In this document: positions 1 to 64,000 of the stretch, in pieces
Position numbering within the stretch: the stretch's first letter is position 1
Layout of the letters: the number at the start of each line of letters is the position of its first letter
Assembly (NCBI GenBank): GCA_020853095.1
Contig: JADYZN010000032.1
Span: 1-64,000 of the forward strand
Origin: Phycisphaerales bacterium
GTDB taxonomy: Bacteria; Planctomycetota; Phycisphaerae; Tepidisphaerales; Tepidisphaeraceae
Reading direction: 5' to 3'
DNA: 64,000 bases
The notes under the pieces: generated by a model
The model's database searches: none
Told to the model about the DNA's origin: nothing
The model's input: the letters and a program-made list of their open reading frames with translations, nothing else
Made by a program: the position numbers and the translations under genes

Positions 1-755
1 CCATCCACGATGATCGTCTCCCCGTTGGTGAAACTCGCCGCCGGCGAAATCAAATAGATGGCCGCGCCCACCAGTTCCACCGCCTCCCCAAACCGGCCCT
101 GCGGCGTGTGGTTCTTCAACCATTCGCCGCGCGGCGTCCCTTCGATCAATTTCCGGTTCAATTCCGTTGGAAACACCCCCGGCGCGATCCCATTGACCCG
201 AATCCCAAGCGGCCCCCATTCGTTGGCCAGACCGCGAATCAACCCAAGCACGCCCGATTTCGACGCCGCGTACGCCAGCACTTCGCTCAACGACACGTAC
301 GAATTCAACGACGCGATGTTCACGATGCAGCCCCGTTCCCCGCGGGCGTTGGGCTTCTGATCTTTCATCACCCGCGCGGCCTGCTGGTTGGTGATGAACG
401 TCCCCGTCAGATTGATCTCCACGATCCGCCGGAACTCATCCACCAGCATGTCCATCGACGGCTGTTTTTTGATCACCCCGGCCGCGTTGATCAGCGCGTC
501 GATCCGGCCAAACCGCTTCACCGCCAGTTCCACCGCTCCCTTGACGCTCGATTCATCGGAGACGTTGACCGCCACCCCATCGTGATCGCCCCCCAGCTCT
601 TTTTTGATCGCCGCCACCTTGTCCGGGTTGCTCGATCCCGCCACCACCCTGGCCCCGGCCTGAGCCAGTCCCAGCGCCATTTCCCGTCCGATTCCGCTGG
701 TTCCGCCCGTTACCAAACACACTTTTCCCGAAACGTCCAAACCTTTGTATGACAT
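1..755 (-). CDS. SDR-family oxidoreductase (3' end outside window)
   Basis: This is a short-chain dehydrogenase/reductase that reads leftward off the window edge, so its last few residues are missing. The start at 755 gives MSYKGLDVSGKVCLVTGG followed by TSGIGREMA, the Rossmann cofactor motif TGxxxGxG. Further on are NAAGV, the catalytic serine region, and YAASK with the catalytic Tyr and Lys. The end contains the usual PG region (GIAPGVFPTELN) and FTNGETIIVDG, which is normally close to the C-terminus. The substrate cannot be told; many relatives are 3-oxoacyl-ACP or sugar-acid reductases. It is the last visible gene of the murI-to-SDR operon, 45 nt after alr. Confidence 0.9.
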   Translation of the reverse strand, partial: MSYKGLDVSGKVCLVTGGTSGIGREMALGLAQAGARVVAGSSNPDKVAAIKKELGGDHDGVAVNVSDESSVKGAVELAVKRFGRIDALINAAGVIKKQPSMDMLVDEFRRIVEINLTGTFITNQQAARVMKDQKPNARGERGCIVNIASLNSYVSLSEVLAYAASKSGVLGLIRGLANEWGPLGIRVNGIAPGVFPTELNRKLIEGTPRGEWLKNHTPQGRFGEAVELVGAAIYLISPAASFTNGETIIVD

Positions 756-800
756 GATTCCCAGTTTACTCCCATCACCTGCCAAGTGCCACCGAACGCA

Positions 801-1988
801 TCAGCCCACCGCGCGTTCGGGCGCTTCGGCGGCCACCTCATCCACCGCCACCCGATGCACCCGTGACCCGATCCGGCAGAAAATCTCGTATGGAATCGTC
901 CCGCCCAGTTCGGCCAGCGCATAGGCGCTGGCGGGCGATGCCGGATCATCTTTCAGCAACGTCACCTCATCCCCCTGTTGCGCCGATGGAACCGATCCCA
1001 GTTCCACCGTGATCAGGTCCATGCTCACCCTTCCCACCACCGCCGCCGCCACCCCGTTGACGATCACCTTCGCCCGGTTGGAATAACTCCGCATGTATCC
1101 ATCCGCATACCCCACCGGAACCAGCCCCAGCCGGGTGTCCCGCGGTGCGGTCCAGGTCAGGCCATATCCCACCGAAGTTCCTTTTCGCACTGTTCGCACC
1201 ATCAGCAGCGGCGCCACCCATTTCATCACCGGTTTCAATTGTCGTCCCGTCGCCGGCCCCATCGGATCGATCCCGTACAACCCCAGCCCCGGCCGCACCA
1301 TGTCCAGGTGCATGTCCGGATGCAACAGCATCCCGGCGGTGTTGGCCGCGTGTCGAATGGGCCGCCGGCCGGTTCGATTCGCATCGACCCATCCATCGGT
1401 CACTTCGCAAAATCGCCGGAACTGTTCCGCCGTCGCCACGTCATCCAGCTCGTCGGCGCAGGCGAAATGCGTACACAGCCCGCCCAGCCGCAACGACGGC
1501 TGCTGCGACACCGCCTCGATCACTTCCTTCGCCTCGATATCATCCACGCCCGATCGGCTCATCCCCGTGTCGATTTTCACCTGCACGGTCGCCCGTTTGC
1601 CCCTCGCCAGCGCCAGTCTCGCCACGTCTCCCGCCGCCGCGGCGCTGCAAATCGTCAACGTCCAGCCGCGCTCGATCGCCTCCTCCAACTGGTTTCGCTG
1701 CCGTCCGACATAAACGTTTTCAACCGGCCGAAACACGATCACCGGCAACCCCACCTCCGGCAGCGCCGACGCCTCGTCCAGATTCGCCACCGCCAGCGCA
1801 TCGGCCAGCCGACCCCGCGCCAGCGTCCGCGCCACCGCCGCCGCCCCATGCCCATACGCATCGGCCTTCAGGATCGCGCAAATCCGCACCGAATCGCCCA
1901 CCGCCGCGCGCAACACCCCCGCGTTGTGCCGCAACGCCTCGTGCGAGATCAATAACCGGGGTTCGCCCAAACAGGTGTGTGCATCCAT
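801..1988 (-). CDS. alr: Alanine racemase
   Basis: The product interconverts L- and D-alanine in the cytoplasm with pyridoxal phosphate and feeds peptidoglycan precursors. The PLP lysine lies at about residue 41 in AILKADAYGHG, and the second-base tyrosine region appears as SVGYGLTW. The C-terminal beta domain follows (VPVGYADGY, VVGRVSMDLITV). The start at 1988 is preferred because GAGGA lies about 9 nt upstream and the N-terminus then matches the family; in-frame ATG 2030 and TTG 2054 would add 14 or 22 residues without homology-like sequence. About 395 residues is normal. It lies 78 nt downstream of the alcohol dehydrogenase gene, in the same operon as glutamate racemase. Confidence 0.95.
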   Translation of the reverse strand: MDAHTCLGEPRLLISHEALRHNAGVLRAAVGDSVRICAILKADAYGHGAAAVARTLARGRLADALAVANLDEASALPEVGLPVIVFRPVENVYVGRQRNQLEEAIERGWTLTICSAAAAGDVARLALARGKRATVQVKIDTGMSRSGVDDIEAKEVIEAVSQQPSLRLGGLCTHFACADELDDVATAEQFRRFCEVTDGWVDANRTGRRPIRHAANTAGMLLHPDMHLDMVRPGLGLYGIDPMGPATGRQLKPVMKWVAPLLMVRTVRKGTSVGYGLTWTAPRDTRLGLVPVGYADGYMRSYSNRAKVIVNGVAAAVVGRVSMDLITVELGSVPSAQQGDEVTLLKDDPASPASAYALAELGGTIPYEIFCRIGSRVHRVAVDEVAAEAPERAVG

Positions 1989-2066
1989 GCGTACATCCTC
2001 GTCGCCGGCTCCATCGGCGACAGAAAACATCTTATCACAATCCCCCTCATACAACAGCTTTTTCGT

Positions 2067-3023
2067 TTAACCGATGCTGAGGATCACCTTCAAAACCCCC
2101 GGCCGGGAGGCGAATTCCATCGCCTCGACCCCTTGTTCCAGCCGCGAACGCCGGTGAATCAGGCTCGCCACTTCCACCTGCTTTTCCGCAAGGCCCGCGA
2201 TCGCCTCGCGAAACGGCCCGCATCGACTGCCGATCAGGTTGATCTCGTCCACCACCAGCGGCGCGAGGTTCATCGCCTTGCCCGCCGCCGCCGTGCTTTT
2301 CAGCACGATCGTCCCGCGCGGCCGCACGATCCCCATCGCCAGCTCCATCCCCGCCGCCGTTCCGGTGCATTCGACCACCACATCCTGATCGTGCCGCGGC
2401 ACGATGTCCGACAGCGGCCTGGACCGGATCGACCATTTCTCACACAACGCCAGCTTTTGCGGATATTTCCCGATCACGCGCACCGGACACCCCGCGTTGC
2501 GCAACACCTGCGCCACCAGCAGCCCCAGCCGCCCATCCCCCAGCACCGTCACCCATTTGCGGCCGTCCAGCTTGATCTGCTTGAGCACCTGGTACGCCGC
2601 CGCCAGCGGCTCGATAAAAACCGCCTGGTCGTCGTCCACGGTCTTGGGCAAAACGTGCAGGTTCAACGCCGGCAGCCGCACAAAATCCGCGAACGCTCCA
2701 TCGTGTCCCGAAATTCCCAACACGCTTCGTTGCCGGCAATGGCTCGACAACCCCGACAGGCACAAATCGCACCGGCCGCAGACGATGTTGATCTCTCCCA
2801 CCACCCGCTGGCCCACCAGCTCTTTTTGCGGCGAATCGACCACCACGCCCACGAATTCGTGCCCCAGCACCCCTGAAAAACCCATGTAACCCCTGGTGAT
2901 CTCCAGGTCGGTGGCGCAGATTCCCGCCTGCGTGACCTTGATCAGCGTATCGCCATCTTCCGCCGCCGGCTCGTTGCGACGGGGTTGAAATGAAATCGTC
3001 TTGTCAAAAACCAGCGCCCTCAT
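2067..3023 (-). CDS. Zinc-dependent medium-chain alcohol dehydrogenase
   Basis: This is a medium-chain dehydrogenase (MDR) of the threonine/sorbitol dehydrogenase type, an NAD(P)-linked oxidoreductase with two zinc sites. Catalytic zinc ligands are visible in AGICATDLE and GHEFVG. The structural zinc loop is present as CGRCDLCLSGLSSHC, with all four cysteines. The nucleotide-binding stretch is VTVLGDGRLGLLVAQVL. The start at ATG 3023 is chosen because the upstream in-frame codon at 3041 is TTG and would overlap the preceding gene. At about 318 residues it is slightly short for the family. The substrate is not evident. It is sandwiched between a lipoprotein gene and alr in one operon. Confidence 0.88.
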   Translation of the reverse strand: MRALVFDKTISFQPRRNEPAAEDGDTLIKVTQAGICATDLEITRGYMGFSGVLGHEFVGVVVDSPQKELVGQRVVGEINIVCGRCDLCLSGLSSHCRQRSVLGISGHDGAFADFVRLPALNLHVLPKTVDDDQAVFIEPLAAAYQVLKQIKLDGRKWVTVLGDGRLGLLVAQVLRNAGCPVRVIGKYPQKLALCEKWSIRSRPLSDIVPRHDQDVVVECTGTAAGMELAMGIVRPRGTIVLKSTAAAGKAMNLAPLVVDEINLIGSRCGPFREAIAGLAEKQVEVASLIHRRSRLEQGVEAMEFASRPGVLKVILSIG

Positions 3024-3033
3024 GCCCGTCCCA

Positions 3034-3669
3034 TCATGCAAACGGCTTGTCAGGCCCGGTGAGATAATTCAGCCACGCCCCGTCGTTGTAACCCAGATCA
3101 TGGCCGGTCAGTTGAACCAGGCTTTTGCGGGCCTGCCACGCGACGCCGAATTCGCGCTGTTGCAGCACGCCCACCAGCGTTCGCGCCACTTCCAATGACT
3201 TGTAATGCCTCAACGCATCGGCCGCCGCGATCCGCACATCCTTGTTTTCATCCTCGTTGGACACCACCTGCAGCAATTTGGGGATGGCGTTGGCATCCGG
3301 CAGGTTCACCAGCGCCTTGGCCGCCTCCAGTCGCACCAGCGGCTGGGTGTCGGACAGGCCCTGGATGAAAATCGCCGTCGCGCCCGAGTCTCGCGAGATG
3401 TTCAGCGCCCGAATCGCCATGGCGCGAACCGTGTAATCGCTGTCGCTGACGGCGATCTGCCGGTATCGCTCGGTATACGGCGCCTTGCGGCCGTATTCAT
3501 GGTCCACCAGGTATAAAATCCCCTCGCGGCGCTCGTCGGGGAAGATCGGGTCTTCCATCCGCTTGACCGCGCGGGCGGCTGTGTTGCCGCCCATCACCTC
3601 CAGCGGCTGTCGAACCGACTGGCATCCGCCCAGCATCGCCGCCAACAATATCCAGCTTGCATATCGCAT
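3034..3669 (-). CDS. HEAT-repeat lipoprotein
   Basis: This is a secreted protein of about 211 residues with a lipoprotein signal: MRYASWILLAAMLGGCQS, with lipobox LGGC and the lipidated cysteine at residue 16. The body contains HEAT/PBS-lyase-type helical repeats, for example YTVRAMAIRALNIS, PLVRLEAAKALVNL and VRIAAADALRHY, followed by a partly degenerate repeat (VAWQARKSLVQLTG). Such repeats are usually protein-binding scaffolds, and no catalytic residues are seen. It sits 4 nt after murI and 10 nt before the dehydrogenase, so it is co-transcribed with the racemases; a cell-envelope role is an inference from that position and the lipid anchor. Confidence 0.85.
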   Translation of the reverse strand: MRYASWILLAAMLGGCQSVRQPLEVMGGNTAARAVKRMEDPIFPDERREGILYLVDHEYGRKAPYTERYRQIAVSDSDYTVRAMAIRALNISRDSGATAIFIQGLSDTQPLVRLEAAKALVNLPDANAIPKLLQVVSNEDENKDVRIAAADALRHYKSLEVARTLVGVLQQREFGVAWQARKSLVQLTGHDLGYNDGAWLNYLTGPDKPFA

Positions 3670-3673
3670 CTTG

Positions 3674-4537
3674 TTACACCGCCTCCCGAATGGGCGCCGA
3701 TGGGTCGGTTGCGTACAACGTCTCGGGCGCAACCCACGTCGGCGGATCAATCTTCATCCCCAGGAATTTAGAAGCCAGCACCGCGAATCGCGGCGAATCA
3801 TCCGTGACGAAACACCGCAAATCGCCCGCATGGGATGAATCCGTTCGCAACAACGACGCCCGGCTCAACCGTGCGGCGACATCTTGGGCACACTGATGGG
3901 CCGAGTCAATGACCGTCACGCCCGCGCCGACCAGTTTCGCGATGGTGGTTTTCAGGATCGGATAATGCGTACATCCCAGCACCAGCACGTCCATGCCGCG
4001 CTGCATCATGGGCGACAGATATTGCTTGAGCGCCAGCCGCACCAGCGGATCATCGCCGGTTCGTCCTTCTTCGATGATCGGCGCCAGCAGCGGCGTGGAT
4101 TGCAACAGCAGCCGGGCGTGGTTGCGCCGGCGCAGGATGGCCCGGTCATACGCCTTGGATCGAATCGTCGCCTCGGTGGCGATGATCCCGATGACCGGCG
4201 TGGCCTTGGCGCCGGCCGCTTCGATCGCCGCCCGCGCCCCCGGCTCGATCACCCCGCTGATCGGCAATCCCACGAAAGACTGCCTCAACGAAGGCATCGC
4301 CAGCGCCGTGGCGGTGTTGCAGGCGATCACAACGTGTTTGGGATTGCGAGGCAGCAAGAATCGGATAATTTGCCGCACGAACCGCGTGACCGTCTGCGCG
4401 CTTTTTGATCCATAAGGCAAACGGGCGGTGTCGCCAAAGTAAAGAATGTCCTCATACGGCAGAGCCTGCCGCAGCGCCGCCGCGACCGTCAGCCCTCCAA
4501 GCCCGCTGTCCAGAACCACGATCGGCGCACTGCTCAT
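3674..4537 (-). CDS. murI: Glutamate racemase
   Basis: The product makes D-glutamate for peptidoglycan by a cofactor-independent two-cysteine mechanism. Seen motifs are IVVLDSGLGGLTV with Asp10, the first catalytic cysteine at about 73 in IACNTATA, and the second at about 189 in VLGCTHYP. Length (287 residues) is normal. The reading frame stays open far upstream, but start 4537 (MSSAPIVVLD) is the one that fits the family; the upstream extension overlaps the receiver and DUF488 genes on the other strand and is not real. It is the first gene of the leftward operon and is divergent from the receiver gene, with 79 nt between. Confidence 0.95.
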   Translation of the reverse strand: MSSAPIVVLDSGLGGLTVAAALRQALPYEDILYFGDTARLPYGSKSAQTVTRFVRQIIRFLLPRNPKHVVIACNTATALAMPSLRQSFVGLPISGVIEPGARAAIEAAGAKATPVIGIIATEATIRSKAYDRAILRRRNHARLLLQSTPLLAPIIEEGRTGDDPLVRLALKQYLSPMMQRGMDVLVLGCTHYPILKTTIAKLVGAGVTVIDSAHQCAQDVAARLSRASLLRTDSSHAGDLRCFVTDDSPRFAVLASKFLGMKIDPPTWVAPETLYATDPSAPIREAV

Positions 4538-4596
4538 CTGGTTATTATCGGACCTTTCCCGATTGCACCTTGACAATTCCACGCATCCGGTCGAAA

Positions 4597-4610
4597 CTCC
4601 AAATTTGGAG
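4597..4610 (+). promoter_or_regulatory. Perfect 14-bp palindrome containing a ribosome binding site
   Basis: The sequence CTCCAAATTTGGAG is a perfect palindrome just before the receiver gene. Its right end, GGAG, is the likely Shine-Dalgarno sequence, 6 nt before ATG 4617. As RNA it could fold into a 4-bp CTCC/GGAG stem that hides the ribosome binding site; as DNA it could be a dimeric repressor site. Neither role is shown. Confidence 0.45.
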
Positions 4611-4616
4611 CACAAT

Positions 4617-5009
4617 ATGAGCCAACAACTGGATGGAAAGCGTGTTTTGCTGGTGGATGATGACCCGGACATCCTGACCAGTATGCAGGCGGCCTTTGAG
4701 CCGACCGGCGCCGAGGTCGAATTGGCCAACAATGGCAACAAAGCCGTTGAAATGGCCGAAAAATCCCAACCGGACCTGATCGTGTTGGACATGATGCTCC
4801 CCGGGCGCAGCGGCTTTCTGGTCCTTGAAAAGATCAAAGCCCGCAAGCCCCGCAACACCAAGCCCTTTGTCATCATGATCACCGGCAACCAGGGCGCCCG
4901 CCACAAAATGTACGCTGAGAGCCTCGGAGTGAGCGAATATTTCACCAAGCCGGTGAAAATGGACAAGCTCATCAGCACGGCCGAGCGGCTGCTGATCCCC
5001 CCGGCGTGA
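4617..5009 (+). CDS. Single-domain response regulator (receiver)
   Basis: This is a 130-residue CheY-like receiver with no output domain. The acidic pocket is VLLVDDDPD (residues 11-18), the phospho-acceptor is Asp58 in LIVLDMMLPG, the switch threonine lies in IMITGNQ, and the conserved lysine is about residue 111 in EYFTKPVK. Thus all residues needed for phosphorylation are present. The start at 4617 follows GGAG with 6-nt spacing; longer in-frame starts run into the murI promoter region. Its stop overlaps the GTG start of the DUF488 gene by 4 nt, so the two are translationally coupled. The partner kinase is not in the window. Confidence 0.92.
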   Translation: MSQQLDGKRVLLVDDDPDILTSMQAAFEPTGAEVELANNGNKAVEMAEKSQPDLIVLDMMLPGRSGFLVLEKIKARKPRNTKPFVIMITGNQGARHKMYAESLGVSEYFTKPVKMDKLISTAERLLIPPA

Positions 5010-5548
5010 GCAAAAAAACCCTCTACACCATCGGCCATTCCACGCGCACGCTGGATGAGCTTGTGGACATTCTCAAGTCGCATGGTGTGAAGGTTCTGGC
5101 GGATGTGCGGTCGATCCCCAAAAGCCGGCATGTGCCGCAATTCAACCAGGATTCCCTGAAAAAAGACCTGCCCAAACGCGGGATCCGCTATGAGCCGATG
5201 CCGGACCTGGGCGGTCGCCGGCATACACGCAAGGACTCGCCCAACGGGGCGTGGCGCAACGCCAGCTTTCGCGGCTATGCCGACTACATGCAGACGCCGG
5301 AGTTTGAAGCCGGCATCGAACGCCTGATCAAAATCGCGGCAAAATCCCCCACGGCCATCATGTGCGCCGAGGCGGTTCCGTGGCGATGCCATCGTTCGCT
5401 GATCGGCGATGCGATGCTGGTGCGCGGATGGACCGTGCTGGATTTGATGGATGTGGACAAGCAGCCCCCCCATAAACTGACCCCCTTTGCAACAGTGAAC
5501 GGATTGGAAATCACCTATCCGCCGGAAGAACCCGAATTATTTTCGTGA
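5006..5548 (+). CDS. DUF488-family protein
   Basis: This is a 180-residue member of the DUF488 family, whose biochemical role is not established. The hallmark N-terminus TLYTIGHSTRTLDELVDIL is present, then LADVRSIPKSRHVPQFN, the region YEPMPDLGGRR, and MCAEAVPWRCHRSLIGDA, which carries the two conserved cysteines and RCHR motif. It starts with GTG at 5006, overlapping the receiver stop in the arrangement GTGA. The conserved His, Arg and Cys residues suggest an enzyme or metal/nucleic-acid binding protein, but no function should be assigned from this. Confidence 0.9.
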   Translation: MSKKTLYTIGHSTRTLDELVDILKSHGVKVLADVRSIPKSRHVPQFNQDSLKKDLPKRGIRYEPMPDLGGRRHTRKDSPNGAWRNASFRGYADYMQTPEFEAGIERLIKIAAKSPTAIMCAEAVPWRCHRSLIGDAMLVRGWTVLDLMDVDKQPPHKLTPFATVNGLEITYPPEEPELFS

Positions 5549-5653
5549 CTTTCGCTTTTTCATCGCGTAGGATGTTAGCGCGTTGTAAGGGTTGTGTCAA
5601 GCCAGCCTCATGGATGGCTTGTGATGTTGATGTCGATCGCTAAAACAAACAAC

Positions 5654-6691
5654 ATGGCGCGTGAGCGTTTGGTTTCGAGGGAAAGCGAAGGGGAGGAGGA
5701 GAACCGTTTCAATTTCGCCCTGCGGCCGCAACGGTTTGATCAGTACATCGGCCAGGAGCCGTTGATTCGCAAGTTGCGGATCGCGGTGGAGGCGGCACGT
5801 CAACGCAACGAACCGGTGGAGCACGTTTTGTTGCACGGCCCGCCAGGGCTGGGAAAGACGACGCTGGCGCACATCATCGCCAACGAGGTCAAGGCGCAAG
5901 TCCACGTGGCCAACGGGGCGGCGCTGACCAAAGGGGCGGATCTGGCGGGGATTTTGACCAAGCTGCAGGATGGGGACATCCTGTTCATCGACGAAATTCA
6001 TCGCCTGCCGGCGGTGGTGGAGGAATATCTCTACCCGGCGATGGAGGATTTCAAGATCGACATCACGCTGGATGCGGGTATGCACGCGCGGACGATCACG
6101 ATGCCGCTGCCGGCGTTCACGCTGGTCGGGGCGACCACGCGGATGGGATTGTTGACCGGACCGATGCGCGGGCGGTTTGGATTGCCTTTGAATTTGCAGT
6201 TTTATGCGCCCGAATCCCTGCACGAGATTTTGCGCCAGAACGCGGCGCAACTGAAGCTCAAGCCTGAAGATAAGGCGTTATGGGAAATTGCCCAGCGCAG
6301 TCGCGGGACGCCCCGCATCGCCAATCGCCTGCTGCGCCGGGTGCGTGATTTCGCGGCCGTAGAGAAACAGGGACAGTTTACCCTCCCGGTCACGCGCGAG
6401 GCGCTGGAACTGGAAGGGATCGATTCGCTGGGGCTGGATGAACAGGACCGCACGGTTTTGAAAACGCTGATCGAGGTCTATGACGGCGGCCCGGCCGGCA
6501 TCGAAGCCATCGCCGCCACCATGGGGGAGGAAACCGACACCCTGGTGGATGTGATCGAACCGTATCTTTTGCAACAAAAATTTCTCACCCGCACCCGCCA
6601 GGGCCGGCGGGCCACCAAGCGGGCGTATCAGCACCTTGGGATCAAATACGTCGAGCACAGCGAGCCGACCCTGTACGATTCGGAGTCGTAG
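5654..6691 (+). CDS. ruvB: Holliday junction branch migration helicase RuvB
   Basis: The product is the AAA+ motor that drives branch migration with RuvA during recombination repair. Walker A is GPPGLGKTT, Walker B is ILFIDEIHRLP, sensor 1 is LVGATTRMG, and the arginine finger lies in GPMRGRFG. The C-terminal winged helix carries YDGGPAGIEAIAATMGE and GRRATKRAYQHLG, the RuvB end signature. The chosen ATG 5654 gives MARERLVSRES; a GTG at 5594 would add 20 residues with no family likeness. No strong ribosome binding site is seen for any start. ruvA and ruvC are not adjacent, unlike in many bacteria. Length, about 345 residues, is normal. Confidence 0.95.
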   Translation: MARERLVSRESEGEEENRFNFALRPQRFDQYIGQEPLIRKLRIAVEAARQRNEPVEHVLLHGPPGLGKTTLAHIIANEVKAQVHVANGAALTKGADLAGILTKLQDGDILFIDEIHRLPAVVEEYLYPAMEDFKIDITLDAGMHARTITMPLPAFTLVGATTRMGLLTGPMRGRFGLPLNLQFYAPESLHEILRQNAAQLKLKPEDKALWEIAQRSRGTPRIANRLLRRVRDFAAVEKQGQFTLPVTREALELEGIDSLGLDEQDRTVLKTLIEVYDGGPAGIEAIAATMGEETDTLVDVIEPYLLQQKFLTRTRQGRRATKRAYQHLGIKYVEHSEPTLYDSES

Positions 6692-6709
6692 GCGCAGGCG
6701 TCGCGGGGG

Positions 6710-7114
6710 CTATGCGGTTTTGGGCATGTCTTTTCGCCAGTCGATTCGGGGGGCGTCGCCCCAGAGATTGTCCAGGTCGTAAAACTGGCGGGATTCATTG
6801 TTGAAGACATGGAAAACCACGTCGATGCAGTCGACCAGGATCCACGATTCCCCTTCATAACCGGAGGTGGAGAAGGGGGAGAAGTTGCTTTTTTCGCCAA
6901 GCTCGCCCACCTGATTGACGACGGCCCGCATCTGCGGGGTGCTGGTGCCGGTGGCGATGACGAAAAAGTCGGTTACGGGCGACAGGCCGCTGACATCCAG
7001 GATGACCACGTTGCTGCAACGGGTATGAAAGGCGTGTCGGGCCGCGTCGATGGCGAACTGACGAGCGGCCTCAAGTCGAACGGCGGGGGATTCAAGCGTG
7101 GTCTGCGTGGCGAT
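6710..7114 (-). CDS. rsfS: Ribosomal silencing factor RsfS, with apparent AUC start
   Basis: The product binds ribosomal protein uL14 and blocks subunit joining when nutrients are short (Iojap/RsfS family). The core is NVVILDVSGLSPVTDFFVIATG, then STPQMRAVVNQVGE and WILVDCIDVVFHVFNNESRQFYDLDNLWGDA, typical of the family. The family needs about 35 residues before NVVILDV (here ESPAVRLEAARQFAIDAARHA), but between the in-frame TAA just upstream and GTG 7009 there is no ATG, GTG, TTG or CTG. A full Shine-Dalgarno AAGGAGG (7127-7121) sits 6 nt before an ATC codon at 7114-7112. I therefore annotate an AUC start giving 134 residues; starting at GTG 7009 would cut off the first helix. Confidence 0.85.
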   Translation of the reverse strand: MATQTTLESPAVRLEAARQFAIDAARHAFHTRCSNVVILDVSGLSPVTDFFVIATGTSTPQMRAVVNQVGELGEKSNFSPFSTSGYEGESWILVDCIDVVFHVFNNESRQFYDLDNLWGDAPRIDWRKDMPKTA

Positions 7115-7120
7115 ATCGCA

Positions 7121-7127
7121 CCTCCTT
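7121..7127 (-). promoter_or_regulatory. Strong Shine-Dalgarno that decides the rsfS start
   Basis: On the minus strand this reads AAGGAGG, a full anti-16S match, placed 6 nt before the ATC codon at 7114. An out-of-frame GTG overlaps its end and cannot be used. It is the main evidence that rsfS initiates upstream of the first standard start codon. Confidence 0.8.
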
Positions 7128-7171
7128 GTCTGGGTTGTAGTTTAGGCTCAAACATCCGATCTGTCGCGGGT

Positions 7172-7200
7172 TTGGTGTGTACAAGACAATGGGATATTAT
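7172..7200 (+). promoter_or_regulatory. Candidate sigma-70-type promoter for the radical SAM gene
   Basis: TTGGTG (7172-7177) and TATTAT (7195-7200) are separated by exactly 17 nt, close to the housekeeping consensus. The gene downstream starts at 7229 after AAAGGA. No Fnr/Dnr-like palindrome was seen beside it. Confidence 0.5.
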
Positions 7201-7228
7201 TATATGATCTGACAATAAAGGACAGGCC

Positions 7229-8458
7229 ATGATAGATGTCAGCGCGTTGTATTGCGGATTGGAGACGGCCAGCACGCCGCATCGGTATGGGAGGCGGATC
7301 ACGCAGATCGACCCGCCGGAACATGAGCGGCTGGGATTGGCGGAAAGTGCCGCCGAGCGCAGGCCGATCGTGGTGTGGAATTTGACGCGCACGTGCAATT
7401 TGAAATGCCTGCACTGTTACAGCGATTCGGAGGCGATGCGATATCCGGGTGAGTTGTCCACCGACCAGTGCAAGCGGGTGCTGGAGGACCTGGCGGAATT
7501 TCGCGTGCCGGCGGTGCTGTTTTCCGGTGGTGAGCCGCTGGTCCGGCCGGACTTGTTTGAACTGGCGGCCTACGCCCGCGGGCTGGGGTTGCATGTGGTG
7601 CTTTCGACCAACGGCACGTTGATCGACCGCAAAGCGGCCGAGAAGTTCAAGGAATTGAAATTCGCCTACGTCGGCATCAGCCTCGACAGCGCCGATCCCG
7701 CCATTCACGATCATTTTCGGGGCCAAAAGGGCGCATTTGAGCGAACCATGCGCGGGTTTCGGCATTGCGTGGACGTGGGGCAGAAAGTCGGCCTGCGACT
7801 GACCATCACGCGCCAGACCGCGCAGGACCTCGATGCGATTTTCGCCTTCATCGAGCGGGAGGGGATCAATCGGGCCTGTTTTTATCACCTGTGTCCGGCC
7901 GGCCGGGGCAAAGACCTGATGGCCTTGAGCGCGCAGGAGTCGCGCCAGGCGGTGGATACGATCTTTGAACAGACGCAGCGGTTGATCGACAAAGGAAAAC
8001 GGGTGGAAATCCTGACGGTGGATAACCACTGCGATGGGCCGTACATGTATCTGAAGATGAAAGATCAGGGGCATCAGCGGGCCGAACAGGTGTTGCAGAT
8101 GCTCAATTGGAATGGCGGGGGGCGTTATTCCAGTGGAGTGGGGGTGGCGAGCATCGATTTTTATGGCCACGTTCACGCCGATCAGTTTTCGATGGGGCGA
8201 AGTTTTGGAAACGTGAAGGAACGCCGGTTTTCCGAAATCTGGCAGGATGTCACCGACCCGATCATGGCAGGATTGAAGGATCGGTTGGGATTGCTCAAAG
8301 GCCGATGCGCCACCTGTCGATTCAAGGAGACCTGCGGCGGGGCGTTGCGGGCGCGGGCGGAAGCGATGACCGGCGACCCGTGGGCGGCCGATCCGGGGTG
8401 TTATCTGAGCGATGAGGAAATCGCCGGAGAGACCGTTGAATCGTTTGCGGGGGTTTGA
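7229..8458 (+). CDS. Radical SAM/SPASM protein of the AhbC/NirJ type
   Basis: This is a 409-residue radical SAM enzyme resembling 12,18-didecarboxysiroheme deacetylase (AhbC) and the heme d1 enzyme NirJ, which remove side chains from siroheme-derived tetrapyrroles. The radical SAM cluster cysteines are 56, 60 and 63 in TRTCNLKCLHC, followed by SGGEPLVRPDLFEL. The C-terminal auxiliary cluster region contains GRCATCRFKETCGG and ends GDPWAADPGCYLSDEEIAG, a signature I associate with AhbC/NirJ. The start ATG 7229 follows AAAGGACAGG. A second enzyme of this kind lies at 10373. Whether it serves heme b or heme d1 cannot be settled here; no nirS is in the window. Confidence 0.82.
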   Translation: MIDVSALYCGLETASTPHRYGRRITQIDPPEHERLGLAESAAERRPIVVWNLTRTCNLKCLHCYSDSEAMRYPGELSTDQCKRVLEDLAEFRVPAVLFSGGEPLVRPDLFELAAYARGLGLHVVLSTNGTLIDRKAAEKFKELKFAYVGISLDSADPAIHDHFRGQKGAFERTMRGFRHCVDVGQKVGLRLTITRQTAQDLDAIFAFIEREGINRACFYHLCPAGRGKDLMALSAQESRQAVDTIFEQTQRLIDKGKRVEILTVDNHCDGPYMYLKMKDQGHQRAEQVLQMLNWNGGGRYSSGVGVASIDFYGHVHADQFSMGRSFGNVKERRFSEIWQDVTDPIMAGLKDRLGLLKGRCATCRFKETCGGALRARAEAMTGDPWAADPGCYLSDEEIAGETVESFAGV

Positions 8459-9849
8459 TTGGGAAACAGGCGATTGGCGTGCGGCTTGGCGGGGGCCGTT
8501 TCGCGAAGGCTCTGTTTGCCTTGTCGCATGAGGGCGACCAGTCCCATCCCCCACCAGGCGAGGGCGATCACTTCAAGGATGCCGCTGATGCCGATGATGG
8601 AGTAAAAGGCGGGATGCCAGTCGGTCAGGGTCTGGGTGCTGACGCGCAGGAAACATCCGGCGTTAATCAGGATGAACGGCCCCCAGAGCGATGAGACACC
8701 GGCGGGGTTGATGCCGTTGAACATGGGGACAACCCGCGCCGAGATGCCCATGATCATCAGCGAGATGAATCCCACCGTGATGGCGTGGCGGATGGCGCCG
8801 TAATACGCATGGCTGAAGGGGATTTTGCTGGCCGCCAGATAGGCCGGCAGCAGCAGAAGCATGGTCAACGAAACCGCCAGCCAGAGATAAGCGGTGCGGA
8901 TGAACTTGGCGGAACGATCGGGCCGCTGAAATGGACGCCAGAGCTTCCAGGGCCAGACGATCATGGCGATGGCAATGGCAATCATCAGCCAGGGGATCAT
9001 CAAAAACGCCGCCAGAACATGAAGCCCTGTCCAGCGATAGGCGACGAAAATCAGGCATTCCCCCGCGACCGCGATGGAGAGCATGGCCAGCGCGATCCAG
9101 TTTCGCTTGGCCGACGCGGTGCGGACGCCATACAGCGCGGGGAGCAGTTGAAGGCTGACGCCAAGGATCATAAACACGGCCAAACCATGGACTTGCATGT
9201 CGCGAAGGGGGGCCTGATAGGTGGAGACGAACCAGAGCAACCGGTCGCGCGTGGGGGCGGTCATGGTGGTGTGGGTGTGCCACAGGTCCATCGCGGCCAT
9301 GGCGACAAACCAGAACAACGCCATGAAGATGAATCCAACCGATGGGGTGAATGGTTTTTGACTGGCGCGGAACGTGGCCAGGATTTGGGTGCAAAACACG
9401 AGGATGGCGGCCAGTTCGAGAATCCCGCCAACCAATGCCACGCCGGCCGCCGCGGACCATTGGCCGCTGGTTCCCTGACCGATGGTGTGAAGTATGATGC
9501 CGGCGGTCATGGTGACAAAGGCGGGCATCACCAGCCGGGGGGCGGCGAGGTTGGTTTGCCAGAAACGGGCAAAGGCCTGATATCCCATCCCCATGATGAA
9601 CAGCCCGACCCATCCGAAAATCTGGGCATGGCCGTGGGCGTTGATTTCGTGAACGGAGAGGCCGGTGAAATTGCCCAGGAATCCGATCCGCCACAGCAGC
9701 CAGGCTCCCCAGGTTGCGCCGAAGGTCATCACGAGAATGATGGCCGTGACAAAAAACCGGCGATGGATCGTATCAACCGCCCGCGACGGGGTGGGCGTCG
9801 TCTGGATCACCTGGTCATTGAGCGAGACACGTCGGCCTTGCGCGACCAT
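8401..9849 (-). CDS. NnrS-like polytopic membrane protein
   Basis: This is a protein of about 482 residues with roughly twelve predicted membrane helices. His-rich segments in the helices, HEINAHGHAQIFGWVGLFIM and VHGLAVFMILG, look like the heme/copper-binding pattern of the NnrS family, which protects against nitric-oxide-derived iron complexes. The start 9849 (MVAQGRR) is preferred because a perfect AAGGAG lies 6 nt upstream; ATG 9870 would overlap that site. The gene overlaps the preceding flavoprotein gene by 35 nt and its polar C-terminal tail overlaps the convergent radical SAM gene by 58 nt. The family call rests on His pattern and context, so it is moderately certain. Confidence 0.62.
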   Translation of the reverse strand: MVAQGRRVSLNDQVIQTTPTPSRAVDTIHRRFFVTAIILVMTFGATWGAWLLWRIGFLGNFTGLSVHEINAHGHAQIFGWVGLFIMGMGYQAFARFWQTNLAAPRLVMPAFVTMTAGIILHTIGQGTSGQWSAAAGVALVGGILELAAILVFCTQILATFRASQKPFTPSVGFIFMALFWFVAMAAMDLWHTHTTMTAPTRDRLLWFVSTYQAPLRDMQVHGLAVFMILGVSLQLLPALYGVRTASAKRNWIALAMLSIAVAGECLIFVAYRWTGLHVLAAFLMIPWLMIAIAIAMIVWPWKLWRPFQRPDRSAKFIRTAYLWLAVSLTMLLLLPAYLAASKIPFSHAYYGAIRHAITVGFISLMIMGISARVVPMFNGINPAGVSSLWGPFILINAGCFLRVSTQTLTDWHPAFYSIIGISGILEVIALAWWGMGLVALMRQGKQSLRETAPAKPHANRLFPNQTPANDSTVSPAISSSLR

Positions 9850-10312
9850 CGGTAACTCCTTGGGGGTCAATCACTTGTGGCGGGTCATTTTTTCGGCCGC
9901 TGAGGCGTTCGATGACGATTTTGCACAGGGGGAGTGCTTCGAGCGGGGTTTGTCGGCCGTGGCCGGGGCGGTGGCCTTTGCGCAGTCGCTGGTATTTTTC
10001 GGTGTTGAGGGAGCGGATGCGCGCTTTTTCATCGAGATTCGTCACCGGCTCGATGCGTCCCTCGGCCAAAACCGAAGCGTACTGGTCGAGGGTGTCGGTG
10101 AAGGTGTCGATTTCAAAGCAAACGTGTGGATTTTGGGACAGAATTTCACCTTTTCGGCCGGTCATGGCGACGCGGAGATAGATCGAGCCATCGGCCCAGC
10201 AAAAAGGAAATGGCAACAGGTAAGGTCGTCCATCGGAACCTGCCATGCACAACCGTCCGATCAGGGTGTTGTCCAGCAGGTCGCTGATTTGATCGTTGGA
10301 TAGCTCGATCAT
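9815..10312 (-). CDS. Pyridoxamine 5'-phosphate oxidase-like FMN-binding split-barrel protein
   Basis: This is a 165-residue flavin-reductase-like split barrel. The visible fold signature is IGRLCMAGSDGRPYLLPFPFCWADGSIYLRV, then ATGRKGEILSQNPHVCFEID (a helix and strand pairing typical of the PNPOx-like/MSMEG_6575-type family). Such proteins bind FMN, F420 or heme. Start ATG 10312 is used; TTG 10318 is the only upstream alternative. It is transcribed with the NnrS-like gene, and is divergent from the second radical SAM gene with 60 nt between them. The position between two tetrapyrrole enzymes suggests heme handling or flavin-dependent redox chemistry, which is an inference. Confidence 0.78.
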   Translation of the reverse strand: MIELSNDQISDLLDNTLIGRLCMAGSDGRPYLLPFPFCWADGSIYLRVAMTGRKGEILSQNPHVCFEIDTFTDTLDQYASVLAEGRIEPVTNLDEKARIRSLNTEKYQRLRKGHRPGHGRQTPLEALPLCKIVIERLSGRKNDPPQVIDPQGVTDGRARPTCLAQ

Positions 10313-10372
10313 GGACAAATCTTAGCATAATCGCATCTTGATATCCACATTTGGGGTGGTAGGTTAGTCGCC

Positions 10373-11473
10373 ATGGGCGAAGTTCGGTCGGTGAGTCGAT
10401 TGGCTTATGGGGAAGGGGATTTTGCGCACAGCCCGCTTCTGGTTTTTTATGAGGTGACCCGGGCGTGCAACTTGCTGTGCGTGCATTGTCGGGCGGATGC
10501 GCAACGCAAGGCGCATCCATTGGAATTGCGCAACAGCGATGCCCGGAAGCTGATCGACCAGTTGACGACATTTCCGCGGCCTCCTTTGCTGGTGTTGACG
10601 GGGGGCGATCCGATCAAGCGGGAGGACATTTTTGACCTGGTGCGATACGCATCGAAAAAGGGGCTGGAAGTGGCGATGACCCCTTCGGCGACGCCGCTGG
10701 TGACGGGGGAGGTGATTGAGCGGTTGCACGATGAGGGGTTGCATCGGTTCGCGGTGAGTCTCGATGGGGCGGACGCGGCGACGCACGATGGGTTTCGGCG
10801 GGTGCCGGGGAGTTTTGCGCGGACGCTGGCGATCATCGAGAAGGCGATCGCGGTGGGGCTGCCGGTGCAGATCAACACGACGATCGCGCAGCACAACGTT
10901 GAACAGGTGGAACGAATCGCGGAGGTGCTGGAGCGATACGAGATCGTGCTGTGGTCGGTGTTTTTTCTGGTGCCGACCGGAAGGGGATTGGCGGGGGAAC
11001 GGTTGAGCGGCGAACAGATCGAGGAGGTTTTCGGGCGGCTGATGGCCCAGTCGAGGCGGAGGCGTTTTGCGATCAAGACGACCGAGGCGCCGCATTATCG
11101 GCGGTTTTTGATTCAGCAGCGCAAGGATCGGCCGCAAATGCCGCCAGGAGCGATGCGGATGGTGGGGACCAACGATGGCAAAGGGGTGATGTTCGTCAGT
11201 CACATCGGGGAGATTTTCCCGAGCGGATTTCTGCCGGTGGAATGCGGGCGGTTTCCCAAGGATTCGGTGGTGGATGTTTATCAGAATTCGAGTTTGTTCA
11301 AATCGCTCAGGGATCCGGATCAACTGGGGGGCAAGTGCGGCGTGTGCGATTATCGTTCGATGTGCGGGGGGAGCCGGGCGCGCAGTTACGCGATGAGCGG
11401 GGATCCGCTGGCGGCCGAACCGGATTGTGTTTACGTGCCGCAGGCGTTAGAGCTTGTCCGGATAGGCTCTTAA
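10373..11473 (+). CDS. Radical SAM/SPASM protein of the AhbD type
   Basis: This 366-residue enzyme resembles AhbD, which decarboxylates Fe-coproporphyrin III to heme, and the related TIGR04053 group. Radical SAM cysteines 32, 36 and 39 lie in TRACNLLCVHC, followed by LTGGDPIKREDIFDLV. The mid-part FFLVPTGRG and KTTEAPHYRR fit AhbD-like proteins. The C-terminal SPASM cysteines are visible in CGVCDYRSMCGGSRARSYAMSGD. The start at ATG 10373 is the only sensible one. The gene ends in a 4-nt convergent overlap with the next minus-strand gene. Together with the enzyme at 7229 it suggests the late steps of the siroheme route to heme; the early Ahb genes are not here. Confidence 0.8.
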   Translation: MGEVRSVSRLAYGEGDFAHSPLLVFYEVTRACNLLCVHCRADAQRKAHPLELRNSDARKLIDQLTTFPRPPLLVLTGGDPIKREDIFDLVRYASKKGLEVAMTPSATPLVTGEVIERLHDEGLHRFAVSLDGADAATHDGFRRVPGSFARTLAIIEKAIAVGLPVQINTTIAQHNVEQVERIAEVLERYEIVLWSVFFLVPTGRGLAGERLSGEQIEEVFGRLMAQSRRRRFAIKTTEAPHYRRFLIQQRKDRPQMPPGAMRMVGTNDGKGVMFVSHIGEIFPSGFLPVECGRFPKDSVVDVYQNSSLFKSLRDPDQLGGKCGVCDYRSMCGGSRARSYAMSGDPLAAEPDCVYVPQALELVRIGS

Positions 11474-12984
11474 TGGCCGGCGGTAATCTGAGCCAGGCGT
11501 AAATTGCCCCGGTCGATGTAGCTGTGATATTCGGCGACGTCCTCGGTGTGGGGGTTGATGCCGGGGGGGCGGGCCTGAAGGATCCGCTGGACCTGGTACA
11601 GGAGCGATTGCAATTGGCCGGCGGGGATTTTGTCCACCGTTTCCTTGGTGATGTCGTTGGGAAGAATCTGGTCGAGGATCGGCTGGTCCACGTAATACTT
11701 GAGAATGATGCGGCGATAACCGGCGACGGCGGCGGCGTAACTGTGGCCGGCGGATTGGAGCAGTTGTTCGCGTTCTTTGCCCGTGGCGCGAAGGGCGGCC
11801 AGGTAATCGTGGTCGGCCTGGGTCAGATCGGCGATGGCCTGAAGCTCGTCGATGTGGCTCATGTAGGTCCAGAAATTGGTCGAGTAGCTCAGGAGATGCC
11901 TGCGGAACTCGGCGATGGAATCATGGCAGAGCCGGGGGATCAGTTGGTAGGAATAGAGGGCGGCGTCGATCAATTCGGGTTGATCGGTGGTGGCGTTGAG
12001 TGGCAGGGAGGCGGTGGCCATTTCCATGTCGAGGCGTTCGGCGGGGATGTTTTTGTCGAAGGCTTTAAGCTCGGCCTGGCGGCCGCGGGTCCATTCGTCG
12101 CGTCCCCAGCTTTCGAGGGCCAGCGCGGGTCGGCTGTCGACGACCATGGAGCTGAGCTGGATGTGCCGTTGTTTGCCGACGGTCTGGAGAACCTGGGCCT
12201 GCTTGTAATAGTTGTAGGCGATGGCGAACGTTGAAACGCCGTATGGGAAGGGTTGGTACGGTTGGAGGTATTGGTATTCAGCGCCGTTGTTCCATTCGCT
12301 GTCGGCCGGCAGATTGGATGGGCGGTCGATGCGCGGCTTGACCAGTTCGCTCAGGAGGTATCCCTTCTGATCGAGGATCGGGTCCAGCCGGGTTCGGCGC
12401 CAGCCGATGTCGCCGGGGTGGGAGCGTTCGGGGGGACGCCACTGGGTTTCATCGCGGACGCGCTGCTGGTAATAGTCTTTTTCGGCGCTGTTGCCGAGCT
12501 TGTCGAAATAGATCTGGCCGATGGCTTCGACGATGTTGATGTCGTTAGGCTTTTGGCGGTCGATTTTGCGGGCGTAATCGAGGGCGTCGAGGATGGTGGC
12601 GTACTTGTTGGCCAGGCTCGCCATCTGAACGGAGATGTTGTAGGCCTTGTTCCAGATCTGGAAGATGTGAACGGTGTCAAATTCGGGTTGAAGCAGGCGG
12701 ATCCATTCGACCTTGGTGTCGAAATCTTCGAGGTTTTTCTCGTTTTTCTGGGCTTCGCTGCTGGACCAGAGCATCATCACCAGCGGCCCGCGCAGCCCGC
12801 CCAGCAGCAGCGCCAGGGCATAGCTGTTCATGCCGGCCAGTGAAGCGGCGCCGGTGTCGGATGAGGCGAGCTGGCCCGGCCGGTGGATCGCGGCCTGCCG
12901 GCGGTTGAAGGCGAACTGGCTGGTGGCGCCGGTGGCCAGCAGCGAGACGATGAGCAGGACAATGATGGATGTTCGCCCTCTCAC
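11470..12984 (-). CDS. Membrane-anchored helical protein, partner of the ABC exporter
   Basis: I do not recognise a named family. The 504-residue protein starts at GTG 12984, overlapping the permease stop as GTGA. An N-terminal membrane helix (SIIVLLIVSLLATGATSQF) is followed by a short hydrophobic patch (YALALLLGGLRGPLVMMLW) and a long mainly helical body with tetratricopeptide-like segments such as YATILDALDYARKIDRQKPND and VEAIGQIYFDKLG. The bulk is likely exported. It is the third gene of an ATPase-permease-this operon, so it may be a structural or accessory part of the same machine. The 3' end overlaps the convergent radical SAM gene by 4 nt. Confidence 0.7.
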   Translation of the reverse strand: MRGRTSIIVLLIVSLLATGATSQFAFNRRQAAIHRPGQLASSDTGAASLAGMNSYALALLLGGLRGPLVMMLWSSSEAQKNEKNLEDFDTKVEWIRLLQPEFDTVHIFQIWNKAYNISVQMASLANKYATILDALDYARKIDRQKPNDINIVEAIGQIYFDKLGNSAEKDYYQQRVRDETQWRPPERSHPGDIGWRRTRLDPILDQKGYLLSELVKPRIDRPSNLPADSEWNNGAEYQYLQPYQPFPYGVSTFAIAYNYYKQAQVLQTVGKQRHIQLSSMVVDSRPALALESWGRDEWTRGRQAELKAFDKNIPAERLDMEMATASLPLNATTDQPELIDAALYSYQLIPRLCHDSIAEFRRHLLSYSTNFWTYMSHIDELQAIADLTQADHDYLAALRATGKEREQLLQSAGHSYAAAVAGYRRIILKYYVDQPILDQILPNDITKETVDKIPAGQLQSLLYQVQRILQARPPGINPHTEDVAEYHSYIDRGNLRLAQITAGH

Positions 12985-15038
12985 GGCGCCACCTCTTTGT
13001 TTTTAAGGAAAATATAGGCCAGGACGATCATCGGCAGGCCAAATCCGAAGGCGACGGCGCCCGATTCGTAGAGGCGCGCGGTGGGAACCATCACGCCGCG
13101 CTCGACATCCTCGGTGGCCGAGAATCGGCTGATGTCCGGCAGGACGTGGGAGATGGCGGTGAGGGCCTTGGTGAGGGCCTCCACGCTGGAACTGACGACC
13201 TTGGCCTGGCTGGGATCGGAGAATCCGAAATCCGTGGCGATCTGGTTGCCGATGCCGCTGCCGAGCGAATCGCCCAGTTGCATCACGCCCCAGCGTCCAA
13301 GCAGCAGGACGATGGTCAAAACCACCGCGATGGGCCAGGAGAGGAAGGTGCTGCACAGGATCGCGATGATGATGACCAGCAGGGTCATCAACCAGAGGAT
13401 CAGCAGGCTCTTGGAGAGGTTGGCGATGAAGGGCTGGTGGCTGGTGACGACAAAGACGCTGTTGGCCTGCAGGCCGACCCAGTGGCCGTTGGTGTGGTTG
13501 CGGAGGATCAGCTCGAAATTGCCATCTCCCAGGTCGCCGGCGGGCAATGAAAAATAAGTGGGGCGAAGGCTTTCGGGGGTGACGGCGATGGGTTGGCCGA
13601 TGACGCCGGTTTTGAGATTGCGAACGGAGATCGACAGGCGGGTGAGGTCGTCGGTCGAGGTGCTCAGCTCGTTGCCGGTGCGTTCGATGCCGACGCGCAT
13701 CTCGAAGGGGACTTGTCCGGAAGCGGGAACCGGCACGTTGTGAAAGCGATAAACGCCGACGGGGTTGTGTTCGGCCGGGCCGCCGCGAAGTTGCTGGCCG
13801 TGGGTGCCGCCGCGACCTTCAAAGATGGGAGGGGTTGGGCGGTTGGGGTTGCGCGGGTCGGGCGCGGGGGGAATTTGATTGAACTGGCCCGCCTGGGCGG
13901 TCGGTGCGAGGAGGATGACCGGATTGGAATCCGCGCCGTACAGCCATCCGGGCGCGCCGCCTGCGATGGAGACGAAAAACCGGCCGTGGTTGATGAGGGT
14001 CATCACCTGTTCGGCGGGGATTTGAATTTGCAGGGGTTGGCCTTCGTGGAGGGTCAGGCTCGTGGCGTCGAGAATGTTGGGCGTCAGCAGGGTGTAGCCG
14101 TTGCGGTCGAGAATCTGGACGGCGACTTTGGGGGCGGGCCGTTTGGCGGTCATGGTGGATTGGGTGGTGGACAGGCGCGGGCCGCCGGTGTCGGTGCCCA
14201 GCCCGCGGAGCAGATCGCCGCCGAGTTGTTCCTGCTGTTCATCGGTGAGAGGGGCTTCCTGGGTATACACATGCGCCAGGATCATCAACGGGGGGAGGGG
14301 CTGGCCGCTTTGCCAGTTGGGCGGGGCGATGTCACCGAGGCCGAGTTTGAAGGGGACGATGAAATTTTGCTCGCTGAACATCCAGCGCACGGGGTCGGAA
14401 GGCTGGGGGAGCTTGGCGAAGATTTCGTAGGAGTCGGCGTCCTGGAGCTGTCGGGCCTGGAGCAGGCCGCTTTGCTGGTAATGTTCGAGGGAAGGTTTTC
14501 GCGCCGGGCCGACGTCGCCGCTGGCCAGTTGTCGGGCGATGTAACGCTGCATGTTCCACGCCCGCAGGTGCAGATAGCCCCAGGTGAACAGGCCCATGAT
14601 GATGAGGATGGCTGCCGAGACGCGGGCGAAACCGATGACTTTGCCCAGGATGATTTCAAGTCGGGTGGTGGGCTTGGTGACGATGGTGTAGATGACGCGG
14701 GTGTCGATCTCCTTGGGGAGGTTGGTGCAGGCGAGGATGATGACGACGATGGTGACCAGCAGGCCGGTGGCGAAGAGGCAGAATTTGATCGTCTGGCGGA
14801 TGGCATCCTGTTCGTCGATGGGGTGCTGAAGCTGCGCGACGATGATGACGCCGAGGATCGCCAGGGGGGTGATCCACAACACGCGGCGGCGGATGGATTC
14901 GGCGAAACAGACCGAGGAGATCGCCCAGATCCGGCGCGGGCTGAATCGCAGCAGGTCGCGCAGGCCAAAACCGACCAGACCGATGACGACGATCGCTCCG
15001 GCGATCCACCAGCCGAGGTTGTCGTTAATCAAGGACAA
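12981..15038 (-). CDS. ABC-2-type transporter permease with large extracytoplasmic domain
   Basis: This 685-residue protein has an N-terminal membrane segment (WWIAGAIVVIGLVGFGL), a second group of helices with ACTNLPKEIDTRVIYTIVTKP, which is typical of ABC-2 permeases of the GldF/NosY kind, then a large soluble region of about 350 residues, and C-terminal helices (LLILWLMTLLVIIIAILC and later ones). It starts at TTG 15038, supported by GGAG 6 nt upstream; no in-frame ATG is near. It pairs with the ATPase at 15147. The substrate is unknown. The gap to the ATPase contains a 37-bp inverted repeat that could form a strong hairpin in the mRNA. Confidence 0.85.
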   Translation of the reverse strand: MSLINDNLGWWIAGAIVVIGLVGFGLRDLLRFSPRRIWAISSVCFAESIRRRVLWITPLAILGVIIVAQLQHPIDEQDAIRQTIKFCLFATGLLVTIVVIILACTNLPKEIDTRVIYTIVTKPTTRLEIILGKVIGFARVSAAILIIMGLFTWGYLHLRAWNMQRYIARQLASGDVGPARKPSLEHYQQSGLLQARQLQDADSYEIFAKLPQPSDPVRWMFSEQNFIVPFKLGLGDIAPPNWQSGQPLPPLMILAHVYTQEAPLTDEQQEQLGGDLLRGLGTDTGGPRLSTTQSTMTAKRPAPKVAVQILDRNGYTLLTPNILDATSLTLHEGQPLQIQIPAEQVMTLINHGRFFVSIAGGAPGWLYGADSNPVILLAPTAQAGQFNQIPPAPDPRNPNRPTPPIFEGRGGTHGQQLRGGPAEHNPVGVYRFHNVPVPASGQVPFEMRVGIERTGNELSTSTDDLTRLSISVRNLKTGVIGQPIAVTPESLRPTYFSLPAGDLGDGNFELILRNHTNGHWVGLQANSVFVVTSHQPFIANLSKSLLILWLMTLLVIIIAILCSTFLSWPIAVVLTIVLLLGRWGVMQLGDSLGSGIGNQIATDFGFSDPSQAKVVSSSVEALTKALTAISHVLPDISRFSATEDVERGVMVPTARLYESGAVAFGFGLPMIVLAYIFLKNKEVAP

Positions 15039-15069
15039 GGCATACTCCGACGATTGGCCGCCTTTATTT

Positions 15070-15175
15070 CCTCCACCGGTACTCCGGGGGAGGGTGAGGG
15101 AGGGGGTATCAGGCGGGGGACGATCATTTTATATCCGGCCCCCACCCTAGCCCTCCCCCGGAGTACCAGTGGAGG
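15070..15175. repeat. Long inverted repeat between ABC ATPase and permease genes
   Basis: Two 37-nt arms, 15070-15106 and 15139-15175, are inverted copies with about four mismatches, separated by 32 nt. Each arm contains the core GGTACTCCGGGGGAGGG. The right arm lies inside the ATPase gene and encodes its last residues and stop codon. As RNA the element would form a long GC-rich hairpin inside the operon, which could act as a partial terminator or mRNA stabiliser. It resembles dispersed REP-type palindromes and shares the CTCC/GGAG style with the copies near 56710, 62607 and 63936. Confidence 0.75.
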
Positions 15176-16058
15176 GGACAAGAGGAGTACCGGAACCCGG
15201 CGTATTTTCCCGGACGATGCGGACGAACAGGTCTTCGAGGGTGGTGGTGGGGTGGGTGATGGTGGTGTCCTGGCCGCCGAGGCGGGACATAAACTGGCGG
15301 ACTTCCTGAATCTGGGAATCGTTCAGGCCGCGGGTCTGGACCTGGGTGATGTCCTTGACCTGCAACAGGTCGCGGACTTCGCCGATGGTCTGCATTTTAC
15401 CTTTGAAAAGGATCGTGATCCGGTCGCAGACATCCTGCACATCCGCCAGCAGATGGCTGCACAGGAGGACGGTTTTGCCCTGGGCCTTGAGGGAGAGGAT
15501 CAGGTCCTTCATCTCGCGCGTGCCGATGGGGTCAAGGCCGGTGGTTGGCTCATCGAGCAGGATCAGGTCGGGGTTGTTGATCAGCGCCTGGGCCAGTCCG
15601 ATGCGCCGGGCCATCCCCTTGGAATATTCGCGGAGTTTGCGTTTGCGGCTTTTTTCATCCAGTCCCACGGTGTCGAGCAGGGCGGGGACGCGTTTTTTGA
15701 GATCGCGCGAGGGAATGCGGAACAGCCGACCGTAAAACCGCAGGGTTTCTTCGCCGTTCAGGAAGCGATAGAGATACGATTCTTCGGGCAAAAATCCGAT
15801 GCGTTCGTTGATGCGGGTGCTGCCGGCGGGTTGGCCCAGGACGCTGGCCCGGCCGCGCGATGCGAAAATCAGGCCCAGCAGGAGCTTGATGGTGGTGCTT
15901 TTGCCCGATCCGTTGGGGCCGAGCAGGCCAAAGACTTCGCCCCGATGGATGGTCAGATTCAGGTCGTCGAGGGCGCGCACCTTGTCGCGACCCCAGAAAT
16001 CCTTGTACACCTTGGACAGATGTTCAGTTTGAACCGCCTCGCCGTTGGATGTGCTCAT
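15147..16058 (-). CDS. ABC transporter ATP-binding protein
   Basis: This is a 303-residue ATPase subunit. It shows Walker A ([14 protein letters not shown]), the Q-loop region ([17 protein letters not shown]), the ABC signature [15 protein letters not shown], Walker B ([13 protein letters not shown]) and the H-loop in [13 protein letters not shown]-terminal extension of about 80 residues follows, typical of the CcmA/NatA/DrrA exporter ATPases. The last residues ([13 protein letters not shown]) are encoded by the inverted-repeat element at 15139-15175, which seems to have replaced the original end. It is the first gene of the ATPase-permease-helical protein operon. Confidence 0.94.
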
Positions 16059-16125
16059 AGCTGCCGCGCCGTATGGGGAAAAAAGGGAAATCGCTCAGCC
16101 TGGCCTACGGAAAGAGCCGGGTCTG

Positions 16126-16305
16126 TCAGCGGGCCACCTTGATGCGGGGCTTGCCGCGGCTGCGGCGGCGCCGTTTTTCGCTGGGCTTTTCATAATAGGC
16201 CACCCGCTTGATGTCCTTGGTGAGGCCTTCTTTTTCGCAGGCTTTTTTGAACCGCCGCAACATCTGTTCGGCGGTTTCGCTGCCGCGGGATTTAACCTTA
16301 ATCAT
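16126..16305 (-). CDS. rpsU: Small ribosomal subunit protein bS21
   Basis: This 59-residue basic protein matches bS21: it begins MIKVKSRGSETAEQMLRRFK, continues with KACEKEGLTKDIKRVAYYEK, and ends in a run of Arg and Lys (SEKRRRRSRGKPRIKVAR). The family pattern LRRFKxxCEKxG and the FYEKP-like YYEKP are both visible. bS21 helps base-pair mRNA near the 16S 3' end during initiation. An AAAGGATTG stretch lies upstream of the ATG at 16305. It lies 67 nt upstream of the ABC ATPase gene and is divergent from the thioesterase. It was found by translating the gap because of its short length. Confidence 0.93.
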   Translation of the reverse strand: MIKVKSRGSETAEQMLRRFKKACEKEGLTKDIKRVAYYEKPSEKRRRRSRGKPRIKVAR

Positions 16306-16442
16306 GCCGGATCAATCCTTTCAGTCGTTTTTAGGGTCAGCTTCCGGCGGGATTTTGCTCCGGCCGGTGGAACAGGGTAGTGTAGCGGGATCGCCCGATT
16401 GTTCAAGGCAAGGTTGGTTGATAAACAGACTCGCGTCGCCGC

Positions 16443-16835
16443 ATGAATTTGACAGAACACACCATCACCATTCGCGTTCGCTATCCGGAGGTGGATGCGA
16501 TGGGATATCTGCATCACAGCCGGTTTTTACAGTATTTTGAGCTGGGACGGATCGAATTATTGCGTGCTTCGGGGCACAATTATGCCGATTTGGAGCGGGA
16601 TGGGGTCTATTTTGTGGTGGCCCGGGCACAGGTGAATTATAAATCACCCGCCCGGTACGATGAGGAATTGACGCTTCATACCCGAATCACCCGCCAGACG
16701 GCGGTTCGGATCGATCATGCCTATGAACTTCGCCGCCAGGAGGTGCTGGTGGCCGAAGGAACCACCACCATCGCCAGCGTCAATCGACAAGGCCAGGTGA
16801 TCCCGATCCCCGATCGGCTGAAAAAACCGGATTAA
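16443..16835 (+). CDS. YbgC/FadM-type acyl-CoA thioesterase
   Basis: This is a 130-residue hotdog-fold thioesterase that hydrolyses acyl-CoA thioesters. The active-site motif is RVRYPEVDAMGYLHHSRFLQ, with the catalytic Asp in EVDAMG and the following histidines, then ELGRIELL. The C-terminal half VNYKSPARYDEELTLHTRI and VAEGTTTIASVN matches 4-hydroxybenzoyl-CoA thioesterase-like proteins. The physiological acyl-CoA cannot be inferred. It is a single-gene unit, ending at a clear terminator, and divergent from rpsU across 137 nt. Confidence 0.9.
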   Translation: MNLTEHTITIRVRYPEVDAMGYLHHSRFLQYFELGRIELLRASGHNYADLERDGVYFVVARAQVNYKSPARYDEELTLHTRITRQTAVRIDHAYELRRQEVLVAEGTTTIASVNRQGQVIPIPDRLKKPD

Positions 16836-16863
16836 CTTCCATCAAATCGGCGCCCAAAGATGC

Positions 16864-16891
16864 AAAAAGGCCCGTTTTCCGGGCTTTTTTT
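16864..16891. terminator. Bidirectional intrinsic terminator
   Basis: A GCCCG/CGGGC stem with a five-base loop is flanked by AAAAA on the left and TTTTTTT on the right, so it can end transcription from the thioesterase gene and also from the opposite strand. Confidence 0.8.
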
Positions 16892-16905
16892 GTTGCCATG
16901 GCATA

Positions 16906-17018
16906 GATCGGTGTGTTTTGCACCGCCGGTGTAAAATGCGCTGGTTCGTTGTAAGCCATTTCTGCGCATGAAGTTAGAGCCGAATTGATCAGTTGGATAG
17001 GTGTAAAATGCACCGATC
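16906..17018. repeat. Spaced inverted repeat with a third half-site
   Basis: The left arm GATCGGTGTGTTTTGCACC (16906-16924) matches the reverse complement of the right arm GGTGTAAAATGCACCGATC (17000-17018) at 16 of 19 positions. The 12-mer GGTGTAAAATGC of the right arm recurs exactly at 16928-16939. Three related sites upstream of the array suggest a cooperative or looping transcription factor, or remnants of a small mobile element. Confidence 0.55.
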
Positions 17019-17125
17019 CGGGGGTGCGATGCCGGCGCATTTCGGGTCGGCCTGAAATTTTGTAAATCATTTATAAATAACAACTTATAAAAATATGACG
17101 GGTCCCCTGCTGGGTTTGGTACGCG

Positions 17126-17626
17126 ATGTGTTTTAAGCCTGTCGTGAACGCGGTTGTAACAAAATCAAAGATCGTGTGGCTGGGAATGAGAGATCGTCCG
17201 GCCAGGGTTTTAAGCATCGGGCAGACCGGCGTGCCGCAAGGCCTGGGCGGAGGAAGGATCGACTGGTCCTTTGCCAAGGAATCCGCCGAGGTGTTGGCCC
17301 AGTTGCGTCGGCGTGATTTCGAACATGTTCTGGCCGGGCGAACGATCCAGGACCAGCCGATTTGGCCTGTGATCCGGCGGGTGAAGGCGATTCGGCAAAG
17401 GCAGAAATGGTCGTTGATCGCTCCGATGCTCAGCCGGGCCGAGGAGATCATGGCCAGGTCGCTGGGGGTGGTGCGGATATTCGATTCAATGCCCGATTCG
17501 GAAGCGATTTTGGAACTGGTGGCCGGCTCGATCGTGGTGGACCGGCTGCTGATGGAGGAAGCGATGAACCCGAATGAACCTCATCGCCAGGCCAGGCCGG
17601 GTCTGTTGCAACCTCAGGCCGTATGA
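17126..17626 (+). CDS. Degenerate receiver-like protein
   Basis: The 166-residue product has the strand-helix rhythm of a response-regulator receiver (ARVLSIGQTG, SAEVLAQLRRRDFEHVLAG, WSLIAPMLSRAEEIMARSLGVVRIFDSMPDSEAILELV) but lacks the acidic pair, the phospho-acceptor Asp and the conserved lysine. It may be a phosphorylation-independent regulator; it has no DNA-binding domain. The start ATG 17126 lacks an obvious ribosome binding site, so the exact N-terminus is uncertain. Its stop lies 11 nt before the first cassette hairpin, the same hairpin that ends each PEP-CTERM gene, which ties this gene to the array. Confidence 0.6.
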   Translation: MCFKPVVNAVVTKSKIVWLGMRDRPARVLSIGQTGVPQGLGGGRIDWSFAKESAEVLAQLRRRDFEHVLAGRTIQDQPIWPVIRRVKAIRQRQKWSLIAPMLSRAEEIMARSLGVVRIFDSMPDSEAILELVAGSIVVDRLLMEEAMNPNEPHRQARPGLLQPQAV

Positions 17627-17637
17627 ACCCTCTTTTG

Positions 17638-17777
17638 CCCGCCGGTTCGGGAAATCCGGATCGGCGGGATTTGGATCGGGCGTGTTGCCCGGTTCGTGAA
17701 TGAAAACGAGGCCGCGAAGTATCGCGGCAGGGAGATGAGGCGGCCCTTAATTTTCGCCTTAAATAGGAGATTGGGTC
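17638..17777 (+). promoter_or_regulatory. Cassette spacer A: three-hairpin module before PEP-CTERM gene 1
   Basis: Hairpin 1 (17638-17650 with 17656-17668) is 13 bp with a GAAAT loop. Hairpin 2 is GCCGCGA/TCGCGGC (17711-17717, 17722-17728). Hairpin 3 is TGAGGCG/CGCCTTA (17736-17742, 17755-17761). The ribosome binding site AGGAGA follows at 17765 and the ATG at 17778. The block GTGAATGAAAACGAGGCCGCG is shared by copies A to D, and copy E differs slightly. Confidence 0.85.
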
Positions 17778-18686
17778 ATGTTCAGCAGCAAGTCAGTGAT
17801 CGCGTGTGCCGCTGCTGCGGCGTTGGGTTTTGGTGGGGTGGCTACCCAGGCGGCGCAGGTCAATGTCGGAGCGTTCGGCGATTACGGATGGAAAGCCGAC
17901 GACGTGCGAAACACGTCGGGCATGGACTTGGTTGGCATCAACAACACCAATGCGGGAAAACCTGGCCAGACACCCACTGCCGCCGACGATCTGGCCATCG
18001 CGACGCAGATTCAGTTTGTCGCCGGCCCGTCCGGCTCGACCTATGGCGGGGCGGTTTCGATCGACGGGACAAGCTCAAACAGTGGAAAGTCGAATTACAG
18101 CGTAATCGACACGGCCAGCGGCTTTGGTACCGGCGCCAGCCTGCTGACCACCTTCAATGCAACATATGAGTGGTACGGCCAACCCAACCCCACGACACGG
18201 ACCTTGGCCTTCAAGCTGGGTATTCAATCGACATCATGGGGAACGGGTGCGGGTCAGTCGCAAGAGGGCTTCACCGCCACACGTTCCGGCGAATCGGCTT
18301 GGGATCTGGTGCTGGTTCACGTCCCGGCCACCTCTGACAACGCATGGAGTACGGTCAGCGTCGATCATGACAGCGGCACATGGGCCCTTTATCGCCAGGC
18401 GGGCAACACGTTCTTCCCCGTACCCTCGGCGACGCCGCAAACGCTGGATCAATGGAACACCGACTCCACCTTTGGACCGCTGCTTTTCGGCAGCGGAGCC
18501 AAAGTCACGAGCATCCAGTTTGGACTTGGGTCATCCCAGAAAAACTCCATCAGCTATGTGGATTATCTCCAGACCAACCTGCTCAACGGCGGGGACGTGA
18601 TCAATTACGTCCCCGAACCCAGCATCCTGGGCGTGGCGGGATTGGCGGCATCGGCGCTGCTGATGCGTCGGCGTCGGCGGGCGTAA
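17778..18686 (+). CDS. PEP-CTERM surface protein 1
   Basis: This is a 302-residue exported protein. The N-terminus MFSSKSVIACAAAAALGF is a Sec signal peptide shared with the other array members. The body is rich in Gly, Ser, Thr and Asn, has no cysteine or catalytic motif I recognise, and looks like an all-beta extracellular domain (for example SAWDLVLVHVPATSDNAW, TWALYRQAGN). It ends with the PEP-CTERM signal NYVPEPSILGVAGLAASALL followed by MRRRRRA, which exosortase cleaves at the cell envelope. No exosortase gene is in the window. The preceding spacer carries three hairpins and the ribosome binding site AGGAGA 7 nt before the start. Confidence 0.88.
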   Translation: MFSSKSVIACAAAAALGFGGVATQAAQVNVGAFGDYGWKADDVRNTSGMDLVGINNTNAGKPGQTPTAADDLAIATQIQFVAGPSGSTYGGAVSIDGTSSNSGKSNYSVIDTASGFGTGASLLTTFNATYEWYGQPNPTTRTLAFKLGIQSTSWGTGAGQSQEGFTATRSGESAWDLVLVHVPATSDNAWSTVSVDHDSGTWALYRQAGNTFFPVPSATPQTLDQWNTDSTFGPLLFGSGAKVTSIQFGLGSSQKNSISYVDYLQTNLLNGGDVINYVPEPSILGVAGLAASALLMRRRRRA

Positions 18687-18703
18687 GAGTGTCGAACCTT
18701 CTT

Positions 18704-18844
18704 TCCGCCGGTTCGGGAAATCCGGATCGGCGGGATTTGGATCGGGCGTGTGGCCCGGTTCGTGAATGAAAACGAGGCCGCGAAGTTTTCGCGGTTAAGG
18801 GAGATGAGGCGGCCCTTTTAATCGCCTCAAAAGGGAGCATTGTC
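18704..18844 (+). promoter_or_regulatory. Cassette spacer B: three-hairpin module before the mini PEP-CTERM gene
   Basis: Hairpin 1 is at 18705-18716 and 18722-18733. Hairpin 2 is CCGCGAA/TTCGCGG. Hairpin 3 is TGAGGCG/CGCCTCA, a perfect 7-bp stem where spacer A has a G-U pair. AAGGGAG follows before ATG 18845. Confidence 0.85.
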
Positions 18845-19123
18845 ATGTTGGGCGGAAAATCAATCCTGGCGGGTGCGGCGGCGATGATTTTTACGGTCGG
18901 TGCCCAGGCGATGGCGGCCGGTGGAATCGACCAGAGGCGGGGCGGTTCTCATGAGACCACCCTCATCAATGGCACATCCGGCCAAGCCGACGCCGCAACA
19001 TCCGGCCGATTTGCAAGTCGGGCACGTCACGTCCCCGAACCCAGCTACCTGGGCCTGGCGGGCATGGCGGCATCGGTGCTGCTGATGCGTCGACGGCGCG
19101 GGCGGAGTCTCTTTGGACATTAG
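18845..19123 (+). CDS. Miniature PEP-CTERM protein
   Basis: The product is only 92 residues: a signal peptide (MLGGKSILAGAAAMIFTVGAQAMA, written here in two overlapping parts as MLGGKSILAGAAAMIF and MIFTVGAQAMA), about 35 polar residues, and a C-terminal signal ARHVPEPSYLGLAGMAASVL followed by MRRRRGRS. It therefore has sorting signals but no folded domain. It keeps the same spacer and ribosome binding site as its neighbours. It may be a remnant of a deletion inside a cassette, or a real short surface peptide. The reading frame is intact, with no frameshift or early stop. Confidence 0.75.
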   Translation: MLGGKSILAGAAAMIFTVGAQAMAAGGIDQRRGGSHETTLINGTSGQADAATSGRFASRARHVPEPSYLGLAGMAASVLLMRRRRGRSLFGH

Positions 19124-19132
19124 CCTTTTGAC

Positions 19133-19272
19133 CCCGCCGGTTCGGGAAATCCGGGTCGGCGGGATTTGGATCGGGCGTGTTGCCAGGTCCGTGAATGAAA
19201 ACGAGGCCGCGAGTTTTCGCGGTTAGGGAGATGAGGCGGCCCTTAATTTTCGCCTCGAATAGGAGATGGGTC
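19133..19272 (+). promoter_or_regulatory. Cassette spacer C: three-hairpin module before PEP-CTERM gene 3
   Basis: Hairpin 1 is at 19134-19145 and 19151-19162 with one T-A pair changed to T-G. Hairpin 2 is CCGCGA/TCGCGG. Hairpin 3 is TGAGGCG/CGCCTCG. AGGAGA precedes ATG 19273. In this copy an in-frame ATG at 19195 opens into the gene, but the same frame is closed in copies A and B, so it is not used as the start. Confidence 0.85.
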
Positions 19273-20175
19273 ATGCTCAGCAGGAAGTCAGTTATCGCGT
19301 GTGCCGCTGCGGCGGCGGTGGGTTTGGGGCAGTTGGTGCAGGGGGCGGCGTTGAATGGGGCGGACGACTATGGCACCGATTCACATGGATACTATTTCGC
19401 GATCTCAGGCGGACAATTCCCCACCGGGTCCACACCCAACGGGGATAATGCATCGGGTGGGACGTACCGATTCCTGGTGGATGATGCGGTCGGTTGGGGG
19501 CGAGATGCATCTGAATCGGGTGTGTGGCAGAAGGATGACTGGTATTCGGATAACGCCGGCATCGGTCTGACGCTGCGGAACGGAACATCAATTGTTTACG
19601 ACAACAATGGTCTGGAAGCCGATGCGGTGACGCCGGCCAGTGCCGTTTATTACGACTCAGTTGCAGGCAACTATCCGACCGGCGGTCATGGTGCGGTGAC
19701 GGCGTATTCGATGTCGAACAACTACGACTGGATTTACGCAGGTTATTTCAAGATTGTAGCCGAAACAACCGTGACCTCGCTGACGGGATATTTCGCTTAC
19801 AACACCAGCCCCAGCGATGGGTTGACCGCTGGGTTTGATCCAAGTGACCCGGATGTGCGTTTTCGCATGAACATCTGGTCCAACGTCAGCGGCGATCTGC
19901 TGCCGACCGATACCGATTCATTCGATGGCGATGTGTTCACCAGTGATCTCTCGACCGGCACGTTCAGTTGGTCGGATACGGGTTACAACCGTGTGGGGTC
20001 CAGTTCACAGCAGGACATCTATCGGATGACCTACACGTTGAATTCGCCGATCGTTCTTCAACCGGGCGAATACTGGTTCAGTCATGATGCGGTGTTGGTC
20101 CCCGAACCGGGCGCGTTGACCTTTCTGGGCATCGGCGCATCGGCGTTGCTGATGCGTCGGCGCCGGCGGGCATAA
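19273..20175 (+). CDS. PEP-CTERM surface protein 3
   Basis: This is a 300-residue exported protein with the shared signal peptide MLSRKSVIACAAAAAVGLG. The body has many Asp, Gly, Ser and Tyr residues and repeated beta-strand-like stretches (YDWIYAGYFKIVAETTVTSL, TGYFAYNTSP), typical of an extracellular jelly-roll-like domain; the segment around PIVLQPGEYWFSHDAVLVPE is strand-rich up to the sorting signal. The end is VPEPGALTFLGIGASALL then MRRRRRA. The start is the ATG after AGGAGA; longer in-frame starts lie in the structured leader. Function is unknown beyond surface or matrix association. Confidence 0.88.
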   Translation: MLSRKSVIACAAAAAVGLGQLVQGAALNGADDYGTDSHGYYFAISGGQFPTGSTPNGDNASGGTYRFLVDDAVGWGRDASESGVWQKDDWYSDNAGIGLTLRNGTSIVYDNNGLEADAVTPASAVYYDSVAGNYPTGGHGAVTAYSMSNNYDWIYAGYFKIVAETTVTSLTGYFAYNTSPSDGLTAGFDPSDPDVRFRMNIWSNVSGDLLPTDTDSFDGDVFTSDLSTGTFSWSDTGYNRVGSSSQQDIYRMTYTLNSPIVLQPGEYWFSHDAVLVPEPGALTFLGIGASALLMRRRRRA

Positions 20176-20192
20176 GGCAGTCGAACCTTCTT

Positions 20193-20332
20193 TCCGCCGA
20201 TTCGGGAAATCCGGGTCGGCGGGATTTGGATCGGGCGTGTGGCTCGGTCCGTGAATGAAAACGAGGCCGCGAGGTTTCGCGGTTAGGGAATTGAGGCGAC
20301 CCCTATCTTTCGCCTTAATAAGGAGAGCGATC
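20193..20332 (+). promoter_or_regulatory. Cassette spacer D: three-hairpin module before PEP-CTERM gene 4
   Basis: Hairpin 1 is at 20194-20205 and 20211-20222, with an A-T pair where other copies have G-T. Hairpin 2 is CCGCGA/TCGCGG. Hairpin 3 is TTGAGGCG/CGCCTTAA, 8 bp, with a changed loop. AGGAG follows before ATG 20333. Confidence 0.85.
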
Positions 20333-21073
20333 ATGCTCAATCGGAAGTCAGTTATCGTGTGTGCCGCCGCGGCGGCCTTGGGATTCGCTACTGTAGGTAC
20401 GGCGATGGCCGACATCGTGGTGTACGACACCTTGTCAGGTCAGGATACCTTCATCGACCAACAGTATGCGAATAACTACTACTACATTGGTACCGAGATT
20501 GCCCCGAACCAGACCGGACAATTGACAACAATCCAGATACCGTTTGCGGTGACGTACTACAACGCCAGCAATGAAAATCGGGCGACCAGCTTTGATTACA
20601 CGCCCAATGTTCGCCTGGACCTGTATCCCAGCATTGCCGACGCAGTCGCAAATACGAATCTGCTTGGAACCGCCAACGCCAGCAGCACATTCCACAATGA
20701 TGGAATCATTGGTCCTGGTGACACCGTACGGCACTACAACATCGAAGACCGGCAGGTGCTGACATTTGATTACACATCACAGAACGTCACGCTGCCCTCC
20801 TCCTTTGTTTTCGCCTATCACGATGATGCGACGGATAACATTGCCGGTACGGCCGGGTTTTCAGTGTATGGAAAGAGCGGATTGACCGGCCCGACCTACT
20901 TTAACACATACCCCAATGCCGTCGGATCAGACTCGACGAGTGGTCCATACGGGGGTACTTACGATGGCTACTCGATCTCAGCGGCAGTCAGCATTGTCCC
21001 CGAACCGGCAACTTTGTCGGTACTGGGCATCGGCGCGGCGGCGTTGCTGATGCGTCGGCGTCGGCGGGCATAA
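20333..21073 (+). CDS. PEP-CTERM surface protein 4
   Basis: This 246-residue exported protein has signal peptide MLNRKSVIVCAAAAALGFAT, near-identical to its neighbours. The body starts IVVYDTLSGQDTFIDQQY and contains TTIQIPFAVTYYNAS and VRLDLYPSIADAVANTNLLG, resembling planctomycete PEP-CTERM proteins with a jelly-roll-like fold. It ends IVPEPATLSVLGIGAAALL then MRRRRRA. The start follows AGGAGAGCGATC. The middle has no visible similarity to the other four array proteins, although the first 20 and last 25 residues are almost the same. Confidence 0.88.
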   Translation: MLNRKSVIVCAAAAALGFATVGTAMADIVVYDTLSGQDTFIDQQYANNYYYIGTEIAPNQTGQLTTIQIPFAVTYYNASNENRATSFDYTPNVRLDLYPSIADAVANTNLLGTANASSTFHNDGIIGPGDTVRHYNIEDRQVLTFDYTSQNVTLPSSFVFAYHDDATDNIAGTAGFSVYGKSGLTGPTYFNTYPNAVGSDSTSGPYGGTYDGYSISAAVSIVPEPATLSVLGIGAAALLMRRRRRA

Positions 21074-21090
21074 GGCAGTCGAACCTTCTT

Positions 21091-21232
21091 TCCGCCGGTT
21101 CGGGAAGACCGGATCGGCGGGATTTGGATCGGGACGGTGTTGTCCCGGCCATGAATGAAACGAGGCCGCGAGGTTTTCGCGGCAGGGGAAAAGAGGCGGC
21201 CCTTAATTTTCGCCTCGTAAAGGAAATGGGTC
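21091..21232 (+). promoter_or_regulatory. Cassette spacer E: three-hairpin module before PEP-CTERM gene 5
   Basis: Hairpin 1 is at 21092-21103 and 21109-21120 with a GAAGA loop. Hairpin 2 is GCCGCGA/TCGCGGC. Hairpin 3 is GAGGCG/CGCCTC. AAAGGAAA precedes ATG 21233. Confidence 0.85.
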
Positions 21233-21952
21233 ATGTTCAGCAGGAAGACAGCTATCGCGTGTGCCTCCGCGGCGGCCTTATCCTTGACCGGTATTTCGGC
21301 CACGCAGGCGGCGGTTGCATGGAGTGGCCAGAACTGGGTTGAAAACTTAGGAGATGCCGCTGTGAATGTCGACGGCAATCTGGAGTTGACAACCTCGCAC
21401 GAAACCTATCCGGGTAGCGGAGACTACGTTGGCCAAACTTATTATACTACCGACAACGCATTTCGAAGTTCATCAACACCTTATGTAAAGGTCACGTTTA
21501 CGGATTCAGGAAGCGGCGTCGGTCCGTACCTGGCATTCGACAAAGAAACTGGATTCAATAATGGGTGGGCCGAAATCGGGGCCAATCCCCTCAATGATGT
21601 AACTGAGGACCATTATTCAATTTACTGGGACAACTTTGGCGGTGCATATCATCCGGTTGATCTTGGGGCGCGCACAGCGGGTGATCATACCGTACAAATC
21701 GGTCGGCGTTCGGATGGCACGCTGGATTTCTGGTTTGATGGTTCGCTGAAGTACAGTTCAGACTTCAACGTTATCAATCCGAGTTACATGGAATATGTGT
21801 ACCTCGCCGCGGCGGGAACATCCGCCTCGGATGTCGCAACGTTCAAGAACTTTGAATCGGGAACGAATTATGTTGTCCCCGAACCCTCCACCATCACCCT
21901 GCTGGGCATCGGCGCGGCGGCGCTGCTGATGCGTCGGCGTCGGCGGGCATAA
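21233..21952 (+). CDS. PEP-CTERM surface protein 5
   Basis: This 239-residue exported protein begins MFSRKTAIACASAAALSLTG. The body resembles a concanavalin-like or laminin-G-like beta sandwich: AVNVDGNLELTTSHETYPGS, YVKVTFTDSGSG, TVQIGRRSDGTLDFWFDGSL and FKNFESG are the kind of strands seen in LamG/DUF1080-type carbohydrate-binding domains. That is a guess from style, not a match. The end is YVVPEPSTITLLGIGAAALL then MRRRRRA. It is the last member of the array and is followed by the terminal hairpin with a T-run. Confidence 0.87.
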   Translation: MFSRKTAIACASAAALSLTGISATQAAVAWSGQNWVENLGDAAVNVDGNLELTTSHETYPGSGDYVGQTYYTTDNAFRSSSTPYVKVTFTDSGSGVGPYLAFDKETGFNNGWAEIGANPLNDVTEDHYSIYWDNFGGAYHPVDLGARTAGDHTVQIGRRSDGTLDFWFDGSLKYSSDFNVINPSYMEYVYLAAAGTSASDVATFKNFESGTNYVVPEPSTITLLGIGAAALLMRRRRRA

Positions 21953-21969
21953 GACTGCTGAACCCTGTT

Positions 21970-22006
21970 CCCGTCGGTTCGGGACAACCGGATCGGCGGG
22001 ATTTTT
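21970..22006 (+). terminator. Terminal copy F of cassette hairpin 1, with T-run
   Basis: The stem 21971-21982 pairs with 21988-21999 and is followed by GATTTTT. It is the same hairpin as in spacers A to E, but here it has five T residues, as expected for an intrinsic terminator at the end of the array. It also separates the array from the convergent gene that ends at 22006. Confidence 0.8.
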
Positions 22007-22902
22007 CATGCCATGGCGAACAGCGTGCGGTCGCCGTTGCGGGAGGGGGATTTTGATTTTTTACGGCGGGTTTTGGCGGGGCGGGGGCGGCCGGGGAAGG
22101 GGTAGGGGGTGTCGTCGGCGAAGAGCCGGCCCTGGCGGGTTGGGGGGGCGGTGCGGATGCGCAAACGGGCGAAGGCGTCGGCGATCGTGGGATAATAGAG
22201 CTTGATGGCCCGCAACAGCCCCGGATCGTGGATGCGGAGCAGGGACCGGTTGACGTATCCATGGGTGCGTTCAAAGGCGCGCAGATAGCGTGTCACCTGT
22301 TTGATCGACCAGATTCGGCGCTGGCGGATGGTGGCCGGGTCGATGTCGGCATCGCGCAAGGCATCATCATAAGACCCGAAATGGCGAACGGCGGCGGTGT
22401 ACAGGCCGGGCAATTCGCGCTGAATCGCCAGGGCGTTGACCGGCAGTTTGCGTTCGTGGCGTTGACGAAGAACCGCTGCCACTTCGTCGCTGGTCCAGCG
22501 GCGGTATCGGGAGACCCGGCGGGGGTTTAATCCGGCCGCCTCGACCGCCTCATTCCAACTGCCGAACAGGTGCGGTTTGACGGCGGCGCTGGCCGCCCGG
22601 CCCACCTCATCTCGCCGGAGAATCACCGATCTCCAGTTCAAATCCTCCCCCTCGCGGCGCAATTTGCGGATCACCGCGACGATCTTCTGTTCCGACCACT
22701 TGGGTTTTCGGCGGATCTCCTGGTAATCAAACCCCGCCTGGGCGACGGCCTTGCGATAAGAGCCGAAATAGTACGCCGACGCGGAAATAATGGATTGATG
22801 GGTGCGGGCCAGGGCGTTGTATGACAGGTCGTACCCCTGGCGGTGCAACTGTCGAATGGCTTTCAAAATATCGGTGCTGCTCCACTTGCGATGGGTCTTC
22901 AT
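22006..22902 (-). CDS. Protein with tandem homing-endonuclease-associated (HNH_repeat-like) repeats
   Basis: The 298-residue basic protein is built from about five repeats of roughly 50 residues, each beginning near a Trp (KWSSTDILKAIRQLHRQG, KWSEQKIVAVIRKLRREGED, RWTSDEVAAVLRQRHERK, IWSIKQVTRYLRAFERTHG) and ending FGSYRKAVAQAGFD, FGSWNEAVEAAGLN or FGSYDDALRDADID. This is the pattern of the repeat found beside HNH homing nucleases, thought to bind DNA. No HNH, GIY-YIG or other nuclease motif is present. The tail is Arg/Lys-rich (RPRPAKTRRKKSKSPSRNG). The start at 22902 (MKTHRKWSS) is chosen over an upstream extension with unrelated sequence. It faces the PEP-CTERM array. Confidence 0.72.
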   Translation of the reverse strand: MKTHRKWSSTDILKAIRQLHRQGYDLSYNALARTHQSIISASAYYFGSYRKAVAQAGFDYQEIRRKPKWSEQKIVAVIRKLRREGEDLNWRSVILRRDEVGRAASAAVKPHLFGSWNEAVEAAGLNPRRVSRYRRWTSDEVAAVLRQRHERKLPVNALAIQRELPGLYTAAVRHFGSYDDALRDADIDPATIRQRRIWSIKQVTRYLRAFERTHGYVNRSLLRIHDPGLLRAIKLYYPTIADAFARLRIRTAPPTRQGRLFADDTPYPFPGRPRPAKTRRKKSKSPSRNGDRTLFAMA

Positions 22903-23427
22903 CGAGCGATCTCTGGGCAATTTCCGGCCAAATCCATTGTAAACCGGGGGCTGGGGGTTGGCGCGAAATGGTTCTTGTAAAAGGCCCCTGTCTGATTGTT
23001 GCGAAAGATATAGCACAAGAGATGAATGATTGCCAAACGTCGGCGATGAAAATAACCATCGGCATGGATTGAGCTTGTGACCATGAGGTGGCTTTCCGGC
23101 GACAAATCCCGCAAAGCCGTGAAGAGACCGGCCAGCTTACACAAGTTTCGAAAGATGTGAAAATTGAACGGGCCGGGAAGCATCCTGTGAAGAAATTCAC
23201 GAATGAGGTTTCAGTCAAAAACGGGGCGGCGTATCGGTGGTTACAGGGGATCGTGAGGGATCAATGAAAATGCGATGAGGAGCGAAATACAAGAGGGGTC
23301 GCGGGGATCGTACGAAGTGGGAGAGCCCTCCGCAAGGGGGTTGGGGGTTATTTTCTAATGTGACAAAAGTATCTTTTTATCCTGAAAAGTCAATAGATTT
23401 TCCAGTATTTGCGTCGGGTGGTGGGAG
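22903..23427. other. 525-nt region without a convincing gene
   Basis: Short open frames exist on both strands (for example 23183-22899 minus and a plus-strand frame ending near 23265) but none has a clear ribosome binding site or a recognisable protein family. GC is lower than in the flanking genes, especially after 23350 (TATCTTTTTATCCTGAAAAG), which probably includes the promoter of the large respiratory operon. A CCCTC/GGGGG hairpin at about 23326-23341 is weak. Confidence 0.5.
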
Positions 23428-24141
23428 ATGATTAGCATCCGCCCGCCAATGCCGCAGATTTTTCATTCCAGTGCGAACACCATTGCCAAGGCAAGCATCT
23501 TTGGCGCGGTATTTCTAGTAGGCGCCATCGCCTGGGTCGCCGGTTCGGTGCAGCGTTCACCGTACACGACCGATCAGGGTGTGGTGCGCGACCAGCCGGT
23601 GCCGTTCAGCCACGAGCATCACGTTCGGGGGCTGGGGATCGATTGCCGGTATTGTCATACATCGGTGGAGGATTCATCGTTCGCGGGGCTGCCGCCGACG
23701 CAGACGTGCATGACCTGTCACTCGCAGATCTGGACCAACGCCCAGATTCTGGAGCCGGTTCGGCAGAGTTTCGCGACCGGCAAGCCGCTGCGGTGGACGC
23801 GGGTGCACAACCTGCCGAATTTCGTTTATTTCAACCACAGCGTTCACATCGCCAAGGGCGTGGGATGTGCCACCTGTCACGGGCAGGTGGATCGGATGCC
23901 GCTGATGTGGCAGCACGCGACGCTGCAGATGGTGTGGTGTCTGCAATGTCACCGCGATCCGGAGAAGTATCTGCGGCCGCGTTCGGAAGTGTTCAACATG
24001 AACTGGCAGCCGCCGACGCCGGAACATCCGGACGTGGCGCATGGGAATGCGACCAGCCAACTGGAGCTTGGGAAGTTTCTGGTGAAGGAATACGGCGTCC
24101 GCAAGGATCAGATCACCAATTGCTCGGTGTGTCACAGGTAA
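23428..24141 (+). CDS. actA: Alternative Complex III subunit A, pentaheme cytochrome c
   Basis: This is the membrane-anchored multiheme cytochrome of Alternative Complex III, which takes electrons from the quinol site to the downstream oxidase. Five CxxCH heme sites are visible: CRYCH, CMTCH, CATCH, CLQCH and CSVCH. One N-terminal membrane helix (ASIFGAVFLVGAIAWVAGS) anchors it, and further His residues (FSHEHHVRGL, FNHSVHIAKG) are likely axial ligands. Length, 237 residues, is usual. ATG 23428 and ATG 23449 are both possible starts; GGTGGGAG lies directly before the first. It opens an operon of twelve genes in one direction. Confidence 0.93.
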   Translation: MISIRPPMPQIFHSSANTIAKASIFGAVFLVGAIAWVAGSVQRSPYTTDQGVVRDQPVPFSHEHHVRGLGIDCRYCHTSVEDSSFAGLPPTQTCMTCHSQIWTNAQILEPVRQSFATGKPLRWTRVHNLPNFVYFNHSVHIAKGVGCATCHGQVDRMPLMWQHATLQMVWCLQCHRDPEKYLRPRSEVFNMNWQPPTPEHPDVAHGNATSQLELGKFLVKEYGVRKDQITNCSVCHR

Positions 24142-24148
24142 AATCGCG

Positions 24149-27100
24149 ATGGATCACTGTCCAGGCAAAACCAAAGAGGACCTTCTGAAGCTGGCCGCCG
24201 CCGGCGTCGTAGCGGACCAACAGCCGCCGCGCGGGCCGAAGTATTGGCGGTCGCTGGAGGAATATTCCAACACCAGGGAGTTTGAGGAGCTGGTTCACCG
24301 CGAGTTTCCGCAGCATGCCAGCGAATGGCTGGGGGATTTGAGCCGGCGGAATTTTCTGAAGGTGATGGGCGCTTCGCTGGCGTTGGCGGGGCTGGGGGTG
24401 GCCGGCTGCACGCGCGGGCCGGATGAGGCGATTGTTCCGTACGTTTATCCGCCGGAGGAAGTGGTTCCCGGCAAGCCGCTGTTTTACGCCTCGGCGATGA
24501 CGTTGTCGGGGTATGCCCACGGCGTGGTGGTCGAGCAGCACGAAGGCCGGCCGACGAAGATCGAAGGCAATCCGGACCATCCCTCCAGCCTGGGTTCAAC
24601 CAACGTCTGGATGCAGGCGTCGATCTTGTCGATGTACGACCCCAATCGCGCGCAGACGCCGCGAAAACGGGGGGAAATCAGCTCGTGGACGACGTTTTTG
24701 AAGGACCTGGACGGGTGGGTGAGCCAGCATGGAGGGCGCGGCAAAATCCGGGTGGGATTGCTCAGCGGCAGCGTGACGTCGCCGACGTTGTATGGGCGGA
24801 TTCAGGAGCTTCGCAAGGCCTATCCGAACCTGCGGTGGCATCAGTATGAATCGGCCGGTTATGGCAACGTGTCGGCCGGTGCGCAACTGGCGTTCGGCCG
24901 GCCGGTGAACACGATTTACGATTTTTCCAAGGCTCAGCGCATCCTGTCGCTGGATGGCAATTTTTTGCTGGAAGACCCCGGCAGCCTGCGATACGCCCGG
25001 CAGTTCATCCAGCAGCGGCGGGTCAAGTTCCGTAAGGGTGATGGGACCGATCGCCAGTCGATCACGCAGACCGGCCACCTGGTGGATGGCGATGGCGTGG
25101 AAGTGCCGACGGCCGACACCATGAGCCGGTTATACGTCGCCGAAAGCACCCTGACGATCACCGGCGCCAAGGCCGACCATCGCCTGCCGTTGAAGGCGGC
25201 GCATATCCACGATCTGGCCCAACTGATCGCGACCCAACTGGGATTGTCGGCCGGCAACGGCCAATCCGACCTGCGGACCCCTGAAATTGATCAATGGGTG
25301 GCGGCCGTGGCCAAGGATTTGCAAAGCCATGCCGGGCGAAGCCTGGTCGTGGTGGGGGACCATCAGCCGGCGGCGGTTCACGCGCTGGCCCATGCGATCA
25401 ACGCCAAGCTGGGGAACGTCGGCTCGACGGTGTTCCATACCGAGCCGGTGCAATATGAGCCGGTGGAGCCGTTTGCCTCGTTGAAAGAGCTGACCGATGC
25501 GATGAACGGCGGGCAGCTTGACCTGCTGGTGATGCTGGGTGGCAACCCTGTGTACGATGCACCGGTGGACCTGGCGTTTGAGAAGGCGCTGGAGAAGGTT
25601 CCGATGCGGGTGCATCTGTCCTCGCATTACAACGAAACATCGTTTTTGTGTCACTGGCACATTCCGCGGTCGCACGACCTTGAAAGCTGGGGCGATGCGC
25701 GCGGGCACGATGGGACGGCCAGCGTCATTCAGCCGTTGATCGCGCCGTTGTATTCCAGCCAGAGCGATTTGCAGTTGCTGGGGGCGATGCTGGGGAAGGT
25801 GGACACCACCGATCACGAGACGTTGCGGGCACATTGGAAGGGCCAGTGGAAGACCCAAGGGCTTGAATTTGAAAAGGCGTGGGAAGCGGTGTTGCGGAAT
25901 GGGGTGATTCCCGGCACGGCGGCCAGCCCGGCGCAGGTGCAGGCCAAGGTTCCGGCCGCCGCCGACAAAAATGCCAATGGCCAGCCGGCCGGCGGGATCG
26001 AGATCGTCTTCCGCCGGGACAATTCGGTGTGGGATGGGTCGTACGCCAACAGCGGATGGTTGCAGGAAACACCCCGGCCGCTGACAAGATTGACCTGGGG
26101 CAACGCGGCGATGATCAGCCCGTGGATGGCGGCCGAGATGCTCAAGATCGCGCCCAGCGATCACCCCGAGGACGCCAACGGCCAGGTGATCGAATTGAGT
26201 TATCGCGGCCGGAAATTGCGGCTGCCGGTGTGGGTGTTGCCGGGTCAGCCCAGGGAATCGGTCACGGTTCACCTCGGTTATGGCCGGACGCGGGCCGGGG
26301 ATGTGGGCGATGGAGTGGGGGCCAACGCCGGGTTGTTGCGCGGGGCGGATGCGCCCTGGTTCGACAACGGGCTGACGATCAGCGTCACGGGCGAAAAAGT
26401 GAAAATGGCCTGCACGCAGAACCACCAGGTGATGCATGGCCGCGACATCGTGCAGTCGGCCACCATTGATGAGGCACAAAAGGAGATCCATTCCGCATCG
26501 GCCGAATCGCACGGGGAGACCGGCCACCGCACCGTGGGACTGACGGTGGTGTCGGAGCAGGAGTCGTTGTATCCCCAGTGGCCATATACGGGTTACAAGT
26601 GGGGGATGGTGATCGACCAGACGGCGTGCATCGGGTGCAATGCGTGCGTGGTCGCCTGCCAGTCGGAGAACAACATTCCGGTGGTGGGGGAGGATCAGGT
26701 GTTGCGCGGCCGCGAAATGCACTGGCTGCGGATCGACACCTATTACGGGCCGGATCGCGAGAGCATGGAGGTGCTGTCCAATCCGGACACGGTGTTCCAA
26801 CCGATGATGTGCCAGCATTGCGAGAACGCACCGTGCGAGGTGGTCTGCCCGGTGGGGGCGACGACCCACAGCGAGGAAGGCATCAACGAGATGACCTACA
26901 ACCGCTGCGTGGGAACGCGGTATTGCTCGAACAACTGCCCGTACAAGGTGCGTCGGTTCAACTTCTACCAGTTTTCGGACACCACGACGGCGAGCCTGAA
27001 GCTGATGCGCAACCCCGAGGTGACGGTTCGCAGCCGCGGCGTCATGGAGAAGTGCAATTACTGCATTCAGCGCATCGACCACGCCCGCATCGACTCCAAG

Positions 27101-27403
27101 AAGCGGTGGGTGGCGGAAAAAGAATCGGGCCAGACGCCCAAAAATCGAGGCAAGGTGCATCCGGAGGACCAGGAGCTGCCGCCGATCGACCTGGTGACGG
27201 CGTGCCAGCAGTCGTGCCCGACCGAGGCGATCATTTTCGGCGACGTGAACGACACCGGAACGGTCGTGCATCGCATGAAGGAGACCGAGCCGTATACGCA
27301 TCTGAATTACGGCGTGCTGGTCGAGTTGAATACGCAGCCGCGGACGACGTATCTGAAGCGGCTGAGAAACCCCAATCCCGAATTGACGAGTTCGAGGGCG
27401 TAA
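24149..27403 (+). CDS. actB: Alternative Complex III subunit B, molybdopterin-oxidoreductase-like iron-sulfur protein
   Basis: At 1084 residues this is the large peripheral subunit, a fusion of a molybdopterin oxidoreductase-like domain and a four-cluster ferredoxin domain. A twin-arginine-type motif (LSRRNFLKVMGASLALAGLG) lies around residues 64-83. The C-terminal ferredoxin domain shows CIGCNACVVACQ, CQHCENAPCEVVCPVG, CVGTRYCSNNCPYKVRRFNF, CNYCIQRIDHAR and CQQSCPTEAI. In characterised complexes the first domain has no molybdopterin. It starts 7 nt after actA and ends immediately before actC. Confidence 0.94.
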   Translation: MDHCPGKTKEDLLKLAAAGVVADQQPPRGPKYWRSLEEYSNTREFEELVHREFPQHASEWLGDLSRRNFLKVMGASLALAGLGVAGCTRGPDEAIVPYVYPPEEVVPGKPLFYASAMTLSGYAHGVVVEQHEGRPTKIEGNPDHPSSLGSTNVWMQASILSMYDPNRAQTPRKRGEISSWTTFLKDLDGWVSQHGGRGKIRVGLLSGSVTSPTLYGRIQELRKAYPNLRWHQYESAGYGNVSAGAQLAFGRPVNTIYDFSKAQRILSLDGNFLLEDPGSLRYARQFIQQRRVKFRKGDGTDRQSITQTGHLVDGDGVEVPTADTMSRLYVAESTLTITGAKADHRLPLKAAHIHDLAQLIATQLGLSAGNGQSDLRTPEIDQWVAAVAKDLQSHAGRSLVVVGDHQPAAVHALAHAINAKLGNVGSTVFHTEPVQYEPVEPFASLKELTDAMNGGQLDLLVMLGGNPVYDAPVDLAFEKALEKVPMRVHLSSHYNETSFLCHWHIPRSHDLESWGDARGHDGTASVIQPLIAPLYSSQSDLQLLGAMLGKVDTTDHETLRAHWKGQWKTQGLEFEKAWEAVLRNGVIPGTAASPAQVQAKVPAAADKNANGQPAGGIEIVFRRDNSVWDGSYANSGWLQETPRPLTRLTWGNAAMISPWMAAEMLKIAPSDHPEDANGQVIELSYRGRKLRLPVWVLPGQPRESVTVHLGYGRTRAGDVGDGVGANAGLLRGADAPWFDNGLTISVTGEKVKMACTQNHQVMHGRDIVQSATIDEAQKEIHSASAESHGETGHRTVGLTVVSEQESLYPQWPYTGYKWGMVIDQTACIGCNACVVACQSENNIPVVGEDQVLRGREMHWLRIDTYYGPDRESMEVLSNPDTVFQPMMCQHCENAPCEVVCPVGATTHSEEGINEMTYNRCVGTRYCSNNCPYKVRRFNFYQFSDTTTASLKLMRNPEVTVRSRGVMEKCNYCIQRIDHARIDSKKRWVAEKESGQTPKNRGKVHPEDQELPPIDLVTACQQSCPTEAIIFGDVNDTGTVVHRMKETEPYTHLNYGVLVELNTQPRTTYLKRLRNPNPELTSSRA

Positions 27404-28813
27404 ATGGCAGGCGAGCAAAAAATTCGACGTACCGCCGACATGTTGCCGCCCGTGGTGGCGCCCCAATACACCGTCGGCTCGGTGAGCGACAAGATCAGCG
27501 GGATCGTGCTGACGAAGAAGACGCCGCGCCCCTGGTATTTCGGTGTGGCGTTGGCGATGGTCGTCTCGCTGATGCTGTTCAACGCCATCGGATACCTGCT
27601 GCTCAAGGGCGTCGGGGTCTGGGGCGTGGACGTGCCGGTGGCGTGGGGCTTCGCGATCGTCAACTTCGTCTGGTGGATCGGGATCGGCCACGCCGGGACG
27701 CTGATCTCGGCCATTTTGCTGCTGTTGAAGCAGGAATGGCGGACCAGCATCAACCGCTTCGCCGAGGCGATGACGTTGTTCGCCGTGGCGTGCGCGGGGA
27801 TGTTCCCGCTGCTGCATCTTGGCCGTCCGTGGGTTTTTTACTGGCTGTTCCCGTATCCCGACACGATGGGCCTCTGGCCGCAATGGCGCAGCCCGCTGGT
27901 GTGGGACGTCTTCGCGGTCAGCACCTATGCGACGGTGTCGTTGTTGTTCTGGTACGTCGGGTTGATCCCCGACCTGGCGACGTTGCGGGACAAGGCGCAA
28001 AACCGCATCGCCCAGGTGATTTACGGCATCGGGTCGCTGGGATGGCGCGGCTCGGCGATGCACTGGCATCGTTATGAGATCGCCTATCTGCTGCTGGGCG
28101 GGCTGGCGACGCCGCTGGTGGTGTCGGTGCACAGCATCGTGGGTATGGACTTCGCCGGCGGCATCGTGCCGGGATGGCACTCGACGATCTTCCCGCCCTA
28201 TTTCGTGGCCGGGGCCATATTCAGCGGTTTCGCCATGGTGGCCACGCTGACGATCCCGTTGCGAAAGTGGTATGGCCTGGAGGGGATCATCACCATCCGC
28301 CACCTGGACAACATGGGCAAGATCATGCTGGCCACGGGGCTGATCGTCGCCTATGGGTACGCGATGGAAGTGTTCATCGGCTATTACAGCGACAACACCT
28401 ACGAATGGTTCATGACCACCAACCGCATGTTCGGGCCTTATGCCTGGGCGTACTGGATGCTGATTTTCTGCAACATCCTCACGCCGATCACGCTCTGGTC
28501 CCGCAAGGTGCGCACCACGCCGATCATCCTGTTCGTCATCTCGATCATCATCAACGTCGGGATGTGGATGGAACGGTACGTGATCGTCATCACCAGCCTG
28601 CACCGCGATTTCCTGCCCTCATCCTGGGGCATGTACGCCGGCACGCAGTGGGACTGGATGACCTATCTCGGCACGCTCGGATTCTTCGCGCTGTGCCTGA
28701 TCCTGTTCATCCGGGTGCTGCCGATGATTTCGATGTTTGAAATGCGTCAACTGGTTTCCCAATATCGTGAAGACGCCGGGACCTCCGCACAGGTTGCCTT
28801 GCAGGAGGATTGA
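27404..28813 (+). CDS. actC: Alternative Complex III subunit C, NrfD/PsrC-like quinol-binding membrane protein
   Basis: The 469-residue integral membrane protein has about ten helices and is the quinol-oxidising subunit that passes electrons to ActB. It shows the NrfD-type pattern [19 protein letters not shown], with the histidine of the menaquinol site, [20 protein letters not shown], and [20 protein letters not shown]. The start ATG 27404 directly follows the actB stop TAA, so translation is coupled. Length and order (after actB, before actD) match the conserved operon. Confidence 0.94.
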
Positions 28814-28814
28814 T

Positions 28815-29354
28815 ATGTCAACCAGCCACAAAGTTTACGGATTGATGGCGGAATTCGCCGACGGCGAGGAGCTGCTGGCGGCCACCCGTCACGCCTACGA
28901 GGCCGGCTATCGCCAGATGGACGCCTACACCCCGTTTCCGATTCACGGGCTGGCCGAGGCGATCGGATTTCGCCATTCACGGCTGCCGCTGATCGTGCTG
29001 CTGGGCGCGCTGACCGGGACCGCGACGGCGTTTTTGCTCCAGTGGTATCCGGCCGTGATCGATTATCCGGTGAACATCGGCGGCCGTCCGCTGAACAGTT
29101 GGCCGGCGTTCGTGCCGATCATGTTCGAGCTGACGGTGCTGTTCGCCTCGTTCGCGGCGGTTTTTGGAATGATCGGACTCAACGGCCTGCCCCGGCCGTA
29201 TCACCCGGTTTTCAACGTCGAGCGTTTCCAACTGGCCAGCAAGGATCGTTTTTTCCTGTGCATCCAGTCCAACGATCCGAAGTTCGACCTGACCACGACG
29301 CGCCAGTTTCTCGAAGATCAGCGGCCGCACGAGGTCGCGGAAGTGGCGCCATGA
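28815..29354 (+). CDS. actD: Alternative Complex III subunit D (DUF3341)
   Basis: This 179-residue subunit has a soluble N-terminal part beginning MSTSHKVYGLMAEFADGEEL, the conserved segment MDAYTPFPIHGLAEAIG, and two membrane helices (LPLIVLLGALTGTATAFLLQ; PIMFELTVLFASFAAVFGMI). It then continues PYHPVFNVERFQLASKDRFF. The start ATG 28815 follows AGGAGG with a 6-nt gap; upstream in-frame codons overlap actC. Its stop overlaps actE as ATGA. The subunit is structural in known complexes. Confidence 0.93.
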   Translation: MSTSHKVYGLMAEFADGEELLAATRHAYEAGYRQMDAYTPFPIHGLAEAIGFRHSRLPLIVLLGALTGTATAFLLQWYPAVIDYPVNIGGRPLNSWPAFVPIMFELTVLFASFAAVFGMIGLNGLPRPYHPVFNVERFQLASKDRFFLCIQSNDPKFDLTTTRQFLEDQRPHEVAEVAP

Positions 29355-29992
29355 GACAAGGAAAGATCGTGCCCGTTGACGTAAAACCAACCCGACCCAT
29401 CCGGCGCCGTCTTGGCGGCGCGGCCTTGGCGCTGTCGTTGGCGCTGGTGATGGCGATGACGGGCTGCCGGCGCAACCCGGACATGGCCCAGCAGCCCAAA
29501 TACCAGCCCTACGAACCCTCCGAATTTTTCGCCGATGGTTCATCCGCCCGGCCCATCGTCGAGGGGACCGTCTCGCGCGGCGAACGTCGCGCCGGCACGC
29601 TGCTGCACACCGGCATGATCGACGGAAAACTGGCGGACGTATTTCCCTTTCCGATCACCGCCGCCGACATGCGGCGCGGGCAGGAACGGTTCAACATCTA
29701 CTGCTCGGTCTGCCACGGCCGGCTGGGCGATGGACTGGGCATGATCGTGCAACGGGGTTTCAAGCAGCCCCCGTCGTTTCACGAGCCGCGTCTACGGGAA
29801 GCGCCCGCGGGCCATTTTTATGACGTCATCACGCACGGCTACGGCGGCATGTACAGCTACGCCGCGCGGGTGAACAGCGAAGATCGCTGGCGCATCGCCG
29901 CCTACATCCGCGCCCTGCAACTGAGCCAGAACGCGCAGACCGCGGACGTGCCGGCCGACGTGCTACAGAACATGCGGAGCAACCCCAAATGA
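29351..29992 (+). CDS. actE: Alternative Complex III subunit E, monoheme cytochrome c lipoprotein
   Basis: This 213-residue protein has a lipoprotein signal (LALSLALVMAMTGCRRN, lipobox MTGC) and one c-type heme site, FNIYCSVCHGRLGDGLG, with the distal Met probably in GYGGMYSYAARV. It transfers electrons from the ActA hemes to the oxidase side. Start ATG 29351 overlaps the actD stop, and the end overlaps actF by 4 nt. The typical motif PITAADMRRGQERF precedes the heme site. Confidence 0.92.
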   Translation: MRQGKIVPVDVKPTRPIRRRLGGAALALSLALVMAMTGCRRNPDMAQQPKYQPYEPSEFFADGSSARPIVEGTVSRGERRAGTLLHTGMIDGKLADVFPFPITAADMRRGQERFNIYCSVCHGRLGDGLGMIVQRGFKQPPSFHEPRLREAPAGHFYDVITHGYGGMYSYAARVNSEDRWRIAAYIRALQLSQNAQTADVPADVLQNMRSNPK

Positions 29993-31155
29993 ACGGCAGC
30001 GAAGAAATTCACAACACGCTGCGACGCGGCCTTGGCCGTGCCCTGGCCGTCGGGATCGTCGCCTCGATCCTGTGCGTCATCGGCGCGATGTTCGCACGCG
30101 AGGTCTTTTTCCGGTCCTACCTGGTGGCCTATCTGCTGGTGCTGGGACTGGGGCTGGGGAGCATGGTCGTCACCATGCTGCACAACCTGACCGGCGGGGG
30201 CTGGGGCCTGGCCATTCGCCGGGTGGTCGAATCGGGCAACCGCACCATGCCGCTGCTGGTGATTTTGTTCATCCCGATCCTGCTGGGGACCGGATCGCTG
30301 TACGACTGGGCCACCGCTTCAGGCCATGCCCATCTGGGTCCGCACAAACAGGTCTACCTGACGGTCAAATTCTGGACGGGCCGGGCGATCATCTACCTGG
30401 CGATCTGGCTGGTTCTCTCGTTCATCCTCGAACGCTGGTCGCGCAAGATGGATGCCAGTCAGGGCGTCGCCTCGATCTGGTTCCAGAAATTCAGCGGCCT
30501 GGGCATCCTGATCTACGGCGTCACGATGACGCTGGCCTCGGTGGACTGGGTGATGTCGATCGACTCGCACTGGTATTCCTCGATTTTCGGCATGATCTTC
30601 GTCGTTGGCCAGACGTTGTTGACTCTTGCGTTCGGCGTGGCGGTGCTGGCGATCCTGGTCACCCGCAAGCCGGTCCGCGACTACGTCTCGCCCACCATGT
30701 TCCAGGACCTGGCCAGCCTGATGCTGGCGTTCGTCGTCCTCTGGGCTTACATGGCCTTTGCGCAGTTCCTGATCATCTGGATGGGCAACATCAAGGAAGA
30801 GGTTCCCTGGTATCTCAACCGCACCTACGCGGGATGGAAGTTCGTCACCATCGCGCTGATCGTCTTCCACTTCATCCTGCCGTTTTTCCTGCTGCTCAAC
30901 CGCCCGATCAAGCGCGACCCGCGCCGGCTGATCTGGGTCGCGGTCTGGATCATCCTGATGCGCATCGTTGACCTGGTCTGGATGGTGACGCCCTCCTATC
31001 GCACCACCCACCCCTCGTTCGCCTGGATGTACGTCACGGCGCCGCTGGCATTGGGCGGATTGTGGCTGGCCTATTTCCTCTGGCAGTTGAACAGCCGGCC
31101 GCTGATGCCTTCCTACGCCAAGCCCGTTCCATTGGAGGGTCACGGCCATGCATGA
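29989..31155 (+). CDS. actF: Alternative Complex III subunit F, second NrfD-like membrane subunit
   Basis: The 388-residue membrane protein has about ten helices and is the ActC-like partner that contributes to proton movement but is thought not to oxidise quinol. Seen segments include MVVTMLHNLTGGGWGLAIRR, ASVDWVMSIDSHWYSSIFGM, WAYMAFAQFLIIWMGNIKEE, and VDLVWMVTPSYR, all characteristic. Start ATG 29989 overlaps actE in the form ATGA, and the end overlaps the next gene by 8 nt. This tight coupling fits a co-assembled complex. Confidence 0.93.
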   Translation: MNGSEEIHNTLRRGLGRALAVGIVASILCVIGAMFAREVFFRSYLVAYLLVLGLGLGSMVVTMLHNLTGGGWGLAIRRVVESGNRTMPLLVILFIPILLGTGSLYDWATASGHAHLGPHKQVYLTVKFWTGRAIIYLAIWLVLSFILERWSRKMDASQGVASIWFQKFSGLGILIYGVTMTLASVDWVMSIDSHWYSSIFGMIFVVGQTLLTLAFGVAVLAILVTRKPVRDYVSPTMFQDLASLMLAFVVLWAYMAFAQFLIIWMGNIKEEVPWYLNRTYAGWKFVTIALIVFHFILPFFLLLNRPIKRDPRRLIWVAVWIILMRIVDLVWMVTPSYRTTHPSFAWMYVTAPLALGGLWLAYFLWQLNSRPLMPSYAKPVPLEGHGHA

Positions 31156-31597
31156 AAATTTTGACGCGCCCCCGACGCCCCCGGATCCCGAATCGCTCAA
31201 GCGCGGCCACGAATGGCGCGACATGAACCTGCGCGGACTGATGTGGTTCATGGTGATCTTTTTCGGCATCGGCCTGCTCGTCCACGTCATCGTGTGGATC
31301 TCGTTCCGCAACGTGGCACACACGGCCGTCAGCAACGACCCCGCGCCGTCCCCGCTCAACACCGGACCGGCTCAGCCCCCGTCGCCGATTCTTCAACCGA
31401 CGCAGAAATATCACGAAAAACAGCCCTGGCAGGATTTGCAGGAGATGCACGAACGGGAAAACGCCCATCTCAGCCGTTATGCCTGGATTGATGAAAAAGC
31501 GGGGATCGTTCAGATTCCCATTGACCGGGCCATGGAGCTGATCGTCGATCACGGCCTGCCGGTGGCGCCGGCCGCGAACGTGAAGCCGTCGAATTAA
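31148..31597 (+). CDS. Small single-helix membrane protein of the ACIII-oxidase operon
   Basis: This 149-residue protein has one membrane helix (LMWFMVIFFGIGLLVHVIVW) after a polar start, then a periplasmic-type part with Pro-rich linker and the segment HLSRYAWIDEKAGIVQIPID followed by RAMELIVDHGLPV. I recognise this last segment as common in small proteins of planctomycete respiratory operons, but no name or function is known to me. It overlaps actF by 8 nt and precedes sco, so a role as accessory subunit or assembly factor is likely but inferred. Confidence 0.8.
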   Translation: MHENFDAPPTPPDPESLKRGHEWRDMNLRGLMWFMVIFFGIGLLVHVIVWISFRNVAHTAVSNDPAPSPLNTGPAQPPSPILQPTQKYHEKQPWQDLQEMHERENAHLSRYAWIDEKAGIVQIPIDRAMELIVDHGLPVAPAANVKPSN

Positions 31598-31612
31598 GTT
31601 CAGGATGTGTTG

Positions 31613-32539
31613 ATGTTGTCGATTTGCAACTGGTTTCGCCGAATCATCCACCCCCGCCCGCTGATGGCGCTGGCCGCCGGGGGTGCGCTGCTGCTGGCAT
31701 CCTCATCCGCCCCGGCCAATTTCAAGGGCGATCCCTATCCCAAGGTGGATCCCCCCAACGTCATGCCCAAGGTTCTCGGCCAGGTGGGAATCGACCAGAA
31801 ACTGGGGGACACCCTTCCGCTGGACACGGTTTTTCGCGATGAAACCGGCCGCGAGGTGCGGCTTGGCTCGTTGATCGGCCCCCGGCCGGTCATCCTGACG
31901 CTGGTCTATTACAAGTGCCCCATGCTCTGCACCCTGGTCCTCAACGACCTGCTTCGCACCCTTCGGCCCATGGAGATGGACATCGGCAAGGATTTTGACA
32001 TCCTGACCGTCAGCTTTGATCCCACCGAAACCTCCGAGCTGTCCAACGCCAAAAAGGCGCAGTACGTCCGCGAGCTGAACCAGCCGGGCGCGCAGGCCAA
32101 CTGGCACTTCCTGACCGGATCGCAGGATTCGATCCACAAATTGACCGACGCGGCCGGCTTTCGATACACCTGGGATGAGAAGGCCAAGCAGTTCGCCCAC
32201 GCCAGCGGCATCATCATCCTGACCCCCCAGGGGAAAATCGCCCGTTATTTTTTCGGCATTCAATACGCCCCCAAGGACGTTCGGTTGGCGCTGGTCGAAG
32301 CCTCCGGAAACCGCGTGGGATCGGTCACCGACCAGATCCTGCTGTACTGTTTCCACTACGATCCAACCACCGGCAAATACGGGTTTATCGTCACCCGGGC
32401 ACTGCACATTGGCGGCGTATTAACGATTCTTGCCCTGGGCGTGCTGCTGGTCATGTTGTTCAGGCACGAGCGCCACGCGGCCGTGCCTAAGGCCGATGCC
32501 GCCGATTCGTACGAGGATTTTTCGCGCCACAGGGACTAA
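31613..32539 (+). CDS. SCO1/SenC-type copper chaperone
   Basis: The protein delivers copper to the CuA centre of cytochrome oxidase. It has a signal peptide (MALAAGGALLLASSSAPANF), a thioredoxin-like domain with the copper motif YYKCPMLC, and the conserved histidine in AHASGIIILTPQGKIARYFFG. A C-terminal membrane helix (GGVLTILALGVLLVMLF) anchors it. Start ATG 31613 is preferred over GTG 31607. The cysteines are spaced CPMLC, as in the SCO family. It lies directly before ctaC, whose CuA site it should serve. Confidence 0.92.
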   Translation: MLSICNWFRRIIHPRPLMALAAGGALLLASSSAPANFKGDPYPKVDPPNVMPKVLGQVGIDQKLGDTLPLDTVFRDETGREVRLGSLIGPRPVILTLVYYKCPMLCTLVLNDLLRTLRPMEMDIGKDFDILTVSFDPTETSELSNAKKAQYVRELNQPGAQANWHFLTGSQDSIHKLTDAAGFRYTWDEKAKQFAHASGIIILTPQGKIARYFFGIQYAPKDVRLALVEASGNRVGSVTDQILLYCFHYDPTTGKYGFIVTRALHIGGVLTILALGVLLVMLFRHERHAAVPKADAADSYEDFSRHRD

Positions 32540-32543
32540 GCCA

Positions 32544-33481
32544 ATGGACACGAGTTTTCGACTGTTGCCCGAAACGGCTTCCACCATGGCGTCCCAGGTG
32601 GATGGCCTCTACTTTTTCCTCAACGCGGTCGCTGCGTTCTTCGCGCTGCTGATCTTCGTGTTGATCGTCTATTTTTCGCTGCGCTATCGCCGCCGCGACG
32701 AAAGCGTGCGCCCCGCGCCGGTCCCCACCAACCTCAAACTCGAACTGCTCTGGACCATCATCCCCTTCCTGATCACCATGGTGCTGTTCAGTTGGAGCGC
32801 CCGACTTTTCATCCAGATGTCCCATTCGCCGGCCGACGCCATGCGGATCAACGTCGTCGGCAAGCAGTGGATGTGGAAAATCCAGCATCCCGACGGCCAG
32901 CGCGAAATCAACGCCCTGCACGTGCCCGTCGGCAAACCCATCGAGCTGATGATGACCTCGCAGGATGTCATCCATTCGTTTTACGTCCCCGCGTTCCGCA
33001 TCAAGCAGGACGTCCTGCCGGGCAGTTATTCGCGGCTCGCCTTCACCCCCACCAAGGTCGGTGAATACCACCTGTTCTGCGCCGAATTCTGCGGCGACCA
33101 GCATTCGGGCATGATCGGCAAGGTCGTCGTCATGGAGCCGGCCAAGTACGATGCCTGGCTGGCCGGAACCATCCCCGACGAGCCGCCCGCGCTGGCCGGT
33201 GAACGCCTCTTCGCCCAGTACGGCTGCATGGCCTGCCATGGCCAGCGCGGCCCCACGATGGCCGGCCTGTTCGGACGAAAGGTCGAACTCAACGACGGGA
33301 CGACCGTCACCGCCGACGAGCAATATCTGCACGAATCCATCTTTGATCCCGCCGCCAAGATCGTCCGCGGCTTCACCCCGCTGATGCCCAGCTTCCGCGG
33401 CCAGTTGACCGAGGAACAGGTGATGCAGTTGATCGCCTACATTAAATCTCTCCAGTATTCCCAGAGCACCCAGGAGCAGCA

Positions 33482-33485
<4 letters not shown>
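32544..33485 (+). CDS. ctaC: Cytochrome c oxidase subunit II fused to cytochrome c
   Basis: This 313-residue subunit accepts electrons through CuA. Two N-terminal helices are followed by [17 protein letters not shown], then the cupredoxin domain with the CuA ligands in [11 protein letters not shown] and the conserved [18 protein letters not shown]-terminal cytochrome c domain is present: [12 protein letters not shown] supplies the heme, and [13 protein letters not shown] the distal Met. Such caa3-type fusions feed directly on cytochrome donors. Start ATG 32544 follows the sco stop by 4 nt; the end overlaps ctaD by 4 nt. Confidence 0.95.
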
Positions 33486-35102
<1,617 letters not shown>

Positions 35103-35125
<23 letters not shown>

Positions 35126-35825
35126 CCCCCACGCACTGGACCGTCATCACGTCCAGGGCCTGGCGCACCATTTTGACGACATGGACCAGCAGCACGAGGC
35201 CGCGACCCTCGGCATGTGGGCCTTTCTGGCCACCGAAGTCCTCTTCTTCGGCGGCGCGCTGGCCGGCTATGCCGTCTATCGCAGCCGCTATGGCGACGCC
35301 TTCGCCGCCGCCAGCCACCATTTGTATCTCTGGATCGGCGTCATCAACACCGCCGTGCTGCTGACCAGCAGTTTCATGATGGCCCTGGCCGTCAACGCCG
35401 CCAAGCACGGCAATCGCAAAAAAGTCGTCACCTTCCTGATCCTCACCATCCTGCTGGGGCTGGCCTTTTTGTGCATCAAGGGGATCGAATATTATCTGGA
35501 CTATCGCGAACACCTCGTCCCCGGAAGCATCTTCGAGGCCAACTGGCACGAAATGTTCCCCCACATCGACGGCGCCCACCCCGGCTCGATGATGTTCCTC
35601 CGACAGGTGCAGTTGTTCCTGATGTTCTATTACATCCTGACCGGCATCCACGCCGTCCACATGATCGTCGGCATCTCGGTCATGATCGTCCTGACCGTCA
35701 AAGCCGCCCGCGGCCGCTACACCGCCGAATACAACAGCCCCATTGACATGGCCGGCCTGTACTGGCACTTCGTTGACGTGGTCTGGATTTTCCTGCTACC
35801 CTTGCTTTACATGGTGCAACACTAA
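35103..35825 (+). CDS. ctaE: Cytochrome c oxidase subunit III
   Basis: This 240-residue membrane subunit begins at GTG 35103 inside the end of ctaD. Motifs are [57 protein letters not shown] and the closing [19 protein letters not shown]. Seven helices are expected. It stabilises the catalytic core. The stop overlaps the start of the next gene by one base (TAATG). Confidence 0.95.
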
Positions 35826-36211
35826 TGTCTTCCCAGCACGTAATCAGCGCCAAGCTCTACACCGTCATCTACATCCTCCTGATGGTGCTGCTGGTCGTCA
35901 CCGTCGGCGGCGACCTGATGTTTGAGTCGGCGATGTTCCGCACCTCCTTCGCCCTGGGCATCGCCGTCATCAAGGCCCTGCTGGTCGTCCTCTTTTTCAT
36001 GCACGTGCGTTACAGCAGCCGTCTGACCTGGGTTTTCGCCGGCGCCGCGTTCGTCTGGCTGTTCATCCTTTTCGCACTGACCTTCAACGACTACTTCACC
36101 CGCGGCACCGCCCCCGAACGCCTTTTTGAAGCCCCCGTCGGCGGAATCGTCGTCCGTCAAACCCCCGTCAACCCCGAACACGAACCCTCCTCCGTCATGC
36201 AACGCCATTGA
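35825..36211 (+). CDS. ctaF: Cytochrome c oxidase subunit IV
   Basis: This 128-residue small subunit has three helices: YTVIYILLMVLLVVTVGGDL, FALGIAVIKALLVVLFFMHV and FVWLFILFALTF. The central AVIKALLVVLFFMHVRYSSRL is the family signature of prokaryotic subunit IV. It closes the respiratory operon. After it there are 69 nt before the next gene, with no strong terminator seen. Confidence 0.92.
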   Translation: MSSQHVISAKLYTVIYILLMVLLVVTVGGDLMFESAMFRTSFALGIAVIKALLVVLFFMHVRYSSRLTWVFAGAAFVWLFILFALTFNDYFTRGTAPERLFEAPVGGIVVRQTPVNPEHEPSSVMQRH

Positions 36212-36280
36212 TCCCACCAGCGGATTTGGCAATACATCCATCAATAATGGCAATGACGCCGCGCCACGCCGATTCCTAAA

Positions 36281-37429
36281 ATGGGCGGCATGACACTCGC
36301 TCATTCCATCAGCACCATGACCCCGCGCCAGCGGCTTCTGGCCGTCTATCGCGGCCAAACGCCCGACCGCGTCGCCTCCCTGGCCGATCTGTCCTACTGG
36401 CACTCCGGCAATGGCGGCGGCAAGTTCATCCCCGGCAAGACCGACGGGGCCAATCAAAGCAAAATCGACAAGCTGATGCAGTTGCACCACCAGACCGGCG
36501 CCGCGATCCACCTGAACCTCGGCAGCTATTACGACATGACCTATTCCGGCGACATCAAGGTCGAATCCGGCATCCGGGGCGATGAATACATCCACGTCTT
36601 CAAAACCCCGATGGGCGAACTGAAGGAAGTCCGCGAATGGTCCGACCGGTCGTTCAGTTGGCCGATCACCCACCACATGGTTCAAACCATCGAAGACCTC
36701 AAGACCATCCGATACATCTTTGAACACACGCACTACCGCGCCGACTGGGCGCCGTACCACGATGCCAACGCCAAAGTCGGCGAGCTGGGCCTGCCGCTCG
36801 TGCAGGCGCCGTACACCGGAATGGGCTTTCTCATGAGCCGATACGCGGGGATCGAATCCACCGTGATGTTCGCTGCCGATGAACCCGACGAAGTGATGCA
36901 AACCGTCCAGACCATCAACGCCGCCCATCGCACCGTCTTCGAGCAGCTTGTCGATGGCCCCTCCGAAGTGCTTTTCGTCTCCGACAATCTCTCCAGCGAC
37001 GTCCAATACCCCGCATGGTTCCGCAAATACAGCGGCGAACATTACCGCTGGATGGCCCAGGTCGCTCACAGTGCCGGCAAACCCATCGCCATCCATGTGG
37101 ACGGCCGGCTGCGCGGCATCCTGGCCGCACTCAATGAAGTCGGCATCGACGCCGCCGACGCCGTCACCCCCGCTCCCTGGGGAGACATCACCGGCCAGCA
37201 ATGCCGCGACGAGGCCGGTGACAAATTCATCCTCTCCGGCGGCGTTCCCCCCGATCTGTTCCACCATGATGTCCCGCTCTCCAGGTTCGATCAGGGTGTC
37301 GAGGAATGGCTGGCCCTGGCGGATCGCAGCCCCGCCATCATTATCGCCCCCGGCGACCAGCTCTCCCCCGATGGAGAACTCGACCGGGTCCGCCGCATGG
37401 TGGAAATGGCCAACGCGCGCAAGTTCTAA
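36281..37429 (+). CDS. Uroporphyrinogen decarboxylase (URO-D) family protein
   Basis: This 382-residue protein has the URO-D/corrinoid methyltransferase barrel: MTPRQRLLAVYRGQTPDRV at the start, HVDGRLRGILAALNEVGIDA, and FILSGGVPPDLFH near the end. Proteins of this branch are often methylcobamide:coenzyme M-like methyltransferases or unknowns, not heme enzymes. The Zn-type C-x-H motif of methyltransferases is not obvious. The start could be 36281 or 36290 and lacks a ribosome binding site. It is a single gene after the oxidase operon and precedes the DUF2103 gene by 50 nt. Confidence 0.8.
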   Translation: MGGMTLAHSISTMTPRQRLLAVYRGQTPDRVASLADLSYWHSGNGGGKFIPGKTDGANQSKIDKLMQLHHQTGAAIHLNLGSYYDMTYSGDIKVESGIRGDEYIHVFKTPMGELKEVREWSDRSFSWPITHHMVQTIEDLKTIRYIFEHTHYRADWAPYHDANAKVGELGLPLVQAPYTGMGFLMSRYAGIESTVMFAADEPDEVMQTVQTINAAHRTVFEQLVDGPSEVLFVSDNLSSDVQYPAWFRKYSGEHYRWMAQVAHSAGKPIAIHVDGRLRGILAALNEVGIDAADAVTPAPWGDITGQQCRDEAGDKFILSGGVPPDLFHHDVPLSRFDQGVEEWLALADRSPAIIIAPGDQLSPDGELDRVRRMVEMANARKF

Positions 37430-37479
37430 TCCGCGCCTCCACTTTGCCTGCTCGATCATTGACCCGTTAAGATAGGTCC

Positions 37480-37779
37480 ATGAAGTTTGGCCGCATCAAG
37501 CGCCAGCATGGCCGGGTCGGCGGTCTCGATTCGCTTTTGGATCAGATCATCCGCCAATGCCCCCACATTTCGCGCATCGTCCCCGGCCGGATTAAAGTCC
37601 GACGCGGCCATACGCCGCCCAATTTCAAAATCCAATACAACACCGATGCCGGACTCAAATGCCTCTACACCGCCACCGGAACCGTGCAGGAGGTGTTTCT
37701 AATCTGTTCCAACGCCGCCGAAGCGCGTAAGTGGCTGGTAGACAACGAGTTGGCAATCGACACCCAGGAAGAATCATGA
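37480..37779 (+). CDS. DUF2103-like small protein
   Basis: The 99-residue basic protein begins MKFGRIKRQHGRVGGLDSLL and has IVPGRIKVRRGHTPPNFKIQ and TGTVQEVFLIC, which recalls DUF2103 proteins (described as predicted metal- or nucleic-acid-binding). The only cysteines are at about 28, 61 and 76. TAGGT precedes the ATG at 37480. Its stop overlaps the TsaC/YwlC start as ATGA, so the two are translationally coupled. The link to tRNA modification is only positional. Confidence 0.75.
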   Translation: MKFGRIKRQHGRVGGLDSLLDQIIRQCPHISRIVPGRIKVRRGHTPPNFKIQYNTDAGLKCLYTATGTVQEVFLICSNAAEARKWLVDNELAIDTQEES

Positions 37780-38726
37780 ATCCACTCGATCAGGCGGTCC
37801 AAATCCTCCGCCAGGGCGGCCTCGTCGCCTTTCCCACGGAGACTGTCTACGGCCTTGGGGCCGACGCTCGTCGGGCCGATGCGGTTGGCAAAATCTTCGC
37901 CGCCAAAGGTCGTCCGGCCAACAATCCACTGATTGTCCACATCCACGACATCTTGGCCGCCCGACAATACGCCGCTCATTGGCCGCCATTTGCCCAGCGC
38001 CTGGCCGAACATTTCTGGCCCGGCCCGCTGACCCTCATCGTTCAAAAATCCGACGCCATAACCCCCATCGCCACCGCCGGTGGGCCTACCGTCGGTTTGC
38101 GCATCCCTAATCACGCACTGGCTTTACAGCTGTTACGCCAATTCGACGGCCCCCTCGCCGCCCCCAGCGCCAACCGCTCCACCCACATCAGCCCCACGAC
38201 CGCCGAACACGTCCGCAACGAGCTTGCCGGCCGGGTTGATTTCATCCTCGACGGCGGTCGATGCACCGTCGGCATCGAGTCCACCGTCCTCGATCTCACC
38301 ACCGATCCGCCCACCATCCTCCGTCCAGGCGGCCTGTCCAAGGCACAAATCGAATCCATCATCGGACCCGTCTGTGAATTCAATCGCATCATTCATCCCG
38401 ATCAACCCGCCGCCAGTCCCGGCCAACAGGAAATTCACTACGCGCCAACCACCCCGGCCTTCCGATTTGAGCCAGAACAACTCAAAAACCTCCCCGAATC
38501 CAATGTTGCCCGAATCCTGATCGGCCAGCCATCATTACGCCCCCACGACAAGCACCATATCACCCTCCCAAATGATCCAACTCATTATGCACGCTACATT
38601 TATGCGATATTACGCGAACTCGACACCCATTCCCTCGATGCCATTTACATTCAAATGCCCCCCGATGAGCCGCATTGGACCGCCCTGCGCGACCGAATTC
38701 GACGTGCCACCCGGCCTCTTGATTAA
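37776..38726 (+). CDS. L-threonylcarbamoyladenylate synthase (Sua5/YwlC type)
   Basis: The enzyme makes threonylcarbamoyl-AMP from threonine, bicarbonate and ATP for t6A37 tRNA modification. The N-terminal YrdC domain contains GLVAFPTETVYGLGADA, KIFAAKGRPANNPLIVHI, WPGPLTLIV, VGLRIPNH and PLAAPSANRS, then GIESTVLDLTTDPPTILRPG. The C-terminal part (GQQEIHYAPTTPAFR plus a 90-residue domain) marks the longer Sua5/YwlC type with the extra Sua5 domain. Length is 316 residues. ATG 37776 overlaps the DUF2103 stop. Confidence 0.94.
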   Translation: MNPLDQAVQILRQGGLVAFPTETVYGLGADARRADAVGKIFAAKGRPANNPLIVHIHDILAARQYAAHWPPFAQRLAEHFWPGPLTLIVQKSDAITPIATAGGPTVGLRIPNHALALQLLRQFDGPLAAPSANRSTHISPTTAEHVRNELAGRVDFILDGGRCTVGIESTVLDLTTDPPTILRPGGLSKAQIESIIGPVCEFNRIIHPDQPAASPGQQEIHYAPTTPAFRFEPEQLKNLPESNVARILIGQPSLRPHDKHHITLPNDPTHYARYIYAILRELDTHSLDAIYIQMPPDEPHWTALRDRIRRATRPLD

Positions 38727-38740
38727 AAATTCGCCAACTA

Positions 38741-38770
38741 TTGTGAAAAATTTCACTCCCTGTTTATAAT
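38741..38770 (+). promoter_or_regulatory. Candidate sigma-70 promoter of hppA
   Basis: TTGTGA (38741-38746) and a perfect TATAAT (38765-38770) are separated by 18 nt, about 60 nt before the hppA start. The surrounding DNA is clearly AT-richer than the genes. Confidence 0.6.
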
Positions 38771-38830
38771 GGCCTTATTCACGCTGCCTCTATCGTGTTT
38801 GAGGCTGGCAATTCGGTGGAGGTATCTCGT

Positions 38831-41401
<2,571 letters not shown>

Positions 41402-41430
41402 CCGGTCGAACCATTTGACCCTTGAACGAA

Positions 41431-41470
41431 AAAGGGAACGCCGCCTGAACAGGCCGCGTTCCCTTTCTTC
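41431..41470. terminator. Strong bidirectional terminator
   Basis: A 16-bp stem with one mismatch (41431-41446 with 41451-41466) and a GAAC loop is flanked by A and T runs. It separates convergent hppA and the FGGY kinase gene. Confidence 0.88.
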
Positions 41471-41491
41471 GTTATGCTGCTGGGGCGATGT

Positions 41492-42901
41492 TCAACCGGC
41501 CAATATCGACCGATACATCTCGTGTCGTTTCGGATCCGGTTCAACCGGAGGCATGGCCGTGGACCACCGCGCGGACAATTCATCCAGCGATCCCCATCCC
41601 AAGGCCCTGGCGGCCAGCAACGCGGCGCCCTGGCTGGTCGGTTCGGGGCAGGTCATCGCCTGAAACGGGACGTTCAACACATCCGCCTTGATCTGTAGCC
41701 AGAACCGGCTGCGGGCGGCGCCGCCGCAGGAATGAATCGGGCCATGAATGCCCGAAGGGGAGAGCTGCTGAAGCAGGTCCTTCAAGGCGAATGCCACCCC
41801 CTCCAATACCGCGCGGACCCGGTGGCCAAGGGTATGTTCGGGACGAAGGTTCAGAAACATCTGGTCGGCCGGCAGTAGATGGGCGTCGGGTTTGATTCTC
41901 AGCCCATCGGCTCCAAGCGGCACTTTTTCGGCTTCCGCCGTCAGCTCGGAATATTCCATCTTCGGGGCTTCATGGTTGCGCAACGCCTCCAGAAGATTGG
42001 CCGAGGTGCTGCCAAAGGTCATCTGGTAATACAGCCCCGGATCAAACGCCGGCCCCTGATAGATCGGAGGGAGCCTCGGCTCAAATCGGTCCGAGCAGCG
42101 GACCGTGGCCAGTACCGTGCCGGTGGTTTCCGAGACCGCGCCGGGGGTGATGTTCCCCGCGCCGATCGCACCGGCGTATTGATCGAGGCATCCCACGATC
42201 ATTCGGCAACCGGCCGGCAATGACCATTCGGCCGCCCGATGAGGCAGAATCGTCCCCACCTCCGTCCCGGCACGCACCAGCCTGGGCAGGGCGATGTTCC
42301 CCGGCTGAACCAACTGCATCGCGGCCGGCCACCATTTCAGGTCATGGATGTCCACCATGCCGCTGAGGCCCGCCATGCCCGCCTCGGTGACGTTCTGGCC
42401 GGTGAGATACAACGTGAGATAATCGCTTAAATAGCACAATCGCCGTGCTTTGCTCCAGACATGGAGCTGATTTTTGGCCAGCCAGAGCAGCTTGGCCACC
42501 GAAAATTCCGCAGACAGGCCCGGCACGCCGGTGGTGTCCTGAAAATTACGGAATAAAAGGGGCCGCAACTCTTTTTCAAAATCCCCCGCCCGGCGATCCG
42601 TCCAGATAATGAACGGCATCAACGGCTGGTCATTCTCATCCAGCAGCACGATGCTGTTCGCCTGCGTGGCGAAGCCGATGGCGACGATGTCCTGATACCC
42701 CCGCGGAGATTGTTCCCGCAGTTGCTCGGCCGCGAGTTGCAGCGTGGCGATAAAATGTCCGGCCGACATTTCGCACCACCCCTCCTGCGGAAATTCCAAC
42801 GGCGTCCGCTGGCGCGCCAACGCCGCCAGCCGGCCGCTCTGGTCAAACAACGCCGCCTTGAAATAAGTGGTGCCAAGGTCGAATGTCAGGATGTGGGGCA
42901 T
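41492..42901 (-). CDS. FGGY-family carbohydrate kinase (xylulokinase-like)
   Basis: This 469-residue kinase phosphorylates a sugar. It shows the N-terminal phosphate loop ILTFDLGTTYFKAALFD, the sugar-binding region FIIWTDRRAGDFE, and the C-terminal FGGY signature region IHSCGGAARSRFWLQIKADV followed by SQGAALLAARALGWG. WTDRR suggests a pentulose-type substrate, but the exact sugar cannot be told. It is second in a two-gene unit with the ceramidase-like gene (6 nt apart), which might supply or recycle sugar-containing material. Confidence 0.9.
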   Translation of the reverse strand: MPHILTFDLGTTYFKAALFDQSGRLAALARQRTPLEFPQEGWCEMSAGHFIATLQLAAEQLREQSPRGYQDIVAIGFATQANSIVLLDENDQPLMPFIIWTDRRAGDFEKELRPLLFRNFQDTTGVPGLSAEFSVAKLLWLAKNQLHVWSKARRLCYLSDYLTLYLTGQNVTEAGMAGLSGMVDIHDLKWWPAAMQLVQPGNIALPRLVRAGTEVGTILPHRAAEWSLPAGCRMIVGCLDQYAGAIGAGNITPGAVSETTGTVLATVRCSDRFEPRLPPIYQGPAFDPGLYYQMTFGSTSANLLEALRNHEAPKMEYSELTAEAEKVPLGADGLRIKPDAHLLPADQMFLNLRPEHTLGHRVRAVLEGVAFALKDLLQQLSPSGIHGPIHSCGGAARSRFWLQIKADVLNVPFQAMTCPEPTSQGAALLAARALGWGSLDELSARWSTAMPPVEPDPKRHEMYRSILAG

Positions 42902-42907
42902 GGAGGG

Positions 42908-44224
42908 TTATTTCCCGATCAGTTTTAACGTCTGATCCACCAGCGCCTGCGGGCTTTGCGGGCTTTGAAAGACCGCGTTGGTCGCCTCGTACCAGTTTTT
43001 GTCGATCGCTTCCTGCGTCACCATGTACCCCTGGGTCTCCCCATTGGCCATCGTGATCACAAACGCATTGGGATGTTTCTTTCGCACCTGCAAGGCGAAA
43101 TCGACAAACGTCTCCCCCGGCCACGCCACGAACGTCCACGGGCCGATGTCGATCACCTGCACCTCGGCCGGCATGACGCTTTGGGCGATTTTAGCCAGCC
43201 GGCCCTCCTTGGCGGCATTGGCGAGCGTCAACGTCTCCTCGGCGCCGAATGTGTCGCACTCGGCCGTGCGCACCTCGGTGCGCGGCGCGTTTTCCTTTTG
43301 TAATTTCTCCAGCCTCTGATGCGCCCGCTCCGCCTGTGCCTTGGCCTGCGCGGGATCGGGAAAGGTCCGCACCGGCAATTGCACCTCCGCGCTTTGACGA
43401 CCAATCGTCACGTCGGAGACGTAGTTCAAATCCGCAACCACCTTCCGCACCGACTTGCCCAGAATTTGCCCCAGCCGTTCGGCCTCGGCGAAGGTATTGG
43501 CCTTGGTGACATGCCTTGGGCTTTGATCGCCGGCCGCTCCCATGTGATGCAATACGACGCACTGCGCCCCCAACACGTGATGCTGAATGTACTTGCGCGA
43601 CATCGCCGGAAAATCCCCGCTGATCAGCGTCGAATTTTCATGCAGGACGGTCGGGTGCATCGCATACACCAGCATCGCGGCGATGGCTTTGTTGTCCTTG
43701 ACCGACTTCACCACCAGCACCGGAACCTGCTGATCGGCCGGCCCGGCCGGATTGTGTCGATTGGTCCCGCAACCGGTCCCATCGGCGATCGCCAGTCCCA
43801 CCATCGCCGGCTGGGTCGAGCGATACGCCCCGACGGCCGACTTGACCATCGCATCTTCAAACTGCCGGATGAACTTCAGGTCCGCCTTGGGAACCACCGG
43901 GTCCGATTCATTGCACATCCAGTCGGCCGTCGATGGGGCCGAATGGGTGTGCGTGGCCGACAACAGGATGTTCCCGGCCGGCACGCCCGTATCCTGGCTG
44001 ATCCGCTCTCGCACCCGCCGGGTGGAATCCTTGGAGACCGCGATCACGTCATTGGCCACGAAAATGACCGGCGTTTGCCCATCCGACAAATAGAGCGCGC
44101 ACGACAGCAACGGATCATGGATGCCCGTGCTGTAACGCTTGACGTGTGGATAGCCAAACAAAAACAACGACTCCGTGGGATTGATCTCAACCGAAGTCGC
44201 TCCGGCGACCAGTGCTTGAGGCAT
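42908..44224 (-). CDS. Neutral/alkaline ceramidase N-terminal-domain-like protein
   Basis: The 438-residue protein has the ceramidase-like fold common in planctomycetes. Visible motifs are ILLSATHTHSAPS (metal-binding HTHS), AMHPTVLHENSTLISGDFPA, GAAGDQSPRH and, near the end, WPGETFVDFALQVRKKHPNA. Ceramidases have a zinc site with such His-rich motifs. No signal peptide is seen, so it may be cytoplasmic or lack the canonical one. A ceramide substrate is doubtful, as bacteria use this fold for varied hydrolases. It is transcribed ahead of the FGGY kinase. Confidence 0.85.
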   Translation of the reverse strand: MPQALVAGATSVEINPTESLFLFGYPHVKRYSTGIHDPLLSCALYLSDGQTPVIFVANDVIAVSKDSTRRVRERISQDTGVPAGNILLSATHTHSAPSTADWMCNESDPVVPKADLKFIRQFEDAMVKSAVGAYRSTQPAMVGLAIADGTGCGTNRHNPAGPADQQVPVLVVKSVKDNKAIAAMLVYAMHPTVLHENSTLISGDFPAMSRKYIQHHVLGAQCVVLHHMGAAGDQSPRHVTKANTFAEAERLGQILGKSVRKVVADLNYVSDVTIGRQSAEVQLPVRTFPDPAQAKAQAERAHQRLEKLQKENAPRTEVRTAECDTFGAEETLTLANAAKEGRLAKIAQSVMPAEVQVIDIGPWTFVAWPGETFVDFALQVRKKHPNAFVITMANGETQGYMVTQEAIDKNWYEATNAVFQSPQSPQALVDQTLKLIGK

Positions 44225-44302
44225 ATGTGAATTTGTCCTTGTTATGATGACATCATCATCCTATCGCACCAGGCGTTGGAAGGCCAATTTGATTCGGCCA
44301 TC

Positions 44303-44848
44303 CTATCCGTGGCACGACCCACATGCCGCGCCACGGTTCCAGGGCATTTTGGCCAGAAGCATTCCCATGCCGCACCAGTCGGTGATGCCGGCGAAGATCA
44401 ATCCCGCGCCAACGAAGGCGGACAACGCCGCGAATGCCGGATGGATCAGCCAGGCCAAACCCAGCCCGATCAGGACCAGCAGGCCCGCGCCGATGCGGAC
44501 CTGCCGTTCCAGCGAAATCACCTTGCTTTGGCCGCGAACCACCGGCAGGCCGGCCTGTTGCCAGGCAACCGTTCCACCTTCAATGCAGTACACCTCGCGA
44601 CAACCCGCCGACAGCAACTTTTCGCAACCCTTGGCGGCACGCGAGCCGGACTGGCAGATTAAAAGCAGCCGTTCTCCCGCCGTCGCGATGGATTGCGGAT
44701 TCAACTGATCCAGCGGCATCAAATCCGCGCCTTGTGCGTGAAGATGCTCATATTCCGCGGGTGTGCGAACGTCGAGCATCCGAACCGATCCGCCGGTTTC
44801 TTTCATCCGCAGCGCTTCCTGGGGCGATATTTTCCGTACGCTTGTCAT
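44303..44848 (-). CDS. Rhodanese-domain inner-membrane protein (YgaP-like)
   Basis: This 181-residue protein has an N-terminal rhodanese domain with DVRTPAEYEHLHAQGADLMP and the catalytic cysteine at about 65 in LLICQSGSRAAKGC, then two membrane helices of the DUF2892 type (GAGLLVLIGLGLAWLIHPAF and SAFVGAGLIFAGITDWCGMG) ending MPWNRGAACGSC. That fits E. coli YgaP, a membrane sulfurtransferase. The start ATG 44848 overlaps the preceding stop as ATGA. It is under the control of the ArsR-type regulator at 45264, judging from the shared promoter region. Further cysteines at the end may bind metal. Confidence 0.9.
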   Translation of the reverse strand: MTSVRKISPQEALRMKETGGSVRMLDVRTPAEYEHLHAQGADLMPLDQLNPQSIATAGERLLLICQSGSRAAKGCEKLLSAGCREVYCIEGGTVAWQQAGLPVVRGQSKVISLERQVRIGAGLLVLIGLGLAWLIHPAFAALSAFVGAGLIFAGITDWCGMGMLLAKMPWNRGAACGSCHG

Positions 44849-45192
44849 TGTGCCATCTCCAATGCATCCAACGCCTCCACCACCTTGGGCAGATAAGTAT
44901 ACGCCGGTCCACCCTGCATCATCACCGCCACCGACGCCGCTTCCATGATCTGCTGGCGGTTGGCGCCCGACTGCAACGCCTTTTGCACGTGGGCGTACAT
45001 GCATCCATCGCACCGCAACGCGATGCCGATCCCCAACGCGATCAATTCCTTGTCGCGCACCGCCAGCGTGCCTTCCTTCATCGTGGACTGGAACAAGGTT
45101 CCAAACCCGCGTGCCGCATCCGGCGCCGAGGCCTTGGCATGGGACATCCGGCCGGCCCAGGTCTCATAAAATTGCTTTGCTTCGGTGGACAT
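44845..45192 (-). CDS. Carboxymuconolactone decarboxylase/AhpD-like protein
   Basis: This 115-residue protein carries the AhpD-type redox motif: Cys61 and Cys64 in RCDGCMYAHVQKAL with His68. It is a small all-helical peroxiredoxin partner or oxidoreductase. Start ATG 45192 has AAGGAG 9 nt upstream and a near-consensus promoter at 45243-45270 beyond it. Its stop overlaps the rhodanese gene, forming a two-gene unit that points to thiol or sulfur-species stress handling. No substrate is known from the sequence. Confidence 0.88.
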   Translation of the reverse strand: MSTEAKQFYETWAGRMSHAKASAPDAARGFGTLFQSTMKEGTLAVRDKELIALGIGIALRCDGCMYAHVQKALQSGANRQQIMEAASVAVMMQGGPAYTYLPKVVEALDALEMAQ

Positions 45193-45242
45193 AAGACAAT
45201 CTCCTTTCGTTGAGAGATAAATTAAATTGACCACTGAGTATT

Positions 45243-45270
45243 ACTATACTACCATATGGCGATATGTCAA
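45243..45270 (-). promoter_or_regulatory. Promoter of the AhpD-like/rhodanese operon with ArsR-type operator in its spacer
   Basis: On the minus strand, TTGACA (45270-45265) and TATAGT (45248-45243) are 16 nt apart. The palindrome CATATggcgATATG (45253-45266) lies mostly within the spacer and covers the start codon of the divergent regulator. This is a typical ArsR/SmtB arrangement where the bound repressor blocks polymerase. Confidence 0.65.
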
Positions 45271-45617
45271 TAGAGAAATTTAATAAATCGAATCCCCTCC
45301 TGGGCGAAGCCCAACTCCAGGCGGTGTCGGAGTTGTTTTCGGTTCTGTCCGAACCGAATCGGCTGAAGATTTTGCAGATATTGCACGATGGCTCGGCGAC
45401 GGTCGGGCAGATCATGCAAGCCACCGGCCTGAAGCAGGCGAATGCCTCAAAACAGTTGAGCCTGCTGCATCAGGCGGGGGTGTTGGATCGGCAGAAGGAT
45501 GGGATCACCACGCGATATTCGATCCGGCTGCCGCTGGTGTTGGAACTGTGCGATCTGGTTTGTGCCGGCCTGCAACGGGAGGCCAGGGCCAAAGCGCGGG
45601 AGCTGGGGGCCTCGTAA
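45264..45617 (+). CDS. ArsR-family transcriptional regulator
   Basis: This 117-residue winged-helix repressor reads ELFSVLSEPNRLKILQILHD and GQIMQATGLKQANASKQLSLLHQAGVL, then DGITTRYSIRLPLVLELCDL, the ArsR/BigR pattern. Cysteines in ELCDLVCAG near the C-terminus could sense thiols or persulfides like BigR/SqrR, which would fit the rhodanese next door, but this is inference. ATG 45264 lies within the palindrome CATATggcgATATG. It is divergent from the AhpD-like/rhodanese operon. Confidence 0.9.
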   Translation: MSIEKFNKSNPLLGEAQLQAVSELFSVLSEPNRLKILQILHDGSATVGQIMQATGLKQANASKQLSLLHQAGVLDRQKDGITTRYSIRLPLVLELCDLVCAGLQREARAKARELGAS

Positions 45618-45629
45618 GAGGGATTGCGT

Positions 45630-46127
45630 TCATGGGGAGGGACGATTGCGATGCCGGCCGATGCGAAGGTGGCTTCCCTGCCCGGGTTCATGCGTATCGG
45701 CCTGGAGTTGTGTTCCCGCAGCGGGTTGAACCGCGGTGACCTGCCGGTTGGCGAGATGGACGAATCCATAACTCAGGCCGGTGATGGCCAGCAACACCGC
45801 CACGCCAATCAAATTTCTTGCCAAGGCGTTGAGCCGCGGAGTGGCGCCCGACCCTCGACGAAACAGCCTTGCGACCGTGATGCAGGCCCATTGCCAGTGC
45901 AACGCCAGATGCGCCAACAGCACGACAAGGAAGAAGATCACCAGCCAGTAATGAATATCGCCCCAGTCGTGACGACCCTGATTCCATAAAAGGCGATGGC
46001 GACCGCTGCCCGCGGGCAAAACAAACCGCATCACCAAACCCGTGCCGAGCAGACCCAGCATCGCCATCGCCAATGCCACATCCAGCAGAAGGTTGAGCGT
46101 ATTGCGTTTGATCATCGCCGTACCCAT
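45630..46127 (-). CDS. DUF4405-like small membrane protein (cytochrome b561-like)
   Basis: This 165-residue protein has three to four helices: LLLDVALAMAMLGLLGTGLV, DIHYWLVIFFLVVLLAHLAL and LIGVAVLLAITGLSYGF, with paired histidines (HYW, HLALHW) suited to bind heme b. The family is usually annotated as DUF4405/cytochrome b561-like, with unknown partner. Start ATG 46127 has AAGGA 8 nt upstream. The C-terminal tail is long and Arg/Pro-rich. It is convergent with the ArsR gene, 12 nt apart. Confidence 0.75.
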   Translation of the reverse strand: MGTAMIKRNTLNLLLDVALAMAMLGLLGTGLVMRFVLPAGSGRHRLLWNQGRHDWGDIHYWLVIFFLVVLLAHLALHWQWACITVARLFRRGSGATPRLNALARNLIGVAVLLAITGLSYGFVHLANRQVTAVQPAAGTQLQADTHEPGQGSHLRIGRHRNRPSP

Positions 46128-46207
46128 GCCTTTCATCCTTACAACGCACGGACGGGCGAAATATTGTGTTTTTCAGTTATAAAATGTCAGTTTTGATTGA
46201 GTCTCAA

Positions 46208-47422
46208 TCATTTGACGGTGAGGGCGGACACTTCGGGCCGGTTGTCGTAGTAATCGGGGATTTGTTCGATCGACGGGATGGCCTGGAACGTATTGTTGTG
46301 GCTGGATTCGCGGGCGGCCAGGCACATGGCGACACTGCGCAGGCCATCCTTGAGGTTGGGATGGGCCGGGGCGTTGCCGCGGGTGACATCGATGAAATTT
46401 TGCAGCAGTTTGAAGTCGCCGCCGCCGTGTCCCTCTTTGGAGTTCAGCAGGTATTCCTCGGATTTATTGGTGAAGTGCTCGGTGAGGCGAACCTTGAAAG
46501 TAAACCAGTCGAATTCGACGCTGCCGGCATAGCCGGTGATGATGGCGCCGCGACGGCCGGCGGAACGGCGGGAGATGAAATTCTGGGTGTAGCTGACGTG
46601 CAGGTCGTTTTCATAGCGGATGATGGCCGACCCGGCGTCTTCGTTGTGGATGTCTTTGCTGTAGGCGCACCAGTGGTCGCCATATCCCATGCCGCCATCG
46701 TCGCCGCGTTTTTTGATGTTTTGAGGGCTTTCCATGCAGGTATCGGTGATGTCGCACTTGGAACACTTCAGATCGTGGGGCTTGTCGCCGCCGTAGATTT
46801 TTTGCGTGATCATGGCGGCGATCTGAGTGGGCCGGCTGTCCGCCAGGAGGGTCAGGTAATCGAAGTCGTGGGTGGCTTTTTGCAGCCACAATCCCCCATC
46901 CTGGTCGTAGTTGCGGTACCAGGTTCCGAAATAGACGCCGCCATAAGGGACGTTGTTGATCGCCTGAATCTGATTCACCGTGCCGATCCGGCCGGAGCGG
47001 ACCAGTTCGTGGACTTTTTGAAACAGTGGAGTCATCCGCAGGGGGAAGGAGATCGTTACGCGATCTTCGATCCCGCGAAAGGCGCGGGCGAGATCGGTCA
47101 ACTGGCGGTAACTGATCGCCACGGGTTTTTCAAGATAAATCGGCAAATTGACGGCCTTGACCTGCATGGCCAGCGGGGTGTGCAGGTGACAGCGCGTGCC
47201 GATCATGATGGCGTCGAACCGGCTCGAATCCTGGAGCATCTGATCGGCCGAGGCGTAAAATCGGGTGGATTCGGAGTTGATTTTGAGGGTTTTTAGCTTT
47301 GCCTTGACGCTTTCCTGATCCGGATCGGCGACGGCGGCGAGGCGGACTTCGGGGTTCATCTGCTGCAACAACTCAAACAGGTCGCCAACTCGCAAACCCA
47401 GGCCGATAACCGCAACACGCAT
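46208..47422 (-). CDS. Gfo/Idh/MocA-family oxidoreductase
   Basis: This 404-residue NAD(P)-dependent dehydrogenase shows MRVAVIGLGLRVGDLFELL at the Rossmann start, AIMIGTRCHLHTPLAMQ, the signature YLEKPVAISYRQL with the catalytic Lys, and GGLWLQKATHDFDYLTLL with His and Asp. A cluster of cysteines (CSKCDITDTCMES) sits in the second half, which is unusual for the family and may bind a metal. Substrate is probably a sugar or inositol derivative. It is divergent from the GntR regulator of the nag-like unit, sharing a 93-nt region. Confidence 0.9.
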   Translation of the reverse strand: MRVAVIGLGLRVGDLFELLQQMNPEVRLAAVADPDQESVKAKLKTLKINSESTRFYASADQMLQDSSRFDAIMIGTRCHLHTPLAMQVKAVNLPIYLEKPVAISYRQLTDLARAFRGIEDRVTISFPLRMTPLFQKVHELVRSGRIGTVNQIQAINNVPYGGVYFGTWYRNYDQDGGLWLQKATHDFDYLTLLADSRPTQIAAMITQKIYGGDKPHDLKCSKCDITDTCMESPQNIKKRGDDGGMGYGDHWCAYSKDIHNEDAGSAIIRYENDLHVSYTQNFISRRSAGRRGAIITGYAGSVEFDWFTFKVRLTEHFTNKSEEYLLNSKEGHGGGDFKLLQNFIDVTRGNAPAHPNLKDGLRSVAMCLAARESSHNNTFQAIPSIEQIPDYYDNRPEVSALTVK

Positions 47423-47493
47423 GATGAAGTCACTCCTTAACTATCGTTGGGCATTTTAATGTCGTGCCGGATCATTGCAATTTGGCGTCGATA

Positions 47494-47511
47494 TGTTATG
47501 TTGTCATAACA
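47494..47511. promoter_or_regulatory. Palindromic operator before the GntR gene
   Basis: TGTTATG (47494-47500) and CATAACA (47505-47511) form a perfect inverted repeat around TTGT, 4 nt before the ATG at 47516. The position over a candidate -10 (TATGTT, 16 nt after TTGCAA) fits autoregulation by the GntR protein, and it may also control the divergent Gfo/Idh gene. Confidence 0.6.
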
Positions 47512-47515
47512 AATA

Positions 47516-48277
47516 ATGGTCCGGACACAAACCACATATGGCCTCGTGGCGGATTCGCTGCGGCGGGAGATTCTGGCGGGTGTGTTTGCGCCCCGGCAGC
47601 AGATGCCCACCGAACAGCAGTTGTGCGAGCGGTTTGGGGCTTCGCGGATCACGATTCGTCATGCGTTGCAGATCCTTGAGGAAGAGCTTCTGGTTCTGCG
47701 ACGGCAGGGGAGCGGGACGTTTGTCAGTCCGACGCCTTCCCGCAAGATTCCGATCCTGGTGACGGATTATGCCGACAGCGTGGCCCGGCATGCGCCGGGG
47801 ATGAGCCGGGTGGTGGTTGAGATGAGGCAGATGGAAGCGCCGGAGGAAGTGGCCTGGCATTTGAGGGTGCTGGCGCAGGAGCGCATTCTGTACGCCCGTC
47901 GGGTGGACAGCATCGAAGGGGAGCCGGTGGCGATGGATGATGTCTTTCTGGTGGGACATCGGGCGGAGGGGCTGCGGGAGGCGGATTTTCTGCGGATGGA
48001 TTTCGTGGAGCGTTGGCTGGGGTCGCAAGGTTTGTCGGTGGAGTATGTCAGTCAGGAGATCGAGGCGGTGGATGCGCCGGCGGAGATCGCGGGTTTGCTT
48101 GAGATACAAACCGGCCGGGCGGTGTTGAAGGAGCAGGAAATCCTGTTTTTGCCCGGCAGCGTGCCGGCGGCGATGTTTGTGAGCCATTATCGCTCGGACC
48201 GCATCCGGTTGACCTCGACGGTGCGATGGATGACCCATGGAAAGGAAGATCAAGATGAGCAGAACGCTGATATATAA
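47516..48277 (+). CDS. GntR-family regulator with UTRA domain (HutC-type)
   Basis: This 253-residue regulator has an N-terminal winged helix (VADSLRREILAGVFAPRQQM, QLCERFGASRITIRHALQIL, RRQGSGTFV) and a C-terminal UTRA ligand-binding domain (ARRVDSIEGEPVAMDDVFLV, VLKEQEILFLPGSVPAAMFV). HutC/NagR-type proteins sense phosphorylated amino sugars, which fits the nagA and nagB-like genes that follow. No ribosome binding site is visible before ATG 47516. The end overlaps nagA by 23 nt. Confidence 0.92.
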   Translation: MVRTQTTYGLVADSLRREILAGVFAPRQQMPTEQQLCERFGASRITIRHALQILEEELLVLRRQGSGTFVSPTPSRKIPILVTDYADSVARHAPGMSRVVVEMRQMEAPEEVAWHLRVLAQERILYARRVDSIEGEPVAMDDVFLVGHRAEGLREADFLRMDFVERWLGSQGLSVEYVSQEIEAVDAPAEIAGLLEIQTGRAVLKEQEILFLPGSVPAAMFVSHYRSDRIRLTSTVRWMTHGKEDQDEQNADI

Positions 48278-49415
48278 CGTGGAGGTTGTGGAGCCGGGCA
48301 TTCGGGTGGGGCCGGGGTCGGTGTTGATTGATGGCCGGAAGATCGTGCGGTTGATCCGGGATGAGGATGCGCAGGTGGAGGCCGACGAGCGGATCGACGG
48401 CGGTGGGAGGGTGTTGTCGCCGGGGCTGATGGACGTTCACACGCACGGGATTCACCAGGCAATATATGAGAATCCCGGTGATTTTCAGGCGGCGGCGGAG
48501 GCGTGCGCGCGGCATGGGACAACCTGCGTGCTGCCGACGCTGTACAAGGTGATGAGCCGCAAGTCACTGGGGTTGCTGCGGGAATTGACGGCGGCGATGA
48601 AGGGTGTGACGGCGTGCAGTTATCCGGGTTATCACCTGGAGGGGCCGTTTTTGGCGCTGCCGGGAGCGGGAGCGGAGACGTTGCCGGGGGATGTGGGGCT
48701 GATGGCGGAGGTGTACGAGGCGTGCGAGGGCAGGGTGTCGGCGGTGTCGATCAGCCCGGATTCCAAAAACATCATCCCGGTGATCGAATGGCTGATGGAA
48801 CGGGATGTTGTGCCGTTCATCACGCATACGGCGGCGACTCCGGAGCAGACCCAGCAGGCGATAGACGCGGGAGCGCGGCATGCAACCCATTTTTATGACG
48901 TGTTTCCGGTGCCGCCGGTGCGGGAGCCGGGGGTCAGGCCGTGCGGGGCGGTGGAGACGATCCTGGCGGATCGGCGCTGCACGGTCGATTTCGTCTGCGA
49001 TGGGGTTCACGTGGAGCCGATCGCGATCAAGGCGGCGATCGCGGCCAAGGGGTATGAAGGGGTGCTGCTGACCACCGATTCAAACATCGGGGCGGGAATG
49101 CCGGAGGGCGTGTATGAGACGCCCTGGGGTTACAAGGTGCGCGTGCGCGATGGGGATGGGGCACGGCACGCGGAGCAGGGGTTTCTGGCGGGCAGCGCGT
49201 TGACGATGGATCGGGGGATGGCGAATTTGTTCAGGTGGCTGCAATTGCCGGCCGAGCAGGTCTGGGCGATGGGGACATCCAACGTGGCGAAGATGCTGGG
49301 GTTGAAGCACAAGGGGGTGATCCGCGCGGGGGCGGATGCGGACCTGGTGTTGTGGAACGAGAATTTCAACGTCGCCCGGACGTGGGTCGCGGGCAAATGC
49401 GTGTATCAGGCGTAG
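48255..49415 (+). CDS. N-acetylglucosamine-6-phosphate deacetylase-like amidohydrolase
   Basis: This 386-residue protein is of the NagA group, which removes acetate from GlcNAc-6-P. It has the metal motif GLMDVHTHGI, then YHLEGPFLALPGAGAE, FITHTAATPEQTQQAIDAGA with HATHFYDV, DFVCDGVHVEPIAIKAAI, LLTTDSNIGAG with the catalytic Asp, and a C-terminal GVIRAGADADLVLW. The start ATG 48255 has AAGGA 8 nt before it; GTG-like upstream codons overlap the regulator. Deviations from the standard HLEGPF(I)xxxxxGAH motif make the exact substrate uncertain. It is translationally near the regulator and followed by a NagB-like enzyme. Confidence 0.85.
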   Translation: MSRTLIYNVEVVEPGIRVGPGSVLIDGRKIVRLIRDEDAQVEADERIDGGGRVLSPGLMDVHTHGIHQAIYENPGDFQAAAEACARHGTTCVLPTLYKVMSRKSLGLLRELTAAMKGVTACSYPGYHLEGPFLALPGAGAETLPGDVGLMAEVYEACEGRVSAVSISPDSKNIIPVIEWLMERDVVPFITHTAATPEQTQQAIDAGARHATHFYDVFPVPPVREPGVRPCGAVETILADRRCTVDFVCDGVHVEPIAIKAAIAAKGYEGVLLTTDSNIGAGMPEGVYETPWGYKVRVRDGDGARHAEQGFLAGSALTMDRGMANLFRWLQLPAEQVWAMGTSNVAKMLGLKHKGVIRAGADADLVLWNENFNVARTWVAGKCVYQA

Positions 49416-49438
49416 TTTTTTTACGAAGGGATCGAATC

Positions 49439-50371
49439 ATGGCCAAGTTTGAGTATGCACCGTCGAAGTACGTTCCGTTTCGAGACAAGGCGGCGATCGC
49501 ACGCTGCCGGGCGATCAAGCGCGAAGACATCGAGAAACATCCGAACAAGGATTTCAAAATCCGCGTGGTGAAGGATGGGGACATCGAGCACATCCTCGTT
49601 TCGGACATGTTTTACCGGATCAAGACGGCCGCCGATGCGGGGCGGAAGGTGGTGCTGATCATGCCCAATCCGGTTCCGCTGTATCGGCAGGTGGCGCGGC
49701 TGATCAATCGTTTCGGCGTCAACTGCGAGAAGATGGTGCTGTTCGCGATGGATGAATACGCCAACGAGAAGAATGAGATCGCGCCGGACACCTGGGAGTT
49801 CGGCTTCGGATACGCGATGAAGAAATACATGGTCAGCGAGATTGAGCCGGCGCTGCGGCCCAAGGAGAAGAACGTCCACGTTTTCACCAACAAGAACATC
49901 AAGGATTACGGCAAGATGATCACCGACGAAGGGGGCGCGGATGCCTGTTACAGCGGTCCGGGTTGGACGGGCCACCTGGCGTTCATCGAACCGGATGCGC
50001 CGGAGTTTGATGGAACGTTGAAGGAATGGATGAAGATGGGGCCGCGCATCTGCACGCTCAGCCCGTTCACGCTGGCGCAAAATTCATTGCACGGCAGTTT
50101 CGGCATGAGCGGCGATCTGTCGGCCGTCCCGCCCAAGGCGGCGACGATCGGGCCGGCGCAGGTGATCGAGTCGAAGTATCGCATGGACATGAACGCCCTG
50201 AGCGTCCACGGCACGGCGACCAGTTGGCAGCGGCTGATCACCCGGCTGTGCGCCCACGGCCCGGTGACGCCCAAGCTGCCGACCTCGATCCACCAGAAGC
50301 TCAAGAGCGATTTTTACATCGCCGAAAGCGCGGCGGCGAACATCGAGCCGAACTGGGACAAGGGGTATTGA
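49439..50371 (+). CDS. Glucosamine-6-phosphate deaminase-like (NagB/6-phosphogluconolactonase family) protein
   Basis: This 310-residue protein is a sugar isomerase/deaminase fold. The loop LIMPNPVPLYRQVARLINRF is the phosphate-binding region, FAMDEYANE is the LDEY-like motif, and SGPGWTGHLAFIEPD is the GIGxDGHIAF motif with the acidic residue replaced by Trp. The catalytic His remains. It is longer than NagB (about 260) through extended ends. It follows nagA by 23 nt with GAAGGG before ATG 49439. In context it would convert the glucosamine-phosphate product, but catalysis is not proven. Confidence 0.8.
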   Translation: MAKFEYAPSKYVPFRDKAAIARCRAIKREDIEKHPNKDFKIRVVKDGDIEHILVSDMFYRIKTAADAGRKVVLIMPNPVPLYRQVARLINRFGVNCEKMVLFAMDEYANEKNEIAPDTWEFGFGYAMKKYMVSEIEPALRPKEKNVHVFTNKNIKDYGKMITDEGGADACYSGPGWTGHLAFIEPDAPEFDGTLKEWMKMGPRICTLSPFTLAQNSLHGSFGMSGDLSAVPPKAATIGPAQVIESKYRMDMNALSVHGTATSWQRLITRLCAHGPVTPKLPTSIHQKLKSDFYIAESAAANIEPNWDKGY

Positions 50372-50393
50372 TCAAGTTGCCGCTTGATGCGGG

Positions 50394-50450
50394 TTGCCGG
50401 TTGCCGGTCAGAGAGGCTTTTGCCTGTCTCCGGCAACCGGCAATTTTTTT
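50394..50450. terminator. Strong terminator between nagB-like and glycosyltransferase genes
   Basis: TTGCCGGTTGCCGG (50394-50407) pairs perfectly with CCGGCAACCGGCAA (50430-50443), with an inner AGAGAGGC/GCCTGTCT stem, and seven T residues follow. It overlaps the stop codon of the convergent gene. Confidence 0.9.
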
Positions 50451-52824
50451 AACAAAATGCATCTTCCTCGGAAAACAGGTTTGTTTCGCTGATGAGGAAG
50501 GAGAGATTGCGGCCGGCGGCGTCGATGACGCTGCTGGAGAATCGCAGATCCAGCGAACGGGTGCGCGCGTCGGGGGGTTCAAATTGGATGAATTGCATCT
50601 GTCCGGCGGCGAGATTGAATGTGGCGAGGGTGTCGCCGGCGGACTGGATCAAGAGCTGGAGATCGACCGGCACGGTTCCGCTGAGACGAAGCGGCTGGCC
50701 GATGGCATGGTCGCGGAGCTGGATTTTGACGTGAGGGTTCATCCAGTTGTCGGTGTAGACGCCGCGGACACGCTTGTGGCGGTCGGCCAATGCGCCCAGC
50801 GGGCCGATCTTGCGGGCGATGACATGAAAGGCGGGGCGATTCCACAACCATCGGCGGGTGTGGCCCATGGCGCGCAGGGGGGAGGGCCAGTCGCGGTGGT
50901 GGATGCGATGGTGAACCAGGGCGACGTTCTGATACAGCCCGGGCATCCAGCCGAGTTTTCGGGTCCAGCCGGGGCGTTCTTTGAAACGGTGGTGCCAGAG
51001 TCCGACGAAGTAGCTCAGCCGTACACTGCCGCCGTGTTTTTTGCAGATTTGGAAGATTTCATCGTAGATCTGCGGCCGGGCGGAGAGGGTTTTGGTCTGG
51101 GCGTATAGGCGTGAGCTGGCCAGGGTGTCGTGGGTGTGATGAATGGCGCCGCCGGCGCGGTCGATGCGCAGCCAGTATTCGTAATCCATGGCGTAGTGCA
51201 GGGACGGGTCAAACGGCCCGACCAGGTCGGCGATGCGTTTTTGCCAGAACGTGGCCGGCTGGCAGATGATGCACTCGTTCATCAGGCGATCAAAGGAATA
51301 GTCGGTGGTGCGATAGGGACCGATGAGGCGGTCATCCTCGTCGATGTAATTGGCCCGTCCATAAAGCAGGTCGCACTGGGGGTAGCGTTGAAAATGATCG
51401 ATGGCCTTTTGCACCGCGTTGGGTTCCAGCACGTCATCGGAGTTCAAGTAGGCCTGGATGGAACCGGTGGCGCGTGCGAGGCCTTTGTTGATGGCGTCGG
51501 TCTGGCCTTTGTCTTTTTCGCTGACCCATTGGAACCGCCGGCCGTAGGATTGAAGGATCTGGACGGATTGGTCGGTGGAGCCGCCGTCCATGACGAGGTA
51601 TTCGATGTGGGGATAGGATTGGGTGAGGACGCTTTCGATGGTGCGTTGGAGGAACCGGCCCTGATTGTAGGAGGGGGTGACGATGGAGACCCGCGGCGGG
51701 GATTGGACGTGGATGGCGCCCTGGGCATGGGCTGCGACAATGCGTTGACAGGCGGCGTATAGATTGTCGGCCGATTCCTGCCAGGTGTAGAGGCCAAGAC
51801 GCTTTTTGCCTTTTTGAATCATGCATTGTCGCAGATTCGGGTCGGAGTGGATTTTTCCCATCAGGGCGGCCATGGCCGGCACGTCGGTGGGGTCACAGGA
51901 GAGGACGGCGTCGCCGCCGACTTCGGGGAGGCTGGTGGTGTTGGAGCAGAGGACGGCGGCGCCGGCGTCGAAGGCTTCCAGAAGCGGAATGCCGAACCCT
52001 TCGTATTGACTGAAGAAACAGAGGGCGGTGGTTTTTTGAAAGAGCATCCGCACCAGTTGAGGCCGGACGAACCCCAGATGCCGCACCGGCAGGTTTGGAA
52101 ATTCCCGTTGAAGTTCCTCCCAGCCCTTGGGATGGCCGCTGAGAAGGAGGCTCATTTTGGAATCGGGGTGTTGTTGGAGGAACAGGGCGAACGCCTGCAG
52201 GGTTCGGCGGTGATTTTTGTGAGGCCAGAGGTTGGCGGGGAAGAAGAAAAAAGGGTCGGCGGGGATTAGTTGCCGCTCGGCCGGCGACAATTCATCATCG
52301 TTGACGGGGCGATGTTCCACCGTCAGGGCGGGGGCGACGATGCAGACGTCTTTGCACAACGTCCAGGGGTGATCGACGATGGTTTTGAGGGCGTATTGCG
52401 ACAACGTGGTGATGGAGCCGGCCTGGGTGAGGATGTGGTTGTAAGCCATCCGGCGGGCGCGCAGGATGTCGGGGGTGAAAAACTCCGGGTGCAGTTCGTG
52501 CTGGATGTCGGGGACCATGAAGGCCTGCCGGCTGAGGGGCAAATCAGGCCCTTCGATCATCGGAAAGCTGCGGTAGAGTGCGTCGATGGGGTGGTCGCGC
52601 AGCACCTGGTCCATCGCCGGGAAAAAATTGGGGATGGGCAGCGTCCAGTAGCGGACGTTGGGGCCTTGATAGTCCAGCAAGCCCCGGCTGAAGATGGTGC
52701 AGAAGACGAGAAATTCATCGTCCGGACGGGAAGCGAGGAGCCGCTCCAGCGTGCCCTTGAGGACCATGGAGATGCCGCCCGATGCCCCCGGTCGCACGGG
52801 GCGAAGTTCAATGCCGATCTTCAT
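50449..52824 (-). CDS. Two-domain glycosyltransferase (GT4-GT2 fusion)
   Basis: This 791-residue protein begins with a GT4-type retaining domain (MKIGIELRPVRPGASGGISM, the linker FFFPANLWPHKNH, and the donor motif FFSQYEGFGIPLLEAFDAGA with the EX7E acid pair). Around residue 375 a second, GT2-type domain starts: RVSIVTPSYNQGRFLQRTIE, VMDGGSTDQSVQIL, and YLNSDDVLEP with the DxD-like metal site. A C-terminal stretch of about 100 residues (VKIQLRDHAIGQPLRLSGTV) looks strand-rich and has no known match to me. Fusion of both types suggests polymer assembly of two sugars. Start ATG 52824 is used. Confidence 0.88.
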   Translation of the reverse strand: MKIGIELRPVRPGASGGISMVLKGTLERLLASRPDDEFLVFCTIFSRGLLDYQGPNVRYWTLPIPNFFPAMDQVLRDHPIDALYRSFPMIEGPDLPLSRQAFMVPDIQHELHPEFFTPDILRARRMAYNHILTQAGSITTLSQYALKTIVDHPWTLCKDVCIVAPALTVEHRPVNDDELSPAERQLIPADPFFFFPANLWPHKNHRRTLQAFALFLQQHPDSKMSLLLSGHPKGWEELQREFPNLPVRHLGFVRPQLVRMLFQKTTALCFFSQYEGFGIPLLEAFDAGAAVLCSNTTSLPEVGGDAVLSCDPTDVPAMAALMGKIHSDPNLRQCMIQKGKKRLGLYTWQESADNLYAACQRIVAAHAQGAIHVQSPPRVSIVTPSYNQGRFLQRTIESVLTQSYPHIEYLVMDGGSTDQSVQILQSYGRRFQWVSEKDKGQTDAINKGLARATGSIQAYLNSDDVLEPNAVQKAIDHFQRYPQCDLLYGRANYIDEDDRLIGPYRTTDYSFDRLMNECIICQPATFWQKRIADLVGPFDPSLHYAMDYEYWLRIDRAGGAIHHTHDTLASSRLYAQTKTLSARPQIYDEIFQICKKHGGSVRLSYFVGLWHHRFKERPGWTRKLGWMPGLYQNVALVHHRIHHRDWPSPLRAMGHTRRWLWNRPAFHVIARKIGPLGALADRHKRVRGVYTDNWMNPHVKIQLRDHAIGQPLRLSGTVPVDLQLLIQSAGDTLATFNLAAGQMQFIQFEPPDARTRSLDLRFSSSVIDAAGRNLSFLISETNLFSEEDAFC

Positions 52825-52839
52825 ACCCAACATCCAACA

Positions 52840-53754
52840 TCATTCATTGCGTAAAGGAAATCCATCGTTGCCGGCGCCGAATTGGCCCATCAGGGCCGCC
52901 GTCGCCGCCCAGAACCGTTCGATGTCCGCGCGATAGGCCGGGGGATACAAGTCCGGTCGGTCGCGCGTCAGCCGGTGCAACGTGTCGAGAAAATAACAAA
53001 GTACGCCCGGGGTGATCGGCGCGCCGGCGTGTTTTTCGGAGATCCGGCGGAGTTCTTCGATGCGGGTGAACGATCCGGTGGAGGTCTTGGTGTCGGCGTA
53101 TTCGCGCGTGGCGGAGAGTTTGGCATCGACCGGCACCGGCGCGGCCAGCGCCGACAATCTCATCCACAGATCGCCATCCATGCCCCAATGCAGCGAACCA
53201 TCGAGCAGGCCGGATTTTTGCAGGAGTTTGCGGTCCATGAAGGTCGATGGCTGGAGGATGTAATTCAACCCCAGCAGCAGCGCGGGTCGATTGAAGCGGA
53301 CGTGGCCGCCGGGGAAGAACCCGGCGATCGGCTTGCCCTGGCGGTCGACGCGCAGGCCATCGCCGAAATAGAACGATCCGCCCGGATATTTTCGGTACGC
53401 CTGTGCGATGGTTCGCAGCGCGTCGGGGAGATAAAAATCATCCGCGTTCAACCAGGCGACGAGGTCGCCGGTGGCGCGGGAGATTCCCTTGTTGATCGCA
53501 TCGCTCTGGCCACCATCTTTTTCGCTGATGGCAAAGGCCAGTCGCGGGCGATGGCGTTCGATGATCCGGGGGCTTTGGTCGGTGGATCCGCCGTCGAGAA
53601 TGAGATATTCGAGGTTCGGATAATTCTGCGAGAGAACCGAGTCGATGCACTGTTCGAGAAATTCGCCCTGGTTGAACGAGGGGGTGATGACGCTCAGTTT
53701 CGGCCAGTCGGCCGGAGAAGAATCATCGGAGTGTGCGGGGGTGGAGTGCGACAT
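52840..53754 (-). CDS. GT2-family glycosyltransferase
   Basis: This 304-residue inverting transferase has KLSVITPSFNQGEFLEQCID, YLILDGGSTDQSPRIIERH, SDAINKGISRATGDLVAWLN with ADDFYLPDAL as the metal-binding region. It is closely similar in style to the GT2 half of the neighbouring fusion, which suggests a duplication. No membrane helix is present, so it acts on nucleotide-sugars in the cytoplasm. It lies 15 nt upstream of the fusion gene. Confidence 0.92.
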   Translation of the reverse strand: MSHSTPAHSDDSSPADWPKLSVITPSFNQGEFLEQCIDSVLSQNYPNLEYLILDGGSTDQSPRIIERHRPRLAFAISEKDGGQSDAINKGISRATGDLVAWLNADDFYLPDALRTIAQAYRKYPGGSFYFGDGLRVDRQGKPIAGFFPGGHVRFNRPALLLGLNYILQPSTFMDRKLLQKSGLLDGSLHWGMDGDLWMRLSALAAPVPVDAKLSATREYADTKTSTGSFTRIEELRRISEKHAGAPITPGVLCYFLDTLHRLTRDRPDLYPPAYRADIERFWAATAALMGQFGAGNDGFPLRNE

Positions 53755-53777
53755 AATCGAAAATCAAAAAATAAGAT

Positions 53778-55184
53778 TCAGGCCAGCCCCATCCGCCGCA
53801 GTGCCCGCACGGCCGGGCGGTTTAACAATTTCTGATGCGAGGCGGTCAGGGATTGCAGCTCCTGACGAAGTTGTGATGTTTCCTGCCGAAGTTGCGTGGT
53901 CTCCTGGCGGAGCTGAGTCATTTCCTGTTGCTGTTGTTCGATGACTTGCAGCCGCTGCCGGGCCGCTTCCTGAAACTGTTGGACTTCGGCGGAGAGGGTT
54001 TCGATGATCGACAGGCGATTGGCTCGGTCCATCTCGATTTGTGCGATCTGGCCGGCCTGTTGTTCGATGATTTTCAGACGTTTGGCCGCCTCGGTGGCCG
54101 TCAATTCACGTTGAGCGACGGCGGATGCGATCTCCTGTCGCGATTGTTCCTGAAGCTGTTGAAGTTGTTGCTGAAGGGTCTGCATCGCCGACAGGCGTTG
54201 CGAGCGGTCGGCGTCGATTTGCTGGACCTGTTGATTGAGTTGGCCGATCACCTCAAGCCGTTTGGCGCGGTCGGCCTCGGTCTGGTTGTGCTGATCCCGC
54301 AAGGTTCGCAGGCGGTTGTCTCCATCCAGCAACGCCTGAATCATCCGGCCATCGGGCGTGGCGGAGAGGGCATGTTCGATTTGGGCCGTTTCGTGCAACT
54401 TCAGCGGCCGTCGGCTGACGAGGATGAACATGTCGTAGCCGAACATGGGGGGTTCAAATGCGATGTGCCTGGCCCCAAGCCGGTCAAACAACTCGCGGGC
54501 GCTGGTCTGGCTGAACAGGTTCAAATGTTCGTTGGCTTTGAACTGTTCCAGAAAGAGGTCGTTCTCCCGCACCATCTGCTCGTGGGTACGGCCTTCCTGA
54601 TAGCAGGGGGTTTGGATCAGCAGGATGCCATCGTCCTTGAGCAATTCCAGTGCCTTGCCCATCGTCCCGGCAGGGTCGGGCAGGTGTTCCAGCACATCCA
54701 TCAGGGCGATGACATCGAGACTGGCCGGCGCGATGGACTGGTCTTCGAGCGGCCCCAGCAGCATGGGGATGTCGAAGGTCTTTTTGGCGAAATCGACCAC
54801 CCAGGGGCTGAGTTCCAGGCCGCTGGCATCGAAACCGGCCCGTTTCAACATCGCGACGAAACCGCCATGGGCGCATCCCAGTTCCAGGGCCTTGCCGGGG
54901 GGCAGTTTGTATTTCAGGAGCGTGCGCATCCAGTGGGCGCACCGTTCGGACAGATCGGATCGGGCGCGGTCGTTGATGTTCAAAAAACCCAGGTCCTGGA
55001 CCTGGTGTTTGAACCAGTATTCCTTGCCGTAAAAATCCTGATCGTCGTTGTGGATATGCGGGTCATCCTGTGCCGGCGTGATGCGGGTCACCAGCGTCTG
55101 GCAACGGGCGCAGCGGCGATACAGGTCGGAAAATTCCGACAGATCCTGATTCCCGCACCAGCAGGCACGATCGCTTTGAGCCAT
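53778..55184 (-). CDS. Class I SAM-dependent methyltransferase with long C-terminal coiled coil
   Basis: The 468-residue protein starts with a zinc-ribbon-like head (CWCGNQDLSEF and YRRCARCQTL), then a Rossmann methyltransferase: GKALELGCAHGGFVAMLKRA (motif I), LDVIALMDVLEHLPDPAGT, GILLIQTPCYQEGRTHEQ. From about residue 310 it becomes an extended coiled coil of Gln, Glu and Leu heptads such as NQQVQQIDADRSQRLSAMQT and IEMDRANRLSIIETLSAEVQ. It is first in the GT operon. Such an architecture resembles O-antigen chain-length regulators of the WbdD type, where a coiled coil measures chain length. That functional link is an inference from style. Confidence 0.85.
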   Translation of the reverse strand: MAQSDRACWCGNQDLSEFSDLYRRCARCQTLVTRITPAQDDPHIHNDDQDFYGKEYWFKHQVQDLGFLNINDRARSDLSERCAHWMRTLLKYKLPPGKALELGCAHGGFVAMLKRAGFDASGLELSPWVVDFAKKTFDIPMLLGPLEDQSIAPASLDVIALMDVLEHLPDPAGTMGKALELLKDDGILLIQTPCYQEGRTHEQMVRENDLFLEQFKANEHLNLFSQTSARELFDRLGARHIAFEPPMFGYDMFILVSRRPLKLHETAQIEHALSATPDGRMIQALLDGDNRLRTLRDQHNQTEADRAKRLEVIGQLNQQVQQIDADRSQRLSAMQTLQQQLQQLQEQSRQEIASAVAQRELTATEAAKRLKIIEQQAGQIAQIEMDRANRLSIIETLSAEVQQFQEAARQRLQVIEQQQQEMTQLRQETTQLRQETSQLRQELQSLTASHQKLLNRPAVRALRRMGLA

Positions 55185-55346
55185 GAAAACCCGTTCCTTT
55201 TCCGTTGCCCGTTCAGGGCCGGAACGGGACAGTTTCCCGGCCGTGGCGTTGGCTGTCAAATGTCCGCTTTGGCGGCCCAAACATCGTTTGTCCAGTGGCA
55301 AAATCGCTTCGACCGGCCAACAATACAAGGGGACAATCGCAACCGA

Positions 55347-56759
55347 ATGGATGAACGGATCGTCAATCTTCTTGAAAAGGCCCGCCAGTTGCCCAAGGCG
55401 CCGGGCGTCTATCTGATGAAGGATCAGAAGGGGCGGGTGATATACGTCGGCAAGAGCGCCTGTCTGCGCGACCGCGTCGGCTCGTACTTTCTTCCTTCGA
55501 CCAAACTGGAGCAGCGGAAGGCGGGCCTGCTGGATCACGTCGTCGATTTTGACACGATCCAGACCGACAGCGAGGTGGAGGCGCTGCTGGCGGAGAATCG
55601 TCTGATCAAGGACATTCAACCGCGCTACAACGCCCGGTTGCTGGATGACAAGACGTTTCCCTACCTGATGATCACCACGGGGGAGGATTATCCGGGGGTC
55701 TTCATCACCCGCGAACCGCGCAGCGAAGGGGTGAAACTGTACGGGCCGTTCACCAGCGTTTTCGCGCTCAAGGAAGCGGTGACGATGTTGCAGAAGGCGT
55801 TCAAGTTTCGAACGTGTCATCTGGACATACGCGAAGCGGATGAGCGCAGGCGGTTTTTCCGGCCGTGTTTGCTGTATCCGATCAAGCAATGCACCGCGCC
55901 GTGCGCGGACAGGATTTCCAAACAGGCTTATCGCGAGGACATCAATCGACTGATCCGGTTTCTGGACGGTGATAAAAAAACCGTCCTGGCGCAGATGGAA
56001 AAGGAGATGATCCAGGCGTCCAAAGAGCTGCAATTTGAAAGGGCGGCGCGGTTGCGCGACGAGATCAAGGCGCTCAATGCCCTGGGCCAGAGGGCGCGCA
56101 AGGGGGAACAGGAATACTGGCAGCCGGAGGCGTTTGTCACCGATCCGCGCGAAGGGGTGGCGAAGTTGCAGGAGGCGCTGGAGATGGCCGAGCCGCCGAG
56201 AATCCTGGAGGCGATCGACATCGCCCATCTGCAGGGGGGCGAGATGGTGGGGGCCAAGGTCTGTTTCATCGACGGGGTTCCGTTCAAGGATGGATATCGT
56301 CGTTACAAGATCAAACATGGACAGGGAAACAACGATTATCTTTCCATTCAGGAGGTGGTCTCCCGGCGATATCGCGAGGCGGGGCAGAACAACGAATTGT
56401 ATCCGGATGTGATCCTGATCGACGGCGGGCTGGGGCAGCTTCACGCGGCGATGGAGGTTTTCACGACGATGGATATCAAGCCGCCGATGGTGATTTCACT
56501 GGCGAAAAAGGAGGAGCTGGTCTACGTCCAGGCCCGCCACGAGCCGTTAAAACTGCCCGGCAACCACGCGGGACTGAGGCTGCTGCAATACATCCGTGAT
56601 GAGGCGCACCGATTCGCGCAGCATTATCACCACATCCTGCGGCACAAGTCGCAGCTTGAAGAACAGGTCAAACAAGGCCGCCGGCCGCCGGCCCGCAAAA
56701 CCGCCAAATCCCCCTCTCCGGTCGTCCGGGGGGAGGGGGAGGGGGAGGACGCGAGCTGA
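55347..56759 (+). CDS. uvrC: Compact UvrC-like excinuclease subunit
   Basis: This 470-residue protein has the GIY-YIG nuclease (GVYLMKDQKGRVIYVGKSAC, LLAENRLIKDIQPRYN), the cysteine-bearing FRPCLLYPIKQCTAPC, a UVR motif (EKEMIQASKELQFERAARLR), and the RNase H-like endonuclease half with IDIAHLQGGE, VILIDGGLGQLHA and RDEAHRFA, giving the Asp/Asp/His triad. It lacks the usual C-terminal helix-hairpin-helix domains and most of the spacer before the second nuclease, so it is about 130 residues short. The last residues (SPSPVVRGEGEGEDAS) are encoded by a dispersed palindromic repeat. Damage recognition by UvrAB would still apply; the missing domain reduces DNA binding in normal UvrC. Confidence 0.85.
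   Translation: MDERIVNLLEKARQLPKAPGVYLMKDQKGRVIYVGKSACLRDRVGSYFLPSTKLEQRKAGLLDHVVDFDTIQTDSEVEALLAENRLIKDIQPRYNARLLDDKTFPYLMITTGEDYPGVFITREPRSEGVKLYGPFTSVFALKEAVTMLQKAFKFRTCHLDIREADERRRFFRPCLLYPIKQCTAPCADRISKQAYREDINRLIRFLDGDKKTVLAQMEKEMIQASKELQFERAARLRDEIKALNALGQRARKGEQEYWQPEAFVTDPREGVAKLQEALEMAEPPRILEAIDIAHLQGGEMVGAKVCFIDGVPFKDGYRRYKIKHGQGNNDYLSIQEVVSRRYREAGQNNELYPDVILIDGGLGQLHAAMEVFTTMDIKPPMVISLAKKEELVYVQARHEPLKLPGNHAGLRLLQYIRDEAHRFAQHYHHILRHKSQLEEQVKQGRRPPARKTAKSPSPVVRGEGEGEDAS
56710..56738. repeat. GC-rich palindrome at the end of uvrC
   Basis: CCCCTCTCCGG and CCGGGGGGAGGGG flank TCGT to give an imperfect hairpin. It lies within the last codons of uvrC and appears to supply its C-terminus and stop. 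It is of the same class as the palindromes at 15070, 62607 and 63936. Confidence 0.7.
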
Positions 56760-56776
56760 AATAACGGTGCGGCGGT

Positions 56777-57487
56777 TCAGGCTCCCATCGCCACGCGGAA
56801 ACCCAGGCATTCATGGCGCAAATCCGGCGGATCTTCGTGCCGATAGGCGATCCAGAGATTCAGGATGTTGGTCGTGAGATAGGAACCGCCGCGCAGACAA
56901 CGGTTGAGGGCGGTCTCCTTGCCGGTGGGTTTGTTGACGGCCTTGACGCCGTCGCTCACCTGCTCGAATTTGTCCTCGCACCATTGCCAGATGTTGCCGA
57001 TCATCTCGTGCAGGCCATAGCCGTTGGCGGGATGGGAGCCGACCGGCCGGGGGGCGGCGACGCCGCCAAAACAGGCCAGCTTGGGGTCCAGGTTATCGCC
57101 CCACGGGAAAAGACTGTTTTCCCGGCCGCCGCGGGCGGCATATTCCCATTCCGAATCGCCCGGCAGGCGATAGGGCTTGCCGGTTAGCTTGGCCAGCCAC
57201 TGGCAATATCCGGCCGCATCTTCCCATGAAATCCCGCCGACCGGCTGGTTGTCCTGGTTGAAACCTTCCTTGTCGATGTGCGAGGGTTTAACCGCGCCGG
57301 TGGCCTGAACGTAGGCGCGATATTCCTTGTTGGTGACGGCGAATTTTCCCATGGAGAAGGCGGGAATTTCCACGCGCTTGCCGGTGTGCCAACGGCCGTT
57401 CAGGTTGGCGTTGGGCGGGCAGGCCGGCACGCCCAGCGTCACCACGCCCCGGGGAATCTCGATCGTGATGGGGATTGGAATGCTCAT
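56777..57487 (-). CDS. SUMF1-domain (formylglycine-generating-enzyme-like) protein
   Basis: The 236-residue protein has the C-lectin-like FGE-sulfatase fold: FSMGKFAVTNKEYRAYVQAT, PVGGISWEDAAGYCQWLAKL, YRLPGDSEWEYAARGG and NIWQWCEDKFEQVSDG, ending RCLRGGSYLTTNILNLWIAY then RHEDPPDLRHECLGFRVA. The cysteine pair that FGE uses for catalysis is not at the usual place: the expected Cys of the RGGSW(xx)C type is absent. So it is more likely a binding or carrier protein of this fold. It has no signal peptide. It is last of a GntR-Gfo/Idh-SUMF1 operon. Confidence 0.87.
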   Translation of the reverse strand: MSIPIPITIEIPRGVVTLGVPACPPNANLNGRWHTGKRVEIPAFSMGKFAVTNKEYRAYVQATGAVKPSHIDKEGFNQDNQPVGGISWEDAAGYCQWLAKLTGKPYRLPGDSEWEYAARGGRENSLFPWGDNLDPKLACFGGVAAPRPVGSHPANGYGLHEMIGNIWQWCEDKFEQVSDGVKAVNKPTGKETALNRCLRGGSYLTTNILNLWIAYRHEDPPDLRHECLGFRVAMGA

Positions 57488-57498
57488 GGAATTTATCC

Positions 57499-58497
57499 TT
57501 AAATTTTGACCGTCGATTTGGTTTGCGCGCTTTGATGCATCGCCATCAAAAATTTCACGACATCCACCGCCATCGGCAATGGAATGTGCCACTGGCCCGT
57601 ACCCTCGATGGCCTTGAGGAATAGGCCGATTTCGTCGATGTAGCACTGTTCGTAGACGTAACCCTGCGGGAGCGTTCGCAATTCCCATTGTTTGGTCGAT
57701 GCCAGGAACCGGCGGACCGTCCCTTCGACCATGCTCAACTCGATCGTGCCGCTTTCGCTGATGAACCGCAGGATGTTGCGGCCGGTGCGCTGGATCAGAT
57801 CGCAGTGCATCAACAAGCGGGTTCCCTTGGACAGGCCGGCGGAAATGTCCCAGACATCGTTGGCGCTGATTTCGAGGGTGGATACTTTCGCACCCGCGGC
57901 GTTCAACTCGACGGCGCGGTCCCCCAGCATCCAGTAAAACATGGCCAGTTCCTGCGCGATCACGTCCAGATTGCCGCCGCCCATTTTCTGATCGGCCGCG
58001 TAAAACTTGCGGTAATCCTCGTAAGGATGCCAATCCGGCAGATACTGCCCGAATTCGGCGATCACGCACAGCGGCTTGCCGAACGTCGGCTCATCGATCC
58101 ATTGCTTGACCTGTTTGAACATCGGATGCATCGGCGGCTGACAGCCCGGCGCGACGACCAGCTTGTGCTTGTCGGCCAGCTCCTTCAGTTCCGCCACGCC
58201 GTCGAGGTTCAACGACAGGGGCACTTCGCAGAAAAAGTGTTTTTTCGCCCGCGCCGCCGCCATGGCGACTTCCATGTGGGCGGCGCCGGGCACGGAGATG
58301 ATCACCGCGTCCGGCCCCCAGTTCAATCCGGCCGACAGGTCGTTGACCGAATCGACATCGTGTTTGGTTTTGACCTCGGCCTGACGGTCCGGGCGGACAT
58401 CGACCATGCGAATTTGTTGGGGCTGGACGTTGTTGGCCAGTAAACAGCGGATGCGGCGTTTGCCCATGGACCCGCCACCGACGACGAGAAATTTCAT
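57499..58497 (-). CDS. Gfo/Idh/MocA-family oxidoreductase
   Basis: This 332-residue dehydrogenase begins MKFLVVGGGSMGKRRIRCLL. It has AVIISVPGAAHMEVAMAAA, HFFCEVPLSLNLDGVAEL where the usual EKP lysine position is EVP, and KMGGGNLDVIAQELAMFYWM replacing the common GGxxxDxGxHxxD. Loss of the EKP lysine suggests altered chemistry or substrate. Its start overlaps the GntR stop by 4 nt, giving a regulatory and metabolic unit with the SUMF1-domain gene. Confidence 0.86.
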   Translation of the reverse strand: MKFLVVGGGSMGKRRIRCLLANNVQPQQIRMVDVRPDRQAEVKTKHDVDSVNDLSAGLNWGPDAVIISVPGAAHMEVAMAAARAKKHFFCEVPLSLNLDGVAELKELADKHKLVVAPGCQPPMHPMFKQVKQWIDEPTFGKPLCVIAEFGQYLPDWHPYEDYRKFYAADQKMGGGNLDVIAQELAMFYWMLGDRAVELNAAGAKVSTLEISANDVWDISAGLSKGTRLLMHCDLIQRTGRNILRFISESGTIELSMVEGTVRRFLASTKQWELRTLPQGYVYEQCYIDEIGLFLKAIEGTGQWHIPLPMAVDVVKFLMAMHQSAQTKSTVKI

Positions 58498-59165
58498 GAC
58501 TGCTCCTTAGGGGTTGAGGAAGATGAAGATGGATTTTGTTCCTGTAACAACTTTTCAACGATGCCGGCCGACCGGTGAACGTGTTCCAGCGCGATCCGCC
58601 GGGCCGATTGGGCATCGCGGTTTTCAAGGCACTGGACGATGGAAAGATGCTCGCGCGCGGTGGTGTCGGCCGGCTGGGATTGCAGATGGGCGAACTCGAC
58701 GCGAGGGCCGACGATGCGGATGTGCGCGCTTTCATAGGCCCGCAGCAGACGTTTGTGGCCGCTGCCGGCGACGATCGAATGGTGAAACTGATAATCGGTG
58801 CGATCCAGTTGGGCGATATTGCCGCTCTGGGTGTCGCGGATCATCTGGTCGCACAGCCGTTTGAGGCGGTCGATCAGGTCCGCATCGGCCCGTTGTGCGG
58901 CCAGGCCCGATGCCTCCGGCTCCAGCAGTTGCCGCATGGAGTAGATTTCCAGGATGTCCTCGGGGGAAAAGTCCTCGATGAAGGTGGCGGTGTTGGGGAT
59001 GCTGCGCACCAGCCCTTCGGTCTCCAGCCGGCGCAACGACTCGCGCAGAGGAATGCGGCTGACCCCCATTCGGCGGGCCAGCTCGCGTTCGACGATGCGC
59101 TGGCCCGGCCGAAGCCGCCCGCGATAAATCGATTCCTTGAGCCAGTAGTAGGTTCGATCGGTCAT
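58494..59165 (-). CDS. GntR-family regulator with FCD domain (FadR-type)
   Basis: The 223-residue regulator has a winged helix (LRPGQRIVERELARRMGVSR, PLRESLRRLETEGLV) and an FCD effector domain (LEIYSMRQLLEPEASGLAAQ, DYQFHHSIVAGSGHKRLLRA, EHLSIVQCLENRDAQSARRI), with His and Asp residues suited to bind a metal and carboxylate ligand. Start ATG 59165 is chosen over 59216 because the longer form would be translated across the operator. It heads the operon with Gfo/Idh and SUMF1 genes, and probably represses it through the double palindrome at 59178-59203. Confidence 0.92.
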   Translation of the reverse strand: MTDRTYYWLKESIYRGRLRPGQRIVERELARRMGVSRIPLRESLRRLETEGLVRSIPNTATFIEDFSPEDILEIYSMRQLLEPEASGLAAQRADADLIDRLKRLCDQMIRDTQSGNIAQLDRTDYQFHHSIVAGSGHKRLLRAYESAHIRIVGPRVEFAHLQSQPADTTAREHLSIVQCLENRDAQSARRIALEHVHRSAGIVEKLLQEQNPSSSSSTPKEQS

Positions 59166-59177
59166 GAATTTTGTCCG

Positions 59178-59203
59178 TGGTATACCACGACTATGGTATA
59201 CCA
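59178..59203. promoter_or_regulatory. Double operator: two TGGTATACCA palindromes
   Basis: TGGTATACCA occurs at 59178-59187 and 59194-59203, centres 16 nt apart. With flanks they read GTGGTATACCAC and ATGGTATACCAT, both perfect 12-bp palindromes. This resembles FadR-type GntR sites. A promoter candidate on the minus strand, TTGAAA (59223-59218), N17, TATACC (59200-59195), puts one operator on the -10 element. Confidence 0.75.
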
Positions 59204-59293
59204 TGCGTAAATCCATGTTTCAAGCATTTTTTATTTCAGCGGTGACGGGTCGAGTCAATTCTGCCGTAAGTACAGTTAAATAAACAAGATGCG

Positions 59294-60730
59294 TTATTCG
59301 CTGCCAAGAATCGGAAGTTGCAGTTTAACGCCTTGGTCATCGTCATCCAGCCCGGGGGCGGCGCCGATGTATTGCGCATCTCGTTTGTGGACTTCGCGGA
59401 TGGGGGGGTGTTCCAGCGGGCGCAGGTCGGGGGAGCCGGGGCCATCGTGGCGGTGGAGGATGTTGTAATACTGGTCGCGCTGGGCGGGAATCCATCCGGC
59501 GTCGCGGATCAGCCGGCAGATTTCGCGTTCGTTGAGTTTGAAGGTGGTGCCGGCGGCGGAGACGACGTTTTCCTCCATCATGACGCTGCCCATGTCGTTG
59601 GCGCCGAAAAAGAGGGCGAGTTGGCCGATCTTCGGCCCCATCGTGACCCAGGAGCTTTGAAGATTCGGGATGTTGTCGAGAAAAAGGCGTGCGATGGCCA
59701 ACATGCGGAGGTATTCATCGGCCCCGGCCATGCGGACGACCCGGCCGCGAAGGATGTCGTCGTTGGTGGAATCATCGAACGGGCCGTAGGTTTGTTCATC
59801 CCATTCCTTTGCCCGGCCCAGCGGGGTGTTTTCACGTTGAAATGGCCAGTGAATGAAGGCGGTGTAGGAGCCGGGGGCCTGTTGGCGGTCCTTGGGCGGG
59901 GGGGATTTGGCAAAGACGCCGGGATAGCGCTGGACGAGGGGGTTGTCGTCGAAAAATTCGTTGAGCGAGCAGGTGGGTGAGGCCAGCGGGCCGGTGTCGA
60001 GCGAGAGGGCGTAATCCTGCATGTCGCGAAGGGCCAGCATGTGTTCGATGCGTTCGCGGATGAATTCGATGTGGCCGATGAGCATCGTGCAGGAGGTATT
60101 CATTCCTTCCTCGTGGGCGATGCGCATGATGCGGAGCCAGTCATCGCCGGAGCATTTGCCGATGCCGATGCGACGGCGGACGCGCGGGGCGAAGATTTCG
60201 CCGCCGCCGCCGGGGATGGTGTCAAGTCCGGCCGCCTTGAACCGGCGGAGGATGTCGCGGGCATCCATGTTGAAAAAACGTTCAAATTCGGCGAATTCCG
60301 GGGGGCTGAAGGCGTGGATGTGGATGGTGGGAAAGGTGGATTTGATGTATCGGAGAAGGTCTTCGTAATACTCGATGGGGAGGCGGTCGTTCATGCCGCC
60401 CTGCATGAGAATCTGCGTGCCGCCGATGGAGACCAATTCGCGGATTTTTTCATCGATCTGATGGTGGTCGAGGGTGTAGCTGTCCTGGTCTTCGTGGTCG
60501 CGTCGAAAGGCGCAGAAGGTGCATTTGGCGGTGCAGACGTTGGTGTAGTTGATGTTGCGGTCGATGACGTAGGTGCGGGTCTCCTGTGGGTGGAGGCGCT
60601 GGGATACGGCATTGGCCCAGCGGCCCAGGTCGTGCAGGGAGGCGTTGTGATAAAGTTCCAACGCCTGCTCAGCGCTGAGCCGGCGTTGCCCCGCGATGAT
60701 CGGGTCGATGTCGAAGGTCAGACGGTTCAT
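59294..60730 (-). CDS. mqnC: Cyclic dehypoxanthine futalosine synthase (MqnC) with internal insertions
   Basis: The radical SAM enzyme makes cyclic DHFL in the futalosine route to menaquinone. Cluster cysteines lie in NVCTAKCTFCAFRR; other motifs are IGGTQILMQGG, HIHAFSPPEF, LDTIPGGGGEIF and YTAFIHWPFQRENT. It resembles MqnC more than MqnE by TNVCTxxCxFCAF and LQGG. Between LALRDMQDY and YTAFIHWPFQ there are about 45 extra residues (GPLASPTCSLNEFFDDNPLV and more), and a smaller addition follows before DEYLRMLAIARL, so the protein (478 residues) is longer than usual. ATG 60730 is taken over 60760. Confidence 0.88.
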   Translation of the reverse strand: MNRLTFDIDPIIAGQRRLSAEQALELYHNASLHDLGRWANAVSQRLHPQETRTYVIDRNINYTNVCTAKCTFCAFRRDHEDQDSYTLDHHQIDEKIRELVSIGGTQILMQGGMNDRLPIEYYEDLLRYIKSTFPTIHIHAFSPPEFAEFERFFNMDARDILRRFKAAGLDTIPGGGGEIFAPRVRRRIGIGKCSGDDWLRIMRIAHEEGMNTSCTMLIGHIEFIRERIEHMLALRDMQDYALSLDTGPLASPTCSLNEFFDDNPLVQRYPGVFAKSPPPKDRQQAPGSYTAFIHWPFQRENTPLGRAKEWDEQTYGPFDDSTNDDILRGRVVRMAGADEYLRMLAIARLFLDNIPNLQSSWVTMGPKIGQLALFFGANDMGSVMMEENVVSAAGTTFKLNEREICRLIRDAGWIPAQRDQYYNILHRHDGPGSPDLRPLEHPPIREVHKRDAQYIGAAPGLDDDDQGVKLQLPILGSE

Positions 60731-60877
60731 TGGAACCCAAGTATAGGGAAGTGATGGCACGGACCCAAATGGACGGCGAAAATTGCCGGATGAAGGCGAA
60801 AACGGCGCTGGAAGCCACGGTGGTTGTTTATCCGTAAAATCATATCATATATAGACTTATATCATTTTATGTATTGC

Positions 60878-60892
60878 TGGCACGGTTTTTGC
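60878..60892 (+). promoter_or_regulatory. Sigma-54 promoter of the flagellar rod operon
   Basis: TGGCAC (60878-60883), five bases, then TTGC (60889-60892) match the sigma-54 -24/-12 consensus. The expected transcription start, about 12 nt beyond GC, falls at or near the flgF ATG (60905), so the mRNA may have almost no leader. DNA just upstream is AT-rich, suitable for activator or IHF binding. Confidence 0.8.
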
Positions 60893-60904
60893 CCTTGGCG
60901 TGTC

Positions 60905-61666
60905 ATGATCTATGGTTTGTATTTGTCGGCGACGGGGGTGATGGCGAATTCGTATCGTCAGGATGTGATCGCCAACAACCTGGCCAACTCGGAGACGGTG
61001 GGGTTTAAGCGCAACCTCGCGATGTTCCAGGAACGGGCGACCGAATCCAGAGCGCGGGGGCTGGGGCCGTCGGCCACCGATCCGATGCTCGAGAGATTGG
61101 GCGGGGGTTTGCTGGTGTCGCCGACGGTGGTGGATCAGTCGCAGGGGGAATTGGAACAGACGGGAAATCCATTGGATGTGGCGATTCAGGGGGATGGATA
61201 TTTCATGGTTGACGACAAGGGCCAACAGCGGCTGACCCGCGATGGCCGGATGATGATCGATCGGACGGGGCATCTGGTGCTGGCCAATGGTGAAGGGCAG
61301 CGGGTGCTGGATGGGGCGGGCAAGCCGATCGTGCTGCAATTGTCGGCCCGGACGGAGATCGGGGAGGATGGCCAGATTTCGCAGGATGGCCAGCCGATGG
61401 CGCGGCTGGGGGTGTATCGCCCGGCCGATGCGGGGCGGGTGAAGAATGCGGGGGGGAATCTGTTGAAGATCACCGATGGGCGTCCACCGATGGCGATGGA
61501 GGCGATGGTGCGGAGCGGGTTCGTGGAGCGGGCGAACGTGGATCCATCGACCGAGCTGGTGCAACTGATGGAGACACAGCGGATGCTGGAGGCCAACGCC
61601 AACATGATCCGGTATCAGGATCAGACGTTGAGCCGGCTGGTGAACGATGTGGGACGGATCGGGTAA
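60905..61666 (+). CDS. flgF: Flagellar proximal rod protein FlgF
   Basis: The 253-residue rod protein has the family start MIYGLYLSATGVMANSYRQD then VIANNLANSETVGFKRNLAM, the core DVAIQGDGYFMVDDKGQQRL with TRDGRM, and the end ASFVERANVDPSTELVQLME-type sequence (VRSGFVERANVDPSTELVQL, ETQRMLEANANMIRYQDQTL). ATG 60905 is the start fixed by family alignment. No ribosome binding site lies before it and the sigma-54 promoter is only 12 nt upstream, so translation may be leaderless. It starts the flgF-flgG-flgA order. Confidence 0.93.
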   Translation: MIYGLYLSATGVMANSYRQDVIANNLANSETVGFKRNLAMFQERATESRARGLGPSATDPMLERLGGGLLVSPTVVDQSQGELEQTGNPLDVAIQGDGYFMVDDKGQQRLTRDGRMMIDRTGHLVLANGEGQRVLDGAGKPIVLQLSARTEIGEDGQISQDGQPMARLGVYRPADAGRVKNAGGNLLKITDGRPPMAMEAMVRSGFVERANVDPSTELVQLMETQRMLEANANMIRYQDQTLSRLVNDVGRIG

Positions 61667-61773
61667 GAATCTATCTCAGAACCTAATGGGGAATCGGGTT
61701 GAAGACCTTTGATGGCAGCGTCCGATAAGTCAGAAAGGCCGGTGAAACATTATCGGCCGATAGAGGAGCGATC

Positions 61774-62577
61774 ATGGCCATAACCGCATTGCATTCGGCC
61801 GCCACCGGGCTTCGGGCGCTGTCCACACGGATTGACGTGGTGGCCAACAATCTGGCCAACGCGGAGACGACGGCGTTCAAACGCAGCCGGGTGAATTTTG
61901 AAGACCTGATGTATCTGATGCTCAAGCAGCCGGGGACGACCAACGCGGCCGGCGAGGTGTCGCCGGCGGGGATTTTCGTGGGGTTGGGAACGCGGATCAG
62001 CAACACGCAGGTGGATCTGGAGCAGGGGAGCCTGGAGAACACCGGCCGTCAGTTGGACGTGGGGATTCAGGGGCAGGGGTTTTTCAGGGTGAAAACGTCG
62101 GTTGGCGATGGCAACGCCTATACGCGCAACGGCAATTTTTTCGTGAATAAAGAGGGGGATTTGGTGCTGGGGATGGGGGATGGATACAAGCTGATTCCGC
62201 CGATCCAGATTCCAACCGGCACAACGGATGTGAGCATCTCCGAGGATGGGATGGTGGAGGTGACCAAGGCGGGGCAGACGACCAAGACGCGGGTGGGGCA
62301 GTTGAAGATCACGCAATTCGTGAATCCGCAGGGATTGAAGCTGCTGGGAGGGAGCTTGTACCAGGCGAGCGATGCTTCGGGCGATCCGCTGGAGAGCAGC
62401 CCGCGCGAGGATGGGGCGGGGACGATTTTGCAGGGGTTTCTGGAAGCCAGCAACGTCGATCCGGTGAAGGAACTGGTGACGCTGATCAAGACGCAGCGGG
62501 CGTTTGAATTGAACAGCCAGTCGATCCAGACGGCCGATCAGGCGCTGCAGACGATCGGGAATTTGAGAAGGATGTAG
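61774..62577 (+). CDS. flgG: Flagellar distal rod protein FlgG
   Basis: The 267-residue rod protein begins MAITALHSAATGLRALSTRI with DVVANNLANAETTAFKRSRV, and has QLDVGIQGQGFFRVKTSVGD, GNAYTRNGNFFVNKEGDLVL, and the end FLEASNVDPVKELVTLIKTQ then RAFELNSQSIQTADQALQTI, all typical. GAGGAG precedes ATG 61774 by 5 nt. An inverted repeat CCGATAA/TTATCGG lies in the leader (61729-61758). The gene is 107 nt after flgF, so it may have its own ribosome loading. Confidence 0.95.
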   Translation: MAITALHSAATGLRALSTRIDVVANNLANAETTAFKRSRVNFEDLMYLMLKQPGTTNAAGEVSPAGIFVGLGTRISNTQVDLEQGSLENTGRQLDVGIQGQGFFRVKTSVGDGNAYTRNGNFFVNKEGDLVLGMGDGYKLIPPIQIPTGTTDVSISEDGMVEVTKAGQTTKTRVGQLKITQFVNPQGLKLLGGSLYQASDASGDPLESSPREDGAGTILQGFLEASNVDPVKELVTLIKTQRAFELNSQSIQTADQALQTIGNLRRM

Positions 62578-62606
62578 TCTGAAATTTGAGAGAACCCTCT
62601 CCCCGG

Positions 62607-62632
62607 CCCTCTCCCTGGGTACAGGGAGAGGG
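62607..62632. repeat. Palindrome between flgG and flgA
   Basis: CCCTCTCCCT (62607-62616) and AGGGAGAGGG (62623-62632) are perfect inverted copies around GGGTAC, preceded by CCCTCTCCCCGG. The palindrome ends 3 nt before the flgA ribosome binding site GGAGG. Confidence 0.8.
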
Positions 62633-62644
62633 ATGGAGGTTGCG

Positions 62645-63898
62645 ATGAGATATGGACGGCCGATGGGCAAGCGGGGGACGGTGCAGATTCTGGTCTGGCT
62701 GACGATCCTGGCGTGGGCGACGCAGACGTTGTTTCACCAGTGGGGTTTTGGTGCGCCGGCGCCGGCGACGCCGGAGCAGATGTCGCCGGAGCAGTTTGTG
62801 CCCAGCCTTGGGAAGCCCGGTTCGGGCGGGACGTTGGAATTGCGCACCGAGGCGAGCGTGTATGGGCCGGAGGTTCGGCTCAAGCAGGTGTGCCGGTGGT
62901 CGGAGGCGGATGGGGCGATGTTCGGGCCGATCGCGGATTTGATCCTGGCGAGGTTGTCGGACAACAGCCCGTTTCGATCCTTGAGCGTGCAGGATGTGAA
63001 AAACACGCTGCGGGATGCGGGGGTGAATCTTGGGGTGATCCGGTTCTGCGGGGCGACGGCCTGCACGGTCTCGCGGACGGATGCGCGGTATGATGAAGGG
63101 GCGGCTCTGCAGCAGTGGATCGATGCCCAGCGGCACCCCTCGACGCCGCAAATGACTCAAAAACAACCCGAACAGGCGCCGGCGACCAGGCCCTCGACGC
63201 CGGCCGCGGCGGTTCCGCAGGCCAGGTCCGAGCCGGATCGGCCGTACCGGTCGTTGCAGCAGATTCTGGTGATGGATTTGGCACAGCGGCTGGGTTTGCC
63301 GGCCGAATCGTTGCAGGTGGACTTCAATCCAAGGGATGAGAAGGTGCTGTCGTTGATCGAGCCGCAGTTTCGGTTCGCGGTGACGCCGCGACGGAGCGCC
63401 GGGCTGGGGACACAGGAGTGGGAGGTGGCGATTGTCAGCGGGGATCAGAGCCAGAAGGCGTCGATCAGCGCCAACGCCAAGGCGTGGCAGGAGCAGGTGG
63501 TGGTGAGCAAGCCGCTGGCATACCGGCAGTTGATCCGGGATGAGGATGTGGTGGATCGGCGGGCGCTGGTGGATCGGCTGGACGATTCGCCTCTGTTGAT
63601 GCGGTCGCAGGTGGTGGGCCAGCAGGCGGCGATGGAGATGAAGCCGGGAACGGTGATGACAGCGCGGATGGTCGATCCGGTTCCGCTGGCGCGGACGGGG
63701 CAGTTGGTGACAGTGGTGGTGTCGCAGGGGAACGTGACGATCCGGACGGTGGCGCGGGCGCTGGAGGGTGGGACGTACGGGCAGAGCATCAAGGTGCGCA
63801 ACGAGGTGACTCGGGATGTGTTTGACGTGATTTTGACCGGCCCGCAGATGGGGAGGATGGGGGCTGGCGGGATGGGAGTGGCGTCGGTGGGGAATTAA
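62645..63898 (+). CDS. flgA: Flagellar P-ring assembly chaperone FlgA
   Basis: This 417-residue protein is a periplasmic chaperone for P-ring formation. It has an N-terminal membrane/signal segment (GTVQILVWLTILAWATQTLF), a long Pro/Ala-rich linker, and a C-terminal SAF/FlgA domain (VVVSKPLAYRQLIRDEDVVD, RRALVDRLDDSP, LVTVVVSQGNVTIRTVARAL, GQSIKVRNEVTRDVFDVILT). ATG 62645 is preferred because GGAGG lies 5 nt before it; ATG 62633 would overlap that site. It is longer than typical FlgA because of the central linker. P-ring and L-ring genes probably follow. Confidence 0.88.
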   Translation: MRYGRPMGKRGTVQILVWLTILAWATQTLFHQWGFGAPAPATPEQMSPEQFVPSLGKPGSGGTLELRTEASVYGPEVRLKQVCRWSEADGAMFGPIADLILARLSDNSPFRSLSVQDVKNTLRDAGVNLGVIRFCGATACTVSRTDARYDEGAALQQWIDAQRHPSTPQMTQKQPEQAPATRPSTPAAAVPQARSEPDRPYRSLQQILVMDLAQRLGLPAESLQVDFNPRDEKVLSLIEPQFRFAVTPRRSAGLGTQEWEVAIVSGDQSQKASISANAKAWQEQVVVSKPLAYRQLIRDEDVVDRRALVDRLDDSPLLMRSQVVGQQAAMEMKPGTVMTARMVDPVPLARTGQLVTVVVSQGNVTIRTVARALEGGTYGQSIKVRNEVTRDVFDVILTGPQMGRMGAGGMGVASVGN

Positions 63899-63935
63899 AG
63901 AGGGGGTGCAACAGGCGAAAATACCCTCACCCCGG

Positions 63936-63956
63936 CCCTCTCCCGGCGGGAGAGGG
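63936..63956. repeat. Palindrome after flgA
   Basis: CCCTCTCCC, GGC, GGGAGAGGG is a perfect 9-bp inverted repeat, preceded by CCCTCACCCCGG. It lies between flgA and the next flagellar gene, and its right end merges into the purine-rich stretch that serves as ribosome binding site. Confidence 0.85.
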
Positions 63957-63973
63957 GGAAAGGAAGTCATTCA

Positions 63974-64000
63974 ATGAGGCAGCGGACGGTGTTTGGGCTG
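63974..64000 (+). CDS. Start of next flagellar gene, probably flgH (L-ring), cut by window end
   Basis: ATG 63974 follows AAAGGAAG by about 7 nt and opens a frame reading MRQRTVFGL up to the window edge. The order flgF-flgG-flgA is commonly followed by flgH, a lipoprotein, and a short basic N-terminus before a hydrophobic stretch fits. Nine codons cannot prove it. Confidence 0.4.

Follow-up and report, generated by a model that had tools for sequence, protein, structure and literature searches.

Stabilising hairpins exist in the 5' untranslated regions (5'-UTRs) of abundant envelope-protein messages, E. coli ompA being an example. The conserved hairpins described below would, by analogy, resemble those of the ompA type in being strong 5'-UTR hairpins of a surface-protein gene with the ribosome site downstream; they differ from them in having no sequence relation to them, in being carried in several copies by one array and in that their stabilising effect is a predicted one. 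In the account of Haft et al. (2006; PMC1569441), proteobacterial PEP-CTERM genes have a sigma-54 site in a conserved upstream block, and many other PEP-CTERM genes are described as having different non-coding upstream regions. The locus analysed here lies in a 64,000-nucleotide stretch (the window) of contig JADYZN010000032.1 from a Phycisphaerales bacterium. It shares with the block a conserved non-coding stretch before many PEP-CTERM genes, but the block comprises a sigma-54 promoter and an activator site, whereas our scan found no sigma-54-type GG-N10-GC element in the spacers, and a sigma-54 promoter inside the spacer was therefore rejected. No sigma-70-like promoter site was found in the scan either. 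A preliminary description of the locus knew of no leader RNA for PEP-CTERM genes; this agrees with the limited literature searched, in which none is described, and with Rfam 15, no family of which matched within the window at gathering score.

A PEP-CTERM gene array with repeated spacers

Five PEP-CTERM genes follow one another on the forward strand between positions 17778 and 21952, each encoding an N-terminal signal peptide and a C-terminal PEP-CTERM tail: A (17778-18686, 302 aa), B (18845-19123, only 92 aa), C (19273-20175, 300 aa), D (20333-21073, 246 aa) and E (21233-21952, 239 aa). The Pfam cut-off for PEP-CTERM was passed by two of the five tails, and the remaining three scored slightly under it while still matching the motif; the whole genome holds 70 or more PEP-CTERM genes. 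As had been reported, near-identical spacers of ~140 nt (A, 17638-17777; B, 18704-18844; C, 19133-19272; D, 20193-20332; E, 21091-21232) lie 5' of these five genes. They are 77-94% alike, and the folding of every one of them beats dinucleotide-preserving shuffles (z from -2.0 to -4.4). Each comprises four hairpins, which we named H1 (13 bp), H2 (9 bp), H3 (7 bp) and H4 (8 bp). The three hairpins of the preliminary description all exist as it described them, its hairpins 1, 2 and 3 being H1, H3 and H4, but H2 had been overlooked.

An orthologous array with three PEP-CTERM genes (a, b and c) was found in a sister genome, the MAG Phycisphaerales bacterium SJ194 (JADLBV01). With sister gene b orthologous to gene A (72% identity) and a further relationship between the genes upstream, the two arrays represent one and the same locus. 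A sigma-54 activator gene lies directly upstream of the sister array. Once their ends had been trimmed, the bodies of genes A-E were mutually unrelated, and only A and sister b were related; the short gene B shares, over its final 30 aa, 87% identity with the sister gene a tail. The leaders behaved differently from the bodies: similarity among leaders A-E is 77-91% but falls to 45-55% when they are compared with leaders a and b of the sister, and leader A in particular is 83-91% alike to B-E versus 48% to the leader of its ortholog. This greater similarity within the genome than between orthologs indicates concerted evolution of the leaders around unrelated bodies. Three further tandem PEP-CTERM pairs in the genome each repeat their own, different spacers, so that spacer repetition belongs to the tandem PEP-CTERM arrays of this genome and not to this leader.

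H1 and the 3' ends of the genes

The preliminary description had treated each spacer as a single leader unit. This was contradicted by the distribution of H1, copies of which open the spacers on the forward strand (A, 17638-17668; B, 18704-18734; C, 19133-19163; D, 20193-20223; E, 21091-21121). Copy A, a terminator-like 13-bp hairpin located 3' of the gene at 17126-17626, is followed by GATTTGG, with no run of five T, and the internal copies have just three T after the stem, in the same GATTTGG context. A sixth copy on the same strand (21969-22006, the hairpin itself at 21969-22001) stands alone 3' of gene E, without the rest of the spacer, so that six H1 copies flank five genes; it carries a TTTTT tail, was called a terminator by the scan and is the intrinsic terminator of the array. 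In the sister array H1 was found 3' of all three PEP-CTERM genes, the final copy with TTTT, and the first gene is preceded by H3 and H4 but by no H1. GC-rich hairpins resembling H1 were also found 3' of stop codons elsewhere in the genome. Taken together, the sixth copy with its T-tract, the absence of H1 before the first sister gene and the similar hairpins elsewhere establish that H1 is the 3'-end (terminator) hairpin of the gene before and not a component of the leader. Like intrinsic (rho-independent) terminators, it has a GC-rich stem directly after the stop codon, as seen after every gene in both species, and a U-tract adjoins the stem in the last copies of both arrays (21969-22006 and after sister gene c); unlike them, the internal copies have three T only, and termination there is probably partial. 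Given this short internal U-tract, transcription likely passes the internal H1 copies in part.

H2, H3 and H4 compared within and between species

H3 (A, 17711-17728; B, 18777-18795; C, 19206-19223; D, 20266-20283; E, 21165-21183) and H4 (A, 17736-17761; B, 18805-18829; C, 19232-19257; D, 20292-20317; E, 21192-21217), all on the forward strand, precede all eight array genes of the two species, five here and three in the sister, with H4 immediately 5' of the ribosome binding site. The exchanges that the preliminary description had listed as covariation among the five copies do all occur, but every one of them is one-sided (G-C/G-U, A-U/G-U), and RNAalifold and pair counts found no pair changed on both sides (0/41 and 0/37). 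Pairing was kept by 9 of the 15 stem changes against 7.5 expected under a null keeping the observed change types (P = 0.12), a looser null giving P = 0.035. With no double-sided change and no significant pair-keeping under the stricter null, the claimed covariation did not hold, and the five copies alone were dropped as a proof of structure. Stem positions nevertheless vary less than unpaired ones (15 changes in 74 versus 33 in 73; Fisher P = 0.0015).

The selection on RNA structure that had been deduced from the five copies, and that these alone do not show, gains support for H3 from the sister species. The arms of H3 read GCCGCGA/TCGCGGC in this genome and GCCGCAT/ATGCGGC, GCCGCA/TGCGGC and CCATC/GATGG in sister genes a, b and c, respectively. 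Between the species, these sequences display compensatory changes in 4 of the 7 pairs, and the covariation score was reached by 1 of 500 shuffles. H4 is strongly conserved with little covariation: its stem is nearly invariant (GAGGCG/CGCCT in all eight copies), as against 54% agreement at four-fold sites between the two orthologous genes, and selection on its structure is plausible from this comparison. The predicted pairing probability of H4 ranges over 0.05-1.0, being low in several copies, and other predicted folds compete with this hairpin in copies A, B and E. Compensatory changes that keep the stem, the mark of a structured leader, were thus found in H3 only, and since just two or three independent lineages contribute to them, the covariation support is real but thin. 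As part of the explanation that we judge the best as a whole, H3 and H4 are probably a true 5' leader, retained by selection as a structure.

H2 (A, 17673-17695; B, 18739-18761; C, 19168-19190; D, 20228-20250; E, 21126-21150; forward strand) was found in every spacer of this array and in one of the three sister spacers. The 9-bp hairpin of copy A has a GUGUU loop, and the loop of copies B and D is GUGUG; one pair is broken in copy C by a single G-A mismatch. Copy E has been rebuilt with each arm one base longer, and its CGGGAC/GUCCCG is the sole visibly compensatory change within the array, for which the aligner scores no compensation.

The preliminary description had suggested searching planctomycete genomes with a covariance model of the copies, and had taken a lack of copies elsewhere in the genome, together with a lack of significant covariation, as evidence against its proposal. 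The first of these was borne out, as DNA searches found no full spacer copies outside the array in this genome, but the sister species supplied covariation for H3. Models built from the copies matched nothing beyond the one sister species: R2, the model of H3 plus H4, found the five copies here and three in the sister, all other matches in 397 genomes of the class and 392 of the phylum being at chance level. Among the remote R2 loci inspected (30 at class level and the first four at phylum level), matches outside the genus scored 20-28 bits and none was a PEP-CTERM leader apart from the training loci. Nor did the other PEP-CTERM genes of the genome reveal the leader, 28 loci having been searched with the model and the upstream regions of most compared directly. 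Judging from these sequence searches, the H3/H4 leader is confined to this genus. A resemblance between leader E and that of a different array (CATGAATTGAAAC..GGTCCGCGAGG) was discarded because the best-scoring shuffle did at least as well; the segment of that array compared with leader E belongs to a dispersed palindrome. The spacers have in common with REP-type dispersed palindromes that they are repeated intergenic hairpins, but their copies are not dispersed, all lying in one array.

Origin and role of the spacers

The explanation that we consider probable is one of unit duplication. The duplicated unit would consist of the PEP-CTERM tail, the terminator hairpin H1, the 5' leader H2-H4 and the signal-peptide start; the tandem array would have grown by duplication of this unit around gene bodies without detectable mutual relation, and intragenomic recombination would later have homogenised the spacers. 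H1, with a full U-tract at the array end only, would internally let part of the transcription through and mark or protect 3' ends, and the likeliest job of H3/H4 would be that of a 5'-UTR stabiliser or ribosome-site insulator, which shields the 5' end of the message and keeps the ribosome site clear of strong upstream hairpins. Counting against it, the ribosome site shows no clear gain in openness over that of other PEP-CTERM genes (median 0.47 versus 0.41, P = 0.07), H4 pairing is predicted to be weak in several copies, no promoter was located, and the leader was found in two species only. Conceivably, the spacers could instead act mainly as DNA homology for shuffling, their identical ends letting surface-protein bodies duplicate, swap and be deleted, with the hairpins incidental. 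Unrelated bodies between conserved ends, the tail of sister gene a on gene B, the homogenised leaders and the same pattern in the other tandem arrays of the genome would all fit this idea, which we find quite unlikely because the pairing of H3 is kept by compensatory changes between species and the stems vary less than unpaired positions, neither of which would be expected if DNA identity alone mattered. The same H3 compensation, along with a conservation of H4 well above that of four-fold sites, makes it highly improbable that neutral recent duplication is all that occurred, with the hairpins as GC-rich remnants and every similarity due to common descent, even though the five copies by themselves, lacking double-sided changes and significant pair-keeping, would agree with it.

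It is also unlikely, in our estimation, that H3/H4 form a cis-regulatory switch which senses a ligand, a protein or temperature, gates the ribosome site and so coordinates the surface proteins of the array. The position of the leader directly 5' of the ribosome site in 8/8 genes and the alternative folds that compete with H4 in copies A, B and E speak for such a switch, but the predicted competing folds do not consistently sequester the ribosome site, which is left unsequestered in most copies. There is no conserved aptamer-like core, no homologs were found outside the genus, and the core conserved across distant genomes that is typical of riboswitches was not seen, the R2 matches being those in this genome and its sister. 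In a variant of this proposal, the GGG 5' of H4 would pair with the CCC in the H4 loop as an H-type pseudoknot. Both GGG and CCC are conserved in the two species and the pair counts were good, but the aligner had moved AGGGA by one base and the apparent double changes were due to the placement of this 1-nt gap; taken singly, no copy gave a significant helix (P from 0.06 to 0.44), and the pseudoknot was kept only as a rival. Control by a ligand or a protein is possible but unsupported; the common RNA-binding factor and the RNA processing suggested in the preliminary description would be hypothetical forms of control. A stabiliser or insulator, acting together with the terminator hairpins upstream, is favoured over the switch since the ribosome site is somewhat open without being clearly distinct from that of other PEP-CTERM genes, H4 has competing folds in some copies and the possible GGG/CCC helix lacks significance when the copies are taken one at a time.

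In a different array of this genome, a GUGUU-loop hairpin lies 5' of the ribosome site; the sister genome and a further genus of the same family have close copies of it, and weaker model matches were found in other families of the class. Five of the matches outside the model-building set end exactly at a PEP-CTERM start codon. Compensatory changes were present in 4 of the 8 stem pairs (0/500 shuffles), in an alignment that is model-fitted and in which the weak matches are individually near chance. On sequence grounds, the GUGUU-loop leader is possibly spread over three families. The GGGTGTTCC hairpin, considered as the basis of a genome-wide regulon, was rejected on account of a mild enrichment only (40 vs 24).

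In the limited literature searched, the control of PEP-CTERM expression in the Phycisphaerae is apparently undescribed. It is doubtful, yet conceivable, that these bacteria control sets of PEP-CTERM surface proteins, which are sorted by exosortase, by several unrelated, analogous 5' leader RNAs, of which H3/H4 and the GUGUU-loop hairpin would be two; if true, the PEP-CTERM surface repertoire would be under post-transcriptional control, a mode of control without precedent in that literature. The leader would be an ordinary one if it merely stabilises the message, and if it were a switch it would be the first for PEP-CTERM genes in the literature searched so far. A leader with compensatory changes, combined with homogenised ends around unrelated bodies, makes this array a concrete case of how surface-protein arrays may be expressed and diversified.

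A second hairpin leader and a dispersed palindrome

A second structured leader was observed before PEP-CTERM genes, formed by a hairpin with a GUGUU loop and placed immediately 5' of the ribosome site. The window's own genome carries two copies, both at locus L119 (L119:1743-1813 and L119:2719-2789, corresponding to positions 47242-47312 and 48218-48288 of contig C54), and the leader was also found in the sister genome, SJ194, and in another genus; the other loci listed for it are L168, L169, L201, L186, L202, L188 and L189. Its stem displays compensatory changes, and it possibly occurs in two further families of the class as well. Within this leader lies a long palindrome (AGGGTCCGCC..GGCGGACCCT; L119:1676-1734), which is a dispersed element, REP- or MITE-like, with about 15 sites in the sister genome and others in two other genera.

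Gene B, further tandem pairs and the array end

Gene B (18845-19123) encodes only 92 aa, with hardly any body, and its C-terminal 30 aa correspond to the end of sister gene a; it looks as if an internal deletion, or rebuilding of a gene by recombination, had produced it. Further tandem PEP-CTERM pairs of the window's genome, at L120 (contig C61) and L122 (contig C3), each have their own duplicated spacers, with terminator-like hairpins between the genes. Facing the array end is a minus-strand gene for a protein with homing-endonuclease-associated (HNH) repeats (22006-23016), and the stop codon of this gene lies at the terminator of the array; no such protein was seen at the corresponding place in the sister array.

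Upstream repeats and a sigma-54 activator

Repeated GGTGTAAAATGC / GTGTTTTGCACC elements, some of them inverted, occupy 16914-17020, upstream of the gene at 17126, and resemble operator sites. Immediately upstream of the sister array (locus L027), a sigma-54 activator gene is encoded on the minus strand (L027:8908-9957), whose best relative in the window's genome is located on a different contig. The position of this activator gene is reminiscent of PrsR-type control of PEP-CTERM genes.
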